NCBI GenBank assembly: GCA_017473165.1
Contig: JAFUNA010000022.1
Span: forward strand, 1-64,000
DNA length: 64,000 nucleotides
Reading direction: 5' to 3'
DNA from: Clostridia bacterium
GTDB lineage: Bacteria > Bacillota > Clostridia > Oscillospirales > Acutalibacteraceae
Position numbers and translations under genes: made by a program. Of the stretch, positions 1 to 64,000 are shown in pieces. Each line of letters begins with the position of its first letter. The stretch's first letter is position 1. The notes below the pieces were generated by a model, which worked only from the letters and a program-made list of their open reading frames with translations, did no database searches and was not told where the DNA came from.

Positions 1-309
1 CGCATCTGAAATGCAATAGGTTGCGTGCAGTCGGGCATTTCTTCGATGCAGGCATACGGGCGTATGTCAAAGAGAAAAATGCTCGAATGTGCGTAAGATA
101 TTGTATTTCAGACATATGAGATTACTGTTTCAAAAAGTATACATAAAATATTAAAAAATAAAAATTTTTCAAAAATTTAATTCTAAAAGAAATACAGACT
201 TAACAAACGGAAGGTAAGTATGTAATTTATTATCCGGATTTTTCTGTATACTCATAATAACGAATTCAATGTCTCTGTCGTAAAATATTCCTTTTCATTT
301 TTTGAAAAT
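1..309. other. Left-edge sequence without an assignable gene
   Basis: Bases 120-300 are very A/T-rich and hold no convincing reading frame. Bases 1 to about 110 are less A/T-rich, and a minus-strand frame stays open to the left edge with a protein-like translation (residues such as IRPYACIEEMPDC). It has no visible start codon next to a ribosome site and is too short to name. It could be the 5' end of a gene running off the window. No terminator was recognised after the pqqD-like gene. Confidence 0.3.
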
Positions 310-573
310 TCAATCAATTATTTCGAAAGACCTGAGGTATGCCAGAAAATCAAGAACGTCCTTTTCGGCTTCTTCTTTGCTGACGTCATACTCATCTGTA
401 ATTTTTGTTATTATTTCTTCTTCATCAGAAGCCCCGGGAAGCATTTTCCAGATGCATGCCGCTGTTTCTGTCAGCATAAAAATTCCGTTTGTGCTGATTA
501 CACTGCCGCCTACGGGAACAAGGAGATATTCACCCGCAACTTCTCTGAACACCATTTGTTTGTTTATTTTCAT
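310..573 (-). CDS. PqqD-like peptide-binding protein
   Basis: An 87-residue protein with the PqqD-family pattern: short N-terminal strands (LLVPVG, STNGIFMLTETAACIWKML), then a helical part ending in DVLDFLAYLRSFEIID. PqqD-type domains are the RiPP recognition elements that hold a precursor leader and present it to a radical SAM partner. The start codon overlaps the stop of the upstream radical SAM gene by four bases, which implies translational coupling and a working pair. It is last in the minus-strand operon. Family assignment is good; the bound substrate is inferred, most likely the 81-residue peptide encoded at 3268-3513. Confidence 0.8.
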   Translation of the reverse strand: MKINKQMVFREVAGEYLLVPVGGSVISTNGIFMLTETAACIWKMLPGASDEEEIITKITDEYDVSKEEAEKDVLDFLAYLRSFEIID

Positions 574-1667
574 TGTGAATCTTCACTCCCGCTTTTAATT
601 TTGTTATATTCTATCAGGGTCAGCCTGTAGATTTCTTCAGCAAGCTTGCAAACGTATTCGGGTTTCCCGTTAAATTTGCCCGTTTCTGCATAACACATTG
701 CCGCACAAGCCTTACATATACCAAAATATAGGCACGAATGACATTCTGCGGGCATTTTTACGTCTTTTGTTTTGCTTTTAACTCTCTCCCACGCTTCCCA
801 AAATCCGACTTCAAGCGGTCGGGCTTCCAGCTCGGGGAGCATTCCGCAAGCACGCATAGCACCGTCAGAAGTTATCCAGTAAGACGACCTTCCCGCCCTG
901 CATCTGACTGTATCGACAGGCATACCGTTGCTTGGGGTAAGAAGCTTTTCAGCTCTCGGAATAAAACCGTCTTTACCGTTGCGAAACAGCTCGTTTTCAA
1001 CGGTTATTTTAGCGGCATCGGTATACGGCAATCTGGTGGAATTGTGTCCGTAGTCATTGTTAAGCCTTGCTTGCGGATAAACGTAAGCAGTTGTGCTTAT
1101 CTGCACGTCAAGTTCTTTTGCAATATTGATTATATCCTTGCAGCAATGAGCGTTTTTTTCTGTAATCACCGTGTTGATTTTCACCGGAATATTAAGTGCT
1201 TTAAGTTTTTTGATGTTTTCAATAACGTCTGAAAATTTATCGGCTTTGCAAAGACTGCGAAACGATTCGCTGTCTGAACCGTAGAGAGAAATATTGATTC
1301 TTGACGGCGGTCTTTCTTTGAAAAGGTCAAGATATTTATGAATAAGACTTCCGTTTGTATTGACGGACAATACAAAGCCCATATTGTTAAGTTCCCGATA
1401 AATGCGCTCAAAATCTTTTAAAATCAAAGGCTCTCCGCCGGTAAGGAGCAAAAACAAGGTTCCTGCTTTCTTCGCCTCTTCACCAAGTGAAATCCATTCA
1501 TCGGCAGAAAGTTCTTTGACATTGCTGTTTTCGCTGTGAACATAACACATTTCACATTTAAAATTACACCGTGAAGTTAATTCGAAGGTACCGGAAACAG
1601 GCAGACCTTTTTCGATACCTTTGGAATGAAGATATTGTATTAACCTCGGTTCCGTACTCAAAGACAT
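570..1667 (-). CDS. Radical SAM/SPASM peptide-modifying enzyme
   Basis: A 365-residue protein. The 4Fe-4S cluster motif CX3CX2C is at Cys34, Cys38 and Cys41 (TSRCNFKCEMC), followed by the GGEP SAM-binding motif near residue 77. The C-terminal third has many cysteines (VRCRAGR, AMRACGM, AECHSCLYFGICKACAAMC, EYVCK), the layout of a SPASM domain holding auxiliary Fe-S clusters. Enzymes of this type make thioether or C-C bonds in ribosomal peptides, or act as sulfatase maturases. Its overlaps with the HPr-kinase-like gene (10 bases) and the pqqD-like gene (4 bases) favour peptide maturation. The chemistry cannot be read from sequence; no sulfatase gene is nearby. Confidence 0.85.
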   Translation of the reverse strand: MSLSTEPRLIQYLHSKGIEKGLPVSGTFELTSRCNFKCEMCYVHSENSNVKELSADEWISLGEEAKKAGTLFLLLTGGEPLILKDFERIYRELNNMGFVLSVNTNGSLIHKYLDLFKERPPSRINISLYGSDSESFRSLCKADKFSDVIENIKKLKALNIPVKINTVITEKNAHCCKDIINIAKELDVQISTTAYVYPQARLNNDYGHNSTRLPYTDAAKITVENELFRNGKDGFIPRAEKLLTPSNGMPVDTVRCRAGRSSYWITSDGAMRACGMLPELEARPLEVGFWEAWERVKSKTKDVKMPAECHSCLYFGICKACAAMCYAETGKFNGKPEYVCKLAEEIYRLTLIEYNKIKSGSEDSQ

Positions 1668-2497
1668 AATTCATTCTCCAATACTCTGACCGATGATTCA
1701 TCGGGCAGACATTCAAACTTATAAACAGGCAACTCATCACAAATCTGATTTATGATATCAATAACGCCTGACGAAGAATCCGGATTACCCACAGGCAGAT
1801 AACAACCTGTCAGAACCAAAACAAACGCATCTGATGAAGAAAGACGGCAAAGCTTGTTTTCCTTTGCCTGAGCAAGACAGACAACTGCTTTAATCGGTGC
1901 CGTTATATTGCGGCAAAAGCCCGAAGATCCCGAAAACGGCAATCCGCAAGCAACAATATTTTCATCGCAACGTGAAATCATCGCTTTATCACCGTTGACA
2001 ATTTCAGCGTCCGCATATTTTTCCCAGAGCATAGCCTGTGTTGATTTTCCGGTTCCGCTCGGAGCGGTAAATAAAATTGCAGAGCCGTTTTTTATAATGT
2101 ACGAGGCGTGAATAACCGCTTTCTGACTGTCAGACATCAGTTCTTCAAAACCCAAAAGGTCAAATACCACTCTGTTCCATAATTTTTCTCTGAAATCAGA
2201 AAGGAGAATAACCTTTTTTGATTTTTCCGAAAAGATTCTGCAGGCATAGCATCCTTCCGCACCGTGGTTTTTATACCAGCAATACTGAACACCGCGTTCG
2301 TTATAAACGGTGATATCCGTACCCTCAACGGCATTGTCAGGTATTTCAGGCAAAAGCTCGGAAAAACTGTATTCAACCGTAAAATCAGCTTTGCATTCAT
2401 CACAAAGAAACTGCGAATAAGGCTCGCTGTTCACGATTTTAACGGGTGTGATAACCCTTATAACCGTATCATTGAATTTATAATACTTACTGTGCAT
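1658..2497 (-). CDS. HPr-kinase-like P-loop protein of a peptide-modification locus
   Basis: About 279 residues. A Walker A loop APSGTGKST lies near residues 145-153, followed by VNGDKAMI, as in the C-terminal kinase domain of HPr kinase/phosphorylase. The N-terminal half is cysteine-bearing and unlike HprK. Such HprK-like proteins accompany PqqD and radical SAM or lasso-peptide genes in many Firmicutes, where their role is mostly unknown. I chose the ATG at 2497, with GGTGATG upstream; a TTG nine bases earlier is possible. The 5' end overlaps the lipoprotein stop. Phosphorylation of the peptide or of a partner is only a guess. Confidence 0.7.
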   Translation of the reverse strand: MHSKYYKFNDTVIRVITPVKIVNSEPYSQFLCDECKADFTVEYSFSELLPEIPDNAVEGTDITVYNERGVQYCWYKNHGAEGCYACRIFSEKSKKVILLSDFREKLWNRVVFDLLGFEELMSDSQKAVIHASYIIKNGSAILFTAPSGTGKSTQAMLWEKYADAEIVNGDKAMISRCDENIVACGLPFSGSSGFCRNITAPIKAVVCLAQAKENKLCRLSSSDAFVLVLTGCYLPVGNPDSSSGVIDIINQICDELPVYKFECLPDESSVRVLENELCL

Positions 2498-3203
2498 AGG
2501 TAACAAACATCACCTTACTTCCGGAAGCTTTAAAATGCTCTGCATCAACCTGAGTTTTTTGGTTTGAACCAAGACCGTTGATTCTTACACGGTAGGTTGT
2601 TCCTTCGCTGAAAATGCCGTTTTCAATGCTTTTATAATAAACAAAGATATCTCCGTTAATATTTTCTCCTGAAATGTTTTTTACCGATATAAGCTTATCA
2701 CAGCACATAATCTCAAATATTTCAGGATAAAGTGAGATTTCTGACGTAAAAAAAGTTTTTTCTTCTATTTTCCAGTTGTAATAAGATGATTTTTTGTCGA
2801 ACGCAACTGGTCTGTCACTTTTAAGAATTGAAGTTGACCCTGCAGGAATTGTTGTCATGGGGAATTTCAAAACTTCATCTGCACAATTAACGCTGAGAAG
2901 GGCATGCTGAATATCTGTTTCAGAGATGTTTCTTATAACGATGCTTACAACACCGTCTGTTTCGCCGATACTGATAATTTTAAGCCAGCTGTCAACAATA
3001 AGCCCGACCTGCGAATTTTCAGGCTCTTTCGCTTTATAGGGACCGATTTCCCTGTCGGTAATTTCATTTGTGCTTACCGGCACTTCAATATCAGCTATGT
3101 TTACAAGTTCCCTGCTGAGCTCATTCTCTTTTTTACAGGAACAAAGAAACACAAGCGAAAAAACAACAAGAAAAACTATTGAATTTTTCAAAAAATTTTT
3201 CAT
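2487..3203 (-). CDS. Secreted lipoprotein of the peptide locus, function unknown
   Basis: A 238-residue protein with a lipoprotein signal: MKNFLKNSIVFLVVFSLVF followed by lipobox LCSC, with Cys at about residue 23. The mature part is mainly beta-strand-like, with stretches such as VVSIVIRNISETDIQHALLSVN and SVKNISGENINGDIFVYYKS that resemble immunoglobulin-like FxLYD-type extracellular domains, but I do not recognise a specific family. It would be anchored on the outer face of the membrane. It is co-transcribed with the maturation genes downstream and overlaps the next start by 11-20 bases. It could be an immunity, docking or export-associated factor; this is inference from position. Confidence 0.6.
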   Translation of the reverse strand: MKNFLKNSIVFLVVFSLVFLCSCKKENELSRELVNIADIEVPVSTNEITDREIGPYKAKEPENSQVGLIVDSWLKIISIGETDGVVSIVIRNISETDIQHALLSVNCADEVLKFPMTTIPAGSTSILKSDRPVAFDKKSSYYNWKIEEKTFFTSEISLYPEIFEIMCCDKLISVKNISGENINGDIFVYYKSIENGIFSEGTTYRVRINGLGSNQKTQVDAEHFKASGSKVMFVTYAQ

Positions 3204-3231
3204 AAAACAATCAATCCTCTTTTTCGGGAAA

Positions 3232-3257
3232 CAGCGGAGTTCAGAAGAACTCCGCTG
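3232..3257 (-). terminator. Strong stem-loop between peptide gene and downstream operon genes
   Basis: A perfect 11-bp inverted repeat (CAGCGGAGTTC and GAACTCCGCTG) with a four-base loop sits 11 bases after the stop of the 81-residue peptide gene and 29 bases before the lipoprotein start. There is only a short T-poor tail (TTTCCCG), so it is likely a partial terminator or mRNA-stabilising processing hairpin. It would let the peptide gene be expressed above the enzyme genes, a common arrangement after bacteriocin and RiPP precursor genes. Confidence 0.65.
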
Positions 3258-3267
3258 CCATAATTAA

Positions 3268-3513
3268 TCACGAAGAAAAAACATTGAAGTTTGCAACGGG
3301 AACGTCGTAGCAGACACTGTCGTTTCCGTCGGGAGGAATTGTGTCGCATGCAAATGTTGTTTCTGCAAAGATGAAAAGACCGAGGTTAGGATCTTCAACG
3401 GCACAGACATATTGAGCTGAATTCGTGCCGAGCAAAGAACAGCTGCCTGCCACGCTCGCCGAAAGCTGAATGCCTTCATAGATAGCCAAAGGCTTTACAT
3501 ATGACTTTTTCAT
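3268..3513 (-). CDS. Putative four-cysteine RiPP precursor peptide
   Basis: An 81-residue peptide preceded by the best ribosome site of the locus (AAAGGAGGA, seven bases before ATG). The N-terminus MKKSYVKPLAIYEGIQLSAS is lysine/tyrosine-rich and amphipathic like a leader, and ends in VAGSC. The remainder holds Cys25, Cys37, Cys56 and Cys68 plus many Gly, Asn, Ser and Thr, and ends CYDVPVANFNVFSS. It has no membrane segment. Its placement directly before the lipoprotein, HprK-like, radical SAM and PqqD-like genes suggests it is their substrate. Cysteine thioether or other crosslinks are inferred, not seen. Alternatively it is a small structural or secreted protein that only shares the transcript. 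Confidence 0.6.
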   Translation of the reverse strand: MKKSYVKPLAIYEGIQLSASVAGSCSLLGTNSAQYVCAVEDPNLGLFIFAETTFACDTIPPDGNDSVCYDVPVANFNVFSS

Positions 3514-3533
3514 TATTGTATCCTCCTTTCGGT

Positions 3534-6500
3534 TCAGACAAGCTTAATGCCGAAATTCAACAAAAGCTTTGCAAAGAAATCCAGAACAGTTCTGAAGAAA
3601 CCGATTATCTTTTCAAACCAAGTAGGTTCTGTAGTTTCTTCCTCTTCGACTGCGGAAACGGTTACTGTGATTGTAACGGGCTCGTTGTCGCCCGTGTAGC
3701 CGTTTACATAAGCGCCCGAAATTGAATAAGTGTATGTACCGCTTTCGCTTTCGGTAAGAACAACCGTCCATTCCTTGATATTTTCATTTTCAAGCTGTTT
3801 AACAACGCTTGTTACGCTTTCAGGTGTTATCACATTGCCGTTTTTATCCTTGATAATAAGCGATGAAACATCATCGGATGTTTTAACGGTGATAACAACA
3901 TCCTCGCCTGCATTGACGGTTTCATTTACGGTTACGTCATCTTCACCGATTTCAAGGTCGGCATATCTCATTGACATTGCGGTATAAGCATAACTCTGGG
4001 TTTCAACATTGGACATAAGAGCAAGGTTTTCGGTTGCTTCGTCATAATTCTCTGCATAGTGACCGTAAGCACCTGCGCCCGTGAATGTCCACTTCATATT
4101 GGTGAGTGAAAGAACGCTCTCTGCTGCAGATGTATTCTGAATAACAACCACACCGCTGGTGTAATATGTTACATCGCCAACCTGAACATTGGTCCATGCA
4201 AGCTTTCCGCCTACGGGAAGAACAGAGTTTATTGATCTGTACATTTCTGTTGCAGAGTTGATTTCGGTACTTACCGTATTTGCACCGTAAGAAACGGTAA
4301 ATACAGGTGCACCTGTGGCACTCTTGACACCGATCTGAACATCATCCGGAACTGCCGTTGCCCAAATTTCAAAGGCAACTGCCTGATTCTGTGCGAGGTA
4401 AAGCTCGTTGTTGGGACCTGCCTTCTTATACATTTCAAGGTCGTTATCGCTTGCGGCAATACCGTCAATGAAGATTACACCCTGAGTTGATGCATCCTGT
4501 GAAAGTGTGTTTGCGCCGATAAGCATATCCTTGATTTCAAGGTAGTTGGGATATGATTCCTTATCATCCTTAAAGGACTGAAGAATCTGATCGTCGGCAA
4601 TGCCGTCATCCTTGCCTGCGGGGTCATAAATACGGATAGCATCAATATAAAGATTATAATACTTGTTGCCGTCTGCATCAGTTTCATAATGCTTATAAAG
4701 ATCCGTAAATGCACAGGTAATAACAACTCTGTAATTTCCGTATTCAAGATCATTGACCTTCATAACGGGAATCTGATAAAGAGCTGCATCTGTGTCGCTT
4801 TCAACCCAGCCGTAAGCATAGTTATAAGCATAAGCGGGATTTTCGGTAACTGTTTCTGTCAAGTTACCGTCAGCATCATAATAAGTGGGAGTTTCGGTGT
4901 AGCCGTTGCCCGAAACATCGTAATAAGTTACTGTCTGAGTAGCACTGCCGTCTTTTACTGCGTAATAAGTCTTTGACGTTGTAACTGTGCCGAGAATACT
5001 GTTATAGAACGGAACTGCGGTTTCTTCAAGCGTTGTTTCGCCGTTTGCGTCTGCATAAAGCTTACCGTAGCTGTAGCCATAATAATTATCAACGATTCTC
5101 TTCTTGCCGACTCTTGCGCCTGTTTCATCATAGATATCAAGATAGAAAACGCCTGACTTACTGTCTGTAAGGCTTATGATATCAAAGCCCGTACCGCTGA
5201 ATTCAAATTCCATTGTGGGCCATGATGCGCCGGTGCCGCCACTGATTTTTGAATTGGGATTATTCTTTTCACTGACCGAAACAACGTGAGCTGAATATGC
5301 ACTGTAAGTTGTGCAATTATCATAAGCGGGGTCGTAGCCGTAGGGATTTGCGGAATCATCGTCTGCAAGGTCAGCAGCCTGAGTCATTGCGGTTTCTGTG
5401 CCGACTGTTTTCCATACGCCGTATTCATAGCTTGAATTGTCAAATCCCGAAGCTGTTGCACCGTCGGTAAATGAAATGCCGTTTGAATAGTTATCTTCAA
5501 AATAGATTGAAGTTGCGGGGATGAACGCCGTTCTTTCGTACTGATAATATTCTGTGTCTGTAGAATAGGTGGGGTCATTGGTAACCTTTGCACAAGAATA
5601 GAAATAATCTCTGCCCGTAAACTTAATTGTTGAGGGTGTAAATGTTAAAATACCGTCAGAATTTACGGTGCAGGTGCCGTAATTCAGGCCTTCAACATTG
5701 AGAACTGTATTGTCCGCACTGAATATTCCCGTAAGATTATCGGGCGGGTCAAAGCGGAGAATTTCATCAAGATTTGTGTTGGAAGCTGTAATTCCCACAT
5801 ACTCAACCGCTGCGTCTTTGGTCTGCGCAGCCTCTGAAATATAGTTATTAGAGGTTATGTCATAGGTTACCGGGTGACCGTAGTCAATAACAAGAGTCTG
5901 GTTATTGAGCTTGACATCCTCTGAAACCTGCTGAATGTTGAAGGTGATTTCGCAGTTTGAATCGGTTGAACCTCTTTCAAGATAATAGAAAGTAAAGGTG
6001 TGGTGATCTCCGTCCGTGCGAACCTCATTGAGCTTTGCAAGTGCAGCAAGGTTATCGGCGCTGATGCCGTCATTTGCTTCACCGTAGGTATAGGTTGTTC
6101 CGTATTCTGTGGTGCTCTTGACTTCGCCTTCAGCAACGTCCATTGCATACTGATATGTTACGGATGCATCAGTAAAGTTGATGCTTGCACCTCTCTTGCC
6201 GTGGAGACCGCCGTTATCAAGAACAAGCACATCGTCAATGTAAATGAGAACGTCATCGTCACCGGAAAAGTTGAAGATAACGTCTTCGCCGTCAGCATAT
6301 GTGCCTCCAACGGGAATGTAGAAATCGGTTGTGAAGGACATACCGAAATGATAAACGGCATTCTCACCTGTAAGGGTAGTTGTGTTGTTCTGATAGTTGA
6401 AGGGGAAGAATCCCTTGCCCTCGCCTTTACCTGCAAGGCTTATTGACCACTCATCAACAGGAGTAAGCTGTGCCGTTGCGGTATTTGTATCATCATCATA

Positions 6501-7787
6501 GGTTGCCTGGAAAAGATAGCTTTCGTTTGAGCTTGAATAATTGTAAGTATTTATACCGTATTCGTTTGTACTTACAACTAACGGGAAGCTGAGATCCCAA
6601 TAGAACTTTGAATAGCCTTGGGTTGTATCATCCGAATCAACATAAACTTCTTCCTTGGCAAACATATCATTGATGTGCACGCTCATTCCTTCAAGTGCAG
6701 GAAGATTTACAGTTTCCGATGTTGAGGAATCGGCTGTATAAATTGTCAGGTCATAGCCGTCAGAAGAATCGTGAAGTGAGTTTGACGGAACGATATTAGC
6801 ATAAGGAAGTGATGTGTAATCCGCATGGTCTGCAGGTAAGCCGTCAACAAGAAGCGCACTGAAAAGACCCTGAACAGAAGCACCCTCATTCTTATTCTCA
6901 TCTGCACCCTGCGTGTTTTCCTTTGTCCATCTGTTCCATGCAGTTTTGTTGATGGTAGCACTCCTGAACTCAGTTCCATCGGTTACGGGATAGCTCGTGA
7001 ACAGAAGTGAATAAATCTCGGCATAAGCATCAACTGCATCCTCAAGCGCAGCGTCTGCCATACCCTCGCCCCAATCGGTTCTTGTGTCATACCCGATTGT
7101 TTCTTTAATTTGTGCCACAAGGTTATCGTCCGCAAGAATCATCGCCTTCAATGAAGCAATCGTCTGCACGTTATAAGCCTCACCGCCCACCGAATAGGGT
7201 GAATCCGCTGAGGGATTATAGCCGTACTTATAAATTGTTGAAGGAATATACTTATATTCAATTGAAAGGCCTGTAATGGCATTGTTGATTGCAAGGGTTG
7301 CAGCGCTAAGCTCATCATCAGTTGCGTCTGCATTGTTATAAACATCATATCCCGCCTCAAGAGCATCAAACAAAGTCTGATAGCTTTCGGTTGAATATAC
7401 GCCGGGAGCATATGTTATGCCTTCGGTTAATGCAGAAAGAAGGGCTGACCTTGTGCTTGAAAGATTGCCGCTTGAAATACCCGATTCATTTCTGTAAAGG
7501 GTGAAAATCTGGTTGGAGCCTGCGCTCGAAGTGGAAGATGACCAGCAGCTAAACATATTATTAGCATCCTGGAAGTTATCAAGAAGATATGAACCTCTGT
7601 AAATATTCACCGTTCCGTCAGTTCTGCCGTATACTGTAAGTTCAACGGGATCATCGGAGAAAGTAACCGTTCCGTTGCCTGAACCCATTGTGAGATACTT
7701 ACCTTCACTGTTCTGAATGTAATACTGATTTGTTGTACCGTCAACCAGAGTAAAGGTATATTCATAGGTTGAATATGTTGTAATCAA
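3534..7787 (-). CDS. Giant fibro-slime/FIVAR-type surface protein, N-terminus missing
   Basis: A 1417-residue open frame rich in Asp, Thr, Tyr and Ser, like an extracellular matrix or adhesin protein. In order: a beta-rich lectin-like segment (about 1-105), a FIVAR-like helical bundle (about 108-175), a fibro-slime/PA14-like domain centred near residue 510 (FSGDDDVLIYIDD, then LDNGGLHGKRG), further beta-sandwich repeats with YYAVKDG and YNYAYGW stretches, and an amphipathic C-terminal helix after an acidic Glu/Thr linker (FEKIIGFFRTVLDFFAKLL). The first possible start is TTG at 7787 inside the T-tract of the preceding terminator. No ribosome site or signal peptide exists. The 5' end is therefore lost, rearranged or misassembled. 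It ends 20 bases before the peptide gene. Confidence 0.6.
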   Translation of the reverse strand: MITTYSTYEYTFTLVDGTTNQYYIQNSEGKYLTMGSGNGTVTFSDDPVELTVYGRTDGTVNIYRGSYLLDNFQDANNMFSCWSSSTSSAGSNQIFTLYRNESGISSGNLSSTRSALLSALTEGITYAPGVYSTESYQTLFDALEAGYDVYNNADATDDELSAATLAINNAITGLSIEYKYIPSTIYKYGYNPSADSPYSVGGEAYNVQTIASLKAMILADDNLVAQIKETIGYDTRTDWGEGMADAALEDAVDAYAEIYSLLFTSYPVTDGTEFRSATINKTAWNRWTKENTQGADENKNEGASVQGLFSALLVDGLPADHADYTSLPYANIVPSNSLHDSSDGYDLTIYTADSSTSETVNLPALEGMSVHINDMFAKEEVYVDSDDTTQGYSKFYWDLSFPLVVSTNEYGINTYNYSSSNESYLFQATYDDDTNTATAQLTPVDEWSISLAGKGEGKGFFPFNYQNNTTTLTGENAVYHFGMSFTTDFYIPVGGTYADGEDVIFNFSGDDDVLIYIDDVLVLDNGGLHGKRGASINFTDASVTYQYAMDVAEGEVKSTTEYGTTYTYGEANDGISADNLAALAKLNEVRTDGDHHTFTFYYLERGSTDSNCEITFNIQQVSEDVKLNNQTLVIDYGHPVTYDITSNNYISEAAQTKDAAVEYVGITASNTNLDEILRFDPPDNLTGIFSADNTVLNVEGLNYGTCTVNSDGILTFTPSTIKFTGRDYFYSCAKVTNDPTYSTDTEYYQYERTAFIPATSIYFEDNYSNGISFTDGATASGFDNSSYEYGVWKTVGTETAMTQAADLADDDSANPYGYDPAYDNCTTYSAYSAHVVSVSEKNNPNSKISGGTGASWPTMEFEFSGTGFDIISLTDSKSGVFYLDIYDETGARVGKKRIVDNYYGYSYGKLYADANGETTLEETAVPFYNSILGTVTTSKTYYAVKDGSATQTVTYYDVSGNGYTETPTYYDADGNLTETVTENPAYAYNYAYGWVESDTDAALYQIPVMKVNDLEYGNYRVVITCAFTDLYKHYETDADGNKYYNLYIDAIRIYDPAGKDDGIADDQILQSFKDDKESYPNYLEIKDMLIGANTLSQDASTQGVIFIDGIAASDNDLEMYKKAGPNNELYLAQNQAVAFEIWATAVPDDVQIGVKSATGAPVFTVSYGANTVSTEINSATEMYRSINSVLPVGGKLAWTNVQVGDVTYYTSGVVVIQNTSAAESVLSLTNMKWTFTGAGAYGHYAENYDEATENLALMSNVETQSYAYTAMSMRYADLEIGEDDVTVNETVNAGEDVVITVKTSDDVSSLIIKDKNGNVITPESVTSVVKQLENENIKEWTVVLTESESGTYTYSISGAYVNGYTGDNEPVTITVTVSAVEEEETTEPTWFEKIIGFFRTVLDFFAKLLLNFGIKLV

Positions 7788-7820
7788 AAAGCCGTCCGAG
7801 TTTTTACGCTCGAACGGCTT
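7786..7820 (-). terminator. Rho-independent terminator after the membrane-protein gene
   Basis: On the minus strand GCCGTTCGAG pairs with CTCGGACGGC (10 bp, one G-U pair) around an eight-base loop and is followed by TTTTT. It lies seven bases after the stop of the gene ending at 7827, and its T-tract runs into the apparent TTG start of the giant protein. Confidence 0.85.
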
Positions 7821-7826
7821 GATTTT

Positions 7827-9518
7827 TTAACCGACAATCTGTTTGCAAGCTAATATTTTTGAACCCGTGCAGGAAAGCTCAACGGTATCGCCTGCTTCAA
7901 GCAACAGCATATTTTCATGCTCTGATGCTTTTGCCTTGAAAATGTTGTTTTCTGTGTCAATCAGATAAATATAGGTGTTTCCGTCAATATCGATATACTT
8001 TACGGAAGCGATTGTAACGGTAACATTCTTCATTTCATCGGTCGGAGTCTGAACTTCGCTTATGCCGAGCATCGCTTTGTATTTTGCGATACATTCCGCC
8101 TGCGTTGCGGCAGTTGTAACAATGTTGTACTGCTCAACATTGACTGCGGCGTAAAGCTTCACAAGTCCGCCCGAATCCTTAAGCACCATAATATATGTGG
8201 GATTGCCCTCAACGTTAATCAAAGATGGGAACGAAGCCTGATAGCCCTTTTCCTGAACTTCGCCCTCTGCGGCTGCCATTGCGGATTTTTCATCGGCACC
8301 TGCAATCGCATAGTAGCGGCTTTCGCCCGTTCTTTCGTTGGCAAGAAGGAAGCCGATGTTTGAGCTGTCGCCGTTAACCGAAGTTACGCCCGTATATATC
8401 CATATATCGCCGTCTTTGGCAACATAACCGTAATCGGAAACGGGAGTTTCGTCAGATGAATCATCTTCTGAACTGTAGGTTGTAACCTGCTTGCAGCCCT
8501 TTTTGGCAAACAGACTGTTCATAAACCCGTTCTGATACATTCCGTACCAGTTATACTGCTCGCAGATAAGATCGCCGTGGAAAACAACGTCAATCCATCT
8601 CGGAATATCCGCAACATCATATTTAACAATTTCGCCCGATACGGGGTCAAGCACGATGCAACCGCTGACGGTTTTTCCGCCGAAGAGAGAAATTGTTTTA
8701 TCAACGATTGATGCAACATAATAAGGCTTTCCGCTTTCATCGATTTCAAAATGAAGATTCTCTGTCATCAATGTTGGATATTCCAGCCAGATGTGTCTTT
8801 TTGCATCTTCAAGAAAATATGCGGAGGGAATATATTTCATGCCTTCGGATTTTTCAAACGAAGCTGACATTGAAACGGGGTCAACGGTAACATAGCCTTT
8901 GACGCCCTCTTTGTTGTTCATCCATTTGAAGAATCCTGCATATTCAAGAGCAGAAACCTTTACGGGTTTTCCGTTGCAGTCAATCTGTATGTAATCGTTA
9001 GAAACATCAAACTGGCTGACGACATCCGAAAGAGCACCTATTTCACGGTCACCGAGCATTCGTGCAGAGGCGGTATCCATGAGAGCTATGGAATCGGTTT
9101 CAACGGACTCCGATAAATCGGCGGTGAAATCAGAGTCATTAACCTTCAGAATTTTTGCATAAGAGGTTGCGTTGAACATAGTGCTGCCGACAATGCCCGC
9201 TCCGATAACGATAACGGTCAAGGCGATGGGCAGGATGTAAGGTACTATTGAAAATCTGAATTCGCTGTATTTTTTTGTTCGTCCCTTTGAACCGGTCTTT
9301 TTTGAAACGGTTATCCAGCCGAAATCTTTGCATCCTTTTGCAAGTCTTCCTGCAAGGATTGCCGCAAACAGGGCAAGGATAACAATAACCCAAAAGACGG
9401 GATTACGGATATTGATTGCGGTGCTTGAAATAAAAAATCCCGCCGCTGATACAATCAGACCCGTAACCAAGCCCGTAATCAAACCTGTAATAACAGGTAC
9501 TACACCTGATTTTTTCAT
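7827..9518 (-). CDS. Multi-pass membrane protein with large extracytoplasmic region, unknown function
   Basis: 563 residues from the ATG at 9518, which has AAAGGAGTG six bases upstream; an in-frame start 30 bases earlier has no such site. Two hydrophobic segments lie near the N-terminus (VVPVITGLITGLVTGLIVSAAGFF and VFWVIVILALFAAILAG), then a basic loop, then a third (YILPIALTVIVIGAGIVG). About 400 mostly beta-strand residues follow, with repeated paired modules (YVTVDPVSMSA, CIVLDPVSGEI). I do not recognise the family. It follows two small genes and an HTH regulator in the same orientation and ends in a good terminator. Confidence 0.65.
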   Translation of the reverse strand: MKKSGVVPVITGLITGLVTGLIVSAAGFFISSTAINIRNPVFWVIVILALFAAILAGRLAKGCKDFGWITVSKKTGSKGRTKKYSEFRFSIVPYILPIALTVIVIGAGIVGSTMFNATSYAKILKVNDSDFTADLSESVETDSIALMDTASARMLGDREIGALSDVVSQFDVSNDYIQIDCNGKPVKVSALEYAGFFKWMNNKEGVKGYVTVDPVSMSASFEKSEGMKYIPSAYFLEDAKRHIWLEYPTLMTENLHFEIDESGKPYYVASIVDKTISLFGGKTVSGCIVLDPVSGEIVKYDVADIPRWIDVVFHGDLICEQYNWYGMYQNGFMNSLFAKKGCKQVTTYSSEDDSSDETPVSDYGYVAKDGDIWIYTGVTSVNGDSSNIGFLLANERTGESRYYAIAGADEKSAMAAAEGEVQEKGYQASFPSLINVEGNPTYIMVLKDSGGLVKLYAAVNVEQYNIVTTAATQAECIAKYKAMLGISEVQTPTDEMKNVTVTIASVKYIDIDGNTYIYLIDTENNIFKAKASEHENMLLLEAGDTVELSCTGSKILACKQIVG

Positions 9519-9581
9519 GTTTTTCACTCCTTTATTTGATTTTAACACGAATAATACTGCAAATCAATATTCAGTAAAGTT

Positions 9582-9806
9582 TTAACCGCACACCTTAAGC
9601 AATCCCACCGCACCTGCGATAAGTGCAACGGGTACGAGCAGAACAAATCCGCCGACGAAAATTGCGAGAAGAATAAATACGGGGACTGCGATTGCAAGCA
9701 GTATTGTTGCAACAATTTTGGCTGCACCCCACGTTATCTTGAATGCCAATCCTATGGCTTTGAAGAAAAGCCAGATTGCAAGAATTGAAAAAATTATTTC
9801 AAGCAT
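9582..9806 (-). CDS. Small hydrophobic membrane protein
   Basis: A 74-residue, almost entirely hydrophobic protein with two or three membrane segments (IIFSILAIWLFF, IVATILLAIAVPVFILLAIF, VALIAGAVGLL). The ribosome site AAGGAGTG lies about seven bases before ATG. Its start overlaps the 3' end of the 55-residue gene, so the two are probably coupled. Function unknown; it could assist the membrane protein encoded next. Confidence 0.6.
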   Translation of the reverse strand: MLEIIFSILAIWLFFKAIGLAFKITWGAAKIVATILLAIAVPVFILLAIFVGGFVLLVPVALIAGAVGLLKVCG

Positions 9807-9961
9807 TGATAATCACTCCTTGTTATCAGTATATTGCCGTGCGTGTTTTTGTTTCGGTCACTTTCATTTGATATTTCTACCCCGATAGTTTGTGCATAAT
9901 CGGGATTTTTTGCAAGTTTATCTGTCAGCCTGATAGCCAATATTTTCTGTCTTGGGCTCAT
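9794..9961 (-). CDS. Small basic protein, 55 residues
   Basis: Translation from ATG at 9961 gives a 55-residue protein starting MSPRQKILAIRLTDKLAKN and continuing PDYAQTIGVEIS. AAAGGAGTG is correctly placed seven bases upstream. The stop lies 12 bases inside the next gene, suggesting coupling. The N-terminal segment is a basic amphipathic helix; similar very short helical proteins are common in Clostridia but have no assigned role. The ribosome site and coupling support a real gene. Confidence 0.6.
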   Translation of the reverse strand: MSPRQKILAIRLTDKLAKNPDYAQTIGVEISNESDRNKNTHGNILITRSDYQCLK

Positions 9962-10067
9962 ATGCAACACTCCTTTGTGTTTCCTTGACTATATGATAGC
10001 TCAACAAATCGCAGAACTGAATTACACTTTGTGCGGAAAACACACCCTGTTTTTTCACAATAAATGC

Positions 10068-10098
10068 AAAAAAGGTGTCCGGTTTGATATCGGACACC
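10068..10098 (-). terminator. Rho-independent terminator of the HTH regulator gene
   Basis: On the minus strand GGTGTCCG(A) and (C)CGGACACC form an 8-9 bp stem around an AT-rich loop and are followed by six T. It begins eight bases after the stop codon at 10107. Confidence 0.9.
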
Positions 10099-10106
10099 GT
10101 AATTTC

Positions 10107-10607
10107 TTATTCGCCTTTGATTTGATTGTATTTTTCTATGTTGATTTTCTTGTCTGCAAGCATCTGCTCCACCCATAACTGCAGGGTTTCAACGGTAATT
10201 GAAATTCGCTCAAGCTCTTTCTGAATGAAAACAAAATCCTTGATTTCATCGTCATCAATCATACCGTCGGCGGTGATTTCGATAAGTCTTTCCTGGCTCT
10301 TTTTCATCGAGTTTAATGATGAAAGCATTTCGAGAACAATCTGTGCGAGGTCTTTGACCTTGACTTCGGGCACGTATTTCTCGCCGATGGGGCATTCCTT
10401 TGAACAGTAATGGTTGCAGAGAGTCGGCTCACCGTAGATTTCGGCAAGAAGCATTACCTCATCGGGAGTTATCGGAAATTTGCCGTTTTCAATTCTTTCA
10501 AGACGCTCGGGCTGTATGGGATTATCCATAAGCGATGCCTTGTCACAAACATCGTCTCTTGTCAGGTCATGCTTTTTTCGGGTTTCTTTGTAGATTGTAT
10601 CTGCCAT
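10107..10607 (-). CDS. XRE-type helix-turn-helix regulator with cysteine cluster
   Basis: 166 residues. The N-terminal 60 residues fit an XRE/Cro-type HTH (LTRDDVCDKA, then PERLERIENGKFPITPDEVMLLAEIYG). A CNHYCSKECPIGEKY segment follows, which could hold a metal or serve as a redox switch. The C-terminal half is a predicted coiled coil (IVLEMLSSLNSMKKSQERLIEI onward, heptad-like) for dimerisation. The gene has its own promoter and terminator, so it is monocistronic. It may control the small membrane-protein genes downstream, but no operator was identified. Confidence 0.75.
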   Translation of the reverse strand: MADTIYKETRKKHDLTRDDVCDKASLMDNPIQPERLERIENGKFPITPDEVMLLAEIYGEPTLCNHYCSKECPIGEKYVPEVKVKDLAQIVLEMLSSLNSMKKSQERLIEITADGMIDDDEIKDFVFIQKELERISITVETLQLWVEQMLADKKINIEKYNQIKGE

Positions 10608-10642
10608 AACTGTTCTCCTTGTAAACGGATTTCACAATATGT

Positions 10643-10671
10643 ATTGTAACATGAATCATATAATATTTCAA
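10643..10671 (-). promoter_or_regulatory. Sigma-A-type promoter of the HTH regulator
   Basis: On the minus strand TTGAAA, 17-base spacer, TACAAT preceded by TGT (extended -10). The -10 lies about 36 bases before the ATG at 10607. Confidence 0.75.
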
Positions 10672-10860
10672 TATTGCATTAACACCTCAAAAAACAGAAA
10701 AAGGGGTTCAGTCAAGCCGTTTCTCTGAATCGAACATTGCAGAAATCCTGTTTTTGCTTTTTTCTCGGCTGTGCTTGCAGGCATTGGCTTCGGGTTTTAC
10801 CGATGTTTTTATGTGAGGACACAGGCTGCCCTTACGGTATCAATGACTTCTGCGTGCAGC

Positions 10861-11757
10861 TCAAAGCATCGCCGCAAGGGTCAGAATCGGGAGCAGATGC
10901 TCCATTATCGAGTCAAAATCCGTCAGCGGCAGCGGGTTTTCGCCCTTGCCCATCTCGATTGTGAATGCGGGCTTATTGAAAAACTCGATAAACCAATCCT
11001 TGAAGCCGCCGTGGGATGCAAGCCCGTCGTTTTCAACGAGCTCATAGCCGCTTGCCGCCGAGAAAATCCGTGCAAGCTCAAGGCTTCTTTTGGGTCTCTT
11101 TTCGCCGTATTCCCAAAAAATTTCCTCGCCCTGACTGTGCAGAGCAAGTGCCATTCTCGGCTTACGCATTTTGCAAAGGTCAACGATTGCCGCCGTTTCG
11201 GGCTCGCTGACGGGTGCATAGCTGCCGTATCTTCGGGGCGAAGGGCCAAGAATTCCGCTGTCGATTTCCATTGCACGAAGCTCCTGCCAGCCCGCATCAA
11301 AATTATGGTTGATGTCAACGCCCCTTGCGTTTGCGTTCCATTTTTCCGTTGATTCCGCCTGAATTTTCGAAACGCTTTGAGCAAACCGACCCGCACCGTC
11401 AATGCCGTTTATTGCAATCTCCACCCCGTCGGGATTAACGCAGGGCACAATTATCACCTCACGGCTGATGCAGGCAATGCTTGTATCCCAGAGGGTCAGA
11501 CCTCTGCTTTTCGCCATGAGTAAAAGCTCCGCAAACCGAAGTGCGGCAAGGCTTGTGAGCCATTCCTGACCGTGATATCCCGCCGTGATAAGCAAAGGAT
11601 TTTCGCTTCTGCCGATGCTCATGCAGAATATTCCTCTTTGGCATAAAGATTTGCCGATTAACTGAACATTCAGAAACGGATAGGCTCTTTTTAAAGAAAA
11701 AATCATATTTCTTTGTTTTTCGGCTGTCATTACAGACGGATTTGTGATATAATTCAT
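10861..11757 (-). CDS. M14-family zinc carboxypeptidase
   Basis: 298 residues with the M14 signature: zinc ligands in AGYHGQEW (HxxE, near residue 62) and LALHSQGE, the substrate-site motif NPDGVEIA, NANARGVDINHNFD, and the catalytic Glu in FTIEMGKG near the C-terminus. No signal peptide is visible, so it probably acts in the cytoplasm. The closest functional class is gamma-D-glutamyl-L-diamino-acid peptidases that trim peptidoglycan peptides (MpaA-like), which fits recycling of wall fragments. Ribosome site GAGGTG precedes ATG. It is divergent from the Nudix gene, with only 44 bases between. Confidence 0.85.
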   Translation of the reverse strand: MNYITNPSVMTAEKQRNMIFSLKRAYPFLNVQLIGKSLCQRGIFCMSIGRSENPLLITAGYHGQEWLTSLAALRFAELLLMAKSRGLTLWDTSIACISREVIIVPCVNPDGVEIAINGIDGAGRFAQSVSKIQAESTEKWNANARGVDINHNFDAGWQELRAMEIDSGILGPSPRRYGSYAPVSEPETAAIVDLCKMRKPRMALALHSQGEEIFWEYGEKRPKRSLELARIFSAASGYELVENDGLASHGGFKDWFIEFFNKPAFTIEMGKGENPLPLTDFDSIMEHLLPILTLAAML

Positions 11758-11801
11758 TTTGTCACCTCAATAAAATATATTAGCCTGCAGGAGGAAATAT
11801 A

Positions 11802-12359
11802 ATGGAGCTTTTTGAAAAAACAGTTGAAAAAAATTATATCTACGAAGGAAAAATCATAAATGTTCGCCGTGACAAAGCGGAGCTTCCCGACGGCAAGGGC
11901 TGCACCCGTGAGGTTGTTGAGCATAACGGCGGAGTGTGCGTTGCGGCTCTGACAGACGAAAAAGAGCTTATTTTTGTCCGCCAGTTCAGATATCCCTATA
12001 TGGAAGTTGTGCTTGAGCTGCCCGCAGGCAAGCTCGAAAAGGGCGAAGACCCCTTTGAGGCAGGCAAGCGTGAGCTTGAGGAAGAAACGGGCACAGTCGG
12101 CGGAAAATATTACGATTTGGGCAAATTTTATCCCACTCCGGGATATTGCGGCGAAATAATTCACCTCTATGCCGCTTCGCAGCTGAAATCAACCCATATG
12201 CACCTTGACGAGGACGAATACCTCGAGGTTGAGAAAATTGCTCTGGACAAGGCGGTTGACATGGTGCTTGCGGGCGAAATTCCCGACGGAAAAACCCAGA
12301 CGCTCATCATGCGTGTTGCGGAAATGGTTCGCAGAGGAATAATCGAGGTGGGCGAATGA
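11802..12359 (+). CDS. Nudix hydrolase, ADP-ribose pyrophosphatase type
   Basis: 185 residues with a complete Nudix box (GKLEKGEDPFEAGKRELEEE, then TG), giving the metal-binding REXXEE. The N-terminal beta part (IINVRRDKAELPDGKGCTREVVEHNGG) matches the NudF/ADP-ribose pyrophosphatase group, which hydrolyses ADP-ribose to AMP and ribose-5-phosphate. GGAGG is seven bases before ATG. The end overlaps the maf start by four bases (ATGA), so two house-cleaning pyrophosphatases are translated together. Confidence 0.88.
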   Translation: MELFEKTVEKNYIYEGKIINVRRDKAELPDGKGCTREVVEHNGGVCVAALTDEKELIFVRQFRYPYMEVVLELPAGKLEKGEDPFEAGKRELEEETGTVGGKYYDLGKFYPTPGYCGEIIHLYAASQLKSTHMHLDEDEYLEVEKIALDKAVDMVLAGEIPDGKTQTLIMRVAEMVRRGIIEVGE

Positions 12360-12913
12360 TGAAAAAGGTTGTTCTTGCGTCGGCATCGCCCCGAAGAAGG
12401 GAGCTTCTGACCACGGCGGGGCTGGAATTTGAGGTCTGCGTAAAGGAAGTTGACGAGAGCGTGCCCGAGGGCACAGACCCCGTTGAGGCGGCGAAGATGA
12501 CCGCATCAAAAAAGGCTCTTGCGGTTGCGGGCGAGAGGGAAAACTGCATCGTTATCGGTGCGGATACGATTGTTGTTGCAAACAAAAAAATCCTCGGTAA
12601 GCCCAAGGATAAAAATGATGCAATCTCAATGCTGTCAATGCTTTCGGGGGTTGAGCACGAGGTTGTGACGGGCGTTTGCATCGTCAACGGCGGCATAGCC
12701 GAAAGCTTTGCACAGGTGAGCAAGGTTAAATTTTACGATTTGACCGACGAAGAAATCGAAAGCTACGTTGAAACGGGCGAGCCCATGGACAAGGCGGGCA
12801 GCTACGGCATTCAGGGCAAGGGCTGCACCCTTGTTGAACGCATTGAGGGCGATTATTTCAACATCGTCGGACTGCCGGTTGCAGAGGTTGTGAGAAGAAT
12901 TCGGAACGCGTAA
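12356..12913 (+). CDS. maf: Maf-like nucleoside triphosphate pyrophosphatase
   Basis: 185 residues. It begins with the Maf motif VVLASASPRRRELL, then CIVIGADTIV and the conserved MDKAGSYGIQGKG. Maf proteins hydrolyse non-canonical or modified nucleotides (dTTP/UTP or m7GTP classes) and are linked to septum control. Length is normal. The stop codon TAA is the first three bases of a dispersed TAATTCGGAATG-type repeat, so the last residues (RRIRNA) border inserted or recombined DNA. Confidence 0.92.
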   Translation: MMKKVVLASASPRRRELLTTAGLEFEVCVKEVDESVPEGTDPVEAAKMTASKKALAVAGERENCIVIGADTIVVANKKILGKPKDKNDAISMLSMLSGVEHEVVTGVCIVNGGIAESFAQVSKVKFYDLTDEEIESYVETGEPMDKAGSYGIQGKGCTLVERIEGDYFNIVGLPVAEVVRRIRNA

Positions 12914-13151
12914 TTCGGAATGCGGAATTATATGTCATGCCGCATCGCCGTGCGGTTTACCTGCGATGTGTTGCCGCCGGTTGCGGTTGATTTTCACGGG
13001 ACGTCGAGGACGCCGTCCCCTACAATATCAATCTGATTTGAGGCAACACGGTAGGGGCGGATATTATCCGCCCGAATACAGTTTTTGCGGAGCAATATAC
13101 AATTGCGTCGCAGACCCTTAACTATTCACTCTTCACTTTTCACTATTCACT
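12911..13151. repeat. Mosaic of dispersed intergenic repeats after maf
   Basis: The gap contains, in order: a TAATTCGGAATGCGGAATTA-type repeat starting at the maf stop; small palindromes (CCGCA with TGCGG); an inverted copy of the GTAGGGG-family arm (ACGTCGAGGACGCCGTCCCC, then TAC, near 13003-13023); a GTAGGGG arm with hairpin GGGCGGATATTATCCGCCC at 13055-13073; the word TTTTTGCGGAGCAATATAC; and CGTCGCAGACCCTTAACTAT followed by ATTCACT repeats. The same words recur in most other gaps. Confidence 0.8.
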
Positions 13152-13161
13152 TATACAAATG

Positions 13162-13197
13162 AAAGAGGCTGTTCTTTTAAAACAGCCTCTTTTGCTT
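13162..13197. terminator. Bidirectional terminator between maf and HAD genes
   Basis: AAAGAGGCTGTT and AACAGCCTCTTT form a 12-bp stem with a seven-base loop. TTTT follows on the plus strand, and A-rich/T-rich flanks occur on both sides. It serves the convergent genes ending at 12913 (plus) and 13198 (minus). Confidence 0.85.
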
Positions 13198-13935
13198 TTA
13201 TATTTCTTTTTCAATAAGCTCCGTTATTCCGGGCGTTATGTCGGTTGCGATATCCTTGATGCTCTGCACCGCATTTTCCATTGCATATGAACGGAATTCG
13301 GCTATCATGTGGGTATCGTTTATGTTATCGCCGACGGTGATTATGTCGCCGTAATCCGCACCGACAATTTCAAGCAGCTTATAAAGCCCCGCCGCCTTGT
13401 TTATATCGGCGGAAACGATGTCGATGCACTGCCCGTTTTGCAGGGGATTAAGCCTGTCGCCGAATTTTTCACGGATTGCCGAGGTGACACGCTCCGCTTC
13501 CTTTTCATCGGGCAGAATTGTGCTTATCTGGTTAAAATACGGAATTTCGGGCACGGTTTCAAGGGTGAATTCATCCTCAAAACGCTCGTCATCACGCAAA
13601 TCGAGAACGCATTTGAACTCGGTCATAACCTTCGCCCATTCGCAGCCGATTCCGAAAATGAATTCGAGCAACGGTCTTGCAAGGGAGCCGTCGCAGCGGG
13701 ATTCGTCAAGAATTGTGCCGTCGGGCTTCATGATTACCGCGCCGTTGCAGCCCACAAGAAAATCACAGCCGAGATTTTTGCTCTCGTGCAATTCGAGCAA
13801 ATCCGCTCCGCCTCTACCGCTGACAATTCCGAAAAGATTGCCCTTGCTCTGCCAGAGTTTTATGGCGTTGCGTTTCTTTTCGTCAATACCGCCGTGGTTG
13901 AGCGTACCGTCATAGTCGCTTGCAATTATTTTCAT
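13198..13935 (-). CDS. Cof-type HAD-superfamily hydrolase
   Basis: 245 residues with HAD motif I ASDYDGTLN (nucleophile DxD), a C2-type cap, and motif IV GDNINDTHM. Cof-like HADs dephosphorylate sugar phosphates or cofactors such as PLP and FMN. The start is coupled to the GH3 stop (TAATG, one-base overlap). A sugar-phosphate substrate is therefore plausible, although the cap gives no specificity from sequence alone. Confidence 0.85.
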   Translation of the reverse strand: MKIIASDYDGTLNHGGIDEKKRNAIKLWQSKGNLFGIVSGRGGADLLELHESKNLGCDFLVGCNGAVIMKPDGTILDESRCDGSLARPLLEFIFGIGCEWAKVMTEFKCVLDLRDDERFEDEFTLETVPEIPYFNQISTILPDEKEAERVTSAIREKFGDRLNPLQNGQCIDIVSADINKAAGLYKLLEIVGADYGDIITVGDNINDTHMIAEFRSYAMENAVQSIKDIATDITPGITELIEKEI

Positions 13936-16031
13936 TATAATTCAACCTTAAGGCAGGAATAGCCTGTCAGTCTGTCACTTACGCTGTCGGGCTGATGTCC
14001 GCCCACAAAGAGAGCGATGTTTCCGTCGGGGTCAACTCTTGAGCCGTCATCGATAACGGCTTTGAGCCAATATCTGTCGATTTCAAACTCAACCTCTGCC
14101 TTTTCGCCCGCCGCAAGCTTAACTGACTTGATGCCGCAGAGCTGGAAGTTGGGGGTGACGGTGCGGCTGTCGGTGTATTTTGCATAAACCTGTGCCTTTT
14201 CGATGCCGTCAAGGCTGCCCTTATTTGTGATTTCAACGGAAAGCTTGATTTTATTTTCGTCTGCAGAAATAATCTTTGCGTTTTCATAGCCGAATTCGGT
14301 GTAGGAAAGACCGAAGCCGAAGGGATACTGTGCCTCACCCTCGATGAATCTGTATGTTCTTCCCTTCATGTTGTAATCCTCGAAATCGGGAATATCGTGG
14401 TCGCCGCGGAACATTGTTACGGGGAGCTTGCCGCAGGGAGAAGCTACGCCCGCAATGATGTTTGCGATTGCAAGACCGCCCATTGCGCCGGGATACCAGC
14501 CGTGGATGATTGCCTTTGCGTGGTTTGTCACCTTGTCGCCAAGGTCGATTGCGCTGCCGCAGAGAAGAACAACAACAACGTTTTCGCAAACGTCGCAGAC
14601 CGCTTCGGCAAGCTTCTGCTGTGTTTCGGGCAGATAGAAGGATTTCTTGTCGCCGCAGGCGGTGTAAGCATCGTCAAAGCCTGTGTCCTCGCCCTCGATT
14701 GAGCAGTCAAGACCGAGAGCAAGAACTGTTATGTCTGCCTCGGATGCAGCGGCAACGCCGTCGGAGAGCATATTGTTGAAGCCGCTCCAATGGTTGAGAG
14801 CCTCAAAGCAGTAGTTTGAGCCTCTTTCAACGCTGATTGCGGCGTCGCTGAACACTCTGCGGATGCCGTCGGCAACGGTTACATATTCGGAAGCATAGCC
14901 GTTATAGTTGCCTTCAAGAGCGGTAACTGACTGTGCGTTAGGTCCTACTACTGCAATTCTCTTTGTTGTGTTTTTATCAAGAGGAAGGAAGCCGCTGTTC
15001 TTGAGAAGAACGGGGCATTGCTCGGCGGCACGGAGATTGAGCTCTCTGTGTGCCTTGCAGTCAAGCACCTCATAGCCGATGTCGGAATAAGGTCTTGTTT
15101 CCTCGAATTCGCCGAGAAGATGGCGAATCATATAGAGTCTTTCGCAGGATTCGGTAATCTGCTCCTCGGTTACGAGGTCCTGCTCATAGGCATCAACAAG
15201 TGCCTCATAGGTTTCTCCGCAGTTAAGGTCGCAGGTGCTGTTGAGTGCAACAGCAGCAGCCTCCGCCTTTGTTTCGGTGAACTTGTGGAATTTATAGATG
15301 TCGCCGAGTGCACCGCAGTCGGAAACGATGTAGCCGTCGAAGCCCCACTTTTTGCGGAGAACTTCAACAAGAAGATAGCTGTGAGCACAGCAGGGCTCGC
15401 CGTTTGTGCGGTTATATGCACCCATTACGCCCGAAACTCCTGCCTCAACGGTCTTTTCAAAGGCGGGAAGATAGGTTTCATAAAGGTCTTTGAGGCTGAT
15501 TTTTGCGTCGAAGCCGTGACGTGTTTTTTCGGGACCCGAATGACCCGCAAAATGCTTTGAGCATGCGGCTGCCTTTAAGAATTCGCCGTCACCCTGAATG
15601 CCTCTGATGAATGCAGAGCCGAGAGTTGAAGAAAGGAAGGGGTCCTCGCCGAAGGTTTCCTGACCTCTGCCCCAACGGGGGTCACGGAAAATGTTGATGT
15701 TGGGTGCCCAGAAGGTAAGACCCTTGAAAATATCGAAATCACCGAATTCAACGTGCTTGTTATACTTTGCACGGGCTTCGGTTGAAACAACGTCTGCGAT
15801 TGTGTTAATCAGCTCGGGGTCAAAGGTTGCCGCCATAGCAATTGTGTGGGGGAAAACGGTTGCCGTGCCTGCACGGGCAACGCCGTGAGCACCCTCATTC
15901 CACCAGTTATAGGCGTTGATGCCCAGTCTTTCGATGGCGGGTGAATTATAGAGAAGCTGAGTCATTTTTTCCTCAACTGTCATTTTTGCAACAAGTGCTT
16001 TTGCTTTTGCCATTGCTTCGGCTTTTGTCAT
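13935..16031 (-). CDS. Glycoside hydrolase family 3, beta-glucosidase/xylosidase type
   Basis: 698 residues with the three-domain GH3 plan: an N-terminal barrel (WNEGAHGVARAG, then WGRGQETFGEDPFL and KHFAGHSGPE), catalytic nucleophile Asp in GYIVSDCGAL near residue 240, the GH3_C domain (AVVGPNA, then CSIEGEDTGFDD and GWYPGAMGG), and a C-terminal fibronectin-III-like domain (VEITNKGSLDGIEKAQVY). It lacks a signal peptide, so it would act on imported oligosaccharides, releasing glucose or xylose. AGGAGG lies seven bases before ATG. Operon partner: the HAD phosphatase. The exact sugar cannot be stated. Confidence 0.9.
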   Translation of the reverse strand: MTKAEAMAKAKALVAKMTVEEKMTQLLYNSPAIERLGINAYNWWNEGAHGVARAGTATVFPHTIAMAATFDPELINTIADVVSTEARAKYNKHVEFGDFDIFKGLTFWAPNINIFRDPRWGRGQETFGEDPFLSSTLGSAFIRGIQGDGEFLKAAACSKHFAGHSGPEKTRHGFDAKISLKDLYETYLPAFEKTVEAGVSGVMGAYNRTNGEPCCAHSYLLVEVLRKKWGFDGYIVSDCGALGDIYKFHKFTETKAEAAAVALNSTCDLNCGETYEALVDAYEQDLVTEEQITESCERLYMIRHLLGEFEETRPYSDIGYEVLDCKAHRELNLRAAEQCPVLLKNSGFLPLDKNTTKRIAVVGPNAQSVTALEGNYNGYASEYVTVADGIRRVFSDAAISVERGSNYCFEALNHWSGFNNMLSDGVAAASEADITVLALGLDCSIEGEDTGFDDAYTACGDKKSFYLPETQQKLAEAVCDVCENVVVVLLCGSAIDLGDKVTNHAKAIIHGWYPGAMGGLAIANIIAGVASPCGKLPVTMFRGDHDIPDFEDYNMKGRTYRFIEGEAQYPFGFGLSYTEFGYENAKIISADENKIKLSVEITNKGSLDGIEKAQVYAKYTDSRTVTPNFQLCGIKSVKLAAGEKAEVEFEIDRYWLKAVIDDGSRVDPDGNIALFVGGHQPDSVSDRLTGYSCLKVEL

Positions 16032-16064
16032 GGGGTCTGCCTCCTTGAAGTTAGATTTACAACT

Positions 16065-16093
16065 AATATAAACTAAACCGCAAACATAGTCAA
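16065..16093 (-). promoter_or_regulatory. Sigma-A-type promoter of the GH3-HAD operon
   Basis: On the minus strand TTGACT, 17-base spacer, TATATT, about 33 bases upstream of the GH3 ATG. No obvious operator palindrome or catabolite-repression site overlaps it. Confidence 0.75.
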
Positions 16094-16208
16094 GGAATAA
16101 ATTATTTAAAAAATTTTTGTATTTTATGCAACAATAATGGTAAATTCCGACACTTATATAGTGAAAGGGTAAAATTCTTAAAATGACGTATAAAGAGGAG
16201 AAATCAGA

Positions 16209-16274
16209 ATGAAAAAATTCATTATTTTACTTTCCGCAGCGGCACTGATTCTTGAAATTGCCGCAAATTTATAA
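16209..16274 (+). CDS. Possible 21-residue hydrophobic peptide or signal-peptide remnant
   Basis: ATG preceded by GAGGAGAAATCAG encodes MKKFIILLSAAALILEIAAN followed by Leu and TAA. It reads as a complete signal-peptide-like segment and then stops. It is either a tiny membrane peptide or the surviving 5' end of a lost secreted-protein gene. A terminator follows 70 bases later, so the unit ribosome site-ORF-terminator is intact. Confidence 0.35.
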   Translation: MKKFIILLSAAALILEIAANL

Positions 16275-16342
16275 GTGAAGGGGTGCATGGATGCACCCGT
16301 CATCCGACCGAAAATTCCGTTAATTTTTGTTTACTGCTCCGA

Positions 16343-16396
16343 AAGACTGTCTTATGAAGCTTTTCAGCTTCACAAGGCGGTCTTTTATTTTTTAAA
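16343..16396 (+). terminator. Rho-independent terminator after the 21-residue ORF
   Basis: A long stem: outer GACTGTCTT with AAGGCGGTC (G-U pairs), inner TGAAGCT with AGCTTCA, loop TTTC, followed by TTTTATTTTTT. It ends transcription before the YbaK-type gene. Confidence 0.85.
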
Positions 16397-16493
16397 AATA
16401 TTTTATTTTTCTCTTGTATTTATCATGTTAAACCATTATAATAACTTTATAATAGGGTAATAGTGGGTAATTATGCCCGTAAGGAATGATAAA

Positions 16494-16970
16494 ATGTCTG
16501 TTGAATCGGTAAAAGAATATCTCCGTGAGTTCGGATTTGAGGACAGGGTGCGTGAATTCACCGAATCCTCCGCAACGGTTGAGCTTGCGGCGGTTGCGGT
16601 TGGAGTTATCCCCGCAAGAATCGCAAAAACCCTCTCGTTCAAATATCCCGACGGCTCTCCGCTTCTCATTGTTGCGGCAGGGGATGCCAAAATCGACAAC
16701 CGCAAATTCAAGGATTTCTTCGGCTTCAAGGCAAAAATGCTGACCCCCGACGAGGCGATTGAGCTCGTTGGTCACGCAGTCGGCGGAGTTTGTCCCTTTG
16801 CGGTCAAAGACGGAGTAAAAGTTTATCTCGACGAGTCCATGAAACGCTTTGACACCGTTTTTCCTGCAGCAGGCAGCTCAAGCAGCGCCGTTGAGCTCAA
16901 TTGCGACGAGCTTTTCGAATGCTCCCGTGCAATTGAATGGATTGACTGCTGCAAAATAGCTGAAAATTAA
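16494..16970 (+). CDS. YbaK/prolyl-tRNA deacylase-family protein
   Basis: 158 residues from ATG 16494 (AAGGA eight bases upstream); an ATG at 16473 has no ribosome site. The YbaK/EbsC fold is recognisable from ARIAKTLSF, LLIVAAGDAKIDNRKFKDFF, the LVGHAVGGVCPFAV segment carrying the conserved GG.xP pattern, and VYLDESMKRF. These stand-alone editing domains hydrolyse mischarged aminoacyl-tRNA, typically Cys- or Ala-tRNA(Pro). No linked gene helps to pinpoint the substrate. Confidence 0.85.
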   Translation: MSVESVKEYLREFGFEDRVREFTESSATVELAAVAVGVIPARIAKTLSFKYPDGSPLLIVAAGDAKIDNRKFKDFFGFKAKMLTPDEAIELVGHAVGGVCPFAVKDGVKVYLDESMKRFDTVFPAAGSSSSAVELNCDELFECSRAIEWIDCCKIAEN

Positions 16971-16995
16971 ATGAAGAATTTCTCTGCCATAAGCC

Positions 16996-17064
16996 GCCTC
17001 CACTTTAGGGGAGGTGCCGAGCACAGCGAGGCGGAGGGGTTTAAATCAGCTTTTGCGGAGCAAC
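16996..17064 (+). repeat. 69-bp direct repeat, left copy, before DUF559 gene
   Basis: Starts GCCTCCACTTTAGGGGAGG, contains GCCGAGCACAGCGAGGCGG and ends CTTTTGCGGAGCAAC. It matches the copy at 17662-17730 at 68 of 69 positions by my reading. CCTCC and GGAGG arms make it partly palindromic. Confidence 0.9.
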
Positions 17065-17087
17065 AAAAACGAAAGCGAGGGTTATAG

Positions 17088-17450
17088 TTGATACCGTACA
17101 AACATTCAAATATAGTCCTTGCTAAAAATTTGAGGAAAAACATGACTCCTTGGGAAAGAAAGCTTTGGTACGAATTTTTGCGAACATATCCTGTTAAGTT
17201 TCAAAGACAAAAACCCATAGAAAATTACATTGTAGATTTTTATTGCTTTAAAGCAAAGCTTATTGTTGAGCTTGACGGCTCACAGCATTTTAATAAAACA
17301 AACACATTGAAAGATAAAATCCGCACCGAAAAGCTTGAAGAATTCGATTTAACCGTTATTCGCATACCAAACAATGAGATTGATGAAAACTTTTACGGTG
17401 TTTGTGAATATATAGATTCTTTTGTAAAAAGCCGGATTAACTCTGATTGA
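17088..17450 (+). CDS. DUF559 (PD-(D/E)xK-type) endonuclease-like protein
   Basis: 120 residues of the DUF559 family, related to very-short-patch repair and restriction-type nucleases: N-terminal LRKNMTPWERKLWYEFLR, then VKFQRQKPIENYIVDFYC and KLIVELDGSQHF, giving the catalytic D...ExDGxQH pattern, and the C-terminal VIRIPNNEI. The start context is weak (AGGGTTATAG then TTG ATACCG with ATG adjacent), so the first residues are uncertain. Base composition is more A/T-rich than its neighbours. It is the only gene between two direct repeats 68/69 identical, which suggests it is the cargo of a small mobile or recombining element. Confidence 0.8.
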   Translation: MIPYKHSNIVLAKNLRKNMTPWERKLWYEFLRTYPVKFQRQKPIENYIVDFYCFKAKLIVELDGSQHFNKTNTLKDKIRTEKLEEFDLTVIRIPNNEIDENFYGVCEYIDSFVKSRINSD

Positions 17451-17661
17451 TTAAAGCTTTTTAACTCCCTCAGTCACTCCGTGCGAAGATTGCCCTCAGA
17501 AACATGGTCGTCTTGCCTTCCTTGGAGCGTCGGCAATTCTCCCTGTTTCTTCACCTCATCACCTCACTTCTTCCGCCACAGGCGGCGTTTCGGTGATTCG
17601 CCCCTCAAGAGGGAGCCCAACGGGCAGGTTGCAATTTTACAGAAAATTTCTGTTTTAATTC
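17451..17661. other. Repeat-derived sequence inside the DUF559 element
   Basis: No gene seen. It holds CTCCCTCAGTCACTCCGTG, CCGCCACAGGCGGCG and CCCCTCAAGAGGGAGCCCAA words of the kind that surround DUF559 genes in other Firmicutes genomes. Several are short hairpins with three-base loops. Confidence 0.5.
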
Positions 17662-17766
17662 GCCTCCACTTCAGGGGAGGTGCCGAGCACAGCGAGGCGG
17701 AGGGGTTTAAATCAGCTTTTGCGGAGCAACATAATTCCGAATTACGCATTCCGAATTCCGAATTAT
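17662..17766 (+). repeat. 69-bp direct repeat, right copy, plus TAATTC-type repeat
   Basis: 17662-17730 repeats the unit at 16996-17064. It is followed directly by a 36-base copy of the dispersed repeat with ATTCCGAATTACGCATTCCG at its core. The same fusion of CTTTTGCGGAGCAAC-type word and ATTCCG repeat occurs at 20200-20253 and 37370-37425. The remaining 110 bases to the FGGY gene are AT-rich and include TATAAT at 17834-17839, a possible -10 box without a clear -35. Confidence 0.85.
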
Positions 17767-17877
17767 AAATCCGTTTTTCATTAAATTTAATTTTTTCGTC
17801 ACACTTCGTTAATTAAATCCGTATCTTTTGATATATAATAAATACAGATGCCTTGCATCGGATTTCGGGAGGAAACA

Positions 17878-19476
17878 ATGAGCAAAAAATATGTTATTGC
17901 CTACGACATCGGCACAACCGGCGTTAAATCCTGTCTTTTTGAAATCGAAAACGAAATCAAGCTCGTCAGCGCGGCTATGGAGGGCTACAAGCTCTACATC
18001 ATGCCCGACGGCGGCGCAGAGCAGGACCCCGACGAATGGTGGGCTGCAATATGCTCAACAACCAAAACAATTTTTGAAAAATGCGACATAAAGCCCGAGC
18101 AGGTTGAGGGTATCTCATTCTGCTCACAGATGCAGGGTCTTGTGCTCGTTGACCGTGACGGCAAGCCCGTTCACAGAGCCTTCAGCTACATGGACCAGCG
18201 TGCGAAAAAGCAAATCAAAGAGGGCATCGCAAACGGAATTCAGATTGCGGGAGCAAACATCTTTAAGCTCCTTCCCTCGCTGATGATAACGGGTGCGGTT
18301 TCCGCCAGCGTCAAGGACCCTGTCTGGAAATATAACTGGGTCAAGGACAATGAGCCCGAAAACTTCAAGCGTGTCTACAAGTGGCTTGACGTCAAGGAAT
18401 ACATAATCTGCCGCATGACGGACAAATTTGTTATGACTCCCGACTCCGCCTTCGGTACTCTGCTCTACGATATCCGCAAGGGCAAGGAGGGCTTCAGCAA
18501 AACAATCTGCAAGCTGCTCGGCGTTAACCCCGACCATATGCCCGAAATCATCAAGTGCACCGACATGGCGGGCACTCTCACCGAAAAGGCTGCCGCAGAG
18601 CTTGGACTCAAGGCAGGCACAGCCGTTTTCGGCGGCGGCGGAGATGCTTCGCTTATCGGCGTTGGTGCGGGCAGCGTTGAGCTTGGCGAAACCCACGTTT
18701 ATAACGGCACTTCGGGCTGGGTTTCAACCGTTGTTGACAAGAGCGTTGTTGACGCATCGGCAATGATTGCGGCAATCGTCGGCGCACAGAAGGACTCATT
18801 CAACTATTTCGCAGAGCTCGAAACCGCAGGCAAGTGCCTTGAATGGGTCAAGGATCACCTTGCGCTTGACGAAATCGGAATTTTCCTCAACAAAACCGAC
18901 GTTGCGGAATCCGACGAAACAATCTACACCAGCCTTTACGACTATCTCTCAAAGGTTGTTGACGAAATCCCCGCAGGCAGTCAGGGCGTTATCTTCACTC
19001 CGTGGCTTCACGGCAACCGCTGTCCGTTCGAGGATCCCAACGCAAGAGGAATGTTCTTCAACATCAGCCTCGACGTAGGCAAAACCGAGCTTATCCGTGC
19101 GGTGCTCGAGGGCGTTTGCTACCACATGAGATGGTTCCTTGAAACACAGGATAAGAAAATCCACACCTCAAACGTTATCCGCTTTGTAGGCGGCGGAGCT
19201 CTTTCCGACATTACCTGCCAGATTCTTGCCGACGTTACCGACAGAACGGTTGAAACCGTTGACAGTCCCCAGAATGTAGGTGCAGTCGGTGCGGCGGTTA
19301 TAATGGCAGTCGGTCTCGGACTTCTTGAGGACGTTTCCCACGCAAAGAAGCTTATCCCCGCAAAGAAAACCTTTATTCCCAACTCCAAAAACAAGGCGGT
19401 TCATGACCGCAACTATGAAGTTTACAAAACACTTTATAAGAACAACAAAGAAGCCTTCAAGGCTCTTAATGGTTAA
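17878..19476 (+). CDS. FGGY-family carbohydrate kinase
   Basis: 532 residues from ATG 17878, with GGGAGGAAAC upstream; an in-frame ATG 30 bases earlier lacks a site. The N-terminal ATPase motif is VIAYDIGTTGVKSCLFE, with DPDEWW, SQMQGLVLVD (substrate loop) and SYMDQRA. The C-terminal half has NGTSGWVS, the FGGY-type region VRFVGGGALSDITCQILADV, and VGAVGAAVIMAVGLG. The family phosphorylates sugars or polyols such as xylulose, gluconate, ribulose or glycerol. Xylulokinase-like proteins are the nearest guess, but substrate residues are not diagnostic. The next gene is a lipoprotein. Confidence 0.85.
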   Translation: MSKKYVIAYDIGTTGVKSCLFEIENEIKLVSAAMEGYKLYIMPDGGAEQDPDEWWAAICSTTKTIFEKCDIKPEQVEGISFCSQMQGLVLVDRDGKPVHRAFSYMDQRAKKQIKEGIANGIQIAGANIFKLLPSLMITGAVSASVKDPVWKYNWVKDNEPENFKRVYKWLDVKEYIICRMTDKFVMTPDSAFGTLLYDIRKGKEGFSKTICKLLGVNPDHMPEIIKCTDMAGTLTEKAAAELGLKAGTAVFGGGGDASLIGVGAGSVELGETHVYNGTSGWVSTVVDKSVVDASAMIAAIVGAQKDSFNYFAELETAGKCLEWVKDHLALDEIGIFLNKTDVAESDETIYTSLYDYLSKVVDEIPAGSQGVIFTPWLHGNRCPFEDPNARGMFFNISLDVGKTELIRAVLEGVCYHMRWFLETQDKKIHTSNVIRFVGGGALSDITCQILADVTDRTVETVDSPQNVGAVGAAVIMAVGLGLLEDVSHAKKLIPAKKTFIPNSKNKAVHDRNYEVYKTLYKNNKEAFKALNG

Positions 19477-19507
19477 AAAAAATCAACCCATGAAAGGAAA
19501 AATCACC

Positions 19508-20191
19508 ATGAAAAAATATCTTGCTCTCATATTCACATTCGTTCTCATTCTCACAGTTTTCACAGCCTGCAAGCCCAAGCTTCAGGGCGGTCTTGTTATC
19601 AGCGACTCAAAGGAAAGCTACGCAGCCGCAACCAACGAAGACGGCGGAATCAAGAGAGATGCCGCAGGCAACCTTGTTGTTCTTGTTACCGATTCAAAGG
19701 GCAGAAACGTCAAGGACGAAAACGGCGAGCTTATGACAAACGCAGTTGCAATTGAAAGACCCATCGTTCTGGGCAGAAGAATTGAGTGCCCCGACTACGC
19801 AATCAACATTCCCGACGGCTGGTCAGACAGTAAAACCGCATCCGACCTCATCATCAAGAAAGACGGCAGCGAAGACCAGATAAAGATTATCACCGCAGGC
19901 GACATCAGCCTCAACGATGCCGTAATGGGTTCGCAGGAGCTTATCGGCAACATCAAGCAGGCTGCCGCAAACGCAGTTGAAGAAAACAAAAAGATTAATA
20001 TCGGCGAAATGGAAGCACACTATATTGCAGCCTTTGTTCCCGAATTCCAGGGCAAGGCAATCTATCAGGGCTTCATTTTCTTCAAGCATAACAGCCAGAC
20101 CTATTCTGTTTCACTTTCATCAGACAGAAACCTCGGCGAAAGCCTTGATGAAATCACCGGAATTCTTGAAACAATCGAGTTTGTTCTTTAA
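19508..20191 (+). CDS. DcrB/PsbP-like lipoprotein
   Basis: 227 residues from ATG 19508 (AAAGG upstream). The signal KKYLALIFTFVLILTVFTAC has a lipobox TAC with lipid Cys near residue 21. After a low-complexity linker (ESYAAATNEDGG) comes IECPDYAINIPDGWSDSKTA and YQGFIFFKHNSQTYSVSLSS, ending EITGILETIEFVL. This is the layout of small PsbP/DcrB-type lipoprotein domains of unknown role. It is transcribed after the FGGY kinase with a 31-base gap. Whether it takes part in sugar uptake is unknown. Confidence 0.65.
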   Translation: MKKYLALIFTFVLILTVFTACKPKLQGGLVISDSKESYAAATNEDGGIKRDAAGNLVVLVTDSKGRNVKDENGELMTNAVAIERPIVLGRRIECPDYAINIPDGWSDSKTASDLIIKKDGSEDQIKIITAGDISLNDAVMGSQELIGNIKQAAANAVEENKKINIGEMEAHYIAAFVPEFQGKAIYQGFIFFKHNSQTYSVSLSSDRNLGESLDEITGILETIEFVL

Positions 20192-20253
20192 TAAAATCAG
20201 TTTTTGCGGAGCAACATAATTCCGAATTACGCATTCCGAATTCCGAATTATAA
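20192..20253 (+). repeat. Dispersed repeat between lipoprotein and mreB
   Basis: TTTTTGCGGAGCAACATAAT joined to ATTACGCATTCCGAATTCC, as at 17710-17766. It starts within a few bases of the lipoprotein stop. Confidence 0.85.
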
Positions 20254-20292
20254 ATCCATTCTTTATTTTTCACTGAAACAAGGAGTAACACC

Positions 20293-21309
20293 ATGCTTTT
20301 CACACAGGATATCGGTATAGATTTAGGCACAGCCAACACTCTGGTTTTCGTCAAGGGCAAGGGCATCGTCATCCGTGAGCCCTCCGTTGTTGCCGTTGAC
20401 CAGAAAAGCAATCCCCCGAGGGTTGTTGCCGTCGGCACGGAAGCCAAGGAAATGATAGGCAGAACTCCCGGCTCAATCACCGCCGTACGCCCCCTCAAGG
20501 ACGGCGTTATTGCGGATTTCGAAATCACAGCCGAAATGATTGCCGCATTCATCAAAAGAACAACAAAACGCACTCCCTTCTCACGCATCAGAGTCCTTAT
20601 CTGCATTCCTTCGGGCGTTACCGAGGTTGAAAGAAAAGCTGTTTACGATGCCGCAAAGAGTGCGGGTGCAAAATATGTAAGCCTCATCGAAGAGCCCATG
20701 GCTGCCGCAATCGGTGCTGGGCTTCCCGTAAGCGAAGCCGCAGGCAGCATGGTTGTTGACATCGGCGGCGGCACATCAGAGGTTGCCGTTATCTCTCTTG
20801 GCGACGTTGTTACCGCAAACTCCGCAAGAGTTGCGGGAGATAACTTTGACGAATCGATTATCGCTTACATCAAGAAAAAATACAATCTTCTTATCGGCGA
20901 AAGAACAGCCGAGGATATCAAAATCAAAATCGGCTCTGCCTACCCCTACGAGGGCGAGGGCACAATCAACATCAAGGGCAGAAACCTCATGGACGGACTT
21001 CCCAAGAACGTTGACGTTACAAGCGAGGAAATCAGAGAAGCAATGGCTGACACGGTTTCAATGATTGTTGACTCCGTTAAATCCACTCTCGAAAAAACTC
21101 CTCCCGAGCTTGCTGCCGATATCATTGACCGAGGAATCATGCTCACGGGCGGCGGTGCACTTTTAAGAGGTCTTGACAAGCTCATTGCGGCGGAAACAAA
21201 AATCCCCGTTGTTGTTGCAAACAATCCTCTCGACTGCGTTGCCGACGGCACGGGCATCTGCCTTGAAAACGACACGTTGAGCGTTGCAGGAAACAAAAAA
21301 TACATTTAA
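20293..21309 (+). CDS. mreB: Rod-shape actin homologue MreB
   Basis: 338 residues of normal length: phosphate-1 motif [19 protein letters not shown], then [17 protein letters not shown], phosphate-2 [18 protein letters not shown] and adenosine motif [15 protein letters not shown]. MreB filaments guide lateral wall synthesis together with MreC, MreD and PBP2, all encoded directly downstream with short gaps. AAGGAG is nine bases before ATG. The order mreB-mreC-mreD-PBP2 indicates a rod or ovoid cell with an elongasome. Confidence 0.96.
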
Positions 21310-21321
21310 GGTGATAACAGA

Positions 21322-22164
21322 ATGATACGCTTTTTCAAAAGCGCAGCTTTTAAAATATTTGCGGTTGTTGCGGCAGCGTTGCTTGCAGGGTCGGTTTTCG
21401 CCGTCACCTCCCGCAACGCCTCCTCTCCGCTGACAAGCGTAACAAGCATTGTTTTCGGGCCGGTTTCACGGATTTCGTCACGGATTGCCGCCGAATTTTC
21501 CAATGCGAAAATTTCATTCAAATCTTCAACCGCCCTTGCCAACGAGGTTGAGGCTCTGCGTAAGCAGGTTGATGCCCTCACCGAGCAGCTTGTTGACTAT
21601 GAGCAAATCCGAAGCAAAAACGAGCTCTATCAGGAATTCCTCGGCATCAAAGAAGAGCATTCCGACTATGTTTTTGCCGAGGCTGCAATCATCGGCAGGG
21701 ATGCGGCGGATAATCTCGGCTCGTTCACGCTCAACAGGGGCTCCGCAAACGGTATAAAGGTCAACGACCCCGTAATCTACGGCAAATATCTTGTGGGCGT
21801 TGTTTCGTCGGTAACTCCGACCCAATGCAGGGTTAACACAATCCTCAACCCCAAGGTAAACGTGAGTGCCTATGAGGTACGTACCCGTGATCTGGGCTTT
21901 GTTACCTCAACGGTTGCCCTCGCACAGGAGGGTAAATGCCATATGCCCGGACTTTCGTCATCAACGGCGGTTACCGCAGGCGGAATTGTATGCACCTCGG
22001 GCGTCGGCGGAATTTATCCCAGAGATTTGATTATCGGAAACATAGTTGACGTTGTTGACGGCACGGTTGACATCTCCGCAAGTGCAATTATCGAGCCGGG
22101 CGTTGATTTTGCCGACATAACCGACGTTTTTATCATTACATCATTCGACGGACAGAACGAATAA
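21322..22164 (+). CDS. mreC: Rod-shape-determining protein MreC
   Basis: 280 residues: one N-terminal membrane helix (FKIFAVVAAALLAGSVFAV), a coiled coil (ALANEVEALRKQVDALTEQL), then the extracellular double beta-barrel (AAIIGRDAADNLGSFTLNRG, later GLSSSTAVTAGGIVCTSGVG and FADITDVFIIT). It bridges MreB/MreD with PBP2 outside the membrane. It starts 13 bases after mreB, and mreD starts two bases after its stop. Confidence 0.94.
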   Translation: MIRFFKSAAFKIFAVVAAALLAGSVFAVTSRNASSPLTSVTSIVFGPVSRISSRIAAEFSNAKISFKSSTALANEVEALRKQVDALTEQLVDYEQIRSKNELYQEFLGIKEEHSDYVFAEAAIIGRDAADNLGSFTLNRGSANGIKVNDPVIYGKYLVGVVSSVTPTQCRVNTILNPKVNVSAYEVRTRDLGFVTSTVALAQEGKCHMPGLSSSTAVTAGGIVCTSGVGGIYPRDLIIGNIVDVVDGTVDISASAIIEPGVDFADITDVFIITSFDGQNE

Positions 22165-22165
22165 C

Positions 22166-22684
22166 ATGACTTTGGAATCACAACGCAAAAAGTTGATAAC
22201 CCGCAGACTTTGCCTTGCACTGATTTTGCTGCTGCTGTCTGTTCTTCAGAACACCGACGGCTTTTTTCCGCAGATTTTCGGCGTCAGGGCTTTGATTCTT
22301 ATACCCGCCGTGGTCTGCATGGCGATGTATGAGCGTGACATATGGGGAATGCTGCTCGGACTTTTCGCCGGTGCACTCTGGGACATAACCGCCTCGGGTG
22401 CAAGCTTCAACGCCCTCTATCTGCTTACGGTCGGCTTTGTTTGCGGCACTCTGATTAACACAATCATGCGTAACAACGTTGTAACGGCAATGATTCTCTC
22501 AACCCTTGCAACGCTTATCTATAATATCGGCTACTGGGCGGTCAGCTTTGTCGGCGGCGGAATGGACAACGCAGGCTTCATTCTTATCCGCTATTATCTG
22601 CCCTCAATTCTCTACACAATGCTCTTTATCCCCCTCACCTTCATCACCGTCAGAGCGGTGGAAAAGAAATTTGCGGTTGAGTAA
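22166..22684 (+). CDS. mreD: Rod-shape-determining protein MreD
   Basis: 172 residues with about five membrane helices (LCLALILLLLSVLQNT, ALILIPAVVCMAMYE, MLLGLFAGALWDITAS, VVTAMILSTLATLIYNIGYW, ILYTMLFIPLTFITV). The FAGALWD turn is typical of MreD. It is the membrane subunit of the elongasome. Translationally linked to mreC. Confidence 0.9.
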   Translation: MTLESQRKKLITRRLCLALILLLLSVLQNTDGFFPQIFGVRALILIPAVVCMAMYERDIWGMLLGLFAGALWDITASGASFNALYLLTVGFVCGTLINTIMRNNVVTAMILSTLATLIYNIGYWAVSFVGGGMDNAGFILIRYYLPSILYTMLFIPLTFITVRAVEKKFAVE

Positions 22685-22708
22685 TTTTTACACAAAGGAG
22701 GAAACAAA

Positions 22709-24754
22709 ATGCACGCAAAAATCACAGCAAAAAGACGCATAATCTCCGTGTGCGTGCTTACAGCCTTCCTTGTCTTTTTTGCCTTTGACCTTGTTAAAAT
22801 TCAGCTCATCGACGGCCCCGAATACGATGCCGCAAGCTCCTCCGTGAGCGAAAACTATGCTGCAATCAAGGCTTCAAGAGGCGAAATAGTTGACGTTAAC
22901 GGCAAACCGCTTGTCTATAACAACCAGTCCTATTCAATAATTTTTGACAGTGCCTATTTCCCGACAAAAAATGACGAAAGAAATGCCATAATTGAGAGTC
23001 TTATTTCTCTTTTCGAAAAACATTCTCTCCAATGGCTTGACGAAATTCCCCTTGTTTTCGATGAAAGCGGTGCAATCGCATTCAGACCCGAAAGCGAGGA
23101 CCTTGTTGAGGAAATGAAGAGCAAAGATATGCTCCACCTCAATGATTACGCAACCCCCGAGGACTGCTTCAACGCCCTCATTGACGAGTTTGACCTGCAG
23201 TCATACGCTCCCGAAACGGCAAGAAAAATCGGCTCTGTCCGCTACGGAATGCTCAAATCCTATTTCAGAATCGGAAATCCCTACACCTTCGCAACGGAAG
23301 TTACCGACGAAGTTGTTTCGAAAATAAAAGAAAACAGCAACTATTTCAAGGGCGTTGACTTTGAGGTTATCCCAGTCAGAGAATACGCCGACGGCACTCT
23401 TGCACCCCACATTCTCGGCAGAATCGGTGCAATCGATGCCGACGAATACGCCGAGAAAAAGGCGGAGGGCTATAGCATGACCGACCTTATCGGCAAAAGC
23501 GGAATCGAGCTTGCCATGGAAAAATATCTCCGCGGCACCGACGGCGAGGAAACCGTTTTCACCGACGGCAGCGGCAACCGTACAACCGAAGTCACAACCG
23601 AGCCCGCGCCCGGCAGCACCGTTGTGCTGACAATCGATGCGGGACTCCAGAAGGTTGCGGCGGATTCGCTTGAAAAAGCTCTCTGGGACTATGCCGGCAC
23701 AAAAGGCAACATGGTTGAAAGTGCGGGTGCTGCCGTTGTTCTCAGCTGCAAGGACAGCTCAATTCTTGCAAGTGTAAGCTATCCCACCTATGACATTTCA
23801 ACCTACAGCGACCACGTTGAGGAGCTCAACAAGGCTGCGGGCTCGCCCCTGTGGAACAGAGCTCTTCTTTCAACCTACGCAACGGGCTCAACAATGAAGC
23901 CCTCCGTTGCGATTGCCGCCCTTGAAGAGGGAATAATTGACGAGGAAACCCGTATTCATTGCAGCGGCTCATATGTTTATCTCAATCAGCACTTCAAGTG
24001 CGAGCAGGCTCACGACAACAGCAACGTTGACGTTGTCAATGCCATTGACGAATCCTGCAACACCTTCTTTTATGAGGTCGGCAGACTTCTCGGCATTGAA
24101 AAAATGAATGAATACAGAACTCTTTTCGGCCTCGGAGCAAAAACAGGCTGCGAAATTGCGGAGGCTGCGGGCGTGCTCGACAGCCCCGAATACCGTGCAA
24201 CCCTCAATCAGAAATGGCTTCCCGGTTACACAATCCAGTCTGCAATCGGACAGGCAGGCAATCTTTTCACTCCCATTCAGCTTGCAAACTACTGTGCCGC
24301 CATCGCAAACGGCGGAACACGATATAAAACCCACTTTGTAAAGAGCATCAAGTCATATGACTATTCGCAGACAATCGTTGAAACAAAGCCCGAAATTCTT
24401 TCAAACACAGGCGTTTCCAAGGAAACTCTTGACCTTGTAAAACAGGGTATGTATCAGGTTGGTACAACGGGCTACTGTGCAAAATATTTTGCGGGACTTC
24501 CCGTAAAGGTTGCCGCAAAAACAGGTACATCACAGGAAATCCGCCGTCTTGACGGAGTTTCGGTCAAGATTAACAACGGCTTCCTTATTGCATTTGCTCC
24601 CTACGAAAATCCCGAAATCGCCATTGCGGTTGTGGGCGAGGGCATGACCTCGGGTGCATTCGTTGCTCCCGTTGTAGCGGATATTGTTGATTATTATTAC
24701 GGTCAGAGTGACGAAATGGCAAAGTATCAGCCCGAAAATACGCTGATACCGTAA
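22709..24754 (+). CDS. mrdA: Penicillin-binding protein 2 (elongation transpeptidase)
   Basis: 681 residues: membrane anchor near residues 10-30, dimerisation domain (RGEIVDVNGKPLVYN, then GRIGAIDADEYAEKKAEGY and DLIGKSGIE), and the transpeptidase domain with active-site Ser in TGSTMKPS (near residue 393), SxN motif as SCN (near 448), and KTGT (near 602). It crosslinks new lateral peptidoglycan. AAAGGAGG lies eight bases before ATG. The stop TAA is also the first part of a TAATTC-type repeat. Confidence 0.93.
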   Translation: MHAKITAKRRIISVCVLTAFLVFFAFDLVKIQLIDGPEYDAASSSVSENYAAIKASRGEIVDVNGKPLVYNNQSYSIIFDSAYFPTKNDERNAIIESLISLFEKHSLQWLDEIPLVFDESGAIAFRPESEDLVEEMKSKDMLHLNDYATPEDCFNALIDEFDLQSYAPETARKIGSVRYGMLKSYFRIGNPYTFATEVTDEVVSKIKENSNYFKGVDFEVIPVREYADGTLAPHILGRIGAIDADEYAEKKAEGYSMTDLIGKSGIELAMEKYLRGTDGEETVFTDGSGNRTTEVTTEPAPGSTVVLTIDAGLQKVAADSLEKALWDYAGTKGNMVESAGAAVVLSCKDSSILASVSYPTYDISTYSDHVEELNKAAGSPLWNRALLSTYATGSTMKPSVAIAALEEGIIDEETRIHCSGSYVYLNQHFKCEQAHDNSNVDVVNAIDESCNTFFYEVGRLLGIEKMNEYRTLFGLGAKTGCEIAEAAGVLDSPEYRATLNQKWLPGYTIQSAIGQAGNLFTPIQLANYCAAIANGGTRYKTHFVKSIKSYDYSQTIVETKPEILSNTGVSKETLDLVKQGMYQVGTTGYCAKYFAGLPVKVAAKTGTSQEIRRLDGVSVKINNGFLIAFAPYENPEIAIAVVGEGMTSGAFVAPVVADIVDYYYGQSDEMAKYQPENTLIP

Positions 24755-25032
24755 TTCAACGCATAATTCGCAATGCTTAATGCGTAATTGTTTTAAATTA
24801 AAATTTAATGAAATCAGAAAATATAATTTCACTGCATTTCCACCCTAACCGCTTTTTCACAGTTTAAAGCGGTGAAGCATCATGCAAGATGTGTTACGGC
24901 TTATTTTCAGCTTTTGCGGTGCAATATATATTCGGAGCGAAGCAATCCTTAACTATTCACCATTCACTTTTAACTTTTCACTTACATCAAGCGACCCTAA
25001 TTCCGAATTACGCATTACGAATTCCTAATTGA
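24752..25032. repeat. Dispersed repeats between mrdA and the minD-like gene
   Basis: About 300 bases without a gene. It begins at the mrdA stop with TAATTCAACGCATAATTCGC, then an AT-rich stretch with a possible weak hairpin (AACCGC...GCGGTG near 24847-24874), a CTTTTGCGGTGCAATATATA word, CAATCCTTAACTATTCACCA with TTTTCACTT, AAGCGACCC, and a second ATTCCGAATTACGCATTACG copy at 25000-25028 directly before the minD-like ribosome site. Confidence 0.75.
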
Positions 25033-25053
25033 CATAACGAAAGGAACAAAATT

Positions 25054-25776
25054 ATGGCAGAAATCATAGTTGTTGCCTCGGGCAAAGGCGGCTCGGGCAA
25101 ATCATCTTTTGTAACAGGTGTCAGCAGAGCTCTTGCCTCACAGGGCAAAAGGGTTCTTGCAATCGACTGTGATATCGGTCTGCGTTCGCTCGACCTGCTT
25201 TTCGGAGTTACGGAAAACGTTGTCTTTGATTGGGGCGATTTGCTTCTTGACCGCTGCGAGCGTGAACAGGCTCTCATCAAGGGCGACATCGATTTGCTTG
25301 CCGCACCCAGAAATTTTTACAGCGAATTCACTCCCGAAGCCGTTGCAAAGCTCTTTAAATCCTTCTCAAAAGACTATGACTATATTTTCCTTGACGGACC
25401 TGCGGGCATCGACAGAGGATTTCAGCTTGCTGCCGCTGCCGCAGACAAGGCAATCGTGCTCTCAACGCCCGACAGCGTTTGCGTACGCAGCTGCTCAAGA
25501 GCCTTTGACGAGCTCCGCCGCCTGAAAATTGAGGACGTTCGTCTTGTTATCAATATGTTTGAGGTAAAGCCCGTCTGCAAGCACAAGCTTCTCAACATTG
25601 ACCAATGCATTGATGAAACGGGCGTACAGCTTCTCGGCGTTGTGCCCAGAGATATCAACGTCGGCTACTGCTCCGTAACGGGCACAATTCCCGGCGAATT
25701 TTCGCCCTCAACTCTTGCATTCAAACGCATTGCAAAACGAATTACGGGCAAAAGAGTGCCTCTTGTCTGCGAATAA
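25054..25776 (+). CDS. minD: MinD-like ParA ATPase lacking the usual membrane helix
   Basis: 240 residues with the deviant Walker A GKGGSGKSS, switch DCDIGLRSLDLL and Walker B YIFLDGPAG. It matches MinD in VLAIDCDIG and VINMFEVK-type segments, and its place after mreBCD-mrdA is typical of Clostridia minD. MinD recruits MinC to block polar septation. The C-terminus ends RIAKRITGKRVPLVCE and lacks the long amphipathic membrane-targeting helix, and neither minC nor minE is present in the window. It may therefore be a divergent MinD or another ParA-type positioning ATPase. Confidence 0.75.
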   Translation: MAEIIVVASGKGGSGKSSFVTGVSRALASQGKRVLAIDCDIGLRSLDLLFGVTENVVFDWGDLLLDRCEREQALIKGDIDLLAAPRNFYSEFTPEAVAKLFKSFSKDYDYIFLDGPAGIDRGFQLAAAAADKAIVLSTPDSVCVRSCSRAFDELRRLKIEDVRLVINMFEVKPVCKHKLLNIDQCIDETGVQLLGVVPRDINVGYCSVTGTIPGEFSPSTLAFKRIAKRITGKRVPLVCE

Positions 25777-25786
25777 GGTGATAAAA

Positions 25787-27154
25787 ATGAAAAACCGAAC
25801 AATTGCCGCCATCGCAACACCCAACGCACCCGGCGGAATAGGAATTGTACGTATTTCGGGCGAAAATGCGGTTGAAATTGCCGCAAAAATATTTCATCCC
25901 GTCAGCGGAAAGGCTCTGACCGAAAGCAGGGGTTATTGTGCACATTTCGGTGAGGTTTTTGATAATAATGAAAAAATCGACGAGGCAGTTTGCCTCGTTT
26001 TTCGTGCACCCCGAAGCTATACGGGTGAGGACACCGCCGAAATTTCCTGTCACGGCGGTCTTTATATAACAAAGCGTGTGCTGCGTGCCGCACTTGAAGC
26101 AGGTGCAGCCCCCGCCGAGGCGGGCGAATTCACAAAGCGTGCATTCATCAACGGCAAAATCGACCTTGCCGCCGCCGAAAGTGTCATGGCACTCATCGGA
26201 GCATCGGGCAAGCAGGCCGCCGCTGCCGCACTCAACACTCTTGACGGCAATCTGAGCCGTGAAATCCGAAAATGTGCCGATAATATCATCGGCGTGTGTG
26301 CATCTCTTGCCGCATGGGTGGACTATCCCGACGAGGATATCGAGGACACCGATGCAGGGGATATGCTGCCCGTTTTCACCGAAACACGCACCGCCCTTGC
26401 CGATATCATCCGCCGCTATGACTGCGGACGAGCCGTCACCGACGGAATTGACGCCGTAATCGTCGGCAGACCCAATGTGGGCAAATCAACGCTGATGAAT
26501 ATGCTCACGGGCTTTGAACGCTCAATCGTAACCGACATTGCGGGCACGACCCGTGACGTTGTTGAGGAGCGGATTGTGCTCGGTGAAATTGTTATGCGTA
26601 TCGCTGACACGGCGGGAATCCGTGAAACCGAAAATGTTGTTGAAAATATCGGCGTTAGTCTTGCGAAACGCAGACTCGAGCGTGCGGAGCTTGTGCTTGC
26701 CGTGTTTGACGGCAGCGAGGCACTCACCGCCGACGATTGTGACATTATGGAACAATGCAGGGGCAAGCGTGCCGTTGCACTTCTCAATAAAACCGACCTT
26801 CCCGTCGCCGCCGACAGGGAAATCATCAACGCCGCCTTCAGCCATGTTGTCGAGCTTTCGGCATCAACGGGCGAGGGCAGAGACGAGCTTGAAAAGGCGG
26901 TCAGAAAAATTTTTTCCACCGACGAGTTTGACCCCAACGCCGCCTGCCTCACAAGCGAGCGACAGCGTCAATGCTGCGTAAATGCGATGACTCACATTGA
27001 CGAGGCGATTGCCGCACTCAATACGGGAGTCACACTCGATGCGGTCAACGTCTGTGCCGACTGTGCGATTGATGCACTCCTCGAGCTGACGGGCGAAAAA
27101 GCCACCTCCGCAGTAGTCGATGAGGTATTCTCCCGTTTCTGCGTGGGCAAATAA
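25787..27154 (+). CDS. mnmE: tRNA uridine-34 modification GTPase MnmE
   Basis: 455 residues from ATG 25787 (AAGGTGAT upstream, ten bases after minD). N-terminal formyl-THF-binding domain (IAAIATPNAPGGIGIVRISG), helical domain, GTPase domain with GRPNVGKST, TDIAGTTRD, DTAGI and NKTD, and the terminal CxGK as RFCVGK. With MnmG it installs the (carboxymethyl)aminomethyl group at U34. In this genome a 341-base repeat-filled gap separates it from mnmG. Confidence 0.96.
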   Translation: MKNRTIAAIATPNAPGGIGIVRISGENAVEIAAKIFHPVSGKALTESRGYCAHFGEVFDNNEKIDEAVCLVFRAPRSYTGEDTAEISCHGGLYITKRVLRAALEAGAAPAEAGEFTKRAFINGKIDLAAAESVMALIGASGKQAAAAALNTLDGNLSREIRKCADNIIGVCASLAAWVDYPDEDIEDTDAGDMLPVFTETRTALADIIRRYDCGRAVTDGIDAVIVGRPNVGKSTLMNMLTGFERSIVTDIAGTTRDVVEERIVLGEIVMRIADTAGIRETENVVENIGVSLAKRRLERAELVLAVFDGSEALTADDCDIMEQCRGKRAVALLNKTDLPVAADREIINAAFSHVVELSASTGEGRDELEKAVRKIFSTDEFDPNAACLTSERQRQCCVNAMTHIDEAIAALNTGVTLDAVNVCADCAIDALLELTGEKATSAVVDEVFSRFCVGK

Positions 27155-27370
27155 ACATTTTTCTTTATTGTAATAATAAGTGCGTTTATTATTCTATTTT
27201 CGCATCAAAACAGCTTATTTTAGTTTACAGCCAATGGAAATTTTCTAAACGATGCAGAGTTAAATCCGATTCACGCAATCGCCTCCAGAGCAGAGGTTTT
27301 TTCAAGTGCAAAGTGCAAAGTTTAAAGTGCAAAGTTAACGGTCGCTTCGCTCCGATAATGAAATTTGAAT

Positions 27371-27473
27371 GTAGGGGACGGTGACCTCAACGTCCCGAAT
27401 GCACCGTCAGGTGCATAACAAAAATTATTGCAGACCTATGGTCTGCCCGGGTTGTCGGGTCGCCAACCCCTAC
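27371..27473 (+). repeat. 103-bp GTAGGGG...CCCCTAC element between mnmE and mnmG
   Basis: A full-length copy of the 103-bp family. Inside are hairpins ATGCACCGTCAGGTGCAT and CAGACCTATGGTCTG. It is preceded at 27307-27345 by GTGCAAAG runs (AAGTGCAAAGTTTAAAGTGC). The first 130 bases of the gap (27155-27290) show nothing beyond AT-rich DNA. Confidence 0.9.
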
Positions 27474-27495
27474 AAATGAAATAAAAGGTGTTTTT

Positions 27496-29370
27496 ATGGA
27501 ATACATTTCAGAAAATTTTGATGTCGCCGTTATCGGTGCAGGTCACGCAGGCATCGAGGCAGGTCTTGCCGCTGCCCGTCTTGGCTGCAAAACCGCTGTT
27601 TTCACAATCAATCTCGACTGGGTCGGCAATATGCCCTGCAATCCGTCAATCGGCGGAACTTCAAAGGGTCATCTTGTGCGTGAAATCGATGCCCTTGGCG
27701 GTGAAATGGCAATCGCCGCCGACCTCAACACCCTCCAGAGCCGTATGCTCAATCTCGGCAAAGGTCCTGCGGTGCACAGTCTGCGTGCACAGATTGACCG
27801 CCGTGCCTATTCCGACTACATGAAGGGTGTCATGGAAAAAACCGATAATCTCTACCTCAAACAGGCTGAAATCATCGACCTTCGCAAAGACGGCGACGAA
27901 TGGATTCTCAAAACCCGACTTGAAGCCCTTCACCGTGCCAAAGCCGTTATCCTTGCAACGGGAACATTCCTTGCAGGCAAGGTCTATATCGGCGACGTTT
28001 CCTATGACAGCGGACCCGACGGAATGTTTCCCGCCGTTGAGCTTGCAAAGTCGCTCAAAGAGCTCGGACTTCTCACCCGCCGCTTCAAAACGGGCACTCC
28101 CCCAAGAATCAACCGCCGCAGCGTTGACACCGCAAGCCTTGAGCCGCAGTACGGCGACGAAAGAATCGTGCATTTTTCTTTTAACAATGATATTGAGGTT
28201 TGCAACACCGAGCCTTGCTATATTACATACACGGGAGCTGAAACAAAGCGGATTATTCTTGAAAATCTGCACCGCTCTCCCCTTTATTCGGGCAAAATTG
28301 ACGGCGTAGGCCCCCGATACTGCCCCAGCATTGAGGATAAAATCGTGCGTTTCTCCGAAAAAGAACGCCATCAGATTTTTGTTGAGCCCTGCGGTGCAAA
28401 AACCGATGAAATGTATCTTCAGGGACTTTCGTCATCCCTGCCCGAGGATGTTCAGCTGAAAATTGTCCGCTCCATTCCGGGACTCGAAAACGCAGAGTTT
28501 CTTCGCACGGCATATGCCATAGAATATGACTGCGTTGACCCGCTTTCACTCCGTCAGACCCTTGAATTCAAGGATTTTGAGGGGCTTTACGGTGCGGGAC
28601 AGTTCAACGGCTCCAGCGGTTACGAGGAAGCCGCCGCACAGGGACTTGTTGCGGGCATGAACGCCGCCCTTAAAATTAAGGGCAAGGAGCCTGTTATCCT
28701 TGACCGAACAACCTCTTATATCGGCACGCTGATTGATGACCTTGTAACAAAAGGCTGCTCCGACCCCTACAGAATGATGACCTCACGCTCTGAATACAGA
28801 CTCATTCTCCGACAGGACAACGCCGACCGCAGACTGACCGAAATCGGCTACAAAGCGGGTCTGATTTCAGAGGAAAGATATAACGAATTTCTCAAAAAGC
28901 TTGAACTGATTGCAAAAGAGCGTGAAAGAATTGAAAATCTTTCAATCCCCAAAACTCCCGAGCTTGATGCCGTTCTTGTTTCACGTGAAACATCTGCAAT
29001 GGAAAAAGGCGTTAAGATGATTGAGCTTTTAAAAAGACCCCAGCTCAACTATGACGTTTTGGCTCCCTTTGACAAAACACGACCCGATTTGCCCTATGAA
29101 ATCTTTGAGCAGGTTGAGATTGATATTAAGTATGAGGGCTACATCAAGCGTCAGCAGATGCAGATTAATGACCTTCGTCGGCTTGAAGTCAAGCGTCTGC
29201 CCGAGAATCTGGACTATAATCTCATCACGGGTCTGCGGCTTGAAGCAACCGAAAAGCTTTGCAAAATCCGACCCGAAACCGTTGGTCAGGCTTCAAGAAT
29301 TTCTGGCGTTTCCCCTGCCGATATTTCGGTTTTACTTATCTACCTTGAGAGGAACGGTATAAATGGTTAA
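27496..29370 (+). CDS. mnmG: tRNA uridine-34 modification enzyme MnmG
   Basis: 624 residues: FAD-binding [19 protein letters not shown], conserved [66 protein letters not shown], and the C-terminal helical domain ending [12 protein letters not shown]. It is the partner of MnmE. An AAAAGG site precedes ATG. A perfect parS sequence is encoded within codons for VSRET (28977-28992). The end overlaps rsmG by eight bases. Confidence 0.97.
28977..28992 (+). promoter_or_regulatory. parS site inside mnmG
   Basis: TGTTTCACGTGAAACA, a perfect 16-base palindrome matching the conserved ParB/Spo0J (and close to the Noc) recognition sequence. ParB spreads from such sites to organise the origin region for segregation. 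Confidence 0.92.
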
Positions 29371-30073
29371 CACCAATCTGTTGATATCCGATGCCGAAAA
29401 GCTCGGTCTTTCAATTGAAAACGATAAAATCAAGCAGTTTGAAAAGCTTGCCGAGCTGCTTGTTGAGCAAAATAAAACAATGAACCTCACCGCCATAACC
29501 GACCCCGACGGCATCGCCGTCAAGCATTTTGCGGACAGTATTTCCGTGCTGAATGCTGCGAAATTTGACGAAAAAGCAAGAGTGCTCGATGTCGGAACAG
29601 GTGCGGGCTTTCCGGGCATTCCCCTTCTTATCATGCGACCCGGCCTTGACCTCACAATGCTCGACAGCACGGCTAAAAAGCTGAAATATGTTGCAAGCAC
29701 GGTTGAAGAGCTCGGTCTTACCGCAAACGTGCTCCATACCCGTGCCGAGGAAGCGGGTCAGAGCAAGGAATACAGAGAAACATTTGATATAGTATGCTCA
29801 CGAGCCGTTGCCGCACTTAACGTTCTTTGCGAATACTGCCTGCCTTTTGTCAAGGTCGGCGGAGTTTTCGTTGCAATGAAGGCGGCGAAGGCACAGGAAG
29901 AAATCGAGGGTGCAAAGGCTGCAATTAAGCTTCTGGGCGGTAAGATTATTGACGAAAAAAGCTTTACGCTCTCTGACGGCGGCGAAAGAAACTTAATTAT
30001 CATCAAAAAGATTTCGCACGTTCCGCCAAAATATCCAAGAGTATCGGCTCAAATTGCGAAAAAGCCCCTTTAA
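29363..30073 (+). CDS. rsmG: 16S rRNA m7G527 methyltransferase RsmG
   Basis: 236 residues with the GidB/RsmG pattern: [25 protein letters not shown] motif [24 protein letters not shown], then [11 protein letters not shown] and [11 protein letters not shown]. It methylates G527 of 16S rRNA, close to the streptomycin site. Coupled to mnmG by overlap. A weak stem (GCCG with CGGC, then GGTTTTT) at 30086-30107 could end part of the transcripts. Confidence 0.95.
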
Positions 30074-30127
30074 TTTTAACATTTGCCGTCGAATCGGCGG
30101 TTTTTATGACAATCGAATTTGCTGGAC

Positions 30128-30178
30128 AATCCCCCTGCTGAGTGTTACAATTCAAGTAACGAAACGGACAGGGGGATT
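30128..30178 (+). promoter_or_regulatory. Structured leader hiding the ribosome site of noc
   Basis: AATCCCCCTG (30128-30137) is perfectly complementary to CAGGGGGATT (30169-30178), and the latter contains the only purine-rich ribosome site for the next gene. An inner GTTAC/GTAAC stem (30144-30148 with 30156-30160) sits in the loop. Pairing would block translation, so the element may regulate it. The basis is complementarity alone. Confidence 0.5.
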
Positions 30179-30185
30179 TGAATTT

Positions 30186-31016
30186 TTGAAAAACACTAAA
30201 TACAAAATCGGCGGACAAATTATTCTTGTCCCTCAGGAGGAAATTTATCCGAATCCCAATCAGCCGAGAACACGGTTTGACTTTGACGAGCTTGAAGGTC
30301 TTGCACAAAGCATCCGTCAGAACGGAATAATCCAGCCTATTGCGGTGCGGATTAATTCAAAGGGCGAATACGAGCTCATTTCGGGTGAACGCAGACTGCG
30401 TGCATCACGGCTTGTGGGCATGACGCAGATACCTTGCATAATAATGGAAGCATCTGACGAAAAATCGGCACTTTTTGCCCTGCTTGAAAACATTCAACGC
30501 AGCGACCTCGGATTTTTTGAAGAAGCACAGGCAATTGAAAAGCTGATTATCGACTACGGAATGAGCCGTGACGATGTTTGCAAAAAGCTCGGAAAAGCAC
30601 CGCCCACCATATCGAACAAGCTCCGATTACTCCGACTTCCCGAAGAGGTACGACTGAAAATTGTTCAGGAAAATCTTACGGAACGCCACGCACGGGCACT
30701 TTTAAAGCTGACAAGCATCAGTCAGATGGAGCGTGCCATGTCAATCATCGGCGAAAAGCATCTGAACGTTGCCGAAACGGAACGCCTGATTGCACAGATA
30801 CTTACCAACGACAGCCGCCGCAGACAGCCGCCCGTTAAGCTTTTCAAGGATGTACGAATTTTCGTTAACACCCTTAACCATGCGGTTGACACAATGCGTC
30901 GGGCAGGAATTGAGGCGGATTCCGCCAAAAGCGAAACCGACGAATATATCGAATATATTGTACGAATACCCAAAAGCCGAAACTGCGTTATAAAAGCAAA
31001 GAAAACTTCGGCATAA
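30186..31016 (+). CDS. noc: ParB-family nucleoid occlusion-type protein
   Basis: 276 residues from TTG 30186, placed eight bases after GGGGG; longer starts would run into rsmG. The ParB N-terminal domain is present (PNPNQPRTRFDFDELEGLAQ, GERRLRASRLVG, LLENIQRSDLGFFEEAQAIE), then the central HTH (DVCKKLGKAPPTISNKLRLL, TERHARALLKL) and a C-terminal dimer domain. It lies between rsmG and parA, exactly the B. subtilis noc position, which distinguishes it from the second ParB at 32071. Noc protects the chromosome from septation. The N-terminal membrane-binding helix of classical Noc is not obvious, so a ParB paralogue role is possible. Confidence 0.85.
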   Translation: MKNTKYKIGGQIILVPQEEIYPNPNQPRTRFDFDELEGLAQSIRQNGIIQPIAVRINSKGEYELISGERRLRASRLVGMTQIPCIIMEASDEKSALFALLENIQRSDLGFFEEAQAIEKLIIDYGMSRDDVCKKLGKAPPTISNKLRLLRLPEEVRLKIVQENLTERHARALLKLTSISQMERAMSIIGEKHLNVAETERLIAQILTNDSRRRQPPVKLFKDVRIFVNTLNHAVDTMRRAGIEADSAKSETDEYIEYIVRIPKSRNCVIKAKKTSA

Positions 31017-31165
31017 ATTTGGCTTCTCCCCGGGGAGAAGGTGTCCGCAGGACGAATGAGGGGTAATCAGAAAAAACCTTCTGATATTCATTTATTTCAC
31101 CGTTCTGTTAATTCCGACAACTCCTAACTTACCATATCTTTCTCTTTCACACCCACATCCGGCGG

Positions 31166-31200
31166 GAGGGGCAGGCTAAATGTCTGCCCCTCTTGCTGTT
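31166..31200 (+). terminator. Probable terminator after noc
   Basis: GAGGGGCAG and CTGCCCCTC form a 9-bp stem with a nine-base loop followed by the T-rich TTGCTGTTT. The preceding 130 bases hold repeat hairpins GCTTCTCCCCGGGGAGAAG (31022-31040) and GTCCGCAGGAC. The T-run overlaps the parS site. Confidence 0.55.
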
Positions 31201-31212
31201 TCACGTGAAACA
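31197..31212 (+). promoter_or_regulatory. parS site upstream of parA
   Basis: TGTTTCACGTGAAACA, identical to the copy in mnmG. It lies about 40 bases upstream of the candidate parA promoter, so ParB bound here could also repress or modulate parAB expression. Confidence 0.92.
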
Positions 31213-31251
31213 ATTAATTTTTTTATTTTATCTTCCATTTTCATAACACCT

Positions 31252-31261
31252 ATGCTATAAT
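31252..31261 (+). promoter_or_regulatory. Extended -10 promoter of parA
   Basis: TATGCTATAAT contains TG-C-TATAAT, an extended -10 with a perfect hexamer. The region 17 bases upstream (TTCCAT) is a poor -35, as expected for this promoter type. parA starts 33 bases after the -10. Confidence 0.7.
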
Positions 31262-31293
31262 ATTAATTACATTATATAAATGGAGAGATTATT

Positions 31294-32064
31294 TTGGGCA
31301 AGATTATTTCAATCGTTAACCAAAAGGGCGGAGTCGGCAAAACAACCTCCGCCGTTAACCTTGTTGCCGCACTCGGCATCAAAGGATATAAAACTCTGCT
31401 TGTTGACATCGACCCGCAGGGCAACTCCACAAGCGGCTTCGGAATTAACAAGAGAAATCTTGAAAAATCGTCATATAACGTGCTTATCGGCGACTGCCCC
31501 GCATCGGCGGCAACGGTCAAAACCGATTTCAAAAATGTTAGCGTAATTCCGTCGAGCATGGACCTTGCAGGTGCGGAGCTTGAGCTGATTGAGCTTGAGA
31601 AAAGAGAAGCCCGCCTCAAAAATGCTCTCGCATCGGTGCGTGATGATTTCGATTTCATTTTTCTTGACTGTCCCCCCTCTCTCGGACTCATCACCCTCAA
31701 CGCTCTCTGTGCTTCGGACACTCTGATTGTTCCCATTCAGTGCGAATTTTTTGCCCTCGAAGGACTTTCACAGCTCATTCAGACCGTACGCACCGTCAAG
31801 CGTCTTTACAATCCCTACATAGAAATTGAAGGCGTGCTGCTGACAATGTATAACGGTCAGCTCAATCTTACGCAGCAGGTTGTTGAGGAAGTCAAACGCT
31901 GCTTCCCGAAAAAGGTCTACGCAACGGTTATTCCCAGAAACGTAAGGCTTTCCGAGGCTCCGAGCTACGGTCAGCCCGTTATGTATTACGATAAATCGTC
32001 CAAGGGTGCTCACGCATATCTTGACCTTGCAGACGAATTTTTAAAATTGAACGGAAAGGGGTAA
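31294..32064 (+). CDS. parA: Chromosome partition ATPase ParA (Soj)
   Basis: 256 residues: deviant Walker A VNQKGGVGKTTSAVNL, DIDPQGNSTSGFG, and LDCPPSLGLITLNAL with PIQCEFFALEGL. It drives origin segregation with ParB-parS and in Bacillus modulates DnaA. Start TTG at 31294 with GGAGA six bases upstream. Six bases separate it from parB. Confidence 0.95.
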   Translation: MGKIISIVNQKGGVGKTTSAVNLVAALGIKGYKTLLVDIDPQGNSTSGFGINKRNLEKSSYNVLIGDCPASAATVKTDFKNVSVIPSSMDLAGAELELIELEKREARLKNALASVRDDFDFIFLDCPPSLGLITLNALCASDTLIVPIQCEFFALEGLSQLIQTVRTVKRLYNPYIEIEGVLLTMYNGQLNLTQQVVEEVKRCFPKKVYATVIPRNVRLSEAPSYGQPVMYYDKSSKGAHAYLDLADEFLKLNGKG

Positions 32065-32070
32065 ACGAGA

Positions 32071-32937
32071 ATGGCACCTAAAAAAAGCGGTCTTGGCAGA
32101 GGACTTGACTCGCTTCTTATGGAAAATTCCATGGATGAAACAAGCTCAGCACAGGCAGTTAAACTCAATTTAATGGATATTGAGCCCAACAAAGAACAGG
32201 CAAGAAAAAGCTTTGACGAGGATGCTCTTTCGGAGCTTGCGGATTCAATCGCACAGCACGGCGTGCTTCAGCCCTTGCTTGTCCGTCCGTTAATCGGCGG
32301 CGGATATCAGCTCATCGCAGGCGAAAGACGCTGGCGAGCAAGCCGCATTGCAGGGCTTACAGAAGTTCCCGTTATTATAAAGGATTTAAGCGATACCGAG
32401 GCGGCTGTAATTTCTTTAATAGAAAATTTACAGCGTGAGGACCTCAATCCCGTTGAAGAAGCTCTGGGCTTTGCAAGCCTTATGAAGGACTTCAATTTAA
32501 CACAGGAGGAGGCTGCACAGAAGGTCGGCAAGTCCCGTCCCGCAGTTGCAAACGCACTCCGACTTTTCAAATTGCCCGAAAAGGTTCTCGACATGGTGCG
32601 TGAAAACAAGCTTTCCGCAGGTCATGCAAGAGCATTGGCGGCAATCAGCGATGAAAAGACGGTTATTTCCGCAGCGGAATTAATCATAGAAAAAGGGCTT
32701 TCCGTCAGAGAAACCGAAAAGCTGGTCAAGACTCTTACCGCCGAAAAGAAGGAAGCAAAAAAAGCCCCTCCAAGGGCAACCTTCTTTGACGAGGTTGAGC
32801 TTTCGCTCAATAACTCTCTCGGCAGAAAAGCAAGGGTAGTTACCAAAAACGGAAAGGAAAACGGAACTCTTGAAATTGCATTTTACGATAAAGACGATCT
32901 TGCAAGAATCGCATCGGTTCTTGCGGCGTTGGAATGA
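32071..32937 (+). CDS. parB: Chromosome partition protein ParB (Spo0J)
   Basis: 288 residues: the N-terminal ParA-activating stretch KKSGLGRGLDSLL, CTPase/ParB box (AGERRWRASRIAGLTEVPVI, SLIENLQREDLNPVEEALGF), HTH for parS (EEAAQKVGKSRPAVANALRL, SAGHARALAAI) and the C-terminal dimer domain. Two perfect parS sites lie within 4 kb upstream. GGGGTAAACGAG precedes ATG. Confidence 0.96.
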   Translation: MAPKKSGLGRGLDSLLMENSMDETSSAQAVKLNLMDIEPNKEQARKSFDEDALSELADSIAQHGVLQPLLVRPLIGGGYQLIAGERRWRASRIAGLTEVPVIIKDLSDTEAAVISLIENLQREDLNPVEEALGFASLMKDFNLTQEEAAQKVGKSRPAVANALRLFKLPEKVLDMVRENKLSAGHARALAAISDEKTVISAAELIIEKGLSVRETEKLVKTLTAEKKEAKKAPPRATFFDEVELSLNNSLGRKARVVTKNGKENGTLEIAFYDKDDLARIASVLAALE

Positions 32938-32953
32938 TGATGAGGTGTCACAA

Positions 32954-33904
32954 ATGAAAGATTACAAACACGCTCTGCTTGTTATGGAAAAGCATAATTA
33001 TCCCCTTGATGCAAGAGAGGTTATAATCAGAGCAAACGAAAAAATTCTTGCAAACGAAAAAGCAAATAAAATCTACGATTACATGTATAAGATGTACTGG
33101 GTTAAGAAGAAGAACTTCGACAAATTCAGAAATAAGGTCAATGAGCTTGCAGAGCTTATCGACGAATCGCCCTACACAATTAACCTTGTTCTTCTCATCA
33201 ACTGCACAAAGCCCCTCAAGGCTGCCTACAAAAAAGCGGGCATCAGCGAGGATATTTATTGGAGATCGGTTCTTGACCTCAAATCAAAGATGCTTGAATG
33301 CAAGGAAAACTTTGACATTTACGGAACATTCGTTGAAGGCTGGTTCATGAGCTTTTATACTCTCCGCCGCTTTGCACTCGGAAGATTCCAGTATGACCTT
33401 TCCGATTTCGGCGAGGAATTCTATGAGGGACACGGAATTCACATCAAGGACAGCGAATTCTGCCTCGGAATGCACATTCCATCCCATCAGGAGCCTCTCA
33501 CCTATGAAATAAGACTTGATTCATATAAGAGAGCATTTGAATTCTTCAAGGACAGATTTGACGGCAAGCATATCATCATCTGCTGCGGCTCATGGCTGCT
33601 TTATCCCGACAATCTCAACATTCTTCCCGAAAAATCAAACACATGCGATTTCATTCTCGACTTTGAGCCTCTCGACATCAAGCGTACCTATGATTTCGGC
33701 GATTGCTGGAGAATTTTCGGACAGAATAAGAGCTGCCTTAAACCCGAAGAGCTTCAGAGAGATACAACCATGCAGAAGGCATTTGCCGAATGGTTTGACC
33801 GGGGCAAAAAGGCAGGCAGCGCCTACAGCATGATTGTCTTTGACGGCGAAAATATTCTCACCCGCATGACAAGAGAAGAAATGAAACAAAAATACGGCTA
33901 TTAA
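32954..33904 (+). CDS. Acyltransferase-like protein, function unknown
   Basis: 316 residues from ATG 32954 (GAGGTG upstream); longer frames overlap parB. The N-terminal half is helical (ALLVMEKHNYPLDAREVIIR, YMYKMYWVKKKNFDKF). The C-terminal half has FYTLRRFALGRFQYDL, LGMHIPSHQEPLTYEIRLDS, HIIICCGSWLLYP and DFGDCWRIFGQ, patterns I associate with the paired acyltransferase/GNAT-like C-terminal domain proteins of Firmicutes. The reaction is unknown. It is probably co-transcribed with parAB (16-base gap) and is followed by a bidirectional terminator. Confidence 0.65.
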   Translation: MKDYKHALLVMEKHNYPLDAREVIIRANEKILANEKANKIYDYMYKMYWVKKKNFDKFRNKVNELAELIDESPYTINLVLLINCTKPLKAAYKKAGISEDIYWRSVLDLKSKMLECKENFDIYGTFVEGWFMSFYTLRRFALGRFQYDLSDFGEEFYEGHGIHIKDSEFCLGMHIPSHQEPLTYEIRLDSYKRAFEFFKDRFDGKHIIICCGSWLLYPDNLNILPEKSNTCDFILDFEPLDIKRTYDFGDCWRIFGQNKSCLKPEELQRDTTMQKAFAEWFDRGKKAGSAYSMIVFDGENILTRMTREEMKQKYGY

Positions 33905-33910
33905 AAAATT

Positions 33911-33943
33911 AATCCACTCGATTCACATCGGGTGGATTTTCTT
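33911..33943. terminator. Bidirectional terminator between converging operons
   Basis: AATCCACTCGAT and ATCGGGTGGATT form a 12-bp stem (one G-U) with loop TCAC, followed by TTTCTTT on the plus strand and with AT-rich flanks on the minus side. It separates the parAB transcript from remB. Confidence 0.85.
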
Positions 33944-33956
33944 TATATATAATGTT

Positions 33957-34229
33957 TTATACATTTGTAAGCGAATCAACGTAGTTTGTGCGTTTGAGAA
34001 GCGTTGACGAGGAAATCTGGGCGATATAAACCTTATCCTCGCCCTTTTTATTGCGGCATACAATAAAGGATTTCGGCAAATCGTAGCAGACATTTTCAAC
34101 AATTCCGTCTTTTTCCGCTTTGGCAAGATAATTTCGGGTATTCTTTGAAACCGTTGTTGTGTCAAGGTCAAAAATTCCGATTATATCGTCAAAATTGATA
34201 ACCTTATCAAGTCCCAGATGAAGATACAT
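33957..34229 (-). CDS. remB: RemB-like protein (DUF370)
   Basis: 90 residues beginning MYLHLGLDKVINFDDIIGIF, then DLDTTTVSKNTRNYL, the DUF370/RemA-RemB pattern. RemA forms DNA-binding rings that activate biofilm genes; RemB (YaaB) is its paralogue. The position immediately after recF is the B. subtilis yaaB place. I chose ATG 34229 because the family starts there; it overlaps recF by 23 bases. An upstream in-frame start would lie wholly within recF. Confidence 0.85.
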   Translation of the reverse strand: MYLHLGLDKVINFDDIIGIFDLDTTTVSKNTRNYLAKAEKDGIVENVCYDLPKSFIVCRNKKGEDKVYIAQISSSTLLKRTNYVDSLTNV

Positions 34230-35328
34230 AGTTGAGCTCCATTTCTTTGATTTTGCCGTCAATAACCTCAAATGCCTTGCCCTTTTTGGAGCGTAAAAGC
34301 TGTGACGGGTCGCAGCAGGTGATAAAAACCTGCCAGCTGTCAAGATAGTTGAGAATAAACGTCTGTCTGCCTTCGTCAAGCTCGCTCATAACGTCGTCAA
34401 GCAAAACAACGGGTGCTTCGCCAGTAATTTTTTCAATAATTGATGCTTCGCCAAGCTTCATTGCAAGGGCACAGGACCTCTGCTGACCCTGCGAGCCGAA
34501 GGTGCGGGCATCTCTGCCGTTGAGCGTCATGACAAGGTCGTGAGTGTGCGGACCTGCGTTGGTATAAAGCCTTTTGAGGTCTGCCTCACGGCATTTTTCT
34601 ATTTCTGCAATAAGCTTTTCTTTTATCTGCTGTTCGTCAATGTTTTCCGGGGAAAAGTCATAGTAAAAGCTGAATTTTTCTCTGCCCGAGCTGATGCCCT
34701 CATAAATTTCACCCGAAAGAGCAGAAAGCTGCTCAACATAGTCAAGGCGGTATTTAATGATTTTTGTGCCGAGATTCGCAAGCTCTGTGTCCCAAGGCTG
34801 AATATAGCCCGTTTCAAATGCCGCTTCGCCCATTTTTTTGAGCAGGGCATTTCTCTGGTCAAGCACACGCAGATAGCGTGACATTATAACCGCATAATTA
34901 GGCTTTATAAGGCTCAATGCGATGTCAAGCATCTTTCTTCTTTCGCCCGGTCCGTCCTGCACGATTCCGAGGGTAGCGGGCGAAAAAACAACGGCAAAAT
35001 ATTTGCCCATCATAACACGGGGTGATTCTTCTTTAACACCGTTTAAAACAAGCTCCTTGCGGCGATTGATTTTCATAACCGCATTTTGTTCACGCTGATG
35101 TGAATAAAAATCGTTTTCAATCTCCGCCTCGTCCTTTCCCTGCTCAATGAGCTGGGAATTTTTTCGGGCACGGAAGCTGTAAAACCCCGTCAGAAGCCAG
35201 ATGCTTTCAATTATATTTGTTTTTCCCTGACCGTTTTCGCCATAGATAACGTTCATTTCGGCATGGGGAAAGAATTCAATCATCTCAAGATTTCTGAAAT
35301 TCTTTGCGGAATGGTGTTTAATTATCAC
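34207..35328 (-). CDS. recF: DNA replication and repair protein RecF
   Basis: 373 residues: N-terminal KNFRNLEMIEFFPHAEMNVI followed by Walker A GENGQGKTN, GAGxRR-like PGERRKMLD, signature FGSQGQQRSCALAMKL, and Walker B VVLLDDVMSELDEGR. It loads RecA at gaps with RecO and RecR (recR is encoded at 37424). Start GTG at 35328, about 13 bases after AAGGGA. A 213-base repeat-filled gap separates it from yaaA. Confidence 0.95.
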   Translation of the reverse strand: MIIKHHSAKNFRNLEMIEFFPHAEMNVIYGENGQGKTNIIESIWLLTGFYSFRARKNSQLIEQGKDEAEIENDFYSHQREQNAVMKINRRKELVLNGVKEESPRVMMGKYFAVVFSPATLGIVQDGPGERRKMLDIALSLIKPNYAVIMSRYLRVLDQRNALLKKMGEAAFETGYIQPWDTELANLGTKIIKYRLDYVEQLSALSGEIYEGISSGREKFSFYYDFSPENIDEQQIKEKLIAEIEKCREADLKRLYTNAGPHTHDLVMTLNGRDARTFGSQGQQRSCALAMKLGEASIIEKITGEAPVVLLDDVMSELDEGRQTFILNYLDSWQVFITCCDPSQLLRSKKGKAFEVIDGKIKEMELNYVSSSGT

Positions 35329-35369
35329 GTTTTCATACCATTCCCTTCTTCTTTATGAATAACACTATA

Positions 35370-35516
35370 TTAAAGTGCAAAGTTCAAAGTGATAAGTGCA
35401 AAGTTAATGACGGGATACACCCGTACCCATTATAATATCAGTTTTTGCGGAGCAATATACAAATGCGTCGCAGACCCTTATCTTTGCACTTTGCTCTTTG
35501 CATTTTGCACTTAAAA
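35370..35516. repeat. Small inverted-repeat element between yaaA and recF
   Basis: AAGTGCAAAGTTCAAAGTG at the left end is answered by CTTTGCACTTTGCTCTTTGC and TTTTGCACTTAAAA at the right end, so the 147-base insert has GTGCAAAG-type inverted termini. The middle carries CAGTTTTTGCGGAGCAATAT and CGTCGCAGACCCTTA words. It is a shorter relative of the composite elements at 46.5, 54.2 and 61.4 kb. Confidence 0.8.
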
Positions 35517-35541
35517 AATTTACTGTAGAGTAAAATTTAAA

Positions 35542-35781
35542 TTATTCAACAATATAAATAACATTCTCAAACTCCGCTTTGTCGCCGCTGCGGAGTTTTT
35601 TTCCTCTCTGGGTACAGATTTCTCCGTTGACCCTGACTTCACCCTCCTGAATAACGATTTTTGCGTGACCGCCCGTCTGAACGGCATCGTTCATCTTCAG
35701 AAAAGAATCAAGTCTTATAAAATCGGTATCAATTTTCTTTGACACCTGCTTTTTTTCGGCAACTTTAACTTTAATCTTCAT
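35542..35781 (-). CDS. yaaA: S4-domain protein YaaA (RlbA-like)
   Basis: 79 residues with the S4 RNA-binding core IRLDSFLKMNDAVQTGGHAK and VRVNGEICTQRGKKLRSGD. The position between dnaN and recF is the same as B. subtilis yaaA. It probably binds structured RNA of the ribosome. Its start overlaps the dnaN stop by 11 bases. Confidence 0.88.
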   Translation of the reverse strand: MKIKVKVAEKKQVSKKIDTDFIRLDSFLKMNDAVQTGGHAKIVIQEGEVRVNGEICTQRGKKLRSGDKAEFENVIYIVE

Positions 35782-36880
35782 TTTTCAGCCTCACGGGAAG
35801 AATTAAGAATATATAATTGTCTCCTGCATTCGGAACAATAAGAATGGGTGCAAGAGGACCGTTGAGAAGAATTCTTACCTCGTCGTCATCGCAAGCTTTA
35901 AGTGCTTCAAGCATATACTTATTATTAAAGCCTACCGTGCATTCATCGCCTTCGATAGCTGCAGGAATTCTGTCATTTGCCGTACCGAGCGAGGTTATGC
36001 TCGACATTTTAATCATGCCGTCGCTGATAACGCACTTAACGGGGCTCTTGATTTTGTCGGTGATTATGAGAGAAGTTCTGTCAATGCTTTCAATCAGTCT
36101 TCTTGTGTCAACCTTTACGGTTGTCTTGACTGCGGAAGGAATTGCAGCCTTGTAGTTAAGGAATTCACCGTCAAGAAGGCGGGAGATAATGCGGTAACCG
36201 TTGAGGTCAAAAACAATGTGACGCTTGCCGACTCCGATTGAAACATCAGCATCGTCGTCGCCCGCAAGCTTAACAACCTCTGAAAGAGTTTTTGCGGGAA
36301 CAACAAACGAAAGAGGCTCGCCATCATAGTCGATGCTCTCATTTCTGATTGCAAGACGAACGCCGTCAACGGCAATCAGTCGGAGGTGATGGTTGTCAGC
36401 CTCAAACTTGATGCCCGTGTGAACGATTTTACTGTCCTTGACGGCAACGGAGAAAATTGTTTTTCTTATCATATCCTTGAGCACATTCTGGTGCACGGTA
36501 ACGGGATATCCGCCTGAAACAGAAGGAAGGTCGGGATAATCTTCAGCAGAAATACCGATAAGATTCGACTGGAATTCGCCGCTTGAAATTGTTGCGATTT
36601 TCTTTTCGTCGCTAAAAATTTCAACGGTGTCGCCGGGAAGCTTTCTTAAGGTTTCGCTGAACATATGGGCATTGAGAACAAGCTCGCCGGGCTCTTCAAC
36701 TCTTGCGGCAATGGTTGTTGTTATACCCATTTCAAGGTCATAGCCCGTGAGAGTCAGAGAATTGTTTTCGGCAACGATAAGAATACCCTCAATTGAAGGT
36801 ATGGCAGTCTTTGTTGACGCAGCTCTCTGAACATTCTGGCATATGAATGAAAGTTCATTGGTGTTACAGGTAAATTTCAT
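35771..36880 (-). CDS. dnaN: DNA polymerase III beta sliding clamp
   Basis: 369 residues from ATG 36880, which follows CAGGAGGAGA; an in-frame start 39 bases earlier has no site. Three-fold clamp pattern with MKFTCNTNELSFICQNVQRA, GYDLEMGITTTI, LPGDTVEIFS, AVDGVRLAIRN, and the C-terminal NAGDNYIFLILPVRL in place of the usual terminal MPMR(L/M). It encircles DNA as processivity factor. dnaA, its usual upstream neighbour, is absent; the upstream gap looks like an origin instead. Confidence 0.96.
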   Translation of the reverse strand: MKFTCNTNELSFICQNVQRAASTKTAIPSIEGILIVAENNSLTLTGYDLEMGITTTIAARVEEPGELVLNAHMFSETLRKLPGDTVEIFSDEKKIATISSGEFQSNLIGISAEDYPDLPSVSGGYPVTVHQNVLKDMIRKTIFSVAVKDSKIVHTGIKFEADNHHLRLIAVDGVRLAIRNESIDYDGEPLSFVVPAKTLSEVVKLAGDDDADVSIGVGKRHIVFDLNGYRIISRLLDGEFLNYKAAIPSAVKTTVKVDTRRLIESIDRTSLIITDKIKSPVKCVISDGMIKMSSITSLGTANDRIPAAIEGDECTVGFNNKYMLEALKACDDDEVRILLNGPLAPILIVPNAGDNYIFLILPVRLKNED

Positions 36881-36980
36881 TTGGAATCTCCTCCTGTTTA
36901 TGAATTTTGAGTTATTCACTTTTTAACGTCCCTTATCGGCATAAAAGCGGAGCTTTTTAAAAAATCCGTTTTTCCGTTCT

Positions 36981-37206
36981 CTATAGGTAAGGTTATATAT
37001 CGTTATATTATAGTAGTAGCAGTAGGGGGCGTTGAAAAATGGTAAAACTCCTGAAAGTCTTGATAAATATGGAAAACTGCCCGAAATTTATCAACAATTT
37101 TTAGTGGATAAATAAGGGTTATCAACTTCCCGTTTTTTGGCAAAGTTAAAAAGTGAAAAACCCCTGTGTGGAAAAGTATAATTATGTGGTAAAACTTTAT
37201 CAATTC
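36981..37206. other. Candidate replication origin (oriC)
   Basis: An AT-rich gap upstream of dnaN. TAGTAGTAGCAGTAG at 37011-37025 directly abuts GGGGC, the same trio-plus-GC-cluster arrangement as the B. subtilis DnaA-trio unwinding element. DnaA-box-like sites (consensus TTATCCACA) follow: TTATCAACA 37088-37096 (one mismatch), AGTGGATAA 37112-37120 (one, opposite strand), TTATCAACT 37129-37137 (two) and TGTGGAAAA 37168-37176 (one, opposite strand). dnaN-recF and two parS sites nearby support an origin. There is no dnaA gene beside it and no perfect DnaA box, so this is a prediction. Confidence 0.5.
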
Positions 37207-37426
37207 GGAATGCGTAATTCGTAATTCGGAATTAATATTACTGTCTGTTAATTAAACTCATTCATTCACTCCGTAAAATCTCTATCTTTAGAGAGCACAA
37301 TGAGCTGGTTATGTTTAGCAGAAATATTCTGTTTGATTTGCCTCCACTTCGGGGCGAAGGGGTTTAATCAGCTTTTGCGGAGCAATATAATTCCGCATTA
37401 CGCATTCCGAATTACGAATTCAATTA
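37202..37426. repeat. Dispersed repeats between candidate origin and recR
   Basis: A copy of the TAATTC family (AATTCGGAATGCGTAATTCG) at 37203-37235, a divergent CCTCCACTTCGGGG...GGGG word related to the 69-bp repeat at 37341-37387, GCTTTTGCGGAGCAATATAA, and an opposite TAATTC-family copy at 37388-37426 that includes the recR stop codon. Confidence 0.8.
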
Positions 37427-38023
37427 AAGTTCTTTTCTTCCCTCCAACGCACGGATGAGCGTGAATTCATCGGCATATTCGAGGTCAGCGCCGACGGGCA
37501 CGCCGTATGCAAGGCGGCTTACATTAACGCCCATTGGCTTTATCAGCCTTGAAATATACATTGATGTTGCCTCACCCTCAACGGTGGGGTTGGTTGCCAT
37601 GATAACCTCCTTGACCGTATCGTCGGCAAGGCGGTAGAGAAGCTCTTTGATTTTGATATCTTCGGGATTTATGTCGTTCATCGGAGAAATAACGCCGTGC
37701 AGAACGTGATAAAGTCCGTTATATTCGTGGGTACGCTCGATTGCAATTACGTCACGGGGGTCCTCAACAACGCAGATTGTGGATTTATCCCTCGACTTCG
37801 AGGCACAGACGGTGCAAATGCTGTCGTCGGTGAGGTTGCAGCAGATTTCGCATTGTTTGATTGCCGTGCGAGCATTCATAATAGAATCGGTAAATTTTTT
37901 TGCGTCCGCATCGCTCATTGAAAGAATGTGGAATGCAAGCCTTTGAGCACTTTTTCTTCCGATTGACGGAAGCCTTGCAAACTGGTCAATGAGCTGCTCA
38001 AGGGACGGAGTGAAGCCGCCCAT
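37424..38023 (-). CDS. recR: Recombination protein RecR
   Basis: 199 residues: N-terminal helix-hairpin (LPSIGRKSAQRLAFHIL), C4 zinc finger CEICCNLTDDSICTVC, Toprim domain ICVVEDPRDVIAIERT, and the C-terminal VSRLAYGVPVGADLEYADE. With RecF and RecO it promotes RecA loading. The ebfC stop and recR start abut. The stop TAA belongs to a dispersed repeat. Confidence 0.96.
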   Translation of the reverse strand: MGGFTPSLEQLIDQFARLPSIGRKSAQRLAFHILSMSDADAKKFTDSIMNARTAIKQCEICCNLTDDSICTVCASKSRDKSTICVVEDPRDVIAIERTHEYNGLYHVLHGVISPMNDINPEDIKIKELLYRLADDTVKEVIMATNPTVEGEATSMYISRLIKPMGVNVSRLAYGVPVGADLEYADEFTLIRALEGRKEL

Positions 38024-38355
38024 TAAAACAGACCGGGGATTGAAAGGCCGCCTTTAGCCTTTTCCATGCCCTGCTCCATAGCATCGTTAGCCTTGCGGAT
38101 GCTTTCGTTGAAAGCGGAAATGATGAGGTCCTGAAGCATTTCAACGTCATCGGGGTCAACAACCTCGGGCTTGAGGTTAACAGCGGTTACCTCGTGAGCA
38201 CCGTTAACAACAACTTCAACTGCACCGCCGCCGACGGTTGAAGAAAATTCGGTTGCTTCAACCTCCTGCTGGATTCTTGTCATATTTTCCTGCATTTCCT
38301 GAATTTTTTTCATCATGTTGCCGCCCTGGGGAGCACCGGGAATTCTTGCTTTCAT
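38023..38355 (-). CDS. ebfC: YbaB/EbfC nucleoid-associated protein
   Basis: 110 residues: MMKKIQEMQENMTRIQQEVE, GGGAVEVVVNGAHEVTAVNL, DPDDVEMLQDLIISAFNESI and a Gly-rich tail GGLSIPGLF. A small dimeric DNA-binding protein, typically encoded between dnaX and recR as here. AAAGGAGAAT precedes ATG. Confidence 0.95.
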   Translation of the reverse strand: MKARIPGAPQGGNMMKKIQEMQENMTRIQQEVEATEFSSTVGGGAVEVVVNGAHEVTAVNLKPEVVDPDDVEMLQDLIISAFNESIRKANDAMEQGMEKAKGGLSIPGLF

Positions 38356-38368
38356 TGTATATTCTCCT

Positions 38369-40051
38369 TTAATTGTTATTATTAAAATTATTTATCTTAT
38401 TTTTAAGATTTTCCAGCGGACTTTGAGCCGCGGGCTTATTTTTTTCGGGATTTGAAACCGCAATTTTCATTTTTCTGCCCATGACCTCAAAAACGGCTCT
38501 TGAAAGCTCTCTTGCATGGGATTCTGTGCAGATAAAATCAAAAAGCGTTGGATTTTCGGAGCTGATAACAACTCTGCCGCTCTTTATTGATGCCGTTGAG
38601 TCCGCCAAAATTCCGAAAAGAGGAATATCGTATTTCATGACCTTTTCAAGCACATCCGACCAGTTGAGGAAAGGTCCGTCGGGTACGGGTAAATCATCGT
38701 CGGGTGCGTTGGGAATGGGGGGCTTGTCAACGGTTTCGTCAATTTTAACCTGCGGTTTTTCCTCTGCAGGCTTCGGTGCGGGCTCGGGAGCCGGAGCGGG
38801 AGCAGGTGAGGGTGCAGGCTGCGGTTTCGGCTGCTCGGATACAGGTGCACTTGTCGGAGCAGGAGAAGATGATGCCGCAACAGGTCGGTTAAGCGAAATT
38901 TTTTCAAGCTTATCCTCGATTGCCGAAATTCTGTCCTCAAGTGCGGCGGAAATTCCGTCTGTGCCCGATGATGAGGGTGCACACATCTTTATCACAGCTG
39001 CTTCAAGCTGAATTTTCTTGTTTGCGGCGTTTTTGATTATCTTTGCGGTCTGCTCGAGAATTTCGATGCAGGAAAGAATTTTGGAAAGCTTCAGCTCCCC
39101 TGCTCTCTGCTTGATTTTCAAAAGCTCGTCCTTTGAGCAGACAATCAGACCTTCGCAGTCGTTGACGGTTTTTGCAACCATCAGATTGCGGAAATGAAGT
39201 GTCAGCTCGGTGCAAAGGCTGTCGATGTCGCAGCTTTCGCTGTGAAGCTTTGAAACAAGCTTCAATGCGTTGGTGAAATCTCCCGTTGCAACGAATTCCG
39301 AGAAGGAGAAAAGGTGAATTGTTCCCGCAATTCCAGCAGCGTCGCTGACCGTCGCTTCGTCTATATCCGTGCCCATTGCAAAGCATCTGTCGAGAAGCGA
39401 AAGGGCATCTCGCATTCCGCCGTCAGCAATTCGGGCAATAAGGCTTGCGGCATTGGGAGTCAGATTTACGTTTTCCTTTTCGGAAACATACATAAGCCTT
39501 GCGGTTATATCCTCGGGAGCAATTCTCTTGAAGTCAAAACGCTGACATCTTGAAAGAATTGTTGAGGGCAGCTTATGAATTTCCGTTGTTGCGAGGATAA
39601 AAATAACGTGTGAGGGAGGTTCTTCAAGGGTTTTCAGAAGGGCATTGAATGCGCCGATTGAAAGCATATGAACCTCGTCGATGATATAAACTCTGTATTT
39701 TGCGTTTGCGGGAGTGAAATTGGCTTCCTCACGCAAATCACGGATGTTGTCAACGCCGTTGTTGCTGGCGGCATCGATTTCGATAACGTCAAGGATTGCA
39801 CCGCTGTCAATACCCTTGCAGATTTCGCATTCGTTGCAGGGATTTCCGTCAACGGGAGAAAGGCAGTTGACCGCCTTTGAAAGAATTTTTGCACAGGTTG
39901 TTTTGCCTGTTCCTCGGGAGCCCGTGAAAAGATAGGCATGAGAAATTCTTCCGCTTTCAAGCTGACTGCGCAGGGTTTTTGTGACGTGGGGCTGACCGTA
40001 GACATCGTTAAAGGTACGGGGACGCCATTTTCTGTAAAGCGCCTGATACAA
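38369..40051 (-). CDS. dnaX: DNA polymerase III subunit gamma/tau
   Basis: 560 residues from TTG 40051 (AAGGGAGTG seven bases upstream), giving the standard YQALYRKWRPRTFNDVYGQP. An in-frame start at 40204 would translate through the SRP RNA and is rejected. AAA+ domain with GSRGTGKTTCAK, zinc knuckle C-PVDGNPCNECEIC, IIDEVHMLS and SRC sensor; domain III; then a Pro/Ala-rich linker (PAPTSAPVSEQPKPQPAPSP) and a tau-like C-terminus. It is the clamp-loader subunit. Order SRP RNA-dnaX-ebfC-recR as in Bacillus. Confidence 0.95.
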   Translation of the reverse strand: MYQALYRKWRPRTFNDVYGQPHVTKTLRSQLESGRISHAYLFTGSRGTGKTTCAKILSKAVNCLSPVDGNPCNECEICKGIDSGAILDVIEIDAASNNGVDNIRDLREEANFTPANAKYRVYIIDEVHMLSIGAFNALLKTLEEPPSHVIFILATTEIHKLPSTILSRCQRFDFKRIAPEDITARLMYVSEKENVNLTPNAASLIARIADGGMRDALSLLDRCFAMGTDIDEATVSDAAGIAGTIHLFSFSEFVATGDFTNALKLVSKLHSESCDIDSLCTELTLHFRNLMVAKTVNDCEGLIVCSKDELLKIKQRAGELKLSKILSCIEILEQTAKIIKNAANKKIQLEAAVIKMCAPSSSGTDGISAALEDRISAIEDKLEKISLNRPVAASSSPAPTSAPVSEQPKPQPAPSPAPAPAPEPAPKPAEEKPQVKIDETVDKPPIPNAPDDDLPVPDGPFLNWSDVLEKVMKYDIPLFGILADSTASIKSGRVVISSENPTLFDFICTESHARELSRAVFEVMGRKMKIAVSNPEKNKPAAQSPLENLKNKINNFNNNN

Positions 40052-40085
40052 TTCTTTCACTCCCTTGAAATGATAATAAAAAAAC

Positions 40086-40218
40086 TTTCCCTTAGTCATA
40101 TGGCGGCAGGCAGACTGTGGCGCACAAGACTGTCCGCTTAATGCTGCTCGGTTCACCCGCCTGACATGGTTCACGGCGCCCTGTCGCACAGGACCCACCG
40201 CCACATGACTAAAGGAAA
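40086..40218 (-). ncRNA. ffs: Bacterial signal recognition particle RNA
   Basis: On the minus strand the conserved SRP Alu-less apex is present: GTGAACCATGTCAGG, loop CGGGTGAACCG, AGCAGCATTAAGCGG, equivalent to the TCAGG...AGCAGC core bound by Ffh. The 5' and 3' ends pair over about 20 bases (TAGTCATGTGGCGG with CCGCCATATGACTA). A T-run follows at 40079-40085, and TATAAT-type promoter sequence lies upstream at 40236-40241. The place directly upstream of dnaX matches B. subtilis scr. About 133 nt. Confidence 0.93.
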
Positions 40219-40376
40219 GCTCCGTTCATCAATATATTATATAATATAATTATTATAATATCAAGGGTAAATTTTTATTTTTGAGGGATAAATTAAAAAA
40301 TATGGCTCATTTTCGCAGGAATTTTTCACAAAATCAAATAAAAATGAATATTGTGTTGTAGAGAAAGGATTAAAAG

Positions 40377-40533
40377 TAGGGGACGGCGTCCTCGACGTCC
40401 CGTGAATTCAGCACGATTTTTCGGGAGGGGTAACCCCTACACTCAAATTGAAATATCACGGTAGGGGCTGCCTCCCTTTTAAGGGATGGGGACCGCTTGC
40501 GGTGGAGGGATTTCTTATCCGCCCGAATAAAAT
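40377..40533. repeat. GTAGGGG-family fragments before hairpin array A
   Basis: GTAGGGGACGGCGTCCTCG at 40377 onward, then AGCACGATTTTTCGGGAGGG with CCCCTAC, and GTAGGGGCTGCCTCCCTTTT followed by GGGATGGGGACCGCTTGCGG. These are short relatives of the 103-bp element (compare 61505-61574). 40219-40376 is otherwise AT-rich DNA with the SRP RNA promoter. Confidence 0.75.
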
Positions 40534-40659
40534 CGGTCATAGGCGGAGCCTATCCGAAACTCGCCGCAGGCGAATATCACTTTCGGCAAAGCCGAAATAT
40601 CACATCGCTTGCGATATATCACACAACGAAGTTGTATATAACATTGCAAAGCAATATTT
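40534..40659 (+). repeat. Hairpin array A (ATATCAC spacer)
   Basis: Successive small hairpins: ATAGGCGGAGCCTAT, TCGCCGCAGGCGA, TTTCGGCAAAGCCGAAA, TCGCTTGCGA, ACAACGAAGTTGT, ATTGCAAAGCAAT. Most neighbours are joined by ATATCAC or a close variant. The array ends 15 bases before the ATG of the P-loop gene, so it forms that gene's 5' leader. Confidence 0.9.
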
Positions 40660-40674
40660 ACGGGAGGAAGATAT

Positions 40675-41760
40675 ATGTACGAAGCTTATTTTCTCGGGTC
40701 AAGCGGCAAAAACGGATTTTTCTCATGCTTTTCACAGCTGACGCCGAAAATCGAAGGACAGTATACCTATATCATCAAAGGCGGTCCGGGTACGGGCAAA
40801 TCAACGCTGATGCGTAAAATCGCCGATGAAATGGAGAAAAAAGACATCAACTGCGAAAGAATTTTCTGCTCCTCTGACCCCGATTCTCTTGACGGAGTTA
40901 TTTTTCCGTCGCTTCGGGTCAGCATTTGTGACGGCACGTCACCCCACACTCTCGACCCCGATTATCCGGGCGCAACGGGAGAAATCGTCAACCTCGGGGA
41001 GTGCTGGGACAAGAAAAAAATCTATGAAAACAAAGAGAAAATTATTGAGCTGACGGATAAAAACAAAGCCTGCCACAAACGCAGCAGGCGGTTTATTGAA
41101 TCTGCATTTTCAGTTTTCGGCGACGGCGAAAAAATCTGCCGTGACGCTCTTGACGAAAACCGTCTTATCCGTTACGCATCAAGGGTTTCGGCTCGTCACA
41201 TCAAAAAGCCGTCGGGCAGGGTCGGGCTTGAAAAAATCAGATTGCTCGACGCAATTACGCCCAAGGGATATTATTTTCTTTCCGAAACGGCGGAGTCGCT
41301 TTGCAGCGAAAAAATCGTTTTTGAGGACAGCTTCGGAGTTGCGGCGGCAAAGGTTATTGCCGAAATCCGCTCCTATGCCCTCGCATCGGGCTTTTCGGTT
41401 ATTTCAAGCCCGTCGGTTTCAAACGACAACGAAATCCGCCATATTATCATAAAAGAATTATCTCTCGGCTTTTTTACTGCCGACAAGCTCTGCAATCTTG
41501 AAATTCAGCCAACAAAAACGGTTTCTCTGCGTCGGTTTTATTCCGCCGACATACTTGCCGCCCACAAGGCACGGCTTGCATTTTCTTCAAAAGCGGCAAA
41601 AGAGCTGCTTGACGAGGCGGTCTGTGCACTCAAAATTGCAAAATCCGTTCATGACGATTTGGAAAAATGCTATATCGATGCCATGGACTACGGAAAAATT
41701 TCCGAAATCGGGAAATCCCTTTCCGAAAGAATATGGCAGAGCGAATGGTGGAGCGATTAG
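40675..41760 (+). CDS. P-loop ATPase, PRK06851-like, function unknown
   Basis: 361 residues with Walker A IIKGGPGTGKSTLMRKIADE near residue 36, then CSSDPDSLDGVIFP (a feature of this family), HTLDPDYPGATGEIVNLGE and a helical middle (NKEKIIELTDKNKACHKRSR). The second half resembles a duplicated, degenerate P-loop domain. Members occur in spore-forming Clostridia and Bacilli without known function. ACGGGAGGAAG precedes ATG. Nothing in the neighbourhood (phospholipase, methyltransferase on the other strand) suggests a pathway. Confidence 0.65.
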   Translation: MYEAYFLGSSGKNGFFSCFSQLTPKIEGQYTYIIKGGPGTGKSTLMRKIADEMEKKDINCERIFCSSDPDSLDGVIFPSLRVSICDGTSPHTLDPDYPGATGEIVNLGECWDKKKIYENKEKIIELTDKNKACHKRSRRFIESAFSVFGDGEKICRDALDENRLIRYASRVSARHIKKPSGRVGLEKIRLLDAITPKGYYFLSETAESLCSEKIVFEDSFGVAAAKVIAEIRSYALASGFSVISSPSVSNDNEIRHIIIKELSLGFFTADKLCNLEIQPTKTVSLRRFYSADILAAHKARLAFSSKAAKELLDEAVCALKIAKSVHDDLEKCYIDAMDYGKISEIGKSLSERIWQSEWWSD

Positions 41761-42647
41761 CGGAGTGAGCTTTCGTATTTGCCGATGAGCTCGTTTTTAA
41801 CAATGCCCTTAAGCAGGTTAAGCTTCAGAATCAGAGCTGCCTTTGAGGTGTCGGCAGTCATGAAATCGCCCGCAACAATGTTAACCTTGCGGAGCTTTTC
41901 GGGGTCTTTGGCGATATCCGAAATAATCTGCGGGAAATAGGGCTTGCTCATTCTTTCAAGGTCGTCGGGGAAATTTGTCATGCCGTTATCCGTGCCGGGG
42001 TTGGGAGTCTGCTGGGTCTGAAACCAGAAAAATCCGTCAATATTCAAGTCAAAATATTTGAGAATTTCCTTTGCAAATTTATCGGGTCGCAGACCGTAAA
42101 CCTTGGCATCCCAGGGGTCGGGCATGGGGCAGTCGCAGCTGTAGTCATATTCTTTATTTTTGTTGATAATTATATACTTTTTGCCCGATTTTCTTATATC
42201 GCCCATAGTTACGTCGCATATATTTTCAAAGTCGGTGAAGGCATATTTTTCGGGTGAAAGATATTCTCTTATCAATCGGCTGGTTTCGTCGGAATTGCCC
42301 TTATATTTAAGCGTAATCGGTCCGACCTTCTGATTCATATAGGTCTTAATTCCGAAAATGAAAAATTCATCGGATTCTGCCAGAATCGCTTTGAGATTTT
42401 CAAAGGCACATTTTGCAGGCATACCCTTGGCTAGACCGTGGGCAACGATAAGCTTGCCGTCTTTTGTCATTTTGAGACGGATGTCAAAGAAACGGACACC
42501 GCATTTATACTGCTCATAGAAAGAGCCCTTCTGGCATTCCGCAAATCTTATCATGCCCATTGTTCCCGAGTTATGGGAGCCGGGCATAGCAATTTTAGTT
42601 ATTTTGGCATCGTCTTTTATATAGGACATCCAGTTTTCGTAAAACAT
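41757..42647 (-). CDS. Phosphatidylinositol-specific phospholipase C-like protein
   Basis: 296 residues with the PI-PLC X-domain pattern: first catalytic His in AMPGSHNSGTMGM, VRFFDIRLKMTKDGKLIVAH with the second His, and a barrel ending near VNIVAGDFM. Bacterial PI-PLCs cleave phosphatidylinositol or GPI anchors and are normally secreted. This one has no N-terminal signal peptide, so it is cytosolic, exported by another route, or acts on another lipid. The start lies three bases after the methyltransferase stop (same strand), suggesting co-transcription. Confidence 0.8.
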   Translation of the reverse strand: MFYENWMSYIKDDAKITKIAMPGSHNSGTMGMIRFAECQKGSFYEQYKCGVRFFDIRLKMTKDGKLIVAHGLAKGMPAKCAFENLKAILAESDEFFIFGIKTYMNQKVGPITLKYKGNSDETSRLIREYLSPEKYAFTDFENICDVTMGDIRKSGKKYIIINKNKEYDYSCDCPMPDPWDAKVYGLRPDKFAKEILKYFDLNIDGFFWFQTQQTPNPGTDNGMTNFPDDLERMSKPYFPQIISDIAKDPEKLRKVNIVAGDFMTADTSKAALILKLNLLKGIVKNELIGKYESSLR

Positions 42648-42650
42648 AGC

Positions 42651-43874
42651 TTACACCACCTGAAAAATATAGAATTTAAGATAATCCGTTTCGGGAACAT
42701 TCCAGAGAATCGGATGGTCACGGCATTGCTGACGCACCTCGATTTGCTTGAGCTGTACGCCTGCATCGGCGGCGGCGGAATGGAGCATCTTAACAAAAAG
42801 CTCGTTGTTCATGAAATGGGAGCAGGAGCAGGTTGCAAGGTAGCCGCCCCGTGGAAGGAGCTTCATTGCACGGTAGTTGATTTCCTTGTAGCCCCTCTCC
42901 GCACCCTTAACGGTTTTGCGGCTTTTGGTGAATGCAGGCGGGTCGAGAATAATGAAATCATAGGGCTTTCCGCCTTTTGCCTCAAGCTCGGGGAGCAGGT
43001 CAAAAACATCGGCGGCAAGGAAATCCATTCTGCCGTCAAGACCGTTGCGGACTGCGTTTTCCCTTGCCATTTCAACTGCAGTTTTCGAAACATCAACGGC
43101 GGTTACTCTTTCAGCACCGCCCATTGCGGCGTTGAGAGCGAATGAGCCCGTGTGAGTGAAGCAGTCGAGCACCCTTTTGCCCTTTGCGAGCTGTGCAACG
43201 GTGAGTCGGTTATATTTCTGGTCAAGGAAAAAGCCTGTTTTCTGACCGTTTTCAACATCAACAAGATATTTTATTCCGTTTTCGGTGATTTCGGTAACGG
43301 CGGAATCGGGGTGGGGAATGGGCTCATACCAGCCCTTGTATTCCTCAAGACCCTCAAGCTTGCGGATTGCAACGTCATTACGCTCAAAAAGACCGCTGAT
43401 TTCCTGCCCGTCGTCACGGAGAATTTTCACAAGGGTTGTGTAAATCATGTCCTTGATTTTTTCCATGCCGTAGGAGAGCACCTGCGTGACGATGATATCG
43501 GAAAATCTGTCAACCGTCAGACCCGGCAGACCGTCAGCCTCGCCGAAAACAAGTCGGCAGCATGAAAAATCGCTGCCCATAACGGTTTTGCGGTAGTCGA
43601 TTGCATATTTGAGGCGTCTTTCCCAGAAAGCGGGAGAAAAATTATCGTTTGCATTGGTTGAGAGCACACGGACACGGATTTTGCTGTTTTCGCTCAAAAA
43701 ACCCGTGCCGAGATATGAGCCCTTTTGTGAAAGAACGTCAACAAGACAGCCGTTTTCAAATTCGCCGAAGGAGTCGGTTATTTCGGCGTCATAGACCCAC
43801 GGATGACCCTTTTTGAGGGCAGCCTCCGCTTTTTTGGTGACGGTTACGATGGGGTAGTTTCGTTTGGATTTCAT
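42651..43874 (-). CDS. PUA-domain rRNA large-subunit methyltransferase (RlmI-like)
   Basis: 407 residues: N-terminal PUA domain (KKGHPWVYDAEITDSFGEFE, GSYLGTGFLSENSKIRVRVL), EEHD-like linker, and a class I methylase with VLDCFTHTGSFALNAA, VTAVDVSKTAVEMA, FIILDPPAFTKSRK and LATCSCSHFM. RlmI methylates C1962 of 23S rRNA (m5C). Length and motif order agree. It has its own promoter with a perfect TTGACA. Confidence 0.88.
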   Translation of the reverse strand: MKSKRNYPIVTVTKKAEAALKKGHPWVYDAEITDSFGEFENGCLVDVLSQKGSYLGTGFLSENSKIRVRVLSTNANDNFSPAFWERRLKYAIDYRKTVMGSDFSCCRLVFGEADGLPGLTVDRFSDIIVTQVLSYGMEKIKDMIYTTLVKILRDDGQEISGLFERNDVAIRKLEGLEEYKGWYEPIPHPDSAVTEITENGIKYLVDVENGQKTGFFLDQKYNRLTVAQLAKGKRVLDCFTHTGSFALNAAMGGAERVTAVDVSKTAVEMARENAVRNGLDGRMDFLAADVFDLLPELEAKGGKPYDFIILDPPAFTKSRKTVKGAERGYKEINYRAMKLLPRGGYLATCSCSHFMNNELFVKMLHSAAADAGVQLKQIEVRQQCRDHPILWNVPETDYLKFYIFQVV

Positions 43875-43908
43875 AGTTTTACCACTTTCGGTTGAATTTA
43901 TATTGATT

Positions 43909-43938
43909 ATAATAACATGATATAAGCTGTATTGTCAA
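43909..43938 (-). promoter_or_regulatory. Promoter of the rRNA methyltransferase gene
   Basis: On the minus strand TTGACA (43933-43938), 18-base spacer ending TG, TATTAT (43909-43914). The -10 lies about 35 bases from the ATG. Confidence 0.75.
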
Positions 43939-43953
43939 TTTTATATTTATTAC

Positions 43954-44068
43954 GGCGGCTTGGGTCAAGCCGCCCTACAACTCGCCGCAGGCGAAAATCA
44001 CTTTTGCGAAAGCAAAAATATCACATCGCTTGCGATATATAACACGGCGGCATAAGCCGTATATCACT
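43954..44068. repeat. Hairpin array B (ATATCAC spacer)
   Basis: Hairpins GGCGGCTTG/CAAGCCGCC, TCGCCGCAGGCGA, CTTTTGCGAAAGCAAAA, TCGCTTGCGA and CGGCATAAGCCG joined by AATCAC, ATATCAC and ATATAACAC. It lies between the methyltransferase promoter and the terminator of the lipoprotein gene. Confidence 0.9.
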
Positions 44069-44098
44069 AAAAAAGCACCCTGCGTTTGCAGAGTGCTT
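44069..44098 (-). terminator. Terminator of the 294-residue lipoprotein gene
   Basis: On the minus strand AAGCACTCTGC and GCAGGGTGCTT pair around AAAC (one G-U), followed by six T. It begins ten bases after the stop codon. Confidence 0.9.
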
Positions 44099-44107
44099 TC
44101 TGTTTGA

Positions 44108-44992
44108 TTATTCAGCTGCTGCGGTTGTTGCGTTGGGGTCGGTTCTGTCGATTGTGTATCTGATTGCGTTTCTGTAACGGAACTGAACGGGAACCGTGCC
44201 CATGTCTGCGAGTGAACCTGTGCCTGTTACTTCTGTTTTAACGTCGATAACCTTAACGTATTCGATTGAAGTAACCTCGTCGGTTTCTCTGTTTGCCTGA
44301 ATGATAATCTGGCAGTCATTGTATGTAAGAGTGGGCTGTGCAACGGTGAGATATTTTTCAGCCTTCTTGAACTCGGTCATAACATCGTCGATGCTGCCCA
44401 TGTCATATGCCTTTTCGATTGTTGCGGGAAGAGCGGGGCTCTTGAGAGTGAGGGTAATTGTTCTGAAAAGACCGTCGTCAACGCAGGTTGCGCTTTCAAC
44501 GTCTGCAAGTGTGAGTGCACTTACATATTCAGCACCCTTTACGGGCATGAATGCAACAAGGTCATCGCCGTATTCTGCGGTTGCACCGTCGTTGTGGAGC
44601 ATATAGCTGTCAAGAGTGTTGATTGCAGCGTTGACATAATCGTTTTCGCTCATTGCGATGTCGTTGCCTTCTGCATCCTTTGACTTGCCGATGCTCTTAT
44701 CCTGGCTCATTTCAACCTTTGCCTTAACGCCCTTGATTTCGTTGACGTGAAGGTTGAAATAATCAAAGATTGTTGCTGTGTTTGCGGCAAGTGCCTCGGG
44801 TGAATAGGTTGTGTCTGTGATAACGTTGCTTTCCTCGTCAACGCTTGAGGTGATGTCTGTGGGGAGAGGAGTTTTAACGTTGACAACTGTTGTTGTTTCG
44901 CCCTCTTCCTCTGTAGACGAGCAGCCTGCAAACGCAAAAACAAGTGAGAAAATGAGAACAACGCTTATAATTGCCGAAATTGTCTTTTTCAT
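44108..44992 (-). CDS. Lipoprotein, function unknown
   Basis: 294 residues. Signal KKTISAIISVVLIFSLVFAF with lipobox FAGC and lipid Cys near residue 24, then a Glu/Thr/Val linker (TEEEGETTTVVNVKTPLPTD). The body has regular alpha/beta patches (EALAANTATIFDYFNLHVNE, LTLADVESATCVDDGLFRTI, TYNDCQIIIQANRETDEV) and ends in a Thr/Ala-rich tail. I do not recognise a family. It is monocistronic, with candidate promoter and strong terminator. Confidence 0.65.
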   Translation of the reverse strand: MKKTISAIISVVLIFSLVFAFAGCSSTEEEGETTTVVNVKTPLPTDITSSVDEESNVITDTTYSPEALAANTATIFDYFNLHVNEIKGVKAKVEMSQDKSIGKSKDAEGNDIAMSENDYVNAAINTLDSYMLHNDGATAEYGDDLVAFMPVKGAEYVSALTLADVESATCVDDGLFRTITLTLKSPALPATIEKAYDMGSIDDVMTEFKKAEKYLTVAQPTLTYNDCQIIIQANRETDEVTSIEYVKVIDVKTEVTGTGSLADMGTVPVQFRYRNAIRYTIDRTDPNATTAAAE

Positions 44993-45050
44993 TTAAGTAA
45001 ATCTCCTTTCGCAGGCGGAATTTTCCGCACTTGGCGATGATAATAGAATC

Positions 45051-45079
45051 ATTATATCACAAAGGCTCATAAATTTCAG
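45051..45079 (-). promoter_or_regulatory. Candidate promoter of the 294-residue lipoprotein gene
   Basis: On the minus strand CTGAAA, 17-base spacer, perfect TATAAT at 45051-45056. A small hairpin GCGGAAAATTCCGC lies in the leader between it and the start codon. Confidence 0.6.
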
Positions 45080-45162
45080 CCAAAAAATTACAAAAGAATA
45101 ATTTTTGTTAATTTCGGAAAAATTGAGCCGTTTGCTTTGTAGAAAATGCACAAGAAAAAATC

Positions 45163-46428
45163 TTATACGTTCAGACCCTTTTCGTCAAACAGGAACAGAG
45201 TTTCAAGGCAGATGTCAAGACCTGCTTCAAGAGTTTTCATGTCAAGATTTTCGTGGGTATCAAGTCTTGTGTGGTAATAGCGTGCGGGAGCGGGGTCCAT
45301 TGCGGAAAATGCGGTTGCTTTGATGCCTGCCTGCGAAAAAGCGGCGGCATCGGTTGAGCCGAGGGAAACTGTTCTGTAGGGGATATCGTAGCCTGCGATT
45401 TTTCCGCCTTCCTTGAGAAGCTTTGAAGCCTCGCCGTCATTCTTTACAAGACCCGACATATCCTTATTATATACGCCCATGAAGTCGAAGTCACGGATGG
45501 TATCGAGAGCAATAACAACGGTTTCAACGTCGGAAAACTCGTTGGCATGAGCCTTGCAGAAAGCTTTTGAGCCGCGAAGACCCGTTTCCTCCGAGCCCGT
45601 GCAGATTGCCATAACCTCGGTGTTTTCAAAGGTGATTTCGTTGTCCTGAAGGAATTTGAGGATTGCGAGAGAAGTGAAGCAGCCCGAAAGGTCGTCATTT
45701 GCGCCCTCAACAACAAGCTTGCCGTTGCACATGAAAATTACGGGAATAAAGAAGATGTTGCAGCCGAGAAGAACATAGCTTAAAACGTCAACGGTGAAGG
45801 TTGCTGTGAATGCGGGGTCGATTGTTGACTTAACGGTTGTAAGAATGCTGATTACGGTGCAGTAAACAAGACCTGCAATTGCACCGCCGAGAACGGTTAT
45901 GAGAAGCTTGGGGCCGCCGAGATAGCTGTATCTCCATTCCTTAACCGAGTCGGCATGACCGGTGAAAACGATGCGGCGTTTAACCTCACCCGTGGGCTTG
46001 CGGATGCCGTAGGTATTATATGATGTTGCCTTCGGAGTGAATTTATCGAGAGTCTGTTTATAGAAAAGGAATTCGGTGATGCCGAAAAACAGGCTGATAA
46101 CCGAAAAAACAACGGGCACATAGAAAAGATACGGAATGTCAAAAAACTGACCGAGGAAGAATACGATGGTTGAAACAATCATCATCACGCCCGCCATGGG
46201 AATCCAGCCCATGAATGCCTTGGGATGAACGGTGAAAGACTCGATTTTAACGTCGTCGCAGCAGGTTTTGAGCTCCTCCGACATATATTCGATTCCTTTT
46301 TTCTCCGCCTCGGAGCCCGAATATCTGGGACCGATTTCCTTGCACACTTTCTTGATGCTTCTTGCGGCATAGTTTGTATACATACGCCGTGTTGACGGAT
46401 AATTTTTTACGCTTTCGCTTGCTTTCAC
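45163..46428 (-). CDS. M28-family membrane metallopeptidase
   Basis: 421 residues from GTG 46428 (AAAGGAG nine bases upstream); a TTG 69 bases earlier lacks a site. The M28 zinc pattern is present: FTGHADSV (His-x-Asp), GANDDLSGCF, TGSEETGLRGS (catalytic Glu-Glu), ALDTIRDFDF and YYHTRLDTHENL. Two pairs of hydrophobic segments are inserted (MAGVMMIVSTIVFFLGQFF, LFYVPVVFSVISLFFG; LITVLGGAIAGLVYCTVISI, VLLGCNIFFIPVIFM), so the peptidase is membrane-embedded with the catalytic halves interrupted. Aminopeptidase activity is likely; the substrate is unknown. Confidence 0.8.
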   Translation of the reverse strand: MKASESVKNYPSTRRMYTNYAARSIKKVCKEIGPRYSGSEAEKKGIEYMSEELKTCCDDVKIESFTVHPKAFMGWIPMAGVMMIVSTIVFFLGQFFDIPYLFYVPVVFSVISLFFGITEFLFYKQTLDKFTPKATSYNTYGIRKPTGEVKRRIVFTGHADSVKEWRYSYLGGPKLLITVLGGAIAGLVYCTVISILTTVKSTIDPAFTATFTVDVLSYVLLGCNIFFIPVIFMCNGKLVVEGANDDLSGCFTSLAILKFLQDNEITFENTEVMAICTGSEETGLRGSKAFCKAHANEFSDVETVVIALDTIRDFDFMGVYNKDMSGLVKNDGEASKLLKEGGKIAGYDIPYRTVSLGSTDAAAFSQAGIKATAFSAMDPAPARYYHTRLDTHENLDMKTLEAGLDICLETLFLFDEKGLNV

Positions 46429-46520
46429 TAAAAGCAACTCCTTTCGAGGGCTTTCCCCTGTAACATTTTTATTAATAATGCGGTTTTTATTTGACAACCG
46501 CTGAATTTCGGATTAAAATT

Positions 46521-46826
46521 AAGTGCAGAATGCAGAGTGAAGAGTGAAGAGTTAAGGGTCACTTAATATAAGTGAATAGTTAAAAGTGAATAGTGAATAG
46601 TTAAGGGTCTGCGACACAATTATATTTAATTGAGCGTGTAGGGGTTGGCGACTCGACAACCCGGGCAAGCTAAAGGCTTGCAATAAATTTTGTTATGCAC
46701 CTGACGGTGCATTCGGGACGTTGAGGTCACCGTCCCCTACAGCTGAAATAAGATTTCACGGTTACAATCGGTCATAGGCGAAGCCTATCCGACACTTTGC
46801 ACTTACAACTTTGAACTTTGCACTTA
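46521..46826 (-). repeat. Composite repeat element, copy 1 (inverted)
   Basis: About 306 bases, the reverse complement of the element at 54182-54475. Outer ends are AAGTGCAGAATGCAGAGTG and CTTTGAACTTTGCACTTAA. Inside are AGTGAATAGT runs, TTAAGGGTCTGCGACACAAT, the 103-bp core 46638-46740, AATAAGATTTCACGGTTA and the hairpin ATAGGCGAAGCCTAT. No reading frame. Confidence 0.9.
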
Positions 46827-46882
46827 ACACAAAGATTCCTTTTAACTCTTTATTATTCAAAAAAAGAAAACGAGGTATAGAA

Positions 46883-47737
46883 ATGAAAAAGATGTTAACC
46901 GTTGTGCTGGTTGCGATTGTTGCCGTTGTTGCGGCGGGATATATTGCCGTAACCTTCAGAAAATCCCCCGAAATTGTTGACGGAAATCCTTCCGAAAATG
47001 TTCAGGCAATGGCTGAAATTACGGAAACAACAAAAAAGAACATAATCGACGGTATTTTCGGCAATGACGAAGAAACAACAACCGAAGTACCGACCACCGA
47101 GAAAATCAAGGCTGAAAAAATCGAGGATTACGCCTATGCCTATGCGGGCTTCATGCCCTGTTATGCCGACATGGAGGTTGAGGACTGGCGTCTGATTCTT
47201 GTCAACAGGGACTACATTCTGCCCGACGGCTATGTGCCCGAGCTTGCACCCTGCATAACCGATGACCCCGACAGCCTCAAGCTGGATTCAAGGGTTGCAC
47301 CCTATTATAATGAAATGTATCTTGCCGCAAAGGCAGACGGAATTGAGCTGACACCCGTTTCGGGCTACCGCTCCGTTGAGCGTCAGACAAACAATTTTGA
47401 AAGAAAAATTCAGAAATATATTGACGAGGGCTACGGCAAAACCGAAGCCACTCAGATGGCGGCAACAATTATTCTGCCTCCCGGCACGAGCGAGCATAAC
47501 GCAGGTCTTGCCATGGATATCTGCAGTCTTTACGAGAGCTTTGAAAACACAAAGGAATTCAAGTGGCTGAACGAAAACGCCGCCGACTACGGCTTTATTC
47601 TCCGCTATCCCGAGGATAAGCAGGACATCACAAAGATTATTTATGAGCCCTGGCATTGGAGATATGTGGGCGTTGACGCCGCCAAGGAAATGAAGGCAAG
47701 CGGTCAGTGCCTTGAGGAATACCTCGGAGTTGAATAA
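46883..47737 (+). CDS. D-alanyl-D-alanine carboxypeptidase, M15B/VanY type
   Basis: 284 residues from ATG 46883 (GAGGTATAG upstream); an upstream in-frame ATG lies in the repeat. One N-terminal membrane anchor (MLTVVLVAIVAVVAAGYIAV), a Thr/Glu linker, then the VanY domain: SGYRSVERQTNNFERKI, zinc motif GTSEHNAGLAMDI (SxHxxGxAxD) and EPWHWRYVG (WHxR). It trims the terminal D-Ala from peptidoglycan stem peptides. No van-type resistance genes or two-component system flank it, so a housekeeping wall role is likely. Confidence 0.9.
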   Translation: MKKMLTVVLVAIVAVVAAGYIAVTFRKSPEIVDGNPSENVQAMAEITETTKKNIIDGIFGNDEETTTEVPTTEKIKAEKIEDYAYAYAGFMPCYADMEVEDWRLILVNRDYILPDGYVPELAPCITDDPDSLKLDSRVAPYYNEMYLAAKADGIELTPVSGYRSVERQTNNFERKIQKYIDEGYGKTEATQMAATIILPPGTSEHNAGLAMDICSLYESFENTKEFKWLNENAADYGFILRYPEDKQDITKIIYEPWHWRYVGVDAAKEMKASGQCLEEYLGVE

Positions 47738-47757
47738 ATGATGAATGATGAATGATG

Positions 47758-47940
47758 TGCACCTTCGGTGCATGATGTGTTGCTTCGCAACATTTCGGAA
47801 GGGCTTCGCCCTTACTCATTTAAATTCGGGTGTGGGCAAAGCCCACCCTTAACTCGCCGAAGACGAATATCACTTTTGTCGAAGACAAAAATATCACATT
47901 GCGAAGCAATATATCACACGGCATAAGCCGTATATCACTT
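47758..47940. repeat. Hairpin array C (TTC/GAA loops, ATATCAC spacer)
   Basis: Nine different hairpins in 183 bases: TGCACCTTCGGTGCA, GTTGCTTCGCAAC, AGGGCTTCGCCCT, GTGGGCAAAGCCCAC, TCGCCGAAGACGA (imperfect), TTTTGTCGAAGACAAAA, ATTGCGAAGCAAT, CGGCATAAGCCG. The later ones are spaced by ATATCAC. It fills the whole convergent gap and ends on the last base of the sugar-transferase stop codon. Confidence 0.9.
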
Positions 47941-48530
47941 CATATTCTGCGTTTATTATGCGGCTCGCCGCCTTCGGATATGTTTTCTCTTTTAAGGACA
48001 ACGGCAACCGTTTTAATCATAATTTTAATATCGAACAAAATGCTCTGTTTTTCGACATATTCCTTGTCAAACAGGGCTTTTTCTTCGTCGGTGAGCATAT
48101 CTCTGCCGTTAACCTGTGCCCAGCCCGTGATGCCGGGTCGCACGGAAAATACGCCGTAATCCCTGCGGAGATTGCGGATTTCCTTTTCCTCGGGAATGAG
48201 GGGTCGGGGACCGACAAAGCTCATGTCGCCGATGAGCACGTTGAAAAGCTGGGGAAGCTCGTCAAGGCTTGTTTTACGCAGGAATCTGCCGCTTTTTGTG
48301 ATTTGAAATTCCGCTTCGGTAAGGTCGCTTGTTGCGGTGTTGCGGGTGTCGTTTTTCATTGTACGGAATTTATAGATATAGAAAAGCTTATTATCCTTTT
48401 TGACCCTGTATTGCTTGAAAACAATGGGTCCGCCATCGTCAATCAGCACGATTAAGCCGATTAAAACAAACAACGGTGAAAGGATTATGATGAGCAGAAG
48501 GCTCACCGTGAAATCAAAAAACCGTTTCAT
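47940..48530 (-). CDS. Monotopic phosphoglycosyl transferase (bacterial sugar transferase)
   Basis: 196 residues: the N-terminal re-entrant membrane segment (DFTVSLLLIIILSPLFVLIG), FKQYRVKKDNKLFYIYKFRT, the catalytic Asp-Glu dyad in RKTSLDELPQLFNVL, GDMSFVGPRPL and VRPGITGWAQVNGRD. It transfers a sugar phosphate from a UDP-sugar to undecaprenyl phosphate, the first step in building exopolysaccharide or glycoconjugate repeats. No other glycan-assembly gene is adjacent apart from galU 4 kb away. Confidence 0.92.
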   Translation of the reverse strand: MKRFFDFTVSLLLIIILSPLFVLIGLIVLIDDGGPIVFKQYRVKKDNKLFYIYKFRTMKNDTRNTATSDLTEAEFQITKSGRFLRKTSLDELPQLFNVLIGDMSFVGPRPLIPEEKEIRNLRRDYGVFSVRPGITGWAQVNGRDMLTDEEKALFDKEYVEKQSILFDIKIMIKTVAVVLKRENISEGGEPHNKRRI

Positions 48531-48539
48531 TTCACACCT

Positions 48540-49148
48540 CTATCGGTTATTTCTTGACCAGAAAATGTAGTCGTCAATCAGCACGGCTCTTGCGGGAGCA
48601 CCCTCAAGTCCGTCATAGAGCACGGGAGGGGCAAAGAGAAAATAATTGCCGGGCTCGACTTTGGAAAGGTCAAGACCTTCAAGCACGGCAACGCCGCCCT
48701 GAAGGAAGGCTTTGTGGGGGCCTGTCTGGTTACCCTTGCAGCCGACGGAAAGCGAATCCGTGCCGATAAGCAGAAGTCCTCTTTCCGCAAGCTCCTCTGC
48801 GGAGGAGTCCATGAAAAATGCTCTGCCGCCGCCTTTAATCAGCAGCCGCTCGCATTTTTTGGGGAAACAGCGGTCAACATAGTCCCCTGTTATAACGCCC
48901 TTGGGCACTTCGATAACCGTGCACGGACCGATAAACGGTTCAAGCGGCAGGTCATCGATTGTATTGCCGCCGCTGATGAAGTGGAGAGGTGCGTCGGCAT
49001 GGGTTCCCGTGTGAACGCAGGCGTGAACAACGGAGAGATTGCAGTCGGATTTTTCGCCGATTTCGCAAACCTGCTCCGCCTTCGGCTCGGGGTCACCGGG
49101 ATATATTTCGCAGGAAAAGAATTTTCGGGAAATGTCGATGATTTTCAT
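48540..49148 (-). CDS. Cyclase-family metal-dependent hydrolase (kynurenine formamidase-like)
   Basis: 202 residues from ATG 49148, preceded by CGGAGGGAAAC; the frame extends upstream only into a GTAGGGG-type repeat. The signature is HTGTHADAPLHF (HxGTHxDxPxHF), then GPCTVIEV, AERGLLLIGTDSLSV, and a late HKAFLQGGVAVLEGLDLS. The family hydrolyses cyclic or formyl amides such as N-formylkynurenine. No tryptophan-degradation genes are nearby, so the substrate is open. The sugar-transferase gene starts nine bases downstream. Confidence 0.85.
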   Translation of the reverse strand: MKIIDISRKFFSCEIYPGDPEPKAEQVCEIGEKSDCNLSVVHACVHTGTHADAPLHFISGGNTIDDLPLEPFIGPCTVIEVPKGVITGDYVDRCFPKKCERLLIKGGGRAFFMDSSAEELAERGLLLIGTDSLSVGCKGNQTGPHKAFLQGGVAVLEGLDLSKVEPGNYFLFAPPVLYDGLEGAPARAVLIDDYIFWSRNNR

Positions 49149-49181
49149 GTTTCCCTCCGTTTTTAAACCAACAATTATTTG

Positions 49182-49371
49182 TAGGGGACGGCGTCCCCGA
49201 CGTCCCGAACAGACCGTAGGTCTGTAAAATGTTGATTTCAAATAGATCTAAACTAATAAATCAGAATATTAGATGATTAAAAGACTGTCAAAAGCCTGAC
49301 ATCTGTTTCACTATTATTAATTATGTGCCTACGGCACATCCGGGTCGTCGAGGACGCCGACCCCTACATTC
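49182..49371. repeat. GTAGGGG-family arms between prfB and the cyclase gene
   Basis: GTAGGGGACGGCGTCCCCG at 49182 onward with hairpin CAGACCGTAGGTCTG, an AT-rich centre, then GTGCCTACGGCAC and GGGTCGTCGAGGACGCCGAC with CCCCTAC at 49371. It resembles a 103-bp element whose centre has been replaced by about 90 unrelated bases. Confidence 0.75.
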
Positions 49372-49387
49372 TGTAGCCGTAAGCAAT

Positions 49388-50509
49388 TTATTTGTTCGAG
49401 CTGTCCTTCAGCGATTCCATCTTGAGATAAGCGTTGATGAAGCCGTCGATGTCGCCGTCCATAACGGCGTTGATGTTGCCTGCTTCAAAGCCTGTTCTGT
49501 GGTCCTTTGCGAGGGTGTAGGGCATGAAAACATAGGAGCGTATCTGGCTGCCCCATGCAATTTCTCTCTGCTCGCCCTTGATGTCGTCAATCTTGTCGAG
49601 ATGCTCTCTTTCCTTGATTTCGATGAGCTTGGATTTGAGCATCTTCATTGCAACATCCCTGTTCTGATGCTGGCTTCTTTCAACCTGGCAGGCACAAACG
49701 ATGCCTGTGGGGATATGGGTAATACGGACTGCGGACGAGGTTTTGTTAACCTTCTGACCGCCCGCACCGCTGGCACGGTAATAGTCGATTTTGAGGTCGT
49801 CGGGGTTGATTTCAACCTCAACAGTGTCGTCGATTTCGGGCATAACTTCAAGAGAAGCAAAGGAAGTGTGGCGTCTGCCCGATGCGTCAAAGGGTGAAAC
49901 ACGGACAAGTCTGTGAACGCCCATTTCGCCTTTAAGATAGCCGTATGCGTTTTCACCCTCAACAACGAGAACAGCAGATTTAAGACCTGCTTCGTCGCCG
50001 TCAAGGAAGTCAATCATGCTGATTTTGAAGCCGTGCTTTTCGCCCCAGTGCTGATACATTCTGACAAGCATCTGGTTCCAATCCTGTGCCTCTGTTCCGC
50101 CCGCACCTGCGTGGAAGGTAAGGATAGCGTTTTTGCCGTCATATTCGCCCGAAAGCAGAGTGCTTAAGGTCATTGCTTCAAGTTTTTCAACAAAGCCGTC
50201 AACGCCTGCCTTGCATTCGTCGAGCATATCGAGGTCCTCTTCCTCGTTTGAAAGCTCAATGAGAACAAGGGTGTCGTTATATTCGTTTTCGAGAGAATTG
50301 TATGCACCAACCTTGTTTTTGAGCTGGCTGATTCTCTGCTGAACCTTCTGGGAATTTGCAAGGTCATTCCAGAAGCCCTCTTCGGCGGTCTGCGCCTCAA
50401 GGGTTTCGATTTCTTTATTCATATCGTCAAGACCCAGAGCCTCACGGAGCTGGTTTAACTTTTCCTCATAGTCGAGGAGTGAAAGACGCAATTCTTCAAA
50501 CTGAACCAT
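49388..50509 (-). CDS. prfB: Peptide chain release factor 2 without programmed frameshift
   Basis: 373 residues from ATG 50509 (CAGGAGATT upstream). RF2 features: DLANSQKVQQRISQLKNKV, the GGQ loop in RASGAGGQKVNKTSSAVRI, VHRLVRVSPFDASGRRHTSF and, in place of the SPF anticodon motif context, IDFLDGDEAGLKSAV. It recognises UGA and UAA. The usual CTT TGA C slippery stop near codon 25 is absent: the codons read GGT CTT GAC in one frame, so RF2 synthesis is not autoregulated that way here. Confidence 0.94.
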   Translation of the reverse strand: MVQFEELRLSLLDYEEKLNQLREALGLDDMNKEIETLEAQTAEEGFWNDLANSQKVQQRISQLKNKVGAYNSLENEYNDTLVLIELSNEEEDLDMLDECKAGVDGFVEKLEAMTLSTLLSGEYDGKNAILTFHAGAGGTEAQDWNQMLVRMYQHWGEKHGFKISMIDFLDGDEAGLKSAVLVVEGENAYGYLKGEMGVHRLVRVSPFDASGRRHTSFASLEVMPEIDDTVEVEINPDDLKIDYYRASGAGGQKVNKTSSAVRITHIPTGIVCACQVERSQHQNRDVAMKMLKSKLIEIKEREHLDKIDDIKGEQREIAWGSQIRSYVFMPYTLAKDHRTGFEAGNINAVMDGDIDGFINAYLKMESLKDSSNK

Positions 50510-50542
50510 ATAAAATCTCCTGTGCATAATTTTTCATGATGT

Positions 50543-50571
50543 ATTATACCTAAAAAATCCGCAATTGTAAA
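50543..50571 (-). promoter_or_regulatory. Sigma-A-type promoter of prfB
   Basis: On the minus strand TTTACA, 17-base spacer, perfect TATAAT, about 34 bases before the ATG. Confidence 0.8.
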
Positions 50572-50649
50572 GAAGATAAATAATTTTTTAAATAATAATT
50601 GCAATTTTTTCATTTTTTAGGTATTATATAATGTGAATCAGTATGTATG

Positions 50650-50820
50650 ATGTAGGGGTTGGCGACCCGACAACCCGCGCAGACCGCAGGGTCGATATCC
50701 GAAGTGACCTTGAAAGTTCATCTGAATTTCCGCTTAAATCTTAAACGTAGGGCGGCTTGACCCCAAGCCGCCGTGGATTACGGTTGTTTTTCGGCGGGAT
50801 GAGGTCATCCCGCCCTACGC
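50650..50820. repeat. GTAGGGG-family fragments before hairpin array D
   Basis: GTAGGGGTTGGCGACCCGAC with ACCCGCGCAGACCGCAGGGTC at 50652 onward, then GTAGGGCGGCTTGACCCC joined to AAGCCGCC, and GCGGGATGAGGTCATCCCGC with CCTAC. Each is a palindromic arm of the kind found in the 103-bp element. The 50572-50650 stretch is plain AT-rich DNA. Confidence 0.75.
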
Positions 50821-50854
50821 TTGATTTCGATAGTACATTGTATTATATAATCGG

Positions 50855-50980
50855 GCGTGGGCAACGCCCACCCGAAACTCGCCGTCAGGCGAATATCACT
50901 TTTGCGAAAGCAAAAATATCACATTGCAAAGCAATATTTCACACGGCATAAGCCGTATATCACATTCCGAAGGAATATAA
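50855..50980 (+). repeat. Hairpin array D (ATATCAC spacer)
   Basis: Hairpins GTGGGCAACGCCCAC, TCGCCGTCAGGCGA, CTTTTGCGAAAGCAAAA, ATTGCAAAGCAAT, CGGCATAAGCCG and ATTCCGAAGGAAT separated by ATATCAC or ATTTCAC. The last hairpin ends four bases before the AAAAAGGAG ribosome site of the next gene, so the array forms its leader. Confidence 0.92.
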
Positions 50981-50998
50981 AAAAGGAGATGATTGCCC

Positions 50999-52081
50999 GT
51001 GAACTACGATAACCTGCCTTGCCCTGTGTGCGGAAAGCCCATGGCGGAGGGTGACGATATCGTTGTCTGCCCTGTGTGTGCAACTCCCCAGCACAGAGAA
51101 TGCTGGATAGAGCGGGGCAGATGTGCAAACGATGACCTTCATTCATCGGGCTATGTTTGGAAAAAAGAAAATAAAACGGAAGTAAAAACCGAAGAAACGG
51201 CGGCAAATCCCGATAACCGCATCTGCCATATCTGCGGCAGCGAAAATCCCGCCGACAGCCTTCATTGCGGCAACTGCGGAGCACTTTTCGGAGAGGAAGT
51301 AAAGCCCGATGACAACTCCCCCAAAAAATGTGCATACTGCGGCAGGGATAACGACAGCGATGCACTTCATTGCAAATATTGCGGTGCACCCGTGGGCGGT
51401 CAGAGCTTTTATAAGAATAATCCCTTCCTTTCGGGGTCGGGAATTGCCGAGGATGAGCTGATTGCGGGTCAGAAGGCAACGGATGTTGCGTTTTTTGTTC
51501 AGGCGAGCTCAAAAAAATATCTGCCCAAGTTCAAAAAATTCGCAAACGGAAAGAAAATTTCTTTCAACTTTGCCGCATTTTTCTTTGCACCCTACTGGTT
51601 TTTCTACAGAAAGCTCTACAAAGCGGGAATTTTTGCAATTGTTATTCTTGCAACCGCATCAATGGTGCTTTCGGGCTTCACAAATCAGATGAATGCGGCG
51701 GCAAACGAATATCTCAATGTATATGAGAATATAGAAATAACCGAGGAAACAACAGACGAGGAATACAAGGCAGCGGAAGCGGAACTGCTGAAAGCGGCGA
51801 AAGCCATGAGGGAAAAGGCAACAAAGCCGATGTTGATTGTTGGCGGAGTGCAGCTTGTTCTTCATCTGCTTTTCGCTCTGACTGCCGACAGGATTTATTA
51901 TAAAAAGGTTTTTGCCGACCTCAAGGAAATTCAAAACGCCGTTGAGGATGACAATTTCAAGAAAATGATGATTACCCGCCGAGGCGGACTTTCGCCTCTT
52001 GCCTTCGCCGCAAGCATTATGGGCAACAATATGCTGCTCATGGCACTTGACTACGTTGCGGCACTGATTAACGGAATGTAA
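50999..52081 (+). CDS. Zinc-ribbon/RING-like membrane protein with DUF2628-type domain
   Basis: About 360 residues; GTG 50999 is ten bases after GGAG, and a TTG six bases earlier is possible. The N-terminus is a prokaryotic RING-like cysteine/histidine cluster (CPVCGKPMAEGDDIVVCPVC, PQHRECWIERGRC). Two zinc ribbons follow (CHICGSENPADSLHCGNCG near 75, CAYCGRDNDSDALHCKYCG near 115). The C-terminal half has FNFAAFFFAPYWFFYRKLYK, typical of DUF2628 small membrane proteins, and three hydrophobic segments. Likely a membrane-anchored adaptor; role unknown. Confidence 0.75.
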   Translation: MNYDNLPCPVCGKPMAEGDDIVVCPVCATPQHRECWIERGRCANDDLHSSGYVWKKENKTEVKTEETAANPDNRICHICGSENPADSLHCGNCGALFGEEVKPDDNSPKKCAYCGRDNDSDALHCKYCGAPVGGQSFYKNNPFLSGSGIAEDELIAGQKATDVAFFVQASSKKYLPKFKKFANGKKISFNFAAFFFAPYWFFYRKLYKAGIFAIVILATASMVLSGFTNQMNAAANEYLNVYENIEITEETTDEEYKAAEAELLKAAKAMREKATKPMLIVGGVQLVLHLLFALTADRIYYKKVFADLKEIQNAVEDDNFKKMMITRRGGLSPLAFAASIMGNNMLLMALDYVAALINGM

Positions 52082-52088
52082 AATATAA

Positions 52089-52132
52089 AATTGCAAAGCA
52101 ATATATAACACGGCACAAGCCGTATATCACTT
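52089..52132 (+). repeat. Hairpin array E, short
   Basis: ATTGCAAAGCAAT and CGGCACAAGCCG joined by ATATAACA and followed by TATATCAC. The first two hairpin words match the array D order. It lies between the zinc-ribbon stop and the galU ribosome site (GGAGGAATAT). Confidence 0.85.
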
Positions 52133-52153
52133 AAACCAACGGAGGAATATATC

Positions 52154-53038
52154 ATGAAAGTCAGAAAGGCTATTATCCCCGCAGCAGGTCTTGGCACAAG
52201 AGTTCTGCCCGCATCAAAATCAGTTCCCAAGGAAATGCTGAATATCGTTGACAAGCCCGCTATTCAGTACATAGTTGAAGAGGCTGTTGCCGCAGGAATT
52301 GAGGATATCCTTATCATCACAAACAGAGGAAAGGGTGCAATTGAGGACCATTTTGACCATTCCTTTGAGCTTGAAGCAGGTCTTGTCGGCAATCCCTCAA
52401 AAGCAAAGCTTTATGAGGACGTAAAAGCCGTTGCAAACCTTGCAAACATCTATTTTATCCGCCAGAAAGAAACAAAGGGTCTTGCTCACGCACTTCTCTG
52501 CGGTAAATCGTTTGTCGGCAACGAGCCCTTTGCCGTGCTTTACGGCGACGACGTTATCGTTTCCGATGACCCCGTAACCGCACAGCTTACCCGCTGCTAC
52601 GAAAAATACGGCAAGGGTGTTGTTGGTGTCAACGAGGTTTCAGAGGAGCTTATCAGACTTTACTGCACGCTCGACGTTTCACCCATCGAGGGCGAGGACA
52701 GAGCAATGACCTGCCGCCGTATAATCGAAAAACCCAAGCCCGAAGAAATTCTTTCGCTCTACGCCATTCTCGGCAGAGTTGTTCTTCCTCCCGAAGCATT
52801 TGACCTTATCGAAAAAGGTCTTGCCGCAACTCCCGAGGGCAAGGAATTCTATCTCACCGATGTTTTCACCGAGCTCGGCATGAACGATAAGCTTCTTGCA
52901 TATGACTTTGACGGCAAGAGATATGACATGGGCAATAAGCTCGGAATTATGAAGGCAAACTGCGAGGTTGCTCTCAATCATGACGAAATCGGCGAGGATT
53001 TCAAGGCTTACCTCAAAGAATTGGTTAAGACATTCTAA
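52154..53038 (+). CDS. galU: UTP-glucose-1-phosphate uridylyltransferase
   Basis: 294 residues: nucleotide-binding IIPAAGLGTRVLPASKSVPK followed by EML, DKPAIQYIVEEAVAAGIEDI, FEL-region, FAVLYGDDVIVSDDP, RVVLPPEAFDLI and GNKLGIMKANCEVAL. It makes UDP-glucose for glycan and lipid synthesis. GGAGGAAT is eight bases before ATG. The precursor sugar nucleotide could feed the sugar transferase at 47940 or epimerases. Confidence 0.96.
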   Translation: MKVRKAIIPAAGLGTRVLPASKSVPKEMLNIVDKPAIQYIVEEAVAAGIEDILIITNRGKGAIEDHFDHSFELEAGLVGNPSKAKLYEDVKAVANLANIYFIRQKETKGLAHALLCGKSFVGNEPFAVLYGDDVIVSDDPVTAQLTRCYEKYGKGVVGVNEVSEELIRLYCTLDVSPIEGEDRAMTCRRIIEKPKPEEILSLYAILGRVVLPPEAFDLIEKGLAATPEGKEFYLTDVFTELGMNDKLLAYDFDGKRYDMGNKLGIMKANCEVALNHDEIGEDFKAYLKELVKTF

Positions 53039-53045
53039 ATTTATC

Positions 53046-53074
53046 TTGACTAATCTGTAATTTAAATGTATATT
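53046..53074 (+). promoter_or_regulatory. Sigma-A-type promoter of the epimerase-like gene
   Basis: TTGACT, 17-base spacer, TATATT, the same hexamers and spacing as the GH3 operon promoter at 16065-16093. It lies 33 bases before the ATG. Confidence 0.78.
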
Positions 53075-53106
53075 ATAAAAGTAAATTATTCAAGGAGGAA
53101 TAAGAA

Positions 53107-54126
53107 ATGAAAGTATTTATGATCGGCGGCACAGGCCTTCTCGGCTGCGAAGCTGCAAGAATTTTCCTCGAAAGAGGCCATCAGGTAAAGAGCGTTGCTC
53201 TTCCCCCTCTCCCCGAAGGTGCTCCCATTCCCAAGGAAATGGAAATCGAGCTTTGCAACATCTACGAAAAGACTGACGAAGAAATCAAGGCTATCATGGC
53301 AGGCTGTGACTGCTTTGTTTTCGCTGCAGGTATCGACGAAAGAGTTGAATTCCCTGCTCCCGTTTATGACGCATATTATAAATATAATATCGCTCCCCTC
53401 AAGAGAATTCTTCCCCTCTGCAAGGAAATCGGCATGAAGAATGCCGTTATCCTCGGCTCATACTTTGCATATCTTGCAAAGCAGCGTCCCGACATGAAGC
53501 TCACAGAAAAGCATCCCTACATAAGAAGCCGTATCGATCAGGAAGAGGTTGCTTTCTCATTTGCTGACGAAAACTTTGACGTTTCCGTTCTTGAGCTTCC
53601 CTACATCTTCGGCACACAGCCCGGCAGAAAGCCCGTTTGGGTTATCCTTATCGAGCAGATCAAGATGATGGATAAGCTTCCCTGCACAATGTATCCGGGC
53701 GGCGGCACAGCAATGCTCACAGTCCGTCAGGTTGGTGAGGTTATCGTTGGCGCAGCCGAAAAGTCAAAGGGTGCAAAGGCATGGCCCATCAGCATGTATA
53801 ACCAGACATGGAAGGAATTCCTTAAGATTGTTTATGCCGCAAGAGGCATGGGCGAAAACAGAAAAATCATCAGCGTTCCTCCCTGGATGATGAGAATGGG
53901 TCTCGGCAAGGTTAAGAAGGAATACGCCGCAAAGGGCATCGAAAGCGGTATTGACGTTGACGGACTTGCAGATATCATGGATATCAACCTCTTCATCGAC
54001 AGAAAATATGCTGTTGAGCTTGGTGCAACAGAGGACGATATCAAGGCTGCAATCACAGATTCAATCAAGGTAAGCCAGGCTTCCTATGACGGTAAGGTTA
54101 AGCTCCTTGAAATGAAGGGCGAATAA
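53107..54126 (+). CDS. NAD(P)-binding epimerase/dehydratase-family protein
   Basis: 339 residues. Rossmann motif MKVFMIGGTGLLGCEAARIF, an acidic residue after the second strand, FVFAAGIDERVEF, and the extended SDR-type active-site region AVILGSYFAYLAKQRP. The canonical Tyr-x3-Lys is not preserved in register (Y-F-A-Y-L-A-K), which weakens a catalytic prediction. The C-terminal half is helical (GMGENRKIISVPPWMMRMGL). AAGGAGGAATAAG precedes ATG. It is monocistronic, with a clear promoter and terminator. Codon use is strongly biased toward C-ending codons, suggesting high expression. Confidence 0.75.
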   Translation: MKVFMIGGTGLLGCEAARIFLERGHQVKSVALPPLPEGAPIPKEMEIELCNIYEKTDEEIKAIMAGCDCFVFAAGIDERVEFPAPVYDAYYKYNIAPLKRILPLCKEIGMKNAVILGSYFAYLAKQRPDMKLTEKHPYIRSRIDQEEVAFSFADENFDVSVLELPYIFGTQPGRKPVWVILIEQIKMMDKLPCTMYPGGGTAMLTVRQVGEVIVGAAEKSKGAKAWPISMYNQTWKEFLKIVYAARGMGENRKIISVPPWMMRMGLGKVKKEYAAKGIESGIDVDGLADIMDINLFIDRKYAVELGATEDDIKAAITDSIKVSQASYDGKVKLLEMKGE

Positions 54127-54140
54127 TTTTCAGAAAAATC

Positions 54141-54167
54141 GGGAGTTGTTTCGGCAACTCCCTTTTT
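54141..54167 (+). terminator. Terminator of the epimerase-like gene
   Basis: GGGAGTTG and CAACTCCC pair around TTTCGG and are followed by TTTTT, 14 bases after the stop. Confidence 0.93.
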
Positions 54168-54181
54168 GAGTTAAATAAAAT

Positions 54182-54475
54182 AAAGTGCAAAGTTCAAAGT
54201 GGTAAGTGCAAAGTGTCGGATAGGCTCCGCCTATGACCGATTATAACCGTGAAATCTTATTTCAGCCGTAGGGGACGGCGTCCTCGACGTCCCGAATGCA
54301 CCGTCAGGTGCATAACAAAATTTATTGCAAGCCTTTAGCTTGCCCGGGTTGTCGAGTCGCCAACCCCTACACGCTCAATTAAATATAATTGCGTCGCAGA
54401 CCCTTAACTATTCACTATTCACTTATATTAAGTGACCCTTAACTTTGCAATTTGCACTCTGCACTTTACACTTAA
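54182..54475 (+). repeat. Composite repeat element, copy 2
   Basis: Ends AAAGTGCAAAGTTCAAAGTG and CTCTGCACTTTACACTTAA. Inside: hairpin ATAGGCTCCGCCTAT, ATAACCGTGAAATCTTATTT, the 103-bp core at 54268-54370 with hairpins TGCACCGTCAGGTGCA and GCAAGCCTTTAGCTTGC, AATTGCGTCGCAGACCC and ACTATTCACT runs. Same order, opposite orientation, to the copy at 46521-46826. No gene in it. Confidence 0.9.
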
Positions 54476-54499
54476 TTTCAAATTATCAAGGTGATTACT

Positions 54500-56326
54500 A
54501 TGGCACAGCTTAAAATGTACTGGCTCAAGGGCACTCCCGTTGCGGATTTAACTCTGCCCGAGGGCTACACAATCGTAAATTATAAAGAATGTATCGAAGA
54601 CAAGGCGGCATGGGTTGAATGCTGCAAAAACGGTCTTGTCGGCGATGACACCGCTCCCGAATTTTTTGACGAGTGCGTAGCCGATGTTGATGACTGCGTG
54701 CCCGAAAAGGACGTTTTCTTCCTTGACTATGCGGGCGAGCATATCGGAACAATCGCCGCCATTTACCATCCCGACGAAAAAGAGGGTCAGGTACATATGG
54801 TCGGCATCAAAACCGAATTCAGAGGCAAGGGTCTGGGCAAATATATCAACAATATTGCCGTAAAGAAGCTTGCAAATCAGGGCGCGGACTATATTTATCT
54901 CACCACAGACGAATGGCGTAAGGGTGCGGTAAAGAGCTATCTGACCGCAGGCTTTATCCCCGTTGAATATGACGAGGGAATGAAGGCTCGCTGGAAATGG
55001 ATGCTTGCAGAGCTTGAGGTTGACAGCGTCGACATGGTTTATGAGGACCGTTCATTCTGCAGACGCCTTGAAAAAGCTCCCACAATCAAGGTCGGCGTGC
55101 TTGGTGTCGGCAGAGGCAGAAGCATGGTTGAATACTGCCGCAGCGTAAAGGGTGCAAAAACCGTTGCAATCTGCGACAACTATCTTCCCCAGCTCAACCT
55201 TGCAAAGAGAGATTACGAGGGTGAGGGCATCACCTTCTATGATAATTACGAAGATTTTCTTACCCATGATATGGACGTTGTTGTGCTTGCAAACTACGCA
55301 ACGGAGCACGCTCCCTTTGCAATCAAGGCTCTCGAAAAGGGCTTCAACGTTATCAGCGAAGTTCTTCCCGTTCAGACAATGAAGGAAGCTGTTGAGCTTG
55401 TTGAAGCAGTTGAAAAATCGGGCAAAAAGTATTTCTTTGCCGAAAACTGCTGCTATATGCCTGCTCCCAAGAAGATGAAGGAGCTCTGCGACGAAGGCGT
55501 TCTCGGCAACTTTGAATACGGCGAGGGCGAATATATGCACAATCTCGAGGCAGACTGGCATATGCACACCCAGGGCAGACCCGACCATTGGCGTACTCTT
55601 ATGCACGCTTTCTATTACTGCACACATTCAATCGGTCCTCTTATCCACATCACGGGCTTAAGACCCGTCAAGGTAAGCGGATTTGAGGTTGCTTACAATG
55701 ACAGAATGTACCGCATGGGTGCAAAGGCAGCTCCCATCGGACTTGAAATAATAACTCTCGAAAACGGCGGAATTCTCAAGAGCGTTCACGGCATCGGCTG
55801 CCAGAGCCATTCAATCTGGTTCTCGCTCAACGGCTCAAAGGGCAGAATGGAAACCGCCCGTGAGGATGCCGAAAGCGGCGATGTTCAGACCCTTTACGTC
55901 AACTGCGACGAAAATGAGGGCGACAACAACTCAAAGCCCGAACAGGTTTCAACAAGAGATGCTCTTTCACGTCTTGCGGAAACGTCGGGTCACGGCGGTG
56001 CGGACTACTATCTGATGCACAACATCATTGAGTCGCTCCGCGGCAACGAGGCTGCAGACGTTATTGACGTTTACGAGGCAATGGATATGTTCCTGCCCGG
56101 TATGTTTGCCTATTTCTCGGCACTTGAGGGCGGAATTCCCATGGAAATCCCCAACATGAGAGTTCCCGAGGAAAGAGAAAAGTGGAGAAACGATACCCGC
56201 TGCACCGACCCCAAGACCGCAGGCGATATGTTCATCCCCGGCTATTCCAAGGGTAACCCCGATATCCCCGAAGAAACTTATCTTAAGCTTCAGGAAAAAT
56301 ACCGTGAGGAAATGGCTAAAAAATAA
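54500..56326 (+). CDS. GNAT acetyltransferase fused to Gfo/Idh/MocA oxidoreductase
   Basis: 608 residues from ATG 54500 (AAGGTGATT upstream). Residues 1 to about 175 are a GNAT domain (FLDYAGEHIGTIAAIYHP, VGIKTEFRGKGLGKYINNIA with the RxxGxG acyl-CoA loop, WRKGAVKSYLTAGFIP). From about 197 an NAD(P)-binding oxidoreductase begins (IKVGVLGVGRGRSMVEYC, DVVVLANYATEHAPFAIKAL, VISEVLP where EKP is usual), then the C-terminal substrate domain (GGADYYLMHNIIESLRG). Such a fusion suggests that a sugar or amino-sugar is oxidised and acetylated by one protein. The adjacent GPH symporter suggests an imported substrate. The stop codon is part of a repeat. Confidence 0.85.
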   Translation: MAQLKMYWLKGTPVADLTLPEGYTIVNYKECIEDKAAWVECCKNGLVGDDTAPEFFDECVADVDDCVPEKDVFFLDYAGEHIGTIAAIYHPDEKEGQVHMVGIKTEFRGKGLGKYINNIAVKKLANQGADYIYLTTDEWRKGAVKSYLTAGFIPVEYDEGMKARWKWMLAELEVDSVDMVYEDRSFCRRLEKAPTIKVGVLGVGRGRSMVEYCRSVKGAKTVAICDNYLPQLNLAKRDYEGEGITFYDNYEDFLTHDMDVVVLANYATEHAPFAIKALEKGFNVISEVLPVQTMKEAVELVEAVEKSGKKYFFAENCCYMPAPKKMKELCDEGVLGNFEYGEGEYMHNLEADWHMHTQGRPDHWRTLMHAFYYCTHSIGPLIHITGLRPVKVSGFEVAYNDRMYRMGAKAAPIGLEIITLENGGILKSVHGIGCQSHSIWFSLNGSKGRMETAREDAESGDVQTLYVNCDENEGDNNSKPEQVSTRDALSRLAETSGHGGADYYLMHNIIESLRGNEAADVIDVYEAMDMFLPGMFAYFSALEGGIPMEIPNMRVPEEREKWRNDTRCTDPKTAGDMFIPGYSKGNPDIPEETYLKLQEKYREEMAKK

Positions 56327-56408
56327 TTCGGAATTCGGAATGCGTAATTCGGAATTATAATGTAACCAACGGCATCACCGTAGGGGACGACCTGCGTGTC
56401 GTCCCGTA
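56324..56408 (+). repeat. TAATTC repeat and short GTAGGGG arm before the symporter
   Basis: TAATTCGGAATTCGGAATGC and TAATTCGGAATTATAATG start at the oxidoreductase stop codon. At 56381-56407 follows GTAGGGGACGACCTGCGTGT with CGTCCCG, a short palindromic arm. Confidence 0.85.
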
Positions 56409-56438
56409 AAATAAACCAAAACAGAAAGGAAAGATACC

Positions 56439-57929
56439 ATGCAAGACAAGAAATATGTCGGCAAAAAAGAGCTGTGGATGTACGCTCTCGGTGCGGGCGG
56501 ACAGGGCATGATTTATGCCATGATGTCCAGCTACATCAGCGACTACTATGTTAATGTTCTTCAGCTTCCCCTTATGTTTGTTCTCGTGCTCATGCTCGCT
56601 GCAAGAGTGTGGGACGCAATCAATGACCCCATGATGGGCATGATTGTTGACAGACGCACAATGAAAAAGGGCAGAATGAAGCCCTATATTATCATGGCAA
56701 CCCCCATTATCGCCGTTCTGACATTACTTATGTACCTGAGCCCCGATATGGACAAAGCTCCCCTCATGATATTCTCCGCAGTTGTTTATGTTCTCTGGGG
56801 TATGGCTTACACAATGGCTGACGTTCCTTTCTGGACCATTCCCAACGTGCTCACTCCCAACTCAAAAGAGAGAAGCGACGTTATCTCCTTCACAAAGATT
56901 ATCAACAGCATCGGCTCGGCACTTCCCGAGGTGCTTTTCCTTGCAATTCCCCTTATTCTCAATGCGTTCTACGGAAAGTTCGGCAACGAGCCCAATCCCC
57001 TTGATTTTGAAAAGAAAAAGTATTTTCTCATTGCACTTTTTGCCGTTGTTATCGGCGGAATTATGTATGTTAACTGCTATTTCCACATCAAGGAAAGGGT
57101 TAACCTGCCCAACAAGAAAAAAGTTCCCGGTCAGCCCGGCAGCCTTTCAAGAATTTTCCATTGCAAGCCCCTTATGCTTGTTGTTCTGATGGGTATTTTC
57201 TCAAGCGGCAGATATCTTGTTCAGGCGGCTGCAATCCACGTTGCACGTTACTCCTTCTATATCGGACCCGAAAATCCCTCACAGGCTGATATCCTTAACA
57301 GCATCAGCCTTGTTAAAACGATTTTCCAGGTCTGCACAATTGTCGGTATGTTCGGCACAACGCTCATCATGCCCATGCTCATGAAGAAGTTTGACTATAA
57401 GAAAATTGTTATCACAACCTGCCTTGCAGGCTTTGCTGCAAGCGTAATCACAACGGCTATCGGCTACGCAACCGAGCTTTCAAGCATTTATATTCTTGCT
57501 CCCTTCATCATGATTCAGTCAATTCCCCTTGGCGTAATCAACGTTATTTCCTATGCGATGATTTGCGACAGCCTTGACTATATGGAGCTTACAACAGGTG
57601 TCAGAGAAAACGGTCTCGGCTCGGCTTGCCAGGGCTTCATCAACAAAATCGGCAACGCATTCTCAACCTGCGGAATCATTGTTCTTTATATGGCAATCGA
57701 TATGGACCCCGCCGCAATGCTTTCAAAGGAAGCAATTATGGCTGCGGTTGATGTTGATTTCGGCCAGAGATTTGCAATGTTTACCCTTGTGTCGCTCCTT
57801 CCCGGTGTCAGCATGCTTCTTTGCTCAATCCCCATGTTCTTCTACAAAATTGCTGGCAAGAACAAGGAAAAGATGCTTGCCGAACTCAAAGAAAAGAGAG
57901 AAAAAGAAGGCATGGTTATTGCTGAATAA
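56439..57929 (+). CDS. GPH-family sugar:cation symporter
   Basis: 496 residues with about 12 membrane helices. Start features of the glycoside-pentoside-hexuronide family: LWMYALGAGGQGMIYAMMSS, the conserved loop RVWDAINDPMMGMIVDRRTM with KKGRMKPYI, and DVPFWTIPNVLTPNSKERSD. The C-terminal half has LVVLMGIFSSGRYLVQAAAI and MICDSLDYMELTTGVRENG. The family (MelB, XylP, GusB-like) imports disaccharides, xylosides or glucuronides with Na+ or H+. AAAGGAAAGAT precedes ATG. Probably co-functions with the GNAT-oxidoreductase upstream. Confidence 0.9.
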   Translation: MQDKKYVGKKELWMYALGAGGQGMIYAMMSSYISDYYVNVLQLPLMFVLVLMLAARVWDAINDPMMGMIVDRRTMKKGRMKPYIIMATPIIAVLTLLMYLSPDMDKAPLMIFSAVVYVLWGMAYTMADVPFWTIPNVLTPNSKERSDVISFTKIINSIGSALPEVLFLAIPLILNAFYGKFGNEPNPLDFEKKKYFLIALFAVVIGGIMYVNCYFHIKERVNLPNKKKVPGQPGSLSRIFHCKPLMLVVLMGIFSSGRYLVQAAAIHVARYSFYIGPENPSQADILNSISLVKTIFQVCTIVGMFGTTLIMPMLMKKFDYKKIVITTCLAGFAASVITTAIGYATELSSIYILAPFIMIQSIPLGVINVISYAMICDSLDYMELTTGVRENGLGSACQGFINKIGNAFSTCGIIVLYMAIDMDPAAMLSKEAIMAAVDVDFGQRFAMFTLVSLLPGVSMLLCSIPMFFYKIAGKNKEKMLAELKEKREKEGMVIAE

Positions 57930-57935
57930 ATTCAG

Positions 57936-58099
57936 CAGTGATATACAACTTCGTTGTGTGAAATATTGCTTTGCAATGTGAAATTTTCGGCGAATTGTAG
58001 GGGACGGCGACCCCGACGTCCCGAATGCACCGTCAGGTGCATAACAAAAGATATTGCAGACCTATGGTCTGCCCGGGTTGGCGACTCGACAACCCCTAC
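57936..58099. repeat. Hairpin array F (inverted) followed by a 103-bp element
   Basis: 57936-57996 reads, inverted, hairpins TCGCCGAAAA-type arm, ATTGCAAAGCAAT and ACAACGAAGTTGT with TTTCAC and ATATCAC spacers. 57997-58099 is a full 103-bp GTAGGGG...CCCCTAC copy carrying hairpins ATGCACCGTCAGGTGCAT and CAGACCTATGGTCTG, the same variant as at 27371. Together they form the typA leader. Confidence 0.9.
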
Positions 58100-58131
58100 A
58101 AATACTCAATAAAACGAAACAGGTGAATCCT

Positions 58132-59952
58132 TTGTCCCAGAAAAAAGACTTAAGAAATATTGCTATCATCGCTCACGTTGACCACGGCAAAACAACCATG
58201 GTTGACGAAATGCTCAAGCAGAGCGGTACCTTCCGTGAAAACGAGCAGGTTGCGGACCGTGTTATGGACTCCAATGACCTTGAGCGTGAAAGAGGAATTA
58301 CAATCCTTTCCAAAAACACTTCAATCCACTATAAAGGCACAAAAATCAACATTGTTGACACTCCGGGTCATGCTGACTTCGGCGGTGAGGTTGAACGCAT
58401 TCTCATGATGGTTGACGGCGTGCTTCTGCTTGTTGACGCCTTTGAGGGCTGTATGCCCCAGACGAGATTTGTTCTCAAAAAGGCTCTCAACCTCAAAAAG
58501 AAGGTGCTTGTTGTTATCAACAAGATTGACCGTCCCAACGCACGCCCCTATGAGGTTGTTGACGAGGTGCTTGACCTCTTTATCGACCTTGGTGCAGACG
58601 AGGATCAGCTTGAATTCCCCGTTGTTTACGCAAGTGCAAGAGACGGCTACGCAAACCTTGACCCCGATGCAAGGTCGGGCGATATGCGTCCCCTTTTCGA
58701 TGCAATTCTCGAAAACATCGATGCTCCCGAGGGTAACCCCGACGAGCCCCTGCAGGTGCTCTTCTCGAGCCTTGATTATGACGACTATGTGGGCAGAATC
58801 GGTGTCGGCAGAGTTGAAAGAGGCAGAATCAAGAAGAATCAGCAGATTGCAATGTGCAAAACCGACGGCACAACCGAAAACGTAAGGGTTTCCCGCCTTT
58901 ATCAGTTTGAGGGTCTTTCACGAGTTGAGTGCGAGGAAGCCGAAGCGGGCGATATCATCTGCGTTTCGGGCATTGAGGGTCTTAACATCGGCGAAACTGC
59001 CTGTGCACCCGATTGCGTAGAGGCTCTGCCCTTCATCAAGATTGATGATCCCACAATTTCAATGAACTTTATCGTTAACGACAGCCCCTTTGCAGGCAAG
59101 GAGGGCAAGTTCGTAACTTCAAGAAATATCCGTGACCGCCTTTTCAAGGAGGTTGAAACCAACGTAAGCATGAGAGTTGAGGAAACCGAATCAACCGACA
59201 CCTTCAAGGTTTCGGGCAGAGGCGAGCTTCATCTTTCAATCCTCATTGAAACAATGCGCCGTCAGGGCTACGAATTCCAGGTTTCAAGACCCAAGGTTAT
59301 CTTCAAGGAAATCGACGGTCAGCTCATGGAGCCCATGGAACTCCTTATTGTTGAAGTGCCCGAGCAGTATGTCGGTGCGGTTATCGAAAAGCTCGGTTCA
59401 CGCAAGGGCGAGCTTGAAAACATGGGTGCCCGTGAAGGCGGCTCAACCCACCTTGAATTCAAAATTCCTTCAAGAGGTCTTATCGGCTACCGTGCCGAAT
59501 TCCTCACCGACACCAACGGCAACGGCATCATGAATCAGCTCTTTGACGGCTATGCACCCTATAAGGGCGACATCCAGACCCGTGAAAGAGGCTCGATTGT
59601 TGTTCACGAAACAGGTGTCAGCACCGCCTACGGACTTTTCAACACCCAGGACAGAGGCAGACTCTTTATTCCTGCGGGCGTTGATGTTTATGAGGGTATG
59701 ATTGTGGGCGAATGTGCAAAGAATGAAGATATAGTCTGCAACGTATGCAAGCAGAAGCATCTGACAAACACCCGTGCGTCGGGCTCGGATGATGCACTCC
59801 GCCTTGTGCCCCACAGCGTGCTCAGCCTTGAGCAGTGCATGGAATTCATCAAGGATGACGAGCTTCTTGAGGTAACTCCCACCTCGCTCCGACTCCGCAA
59901 GAGAATTCTTTCAAAAGAGCTCCGAATGAAACAGCAGTTCAAGAAGAAATAA
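58132..59952 (+). CDS. typA: Translational GTPase TypA/BipA
   Basis: 606 residues from TTG 58132 (CAGGTGAAT upstream), giving the standard [20 protein letters not shown]; an in-frame start inside the repeat is rejected. G motifs: [32 protein letters not shown] and [10 protein letters not shown]; then EF-G-like domains III and V, and the BipA-specific C-terminus ([39 protein letters not shown]). A ribosome-assembly and stress GTPase. The TAA is followed after one base by ribF. Confidence 0.96.
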
Positions 59953-59953
59953 T

Positions 59954-60856
59954 ATGACAGAAATTAAAACCGCCGTCACTCTTGGCAGCTTTGACGGACT
60001 CCACAAAGGACATATTGCGGTTATAACCTGTGCTTTTGAAATGCAGAAAAAGCACGGGTTTCTGCCTTTGGTGCTTCTTTTTGATAAGCACCCCATGCTC
60101 ACCGTTTCGGGCAAAGCACCCGATATGATACTCCAGCCCAATCTGCGTGACGAGCTGATTGCAAAGACGGGTGCGGGCAAAAGAATTGTGTCGTTCAGAG
60201 AAGTTCGTGATATGTCGTGTCGTGAGTTTTTTGAGAAAATTCTCATTGAAAAGCTCAATGCGGGCGGAGTCTGCTGCGGCTGGAATTACCGTTTCGGCAA
60301 AAACAACGAGGGCGGCATTGAAGAATTGAAGGCTCTCTGCAGCGAATACGGCGTGGAGCTTAAGATCAGCCCTCCCGTTGATTTCGGCGGCATCCCCGTC
60401 AGCTCAACAAGAATCCGTCAGGCGGTTGAAAGAGGCGACATTCCTCTTGCAAACGCAATGCTCGGCAGAGAATTCCGCTACAGATTAACCGTTGTTGACG
60501 GTCAGCACAGGGGCAGACTTATCGGTGCACCGACCATAAATCAACGCTTTGAGAACGGCTTTGTTATTCCCAAAAAGGGAGTTTATGCCTCCTCAACGCT
60601 TGTTGACGGAGTGCTTTATCCCTCGGTTACGAATATCGGACTGCGACCCTCTTTTGAAAACGAGGATTTCCGCAGCGAAACCTGTATTCTGGGCTTCAGC
60701 GGAAACCTTTACGGTCAGGAAATCGAGGTAAGACTGCTCGGATATCTCCGTGACGAAAGAAAATTTGACTCCATGGAAGCTCTTTCGGCACAGATTAAAG
60801 CCGATGCCGAAAAAAGCGAAGAAATATTCAAAAGGGAAGGTGAAAACCATGTATGA
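59954..60856 (+). CDS. ribF: Bifunctional riboflavin kinase/FAD synthetase
   Basis: 300 residues: FAD-synthetase domain with TLGSFDGLHKGHIAVI (HxGH), FDKHPM, CCGWNYRFGKNNEGG and VSSTRIRQAVERGD; riboflavin-kinase domain from about residue 175 (RLIGAPTINQRF, VYASSTLVDGVLYPSVTNIG, SETCILGFSGNLYGQEIEVR). It converts riboflavin to FMN and then FAD. The usual neighbours truB and rpsO are absent; it is coupled to typA and overlaps the glycosylase gene by eight bases. Confidence 0.94.
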   Translation: MTEIKTAVTLGSFDGLHKGHIAVITCAFEMQKKHGFLPLVLLFDKHPMLTVSGKAPDMILQPNLRDELIAKTGAGKRIVSFREVRDMSCREFFEKILIEKLNAGGVCCGWNYRFGKNNEGGIEELKALCSEYGVELKISPPVDFGGIPVSSTRIRQAVERGDIPLANAMLGREFRYRLTVVDGQHRGRLIGAPTINQRFENGFVIPKKGVYASSTLVDGVLYPSVTNIGLRPSFENEDFRSETCILGFSGNLYGQEIEVRLLGYLRDERKFDSMEALSAQIKADAEKSEEIFKREGENHV

Positions 60857-61421
60857 AAACTGGGAACAGCTCAAATCCGATTGCATGAAGTGCAAAAAAT
60901 GCCCTCTCGGCGAAACAAGAACAAATCTTGTTTTCGGAGTGGGCAATGAAAACGCAGAGGTTATGTTTATCGGCGAGGGACCGGGTGAAAACGAGGATTT
61001 GCAGGGCGAGCCCTTCGTTGGCAGAGGCGGAAAGCTTCTTGACAAATTCCTTGAAGCCGTTGACCTTGACCGCAAAAAGAATATCTATATTGCAAACATG
61101 GTTAAGTGCCGACCCCCGAAAAACCGTGACCCTCTCCCCGAGGAGCAGGATTGCTGCATTGAGTGGCTGCGTGAGCAGACAAGGCTCATCAGGCCGAAAA
61201 TTATTGTTTGCCTCGGCAGAATTTCGGCACAGAGGCTCATTTCAAAGGACTTCAAGGTAACGCAGCAGCACGGACAGTTCATCGAAAAGGGCGGAATCCT
61301 CTTTATGGGCACATTCCACCCCGCCGCACTTCTGCGAAATCCCAACCAGAAGCCCGATGCACTTGAAGATTTTCTTGCCCTTCAGCGAAAAATCAAGGAA
61401 ATCTGCGAACACACATATTAA
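60849..61421 (+). CDS. Family 4 uracil-DNA glycosylase
   Basis: 190 residues from ATG 60849 (GAAGGTG upstream). Fe-S ligands in CMKCKKCPLGETR plus CRPPKNRDPLPEEQDCC, the active-site motif VMFIGEGPGENEDLQGEPF with VGRGGKLL, and late TFHPAALLRNP. It removes uracil from DNA after cytosine deamination. The family is typical of thermophiles but is widespread in Clostridia. The TAA stop runs directly into the AAGTGCAAAG end of composite repeat copy 3. Confidence 0.92.
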   Translation: MYENWEQLKSDCMKCKKCPLGETRTNLVFGVGNENAEVMFIGEGPGENEDLQGEPFVGRGGKLLDKFLEAVDLDRKKNIYIANMVKCRPPKNRDPLPEEQDCCIEWLREQTRLIRPKIIVCLGRISAQRLISKDFKVTQQHGQFIEKGGILFMGTFHPAALLRNPNQKPDALEDFLALQRKIKEICEHTY

Positions 61422-61828
61422 GTGCAAAGTTCAAAGTGATAAGTGCAAAGTGTCGGATAGGCTCCGCCTATGACCGATTATAACCGTGAAATCTTATTTC
61501 AGCCGTAGGGGACGGCGTCCTCGACGTCCCGCATATTTAGCACAAAATTTCGGGAGGGGTGACCCCTCCCCTACAATGCAAAATGAAATAATAAAGAATA
61601 TTGAATAGATAATAAATAATATTTTGACGGTAGGGCGGGATGACCTATTTCAGCCGTAGGGGACGGTGACCTCAACGTCCCGAATGCACCGTCAGGTGCA
61701 TAACAAAATTTATTGCAAGCCTTTAGCTTGCCCGGGTTGTCGAGTCGCCAACCCCTACACGCACATTTTAATATAATTGCGTCGCAGACCATTAACTTTG
61801 CACTTTGCATTTTGCACTCTGCACTTTA
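61420..61828 (+). repeat. Composite repeat element, copy 3 (expanded)
   Basis: Same outline as copy 2 but about 409 bases. The left end TTAAGTGCAAAGTTCAAAG joins the glycosylase stop. After ATAGGCTCCGCCTAT comes a short GTAGGGG element (61505-61574) with TTTCGGGAGGGGTGACCCC, an AT-rich insert, GTAGGGCGGGATGACC, then a full 103-bp core (61656-61758) and the right end TGCACTCTGCACTTTA. It looks like one element inserted in or duplicated within another. 61829-61863 is AT-rich. Confidence 0.9.
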
Positions 61829-61863
61829 GTTTGCAGCGGTTTGATTGTTAAAGTGTATTTGAA

Positions 61864-62658
61864 TTATACATTACGAATTATATTAACAATTATTCTCCCT
61901 TTTTTGGAAACGCCCGAACAATCATCAACAATAATTCTGCCCTTGCGGCGGAAAACGATTTTGTCGCCCGACCGGATTTTTCGGTCGGGCTTTGTGCATT
62001 CAAGATCGTTGACAAAAACAACTCCGCCCTCAATCGCATCGGCGGCATCGCCCCTCGAAACCCCGAAAGCGTTTTTCACAACGCTGTCGAGCCGCATTGA
62101 CGAAACGGTGAAGCTGTCGGGCACTCCGACTGCCTTTGTGCCCTGCCTTGCATCGGAAACCGAAAGAATTCTGCCCGTGAGAGTGCCCCTGCCCGCCTTG
62201 CCGAGATTTTCAAGGATAAAGGGTGCGATTTTCGAGAGCACCGCCATTTTGCAGCCGTTTTCCGAAACGATTATGTCGCCCGTCATTTCACGGCGGATTC
62301 CGAGACCCATCAACGCTCCGAGATAGTCACGGTGGCTCAATGCGGGAGAAAATCTGTCCTTTGTCAGCTCGATTACCGTAAGCGGGTCATCATCGGTAAA
62401 TTCCGCAAAATGCGAAAAAAGCTCCCCTTCGCTTTGAGCGTCTATGTAGTCGGGCAGAAAAACCGCAACGGTGCGCTCCGCATCCTCAAAGCTGCCCCAG
62501 AAAATCATTTTTACGTCGGGATAGGGCAAACGCAGACCTGTGGCAACGGATTTTTGGTGCATATCAAGAAAATCCGAGTTGGTTATCATCGAATTTTCGC
62601 TGCATTGCCGTGCCTTGTCTTCAATTTTTGAAATTAAAAGCTTGTCCTCTGTATTCAT
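61864..62658 (-). CDS. ylmH: YlmH-type S4 RNA-binding protein
   Basis: 264 residues from ATG 62658 (TTTGGAGAAATT upstream); the frame continues through a terminator and is trimmed. The N-terminal YlmH region has FLDMHQKSVATGLRLPYPDV and MIFWGSFEDAERTVAVFLPD, then HRDYLGALMGLGIRREMTGD, and the C-terminal S4 domain MRLDSVVKNAFGVSRGDAAD with GVVFVNDLECTKPDRKIRSG. YlmH acts in ribosome rescue and cell division. Its usual partners sepF, ylmG and divIVA are not in the window. Confidence 0.9.
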   Translation of the reverse strand: MNTEDKLLISKIEDKARQCSENSMITNSDFLDMHQKSVATGLRLPYPDVKMIFWGSFEDAERTVAVFLPDYIDAQSEGELFSHFAEFTDDDPLTVIELTKDRFSPALSHRDYLGALMGLGIRREMTGDIIVSENGCKMAVLSKIAPFILENLGKAGRGTLTGRILSVSDARQGTKAVGVPDSFTVSSMRLDSVVKNAFGVSRGDAADAIEGGVVFVNDLECTKPDRKIRSGDKIVFRRKGRIIVDDCSGVSKKGRIIVNIIRNV

Positions 62659-62671
62659 AATTTCTCCAAAG

Positions 62672-62706
62672 AAAAAACCGGCGGTTCTCGCCGGCTTTTG
62701 TTTTTT
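62672..62706. terminator. Terminator between small lipoprotein and ylmH genes
   Basis: GCCGGCG and CGCCGGT pair around GAGAAC, with T-runs on both strands (TTTTTT on the minus side, TTTTGTTTTTT on the plus side). It follows the 82-residue lipoprotein gene directly. Confidence 0.85.
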
Positions 62707-62953
62707 ACATTCCAACTGTGGTTGTTGCGGATGTTGACGCCGAATTGCTTTGAGTTTCGGTGTCAAAGATTCCCGATTCGCTTTTGTCCGAAACCGAGCC
62801 GTCCTCAAAGCTGTCGCTCATGTTATCGGTTGTGATAACGGGAATATCGTTGTTTGATGTGTCCGAAACCTTGCCGCCGTCAGCCCCGTCACAGCCCGCA
62901 AAAAGGCAGGCAATGAGAAGCATTGCAGCAAGTACGGCAGTAATTTTTTTCAT
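62705..62953 (-). CDS. Small serine/threonine-rich lipoprotein
   Basis: 82 residues. Signal KKITAVLAAMLLIACLFAGC with lipobox FAGC. The mature part is only about 60 residues, acidic and rich in Ser, Asp and Thr (SDSFEDGSVSDKSESG, SNSASTSATTT) with no fold signal. It is a tethered, disordered surface peptide of unknown role. AAAGGAGCGG precedes ATG. Confidence 0.7.
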   Translation of the reverse strand: MKKITAVLAAMLLIACLFAGCDGADGGKVSDTSNNDIPVITTDNMSDSFEDGSVSDKSESGIFDTETQSNSASTSATTTVGM

Positions 62954-63021
62954 AATTAACCGCTCCTTTTATGGTTTGCATATAGCATTCCCGAAAAACG
63001 GGCGGTTATTCATTTTAAAAA

Positions 63022-63435
63022 TTATCTGAACTCGTATTTCTCGCCCGCAATCATATAGTCGCCGTCATATGTGCCCGAATTTGCAATGCCCGTGTTCTGA
63101 ATAACATAGCGTGCATCGTCAAAGAAGGTCATGGTGGGGTTATCGGAATTCTTTTCCTTGAATTCGTTATAGGTGCGGGTGTCGTTATAAAAATAGTATG
63201 TCTTTTCGCTTGTTTTTGTGTCGCCGTCATACATTGCAACAAAATATTCCAGATAGTAATTTTCGCCTTTGTAAGCAATAATGCGGTTTTGCTTCTGGGT
63301 TATTCCGAAGGATGAAATAACATCCATCTGAAGAAGGGTTTCGGGGTCCTGCTCAACGCTGTCGGGACCCGATGAGGTGCAGGCGGTGCAGAGAAGCATG
63401 ATTGCCGCTGCAAGCAGAGCAATTATTTTTTTCAT
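63022..63435 (-). CDS. Small lipoprotein, function unknown
   Basis: 137 residues. Signal KKIIALLAAAIMLLCTAC with lipobox CTAC. The mature part has aromatic beta-strand character (GENYYLEYFVAMYDGDTKTS, TFFDDARYVIQNTGIANSGT). I do not recognise a family. Its start overlaps the stop of the partial membrane-protein gene by four bases, so it is coupled to it. Confidence 0.7.
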   Translation of the reverse strand: MKKIIALLAAAIMLLCTACTSSGPDSVEQDPETLLQMDVISSFGITQKQNRIIAYKGENYYLEYFVAMYDGDTKTSEKTYYFYNDTRTYNEFKEKNSDNPTMTFFDDARYVIQNTGIANSGTYDGDYMIAGEKYEFR

Positions 63436-64000
63436 TTTTTCTGCTCCTTAACCTTCTTCTTCTTTTCTTCCTTGGGCTCGCCGATTTCAACAAGATAGAA
63501 CGCAAGAGTCCACACGATTATGCCCGCGAAAAGGAAGATGATTGCATTCTGGAAGCCGGCAAAGCCAAGGAAATCAACCTTAACGAGGTTGCCGAGAATG
63601 CCGACAATCCAGTTTGAGGTGAAAATTTCAACAACGTTGATTGTACCGTCCATAAGGGGCTGTGCGGCGGAATTGAAAACCGCATTCATGGCAACGGTTG
63701 ATGCAATGCCCAAACCGCTTGCAGCAAGCACGGGAATGCGTTTGTTGCTGAAAATCGACCAGATGAAAACAAAGAGGGCTGCAACAAGTGCAACGGCAAA
63801 AAGCACAACAACGGCAATGAGCTTTGACTTAATCGGGTCAAGAGCCTCGGGCCATGTGAAAACACCGCCGCCGTCGGAGAAAATCAGGTTGTGCCACATT
63901 TCCTCTTTGCCTGTGATTACATCAAAAATGAATTTGATTGAAATTGTTTCTTCAAGACCTGCATCGAAAAGAGTTGTTGAAACTCTGAAAAGAAGGAATT
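63432..64000 (-). CDS. Membrane protein, 5' part cut by the window edge
   Basis: The frame is open without a stop from the right edge (translated FLLFRVSTTLFDAGLEETIS and onward) to a TAA at 63432, so the ATG at 63899 is probably internal. Visible are three hydrophobic segments (LIAVVVLFAVALVAALFVFI, VLAASGLGIASTVAMNAVF, AIIFLFAGIIVWTLAFYLV) and a very basic C-terminus (EEKKKKVKEQKK). At least 189 residues are present. No family recognised. Confidence 0.7.
   Translation of the reverse strand, partial: FLLFRVSTTLFDAGLEETISIKFIFDVITGKEEMWHNLIFSDGGGVFTWPEALDPIKSKLIAVVVLFAVALVAALFVFIWSIFSNKRIPVLAASGLGIASTVAMNAVFNSAAQPLMDGTINVVEIFTSNWIVGILGNLVKVDFLGFAGFQNAIIFLFAGIIVWTLAFYLVEIGEPKEEKKKKVKEQKK

Follow-up and report, generated by a model that had tools for sequence, protein, structure and literature searches.

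The locus studied here lies near the start of the window, the whole 64-kb stretch of DNA that was analysed. It raises the question of whether a short Cys-rich peptide encoded beside HprK-like, radical SAM/SPASM and PqqD-like proteins is the precursor of a RiPP and, if so, what its product does. Searches for RiPPs are mostly aimed at free antimicrobials or at cofactors.

A recurring gene set around a short peptide

The features of the locus are listed in Table 1. All five minus-strand reading frames of the original prediction were present at the coordinates claimed. Four genes, not the five first counted, lie downstream of the peptide gene, which also cannot be placed first in the operon, since a 1,417-codon frame upstream has its stop 20 bases from the peptide start. 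The overlaps of 4 bases (PqqD/radical SAM) and 10 bases (radical SAM/HprK) were right as given, while that of 20 bases (HprK/lipoprotein) requires the TTG start at 2506; the ATG at 2497 gives 11. The window begins at base 1 of the contig, and the PqqD gene is the last gene seen on that side. The ribosome site of the peptide gene lies eight bases 5′ of the ATG, and a promoter scan did no better than on shuffled sequence.

Table 1. Features of the locus, with positions in the window
Feature	Position	Strand	Basis
PqqD-like RiPP recognition element, 87 aa	310..573	minus	Pfam PF05402, E 8.7e-18
Radical SAM/SPASM enzyme, 365 aa	570..1667	minus	Pfam PF04055, E 5.5e-26
HprK-like P-loop protein, 279 aa (TTG start at 2506 also possible)	1658..2497	minus	P-loop, alignment
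Predicted lipoprotein or membrane-anchored protein, 238 aa	2487..3203	minus	N-terminal hydrophobic stretch, then Cys
Hairpin, 13 pairs, candidate attenuator	3230..3259	minus	Folding versus shuffles
Precursor peptide, 81 aa, YxxP leader motif, Cys25/37/56/68, Ser81	3268..3513	minus	Reading frame, alignment
Ribosome site AAAGGAGG of peptide gene	3522..3529	minus	Read from sequence
Giant protein, 5′-cut, 1,417 codons	3534..7787	minus	Fibro-slime and PA14 matches below cut-off
Conserved module of giant, ~220 aa, motifs YDPAG and GPNNE.YL	4158..4835	minus	Alignment

We examined the stretch fetched around each of 29 loci with relatives of the peptide, the window included. HprK was found in 23 of the 29, radical SAM in 21, and PqqD and the lipoprotein in 19 each, so that homologues of the peptide do not occur mostly without the radical SAM and PqqD genes. 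The giant gene lay directly upstream (≤200 bases) of the peptide in 23/29 loci, two of them judged from a contig that starts inside the giant's tail. Because the set recurs in the same order in other genomes, the locus is more than a chance arrangement: giant, peptide, hairpin, lipoprotein-like, HprK-like, radical SAM/SPASM and PqqD form a recurring, tightly packed set. As expected of a RiPP, the precursor gene is linked, in one genome after another, to genes for a recognition element and a tailoring enzyme.

Whole-genome searches gave a similar picture. Fifteen of the 23 genomes with a peptide match were searched for the radical SAM family, which was present in 14 (the exception being G117); among the remaining eight, seven carry radical SAM at the peptide locus, and the eighth is G621. 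The matches in these two genomes were rejected as chance, that in G117 (L034) because it misfits the alignment and lacks partner genes, and that in G621 (L066) because it has neither a peptide frame nor partners. An exact-pattern scan of genome contigs with a single peptide returned no relative; the whole-genome searches did find relatives. The boundary between the peptide family and sister precursors is arbitrary, as profile scores of 20 to 37 bits overlap.

The hairpin lies between the precursor and the enzyme genes (80-base stretch, −30.1 kcal/mol, z of −6.0, 0/200 shuffles as low), and strong hairpins of differing sequence were found 3′ of the precursor in all 12 relatives folded. Such a structure would let precursor output exceed enzyme output.

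Precursor, enzymes and the C-terminal Ser

The four Cys positions first assigned to the peptide were confirmed. It matched no Pfam or NCBIfam family, and the window's copy has no signal-peptide-like stretch. When 28 complete peptides were aligned (3 to 6 Cys each), Y5, C25 and C56 were invariant and P8, C37, C68 and Y69 were conserved at ≥90%; the L026 and L027 peptides lack the second Cys. A W/Y/LxxP/L/I recognition sequence is reported for several RREs, among them PqqD, a sactipeptide RRE and two lasso RREs (PMC12710340).

As claimed, the radical SAM enzyme carries CX3CX2C (C34, C38, C41) and a Cys-rich SPASM-type region, with seven Cys (C256, C274, C309, C312, C318, C321, C340); all ten are invariant in a 20-row alignment. 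The closest PDB sequence relative of the family profile was SkfB (E of 7.8e-27), with PqqE 6c8v and 4k37 also among the relatives. The top NCBIfam match of the PqqD-like protein was a lasso PqqD model; lasso PqqD scores were below cut-off (34.5/80 and 32.5/70), and PqqD_rel_X of the HPr-rel-A system likewise fell short (21.3/35). In the HprK-like protein, P-loop residues G150, K151, T153 and Q154, plus H130 and D170, are invariant (21-row alignment). The best PDB relatives of its profile were the HPr kinases 1jb1/2qmh, a weak match (E of 0.0063), and HprK_rel_A of the HPr-rel-A system scored 19.4 against a cut-off of 200.

HprK homologues of lasso clusters phosphorylate the C-terminal Ser of the precursor, according to two reports (PMC8498205, PMC5067487). 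A terminal Ser, as in substrates of these lasso-type kinases, was found in 28/30 complete peptides versus 30/610 long open reading frames (ORFs) and 19/253 spurious short ORFs, and is missing in some HprK branches. L030, one of the 29 loci, was left out of this count because a stop shortens its peptide, and L115, split over two frames, stands outside both the count and the 28-row alignment. C-termini other than Ser occur in a sister branch (L125, L129, L130, L132, L170) and in L166, L176, L153, L175, L139 and L140.

For 40 further HprK loci, we predicted beforehand that short ORFs with a leader would end in Ser where HprK and radical SAM lie beside them. The single locus fitting these exact terms, L170, ends in Gly. 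Among same-strand short ORFs that lie ≤5 kb from HprK and pass the leader rule (L149, L153 twice, L155, L170, L175, L177), only one of seven, L155, ends in Ser. In L149, moreover, HprK lies 62 bases from a peptide of the same family that ends in GSY. We therefore dropped, as a general rule, the idea that HprK implies a C-terminal Ser. L061, where the peptide ends in GSF and no HprK occurs within the stretch fetched, had looked like a natural experiment for the Ser idea; it was undone by L149, which is in the same genome and has HprK adjacent yet ends in GSY. On a 48-row HprK tree, the Ser label clustered (3 changes versus 10.1 when shuffled, 0/500 as low), a result helped by near-copies on a tree with 13 open forks and several long branches. 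Sister peptides L114, L116, L117 and L137 were chosen by eye. Whether the HprK-like kinase phosphorylates the precursor C-terminus is, on this mixed evidence, evenly balanced.

Giant protein, lipoprotein-like protein and exporter

The N-terminal half of the window's giant is missing, as is a signal peptide. Homology of this protein to the giant of L022, a same-genus relative of 2,751 aa that begins with a signal-peptide-like stretch and carries GH2 domains, ends at 7784. Giants have variable fronts (glycoside hydrolase, lectin, pilin-like or VWA-like) and one conserved rear module. In a sample of 130 family genomes, the module was found in 13, comprising 6/6 peptide genomes and 7/124 others; four of the six had given profile rows, and excluding them leaves 2/2. 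The window's module row had no Pfam match. No recognised giant stands beside the peptide in L028, L059 or L062, and the giants of L060 and L063 were unmatched by the giant profile.

Module-bearing giants without an adjacent peptide were found in L189, L190, L194 and L195. We had predicted in advance that each such giant would have a peptide immediately 3′ of it, which was true of one of six testable new places (L196) and not of those four or of L191; three more were left out, because L192 runs on into a second giant, L193 stops within the giant and L197 gave no module match. In L191, the peptide is elsewhere in the cluster. The two peptides newly seen in these places both end in Ser.

The lipoprotein label comes from the N-terminus alone, where a hydrophobic stretch is followed by Cys. 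No Pfam family was common to the 18 aligned rows, and neither the profile of this protein nor that of the giant module led to a convincing match among solved structures. The absence of an exporter, also part of the original prediction, holds at the locus but not beyond it: a distinctive ABC exporter is encoded elsewhere in 16 of the 20 peptide genomes searched, or 11/15 once row donors are removed. With donors removed and a threshold of E 1e-15, it was found in 5/6 peptide genomes versus 9/139 others. No orthologue of this exporter was seen in the window's own genome.

Known systems, a proposed pathway and its alternatives

The original prediction named no RiPP class that the locus would match. 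No library model covers the peptide, but the trio of HprK, PqqD and radical SAM/SPASM proteins has precedents, and its nearest named relatives are the NCBIfam SynChlorMet models and HprK-bearing lasso clusters. The SynChlorMet cassette brings together an HprK-like protein, PqqD and radical SAM/SPASM enzymes (NCBIfam ScmC, ScmD, ScmE). ScmC was the commonest NCBIfam match of the locus's HprK family (14/21 members), but the window proteins score far below the cut-offs (ScmC, 20.9/125; ScmD, 19.2/100; ScmE, 72.1/400), and the window locus has one radical SAM gene together with the giant protein and lipoprotein. Sacti- and ranthipeptide systems (SkfB, StsB, PapB) likewise place a radical SAM/SPASM maturase beside a Cys-rich precursor; scores were again below the cut-offs (SkfB, 70.3/300; StsB, 64.5/625; PapB, 58.2/340), as was that against the AlbA maturase model (among the best 25 of 72 NCBIfam families), and the window's precursor family is absent from the Pfam and NCBIfam libraries.

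Paeninodin-type phosphorylated lasso peptides of Firmicutes (PadeB1 RRE, HPr-kinase homologue) share a PqqD-type RRE, an HprK-type kinase and a precursor C-terminal Ser (PMC8498205, PMC5067487), whereas the window locus has a radical SAM/SPASM enzyme and a longer, Cys-rich precursor. No lasso cyclase or B2 protease was recognised by eye among the listed ORFs of positions 1 to 30000, the contig starting at 1. QhpC, the gamma subunit of quinohemoprotein amine dehydrogenase, is described as a small Cys-bearing peptide that the radical SAM enzyme QhpD crosslinks and that, freed of its leader and ABC-exported, becomes part of a larger exported enzyme (PMC7876137). The window locus resembles it in having a small Cys-bearing peptide, for which crosslinking is predicted, beside a radical SAM enzyme. 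It differs in that no heme subunits, subtilisin-like protease or flavoprotein were seen, in the addition of HprK and PqqD, and in its partner, which would be a giant surface protein. In literature searches, which left most subscription papers outside, we did not find PqqD, HPr kinase, radical SAM and SPASM together, or HprK, radical SAM and RiPP together; fibro-slime and radical SAM were co-mentioned solely in work on another subject, and "SynChlorMet" was not found among the matches listed for PqqD.

We propose that this is a RiPP-type operon whose product probably works with the giant secreted surface protein. In the cytoplasm, PqqD would bind the YxxP leader of the unmodified peptide, and the radical SAM/SPASM enzyme would crosslink the Cys-rich core, most simply through thioethers at Cys25, Cys56 and Cys68; that both events take place is likely. 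The HprK-like kinase would phosphorylate the C-terminal Ser. Leader removal, which may take place immediately N-terminal to Cys25, would follow, and an ABC exporter whose gene lies outside the locus would carry the core out of the cell. Outside the cell, the modified peptide would meet the lipoprotein and the conserved giant module, a final step that we consider possible but somewhat short of probable.

As an alternative, the peptide may be an ordinary antimicrobial RiPP. Cys-rich cores with radical SAM/SPASM and PqqD-type proteins are known from sacti- or ranthipeptide-like bacteriocins, the lipoprotein that accompanies the peptide in 19/29 loci could be an immunity protein, and the giant gene would be a mere neighbour. 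However, giant and peptide stay paired in the orphan copies L032, L037 and L058, from which the enzymes and lipoprotein are absent, and the long peptide keeps its sequence through to the C-terminus in different genera; we regard a bacteriocin as unlikely. The recurrence of the set beside a giant gene hints at a modified peptide partnering surface proteins rather than a free antibiotic.

The enzymes might instead act on the giant, leaving the peptide as an unmodified small protein or adaptor. Giant and enzymes do share one operon, and large proteins are modified by the anaerobic sulfatase-maturating enzymes, members of the radical SAM superfamily (4k37 among the PDB relatives). Yet complete giants begin, by inspection, like Sec substrates, the peptide is the substrate suggested by PqqD and the YxxP leader, and natural fusions join HprK to the radical SAM enzyme (L028) or to PqqD (L166, L176, L188), which together make the giant an improbable substrate. 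Still less credible, and in our judgment very improbable, is that the peptide serves, like those of the PQQ or mycofactocin pathways, as the scaffold on which a small redox cofactor or carrier is built. PqqD, a PqqE-like enzyme (6c8v among the PDB relatives) and the nearly invariant CY pair near the peptide C-terminus would fit such a role. What is kept, however, is the whole length (76 to 89 aa in complete members) rather than a short core; by inspection, no neighbour genes for cutting out or finishing a cofactor recur; and the adjacent gene encodes a giant secreted protein rather than a dehydrogenase.

If the peptide does partner the giant, the crosslinked peptide subunit exemplified by QhpC would have a counterpart on the surface of anaerobes, a single precursor would receive both radical SAM and HprK chemistry, and the system would be tied to giant surface carbohydrate-active proteins. 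Sister systems lie beside nucleotidyltransferases and polysaccharide genes, where, more speculatively, phospho-Ser could serve as a handle for sugar or polysaccharide. The locus also offers a direct way to ask if phosphorylation of a C-terminal Ser occurs outside the lasso peptides. Again as speculation, and with considerable doubt, it may represent a class of structural RiPPs in which a radical-SAM-crosslinked peptide with a C-terminal phospho-Ser would pair, as a small and constant partner, with giant modular surface proteins.

The operon and its recurrence

The original prediction of five minus-strand genes held: all were recovered in place as reading frames, with Pfam matches for the PqqD-like and radical SAM proteins. 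The window begins at base 1 of contig C17 of its genome (G000, 88% complete), and the contig ends 309 bases past the PqqD-like gene. An NCBIfam scan of the operon proteins gave only distant relatives, all below their own cut-offs.

Genes of the operon in the window and their Pfam results
Gene	Position	Strand	Pfam
PqqD-like	310-573	minus	E 8.7e-18
Radical SAM/SPASM	570-1667	minus	Radical_SAM, E 5.5e-26
HprK-like	1658-2497, or TTG start 2506	minus	no family above cut-off
Lipoprotein-like	2487-3203	minus	no family above cut-off
Peptide	3268-3513	minus	no family above cut-off

Counting the window's own genome each time, and G312 in both the order and class searches, peptide matches occurred in at least 15 of 300 family genomes (query, the window's peptide), 8 of 394 order genomes (profile search), and 3 of 391 class genomes (wider profile); the peptide at locus L191 turned up only later. 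Matches in G117 (family search) and G621 (order search) were taken as chance. The predicted neighbors recur beside peptide homologues: in the fetched stretches of 29 peptide-family loci (28 plus the window), HprK is present at 23, radical SAM at 21, PqqD at 19, and the lipoprotein at 19. Gaps include contig ends (L026 and L036) and orphan copies (L032, L037, L058, and L062). The radical SAM family was present in 14 of the 15 peptide-matched genomes asked. The set is divided between two contigs in G263: one has the genes for radical SAM, lipoprotein, and PqqD, and the other those for the peptide, HprK, and a giant protein. The system is a genuine, recurring RiPP-type one; what we demonstrate of it is genomic, and we infer all of its chemical steps. 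The window's genome carries a second PqqD-like gene (L002:1486-1833) in a different context, by a large membrane protein gene.

The precursor peptide and the HprK-like protein

Alignment of 28 complete peptides showed that Y5, C25, and C56 are invariant and that P8, C37, C68, and Y69 are conserved at ≥90%. The putative leader motif Y5xxP8 fits W/Y/LxxP/L/I, reported in PMC12710340 as the recognition sequence for RREs (the type of element to which PqqD belongs) such as FusE, McjB, PqqD, and StsC. No signal-peptide-like stretch was found in the window's peptide, whose top 11-residue hydropathy in the first 30 residues was 1.34; by the same measure, the window's lipoprotein scored 3.32 and peptide relatives 0.26 to 1.35, with one at 2.09. 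Pfam matched 0 family members, and NCBIfam gave two single-member matches (E 0.047 and 0.093). One peptide gene is interrupted by a stop (L030:9456-9593), and another is divided between two frames (L115:9743-9974).

HprK homologues of lasso peptide clusters are reported to phosphorylate a precursor's C-terminal Ser. The HprK-like family retains the P-loop and one invariant Asp in alignment, and among PDB entries it comes closest to HPr kinases (a weak match, E 0.0063). Natural fusions join it to radical SAM/SPASM (661 aa; L028:7079-9064) and to PqqD (372 to 378 aa; L166:7994-9130, L176:8058-9194, and L188:8195-9313). The C-terminal residue was Ser in 27 of the 28 aligned peptides, and in 28 of 30 once the later-found L149 (Tyr) and L191 (Ser) were added; background frequencies were 30/610 for long ORFs and 19/253 for overlapping spurious ORFs passing the same leader rule. 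Seventeen divergent precursors from sister loci also end in Ser (L108, L110, L112, L114, L116, L117 [two], L119, L120, L122, L131, L133, L135, L136, L137, L155, and L196), with the peptide chosen by eye at four of these loci and HprK absent from the fetched stretch of L196. The C-terminal piece of L115 ends likewise. Other endings were found in one HprK branch (L125, L129, L130, L132, and L170), at fusion loci L166 and L176, which adjoin a radical SAM gene and a 63- to 64-aa frame ending in V, at L139, L140, L153, and L175, where no member of the radical SAM family was matched next to HprK (one weak match was counted in the L140 stretch), and at L149. On a 48-row HprK tree, the Ser state required 3 changes versus 10.1 when shuffled (0/500 shuffles as low), and the window's 28-row branch is all Ser except L149. 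Because Ser is clustered on the tree but other endings occur at other HprK loci, phosphorylation of the C-terminal Ser is a fair prediction for the window's branch and not a general one.

The HprK profile found a single copy in the window's genome. Within its genus, L107 and L109 hold a second HprK-radical SAM system, accompanied by an ABC exporter; at L109 there is in addition a giant protein, along with a peptide truncated where the stretch ends. At L140, a 38-aa frame (8686-8802) and a 353-aa secreted-looking protein (8841-9902), adjoining HprK and PqqD genes, share the ending GWSDWWTPE(F/Y).

The giant protein upstream

A 1417-codon frame (3534-7787) stops 20 bases ahead of the peptide start. 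Its nearest relative, L022 of the same genus, has 2751 aa, a signal-peptide-like start (by inspection), and GH2 domains. DNA of the two loci matches at 80.5% over window positions 383-7784, and since homology ends at 7784, the window's gene lacks its 5′ half. Next to this cut, at 7827, lies the end of an unrelated gene (ORF 7827-9548). The cut reflects either a genuine rearrangement or a chimeric join made in assembly.

Frames of ≥1000 aa ending ≤200 bases upstream of the peptide occur at 21/29 loci, counting L060 and L063, which the giant profile did not match. At two more (L031 and L037) the contig starts within the tail of a giant-type protein, and at L035, L061, and L064 a giant lies elsewhere in the fetched stretch. 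The fronts vary (GH2 in L022-L024, SpaA/GBS104-like in L025, GH88 in L033, ricin-type lectin in L039, and a VWA match below cut-off in L057). Common to the giants in alignment is a rear module of ~220 aa, with no convincing Pfam or PDB match. Its profile matched 13/130 family genomes, including six peptide genomes of the family search (G000, G003, G015, G063, G076, and G108), four of them row donors (genomes whose sequences contributed to the profile); no peptide genome without the module was seen among the genomes listed. Leaving out row donors, the module was found in 2/2 peptide genomes versus 7/124 others (Fisher p 0.005). The seven further module genomes comprise five with sister HprK loci (G018, G026, G079, G107, and G112), G080, with peptide and radical SAM at L191, and G060. 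Giants at L189, L190, L194, and L195 have no adjoining peptide.

Export, expression, and likeness to known systems

A distinctive ABC exporter adjoins sister HprK loci; the single member that was scanned has no peptidase domain. Its N-terminus profile matched 16/20 peptide genomes (all except G000, G162, G532, and G576), or 11/15 without the five row donors. At E 1e-15, a sample of 150 genomes gave matches in 7/8 peptide genomes versus 12/142 others, and without row donors in 5/6 versus 9/139 (Fisher p 2.3e-5, with no correction for relatedness); relaxing the threshold to E 1e-5 weakened the contrast (7/8 versus 33/142). The peptide-genome associations stand without row donors, which leaves the odds we give to the readings unchanged.

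Three S24/S26-like peptidases at sister loci were scanned, one scoring above the Pfam cut-off, and both nucleotidyltransferases scanned (L116 and L125) were PF14907. By inspection, several sister loci sit among polysaccharide genes. HprK systems at L116, L125, L129, and L139 lie near nucleotidyltransferases, S24/S26-like peptidases, ABC exporters, or polysaccharide genes.

In the window, the precursor gene is followed by a hairpin (z -6.0), as it is in 12/12 relatives that were folded (z between -2.7 and -6.9; for three of these, 1 to 2 of 200 shuffles were equally good). The loci folded all have longer gaps after the precursor. Since no enzyme gene follows it in L032, L058, L110, and L112, the hairpin there would be a terminator.

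No library used here files the system; judged by curated cut-offs, it falls outside SynChlorMet, HPr-rel-A, and the named sacti- and ranthipeptide maturase families. It would work like lasso peptide systems in leader recognition and a terminal kinase, like SPASM enzymes in its chemistry, and perhaps like QhpC, as described in PMC7876137, in a structural role.
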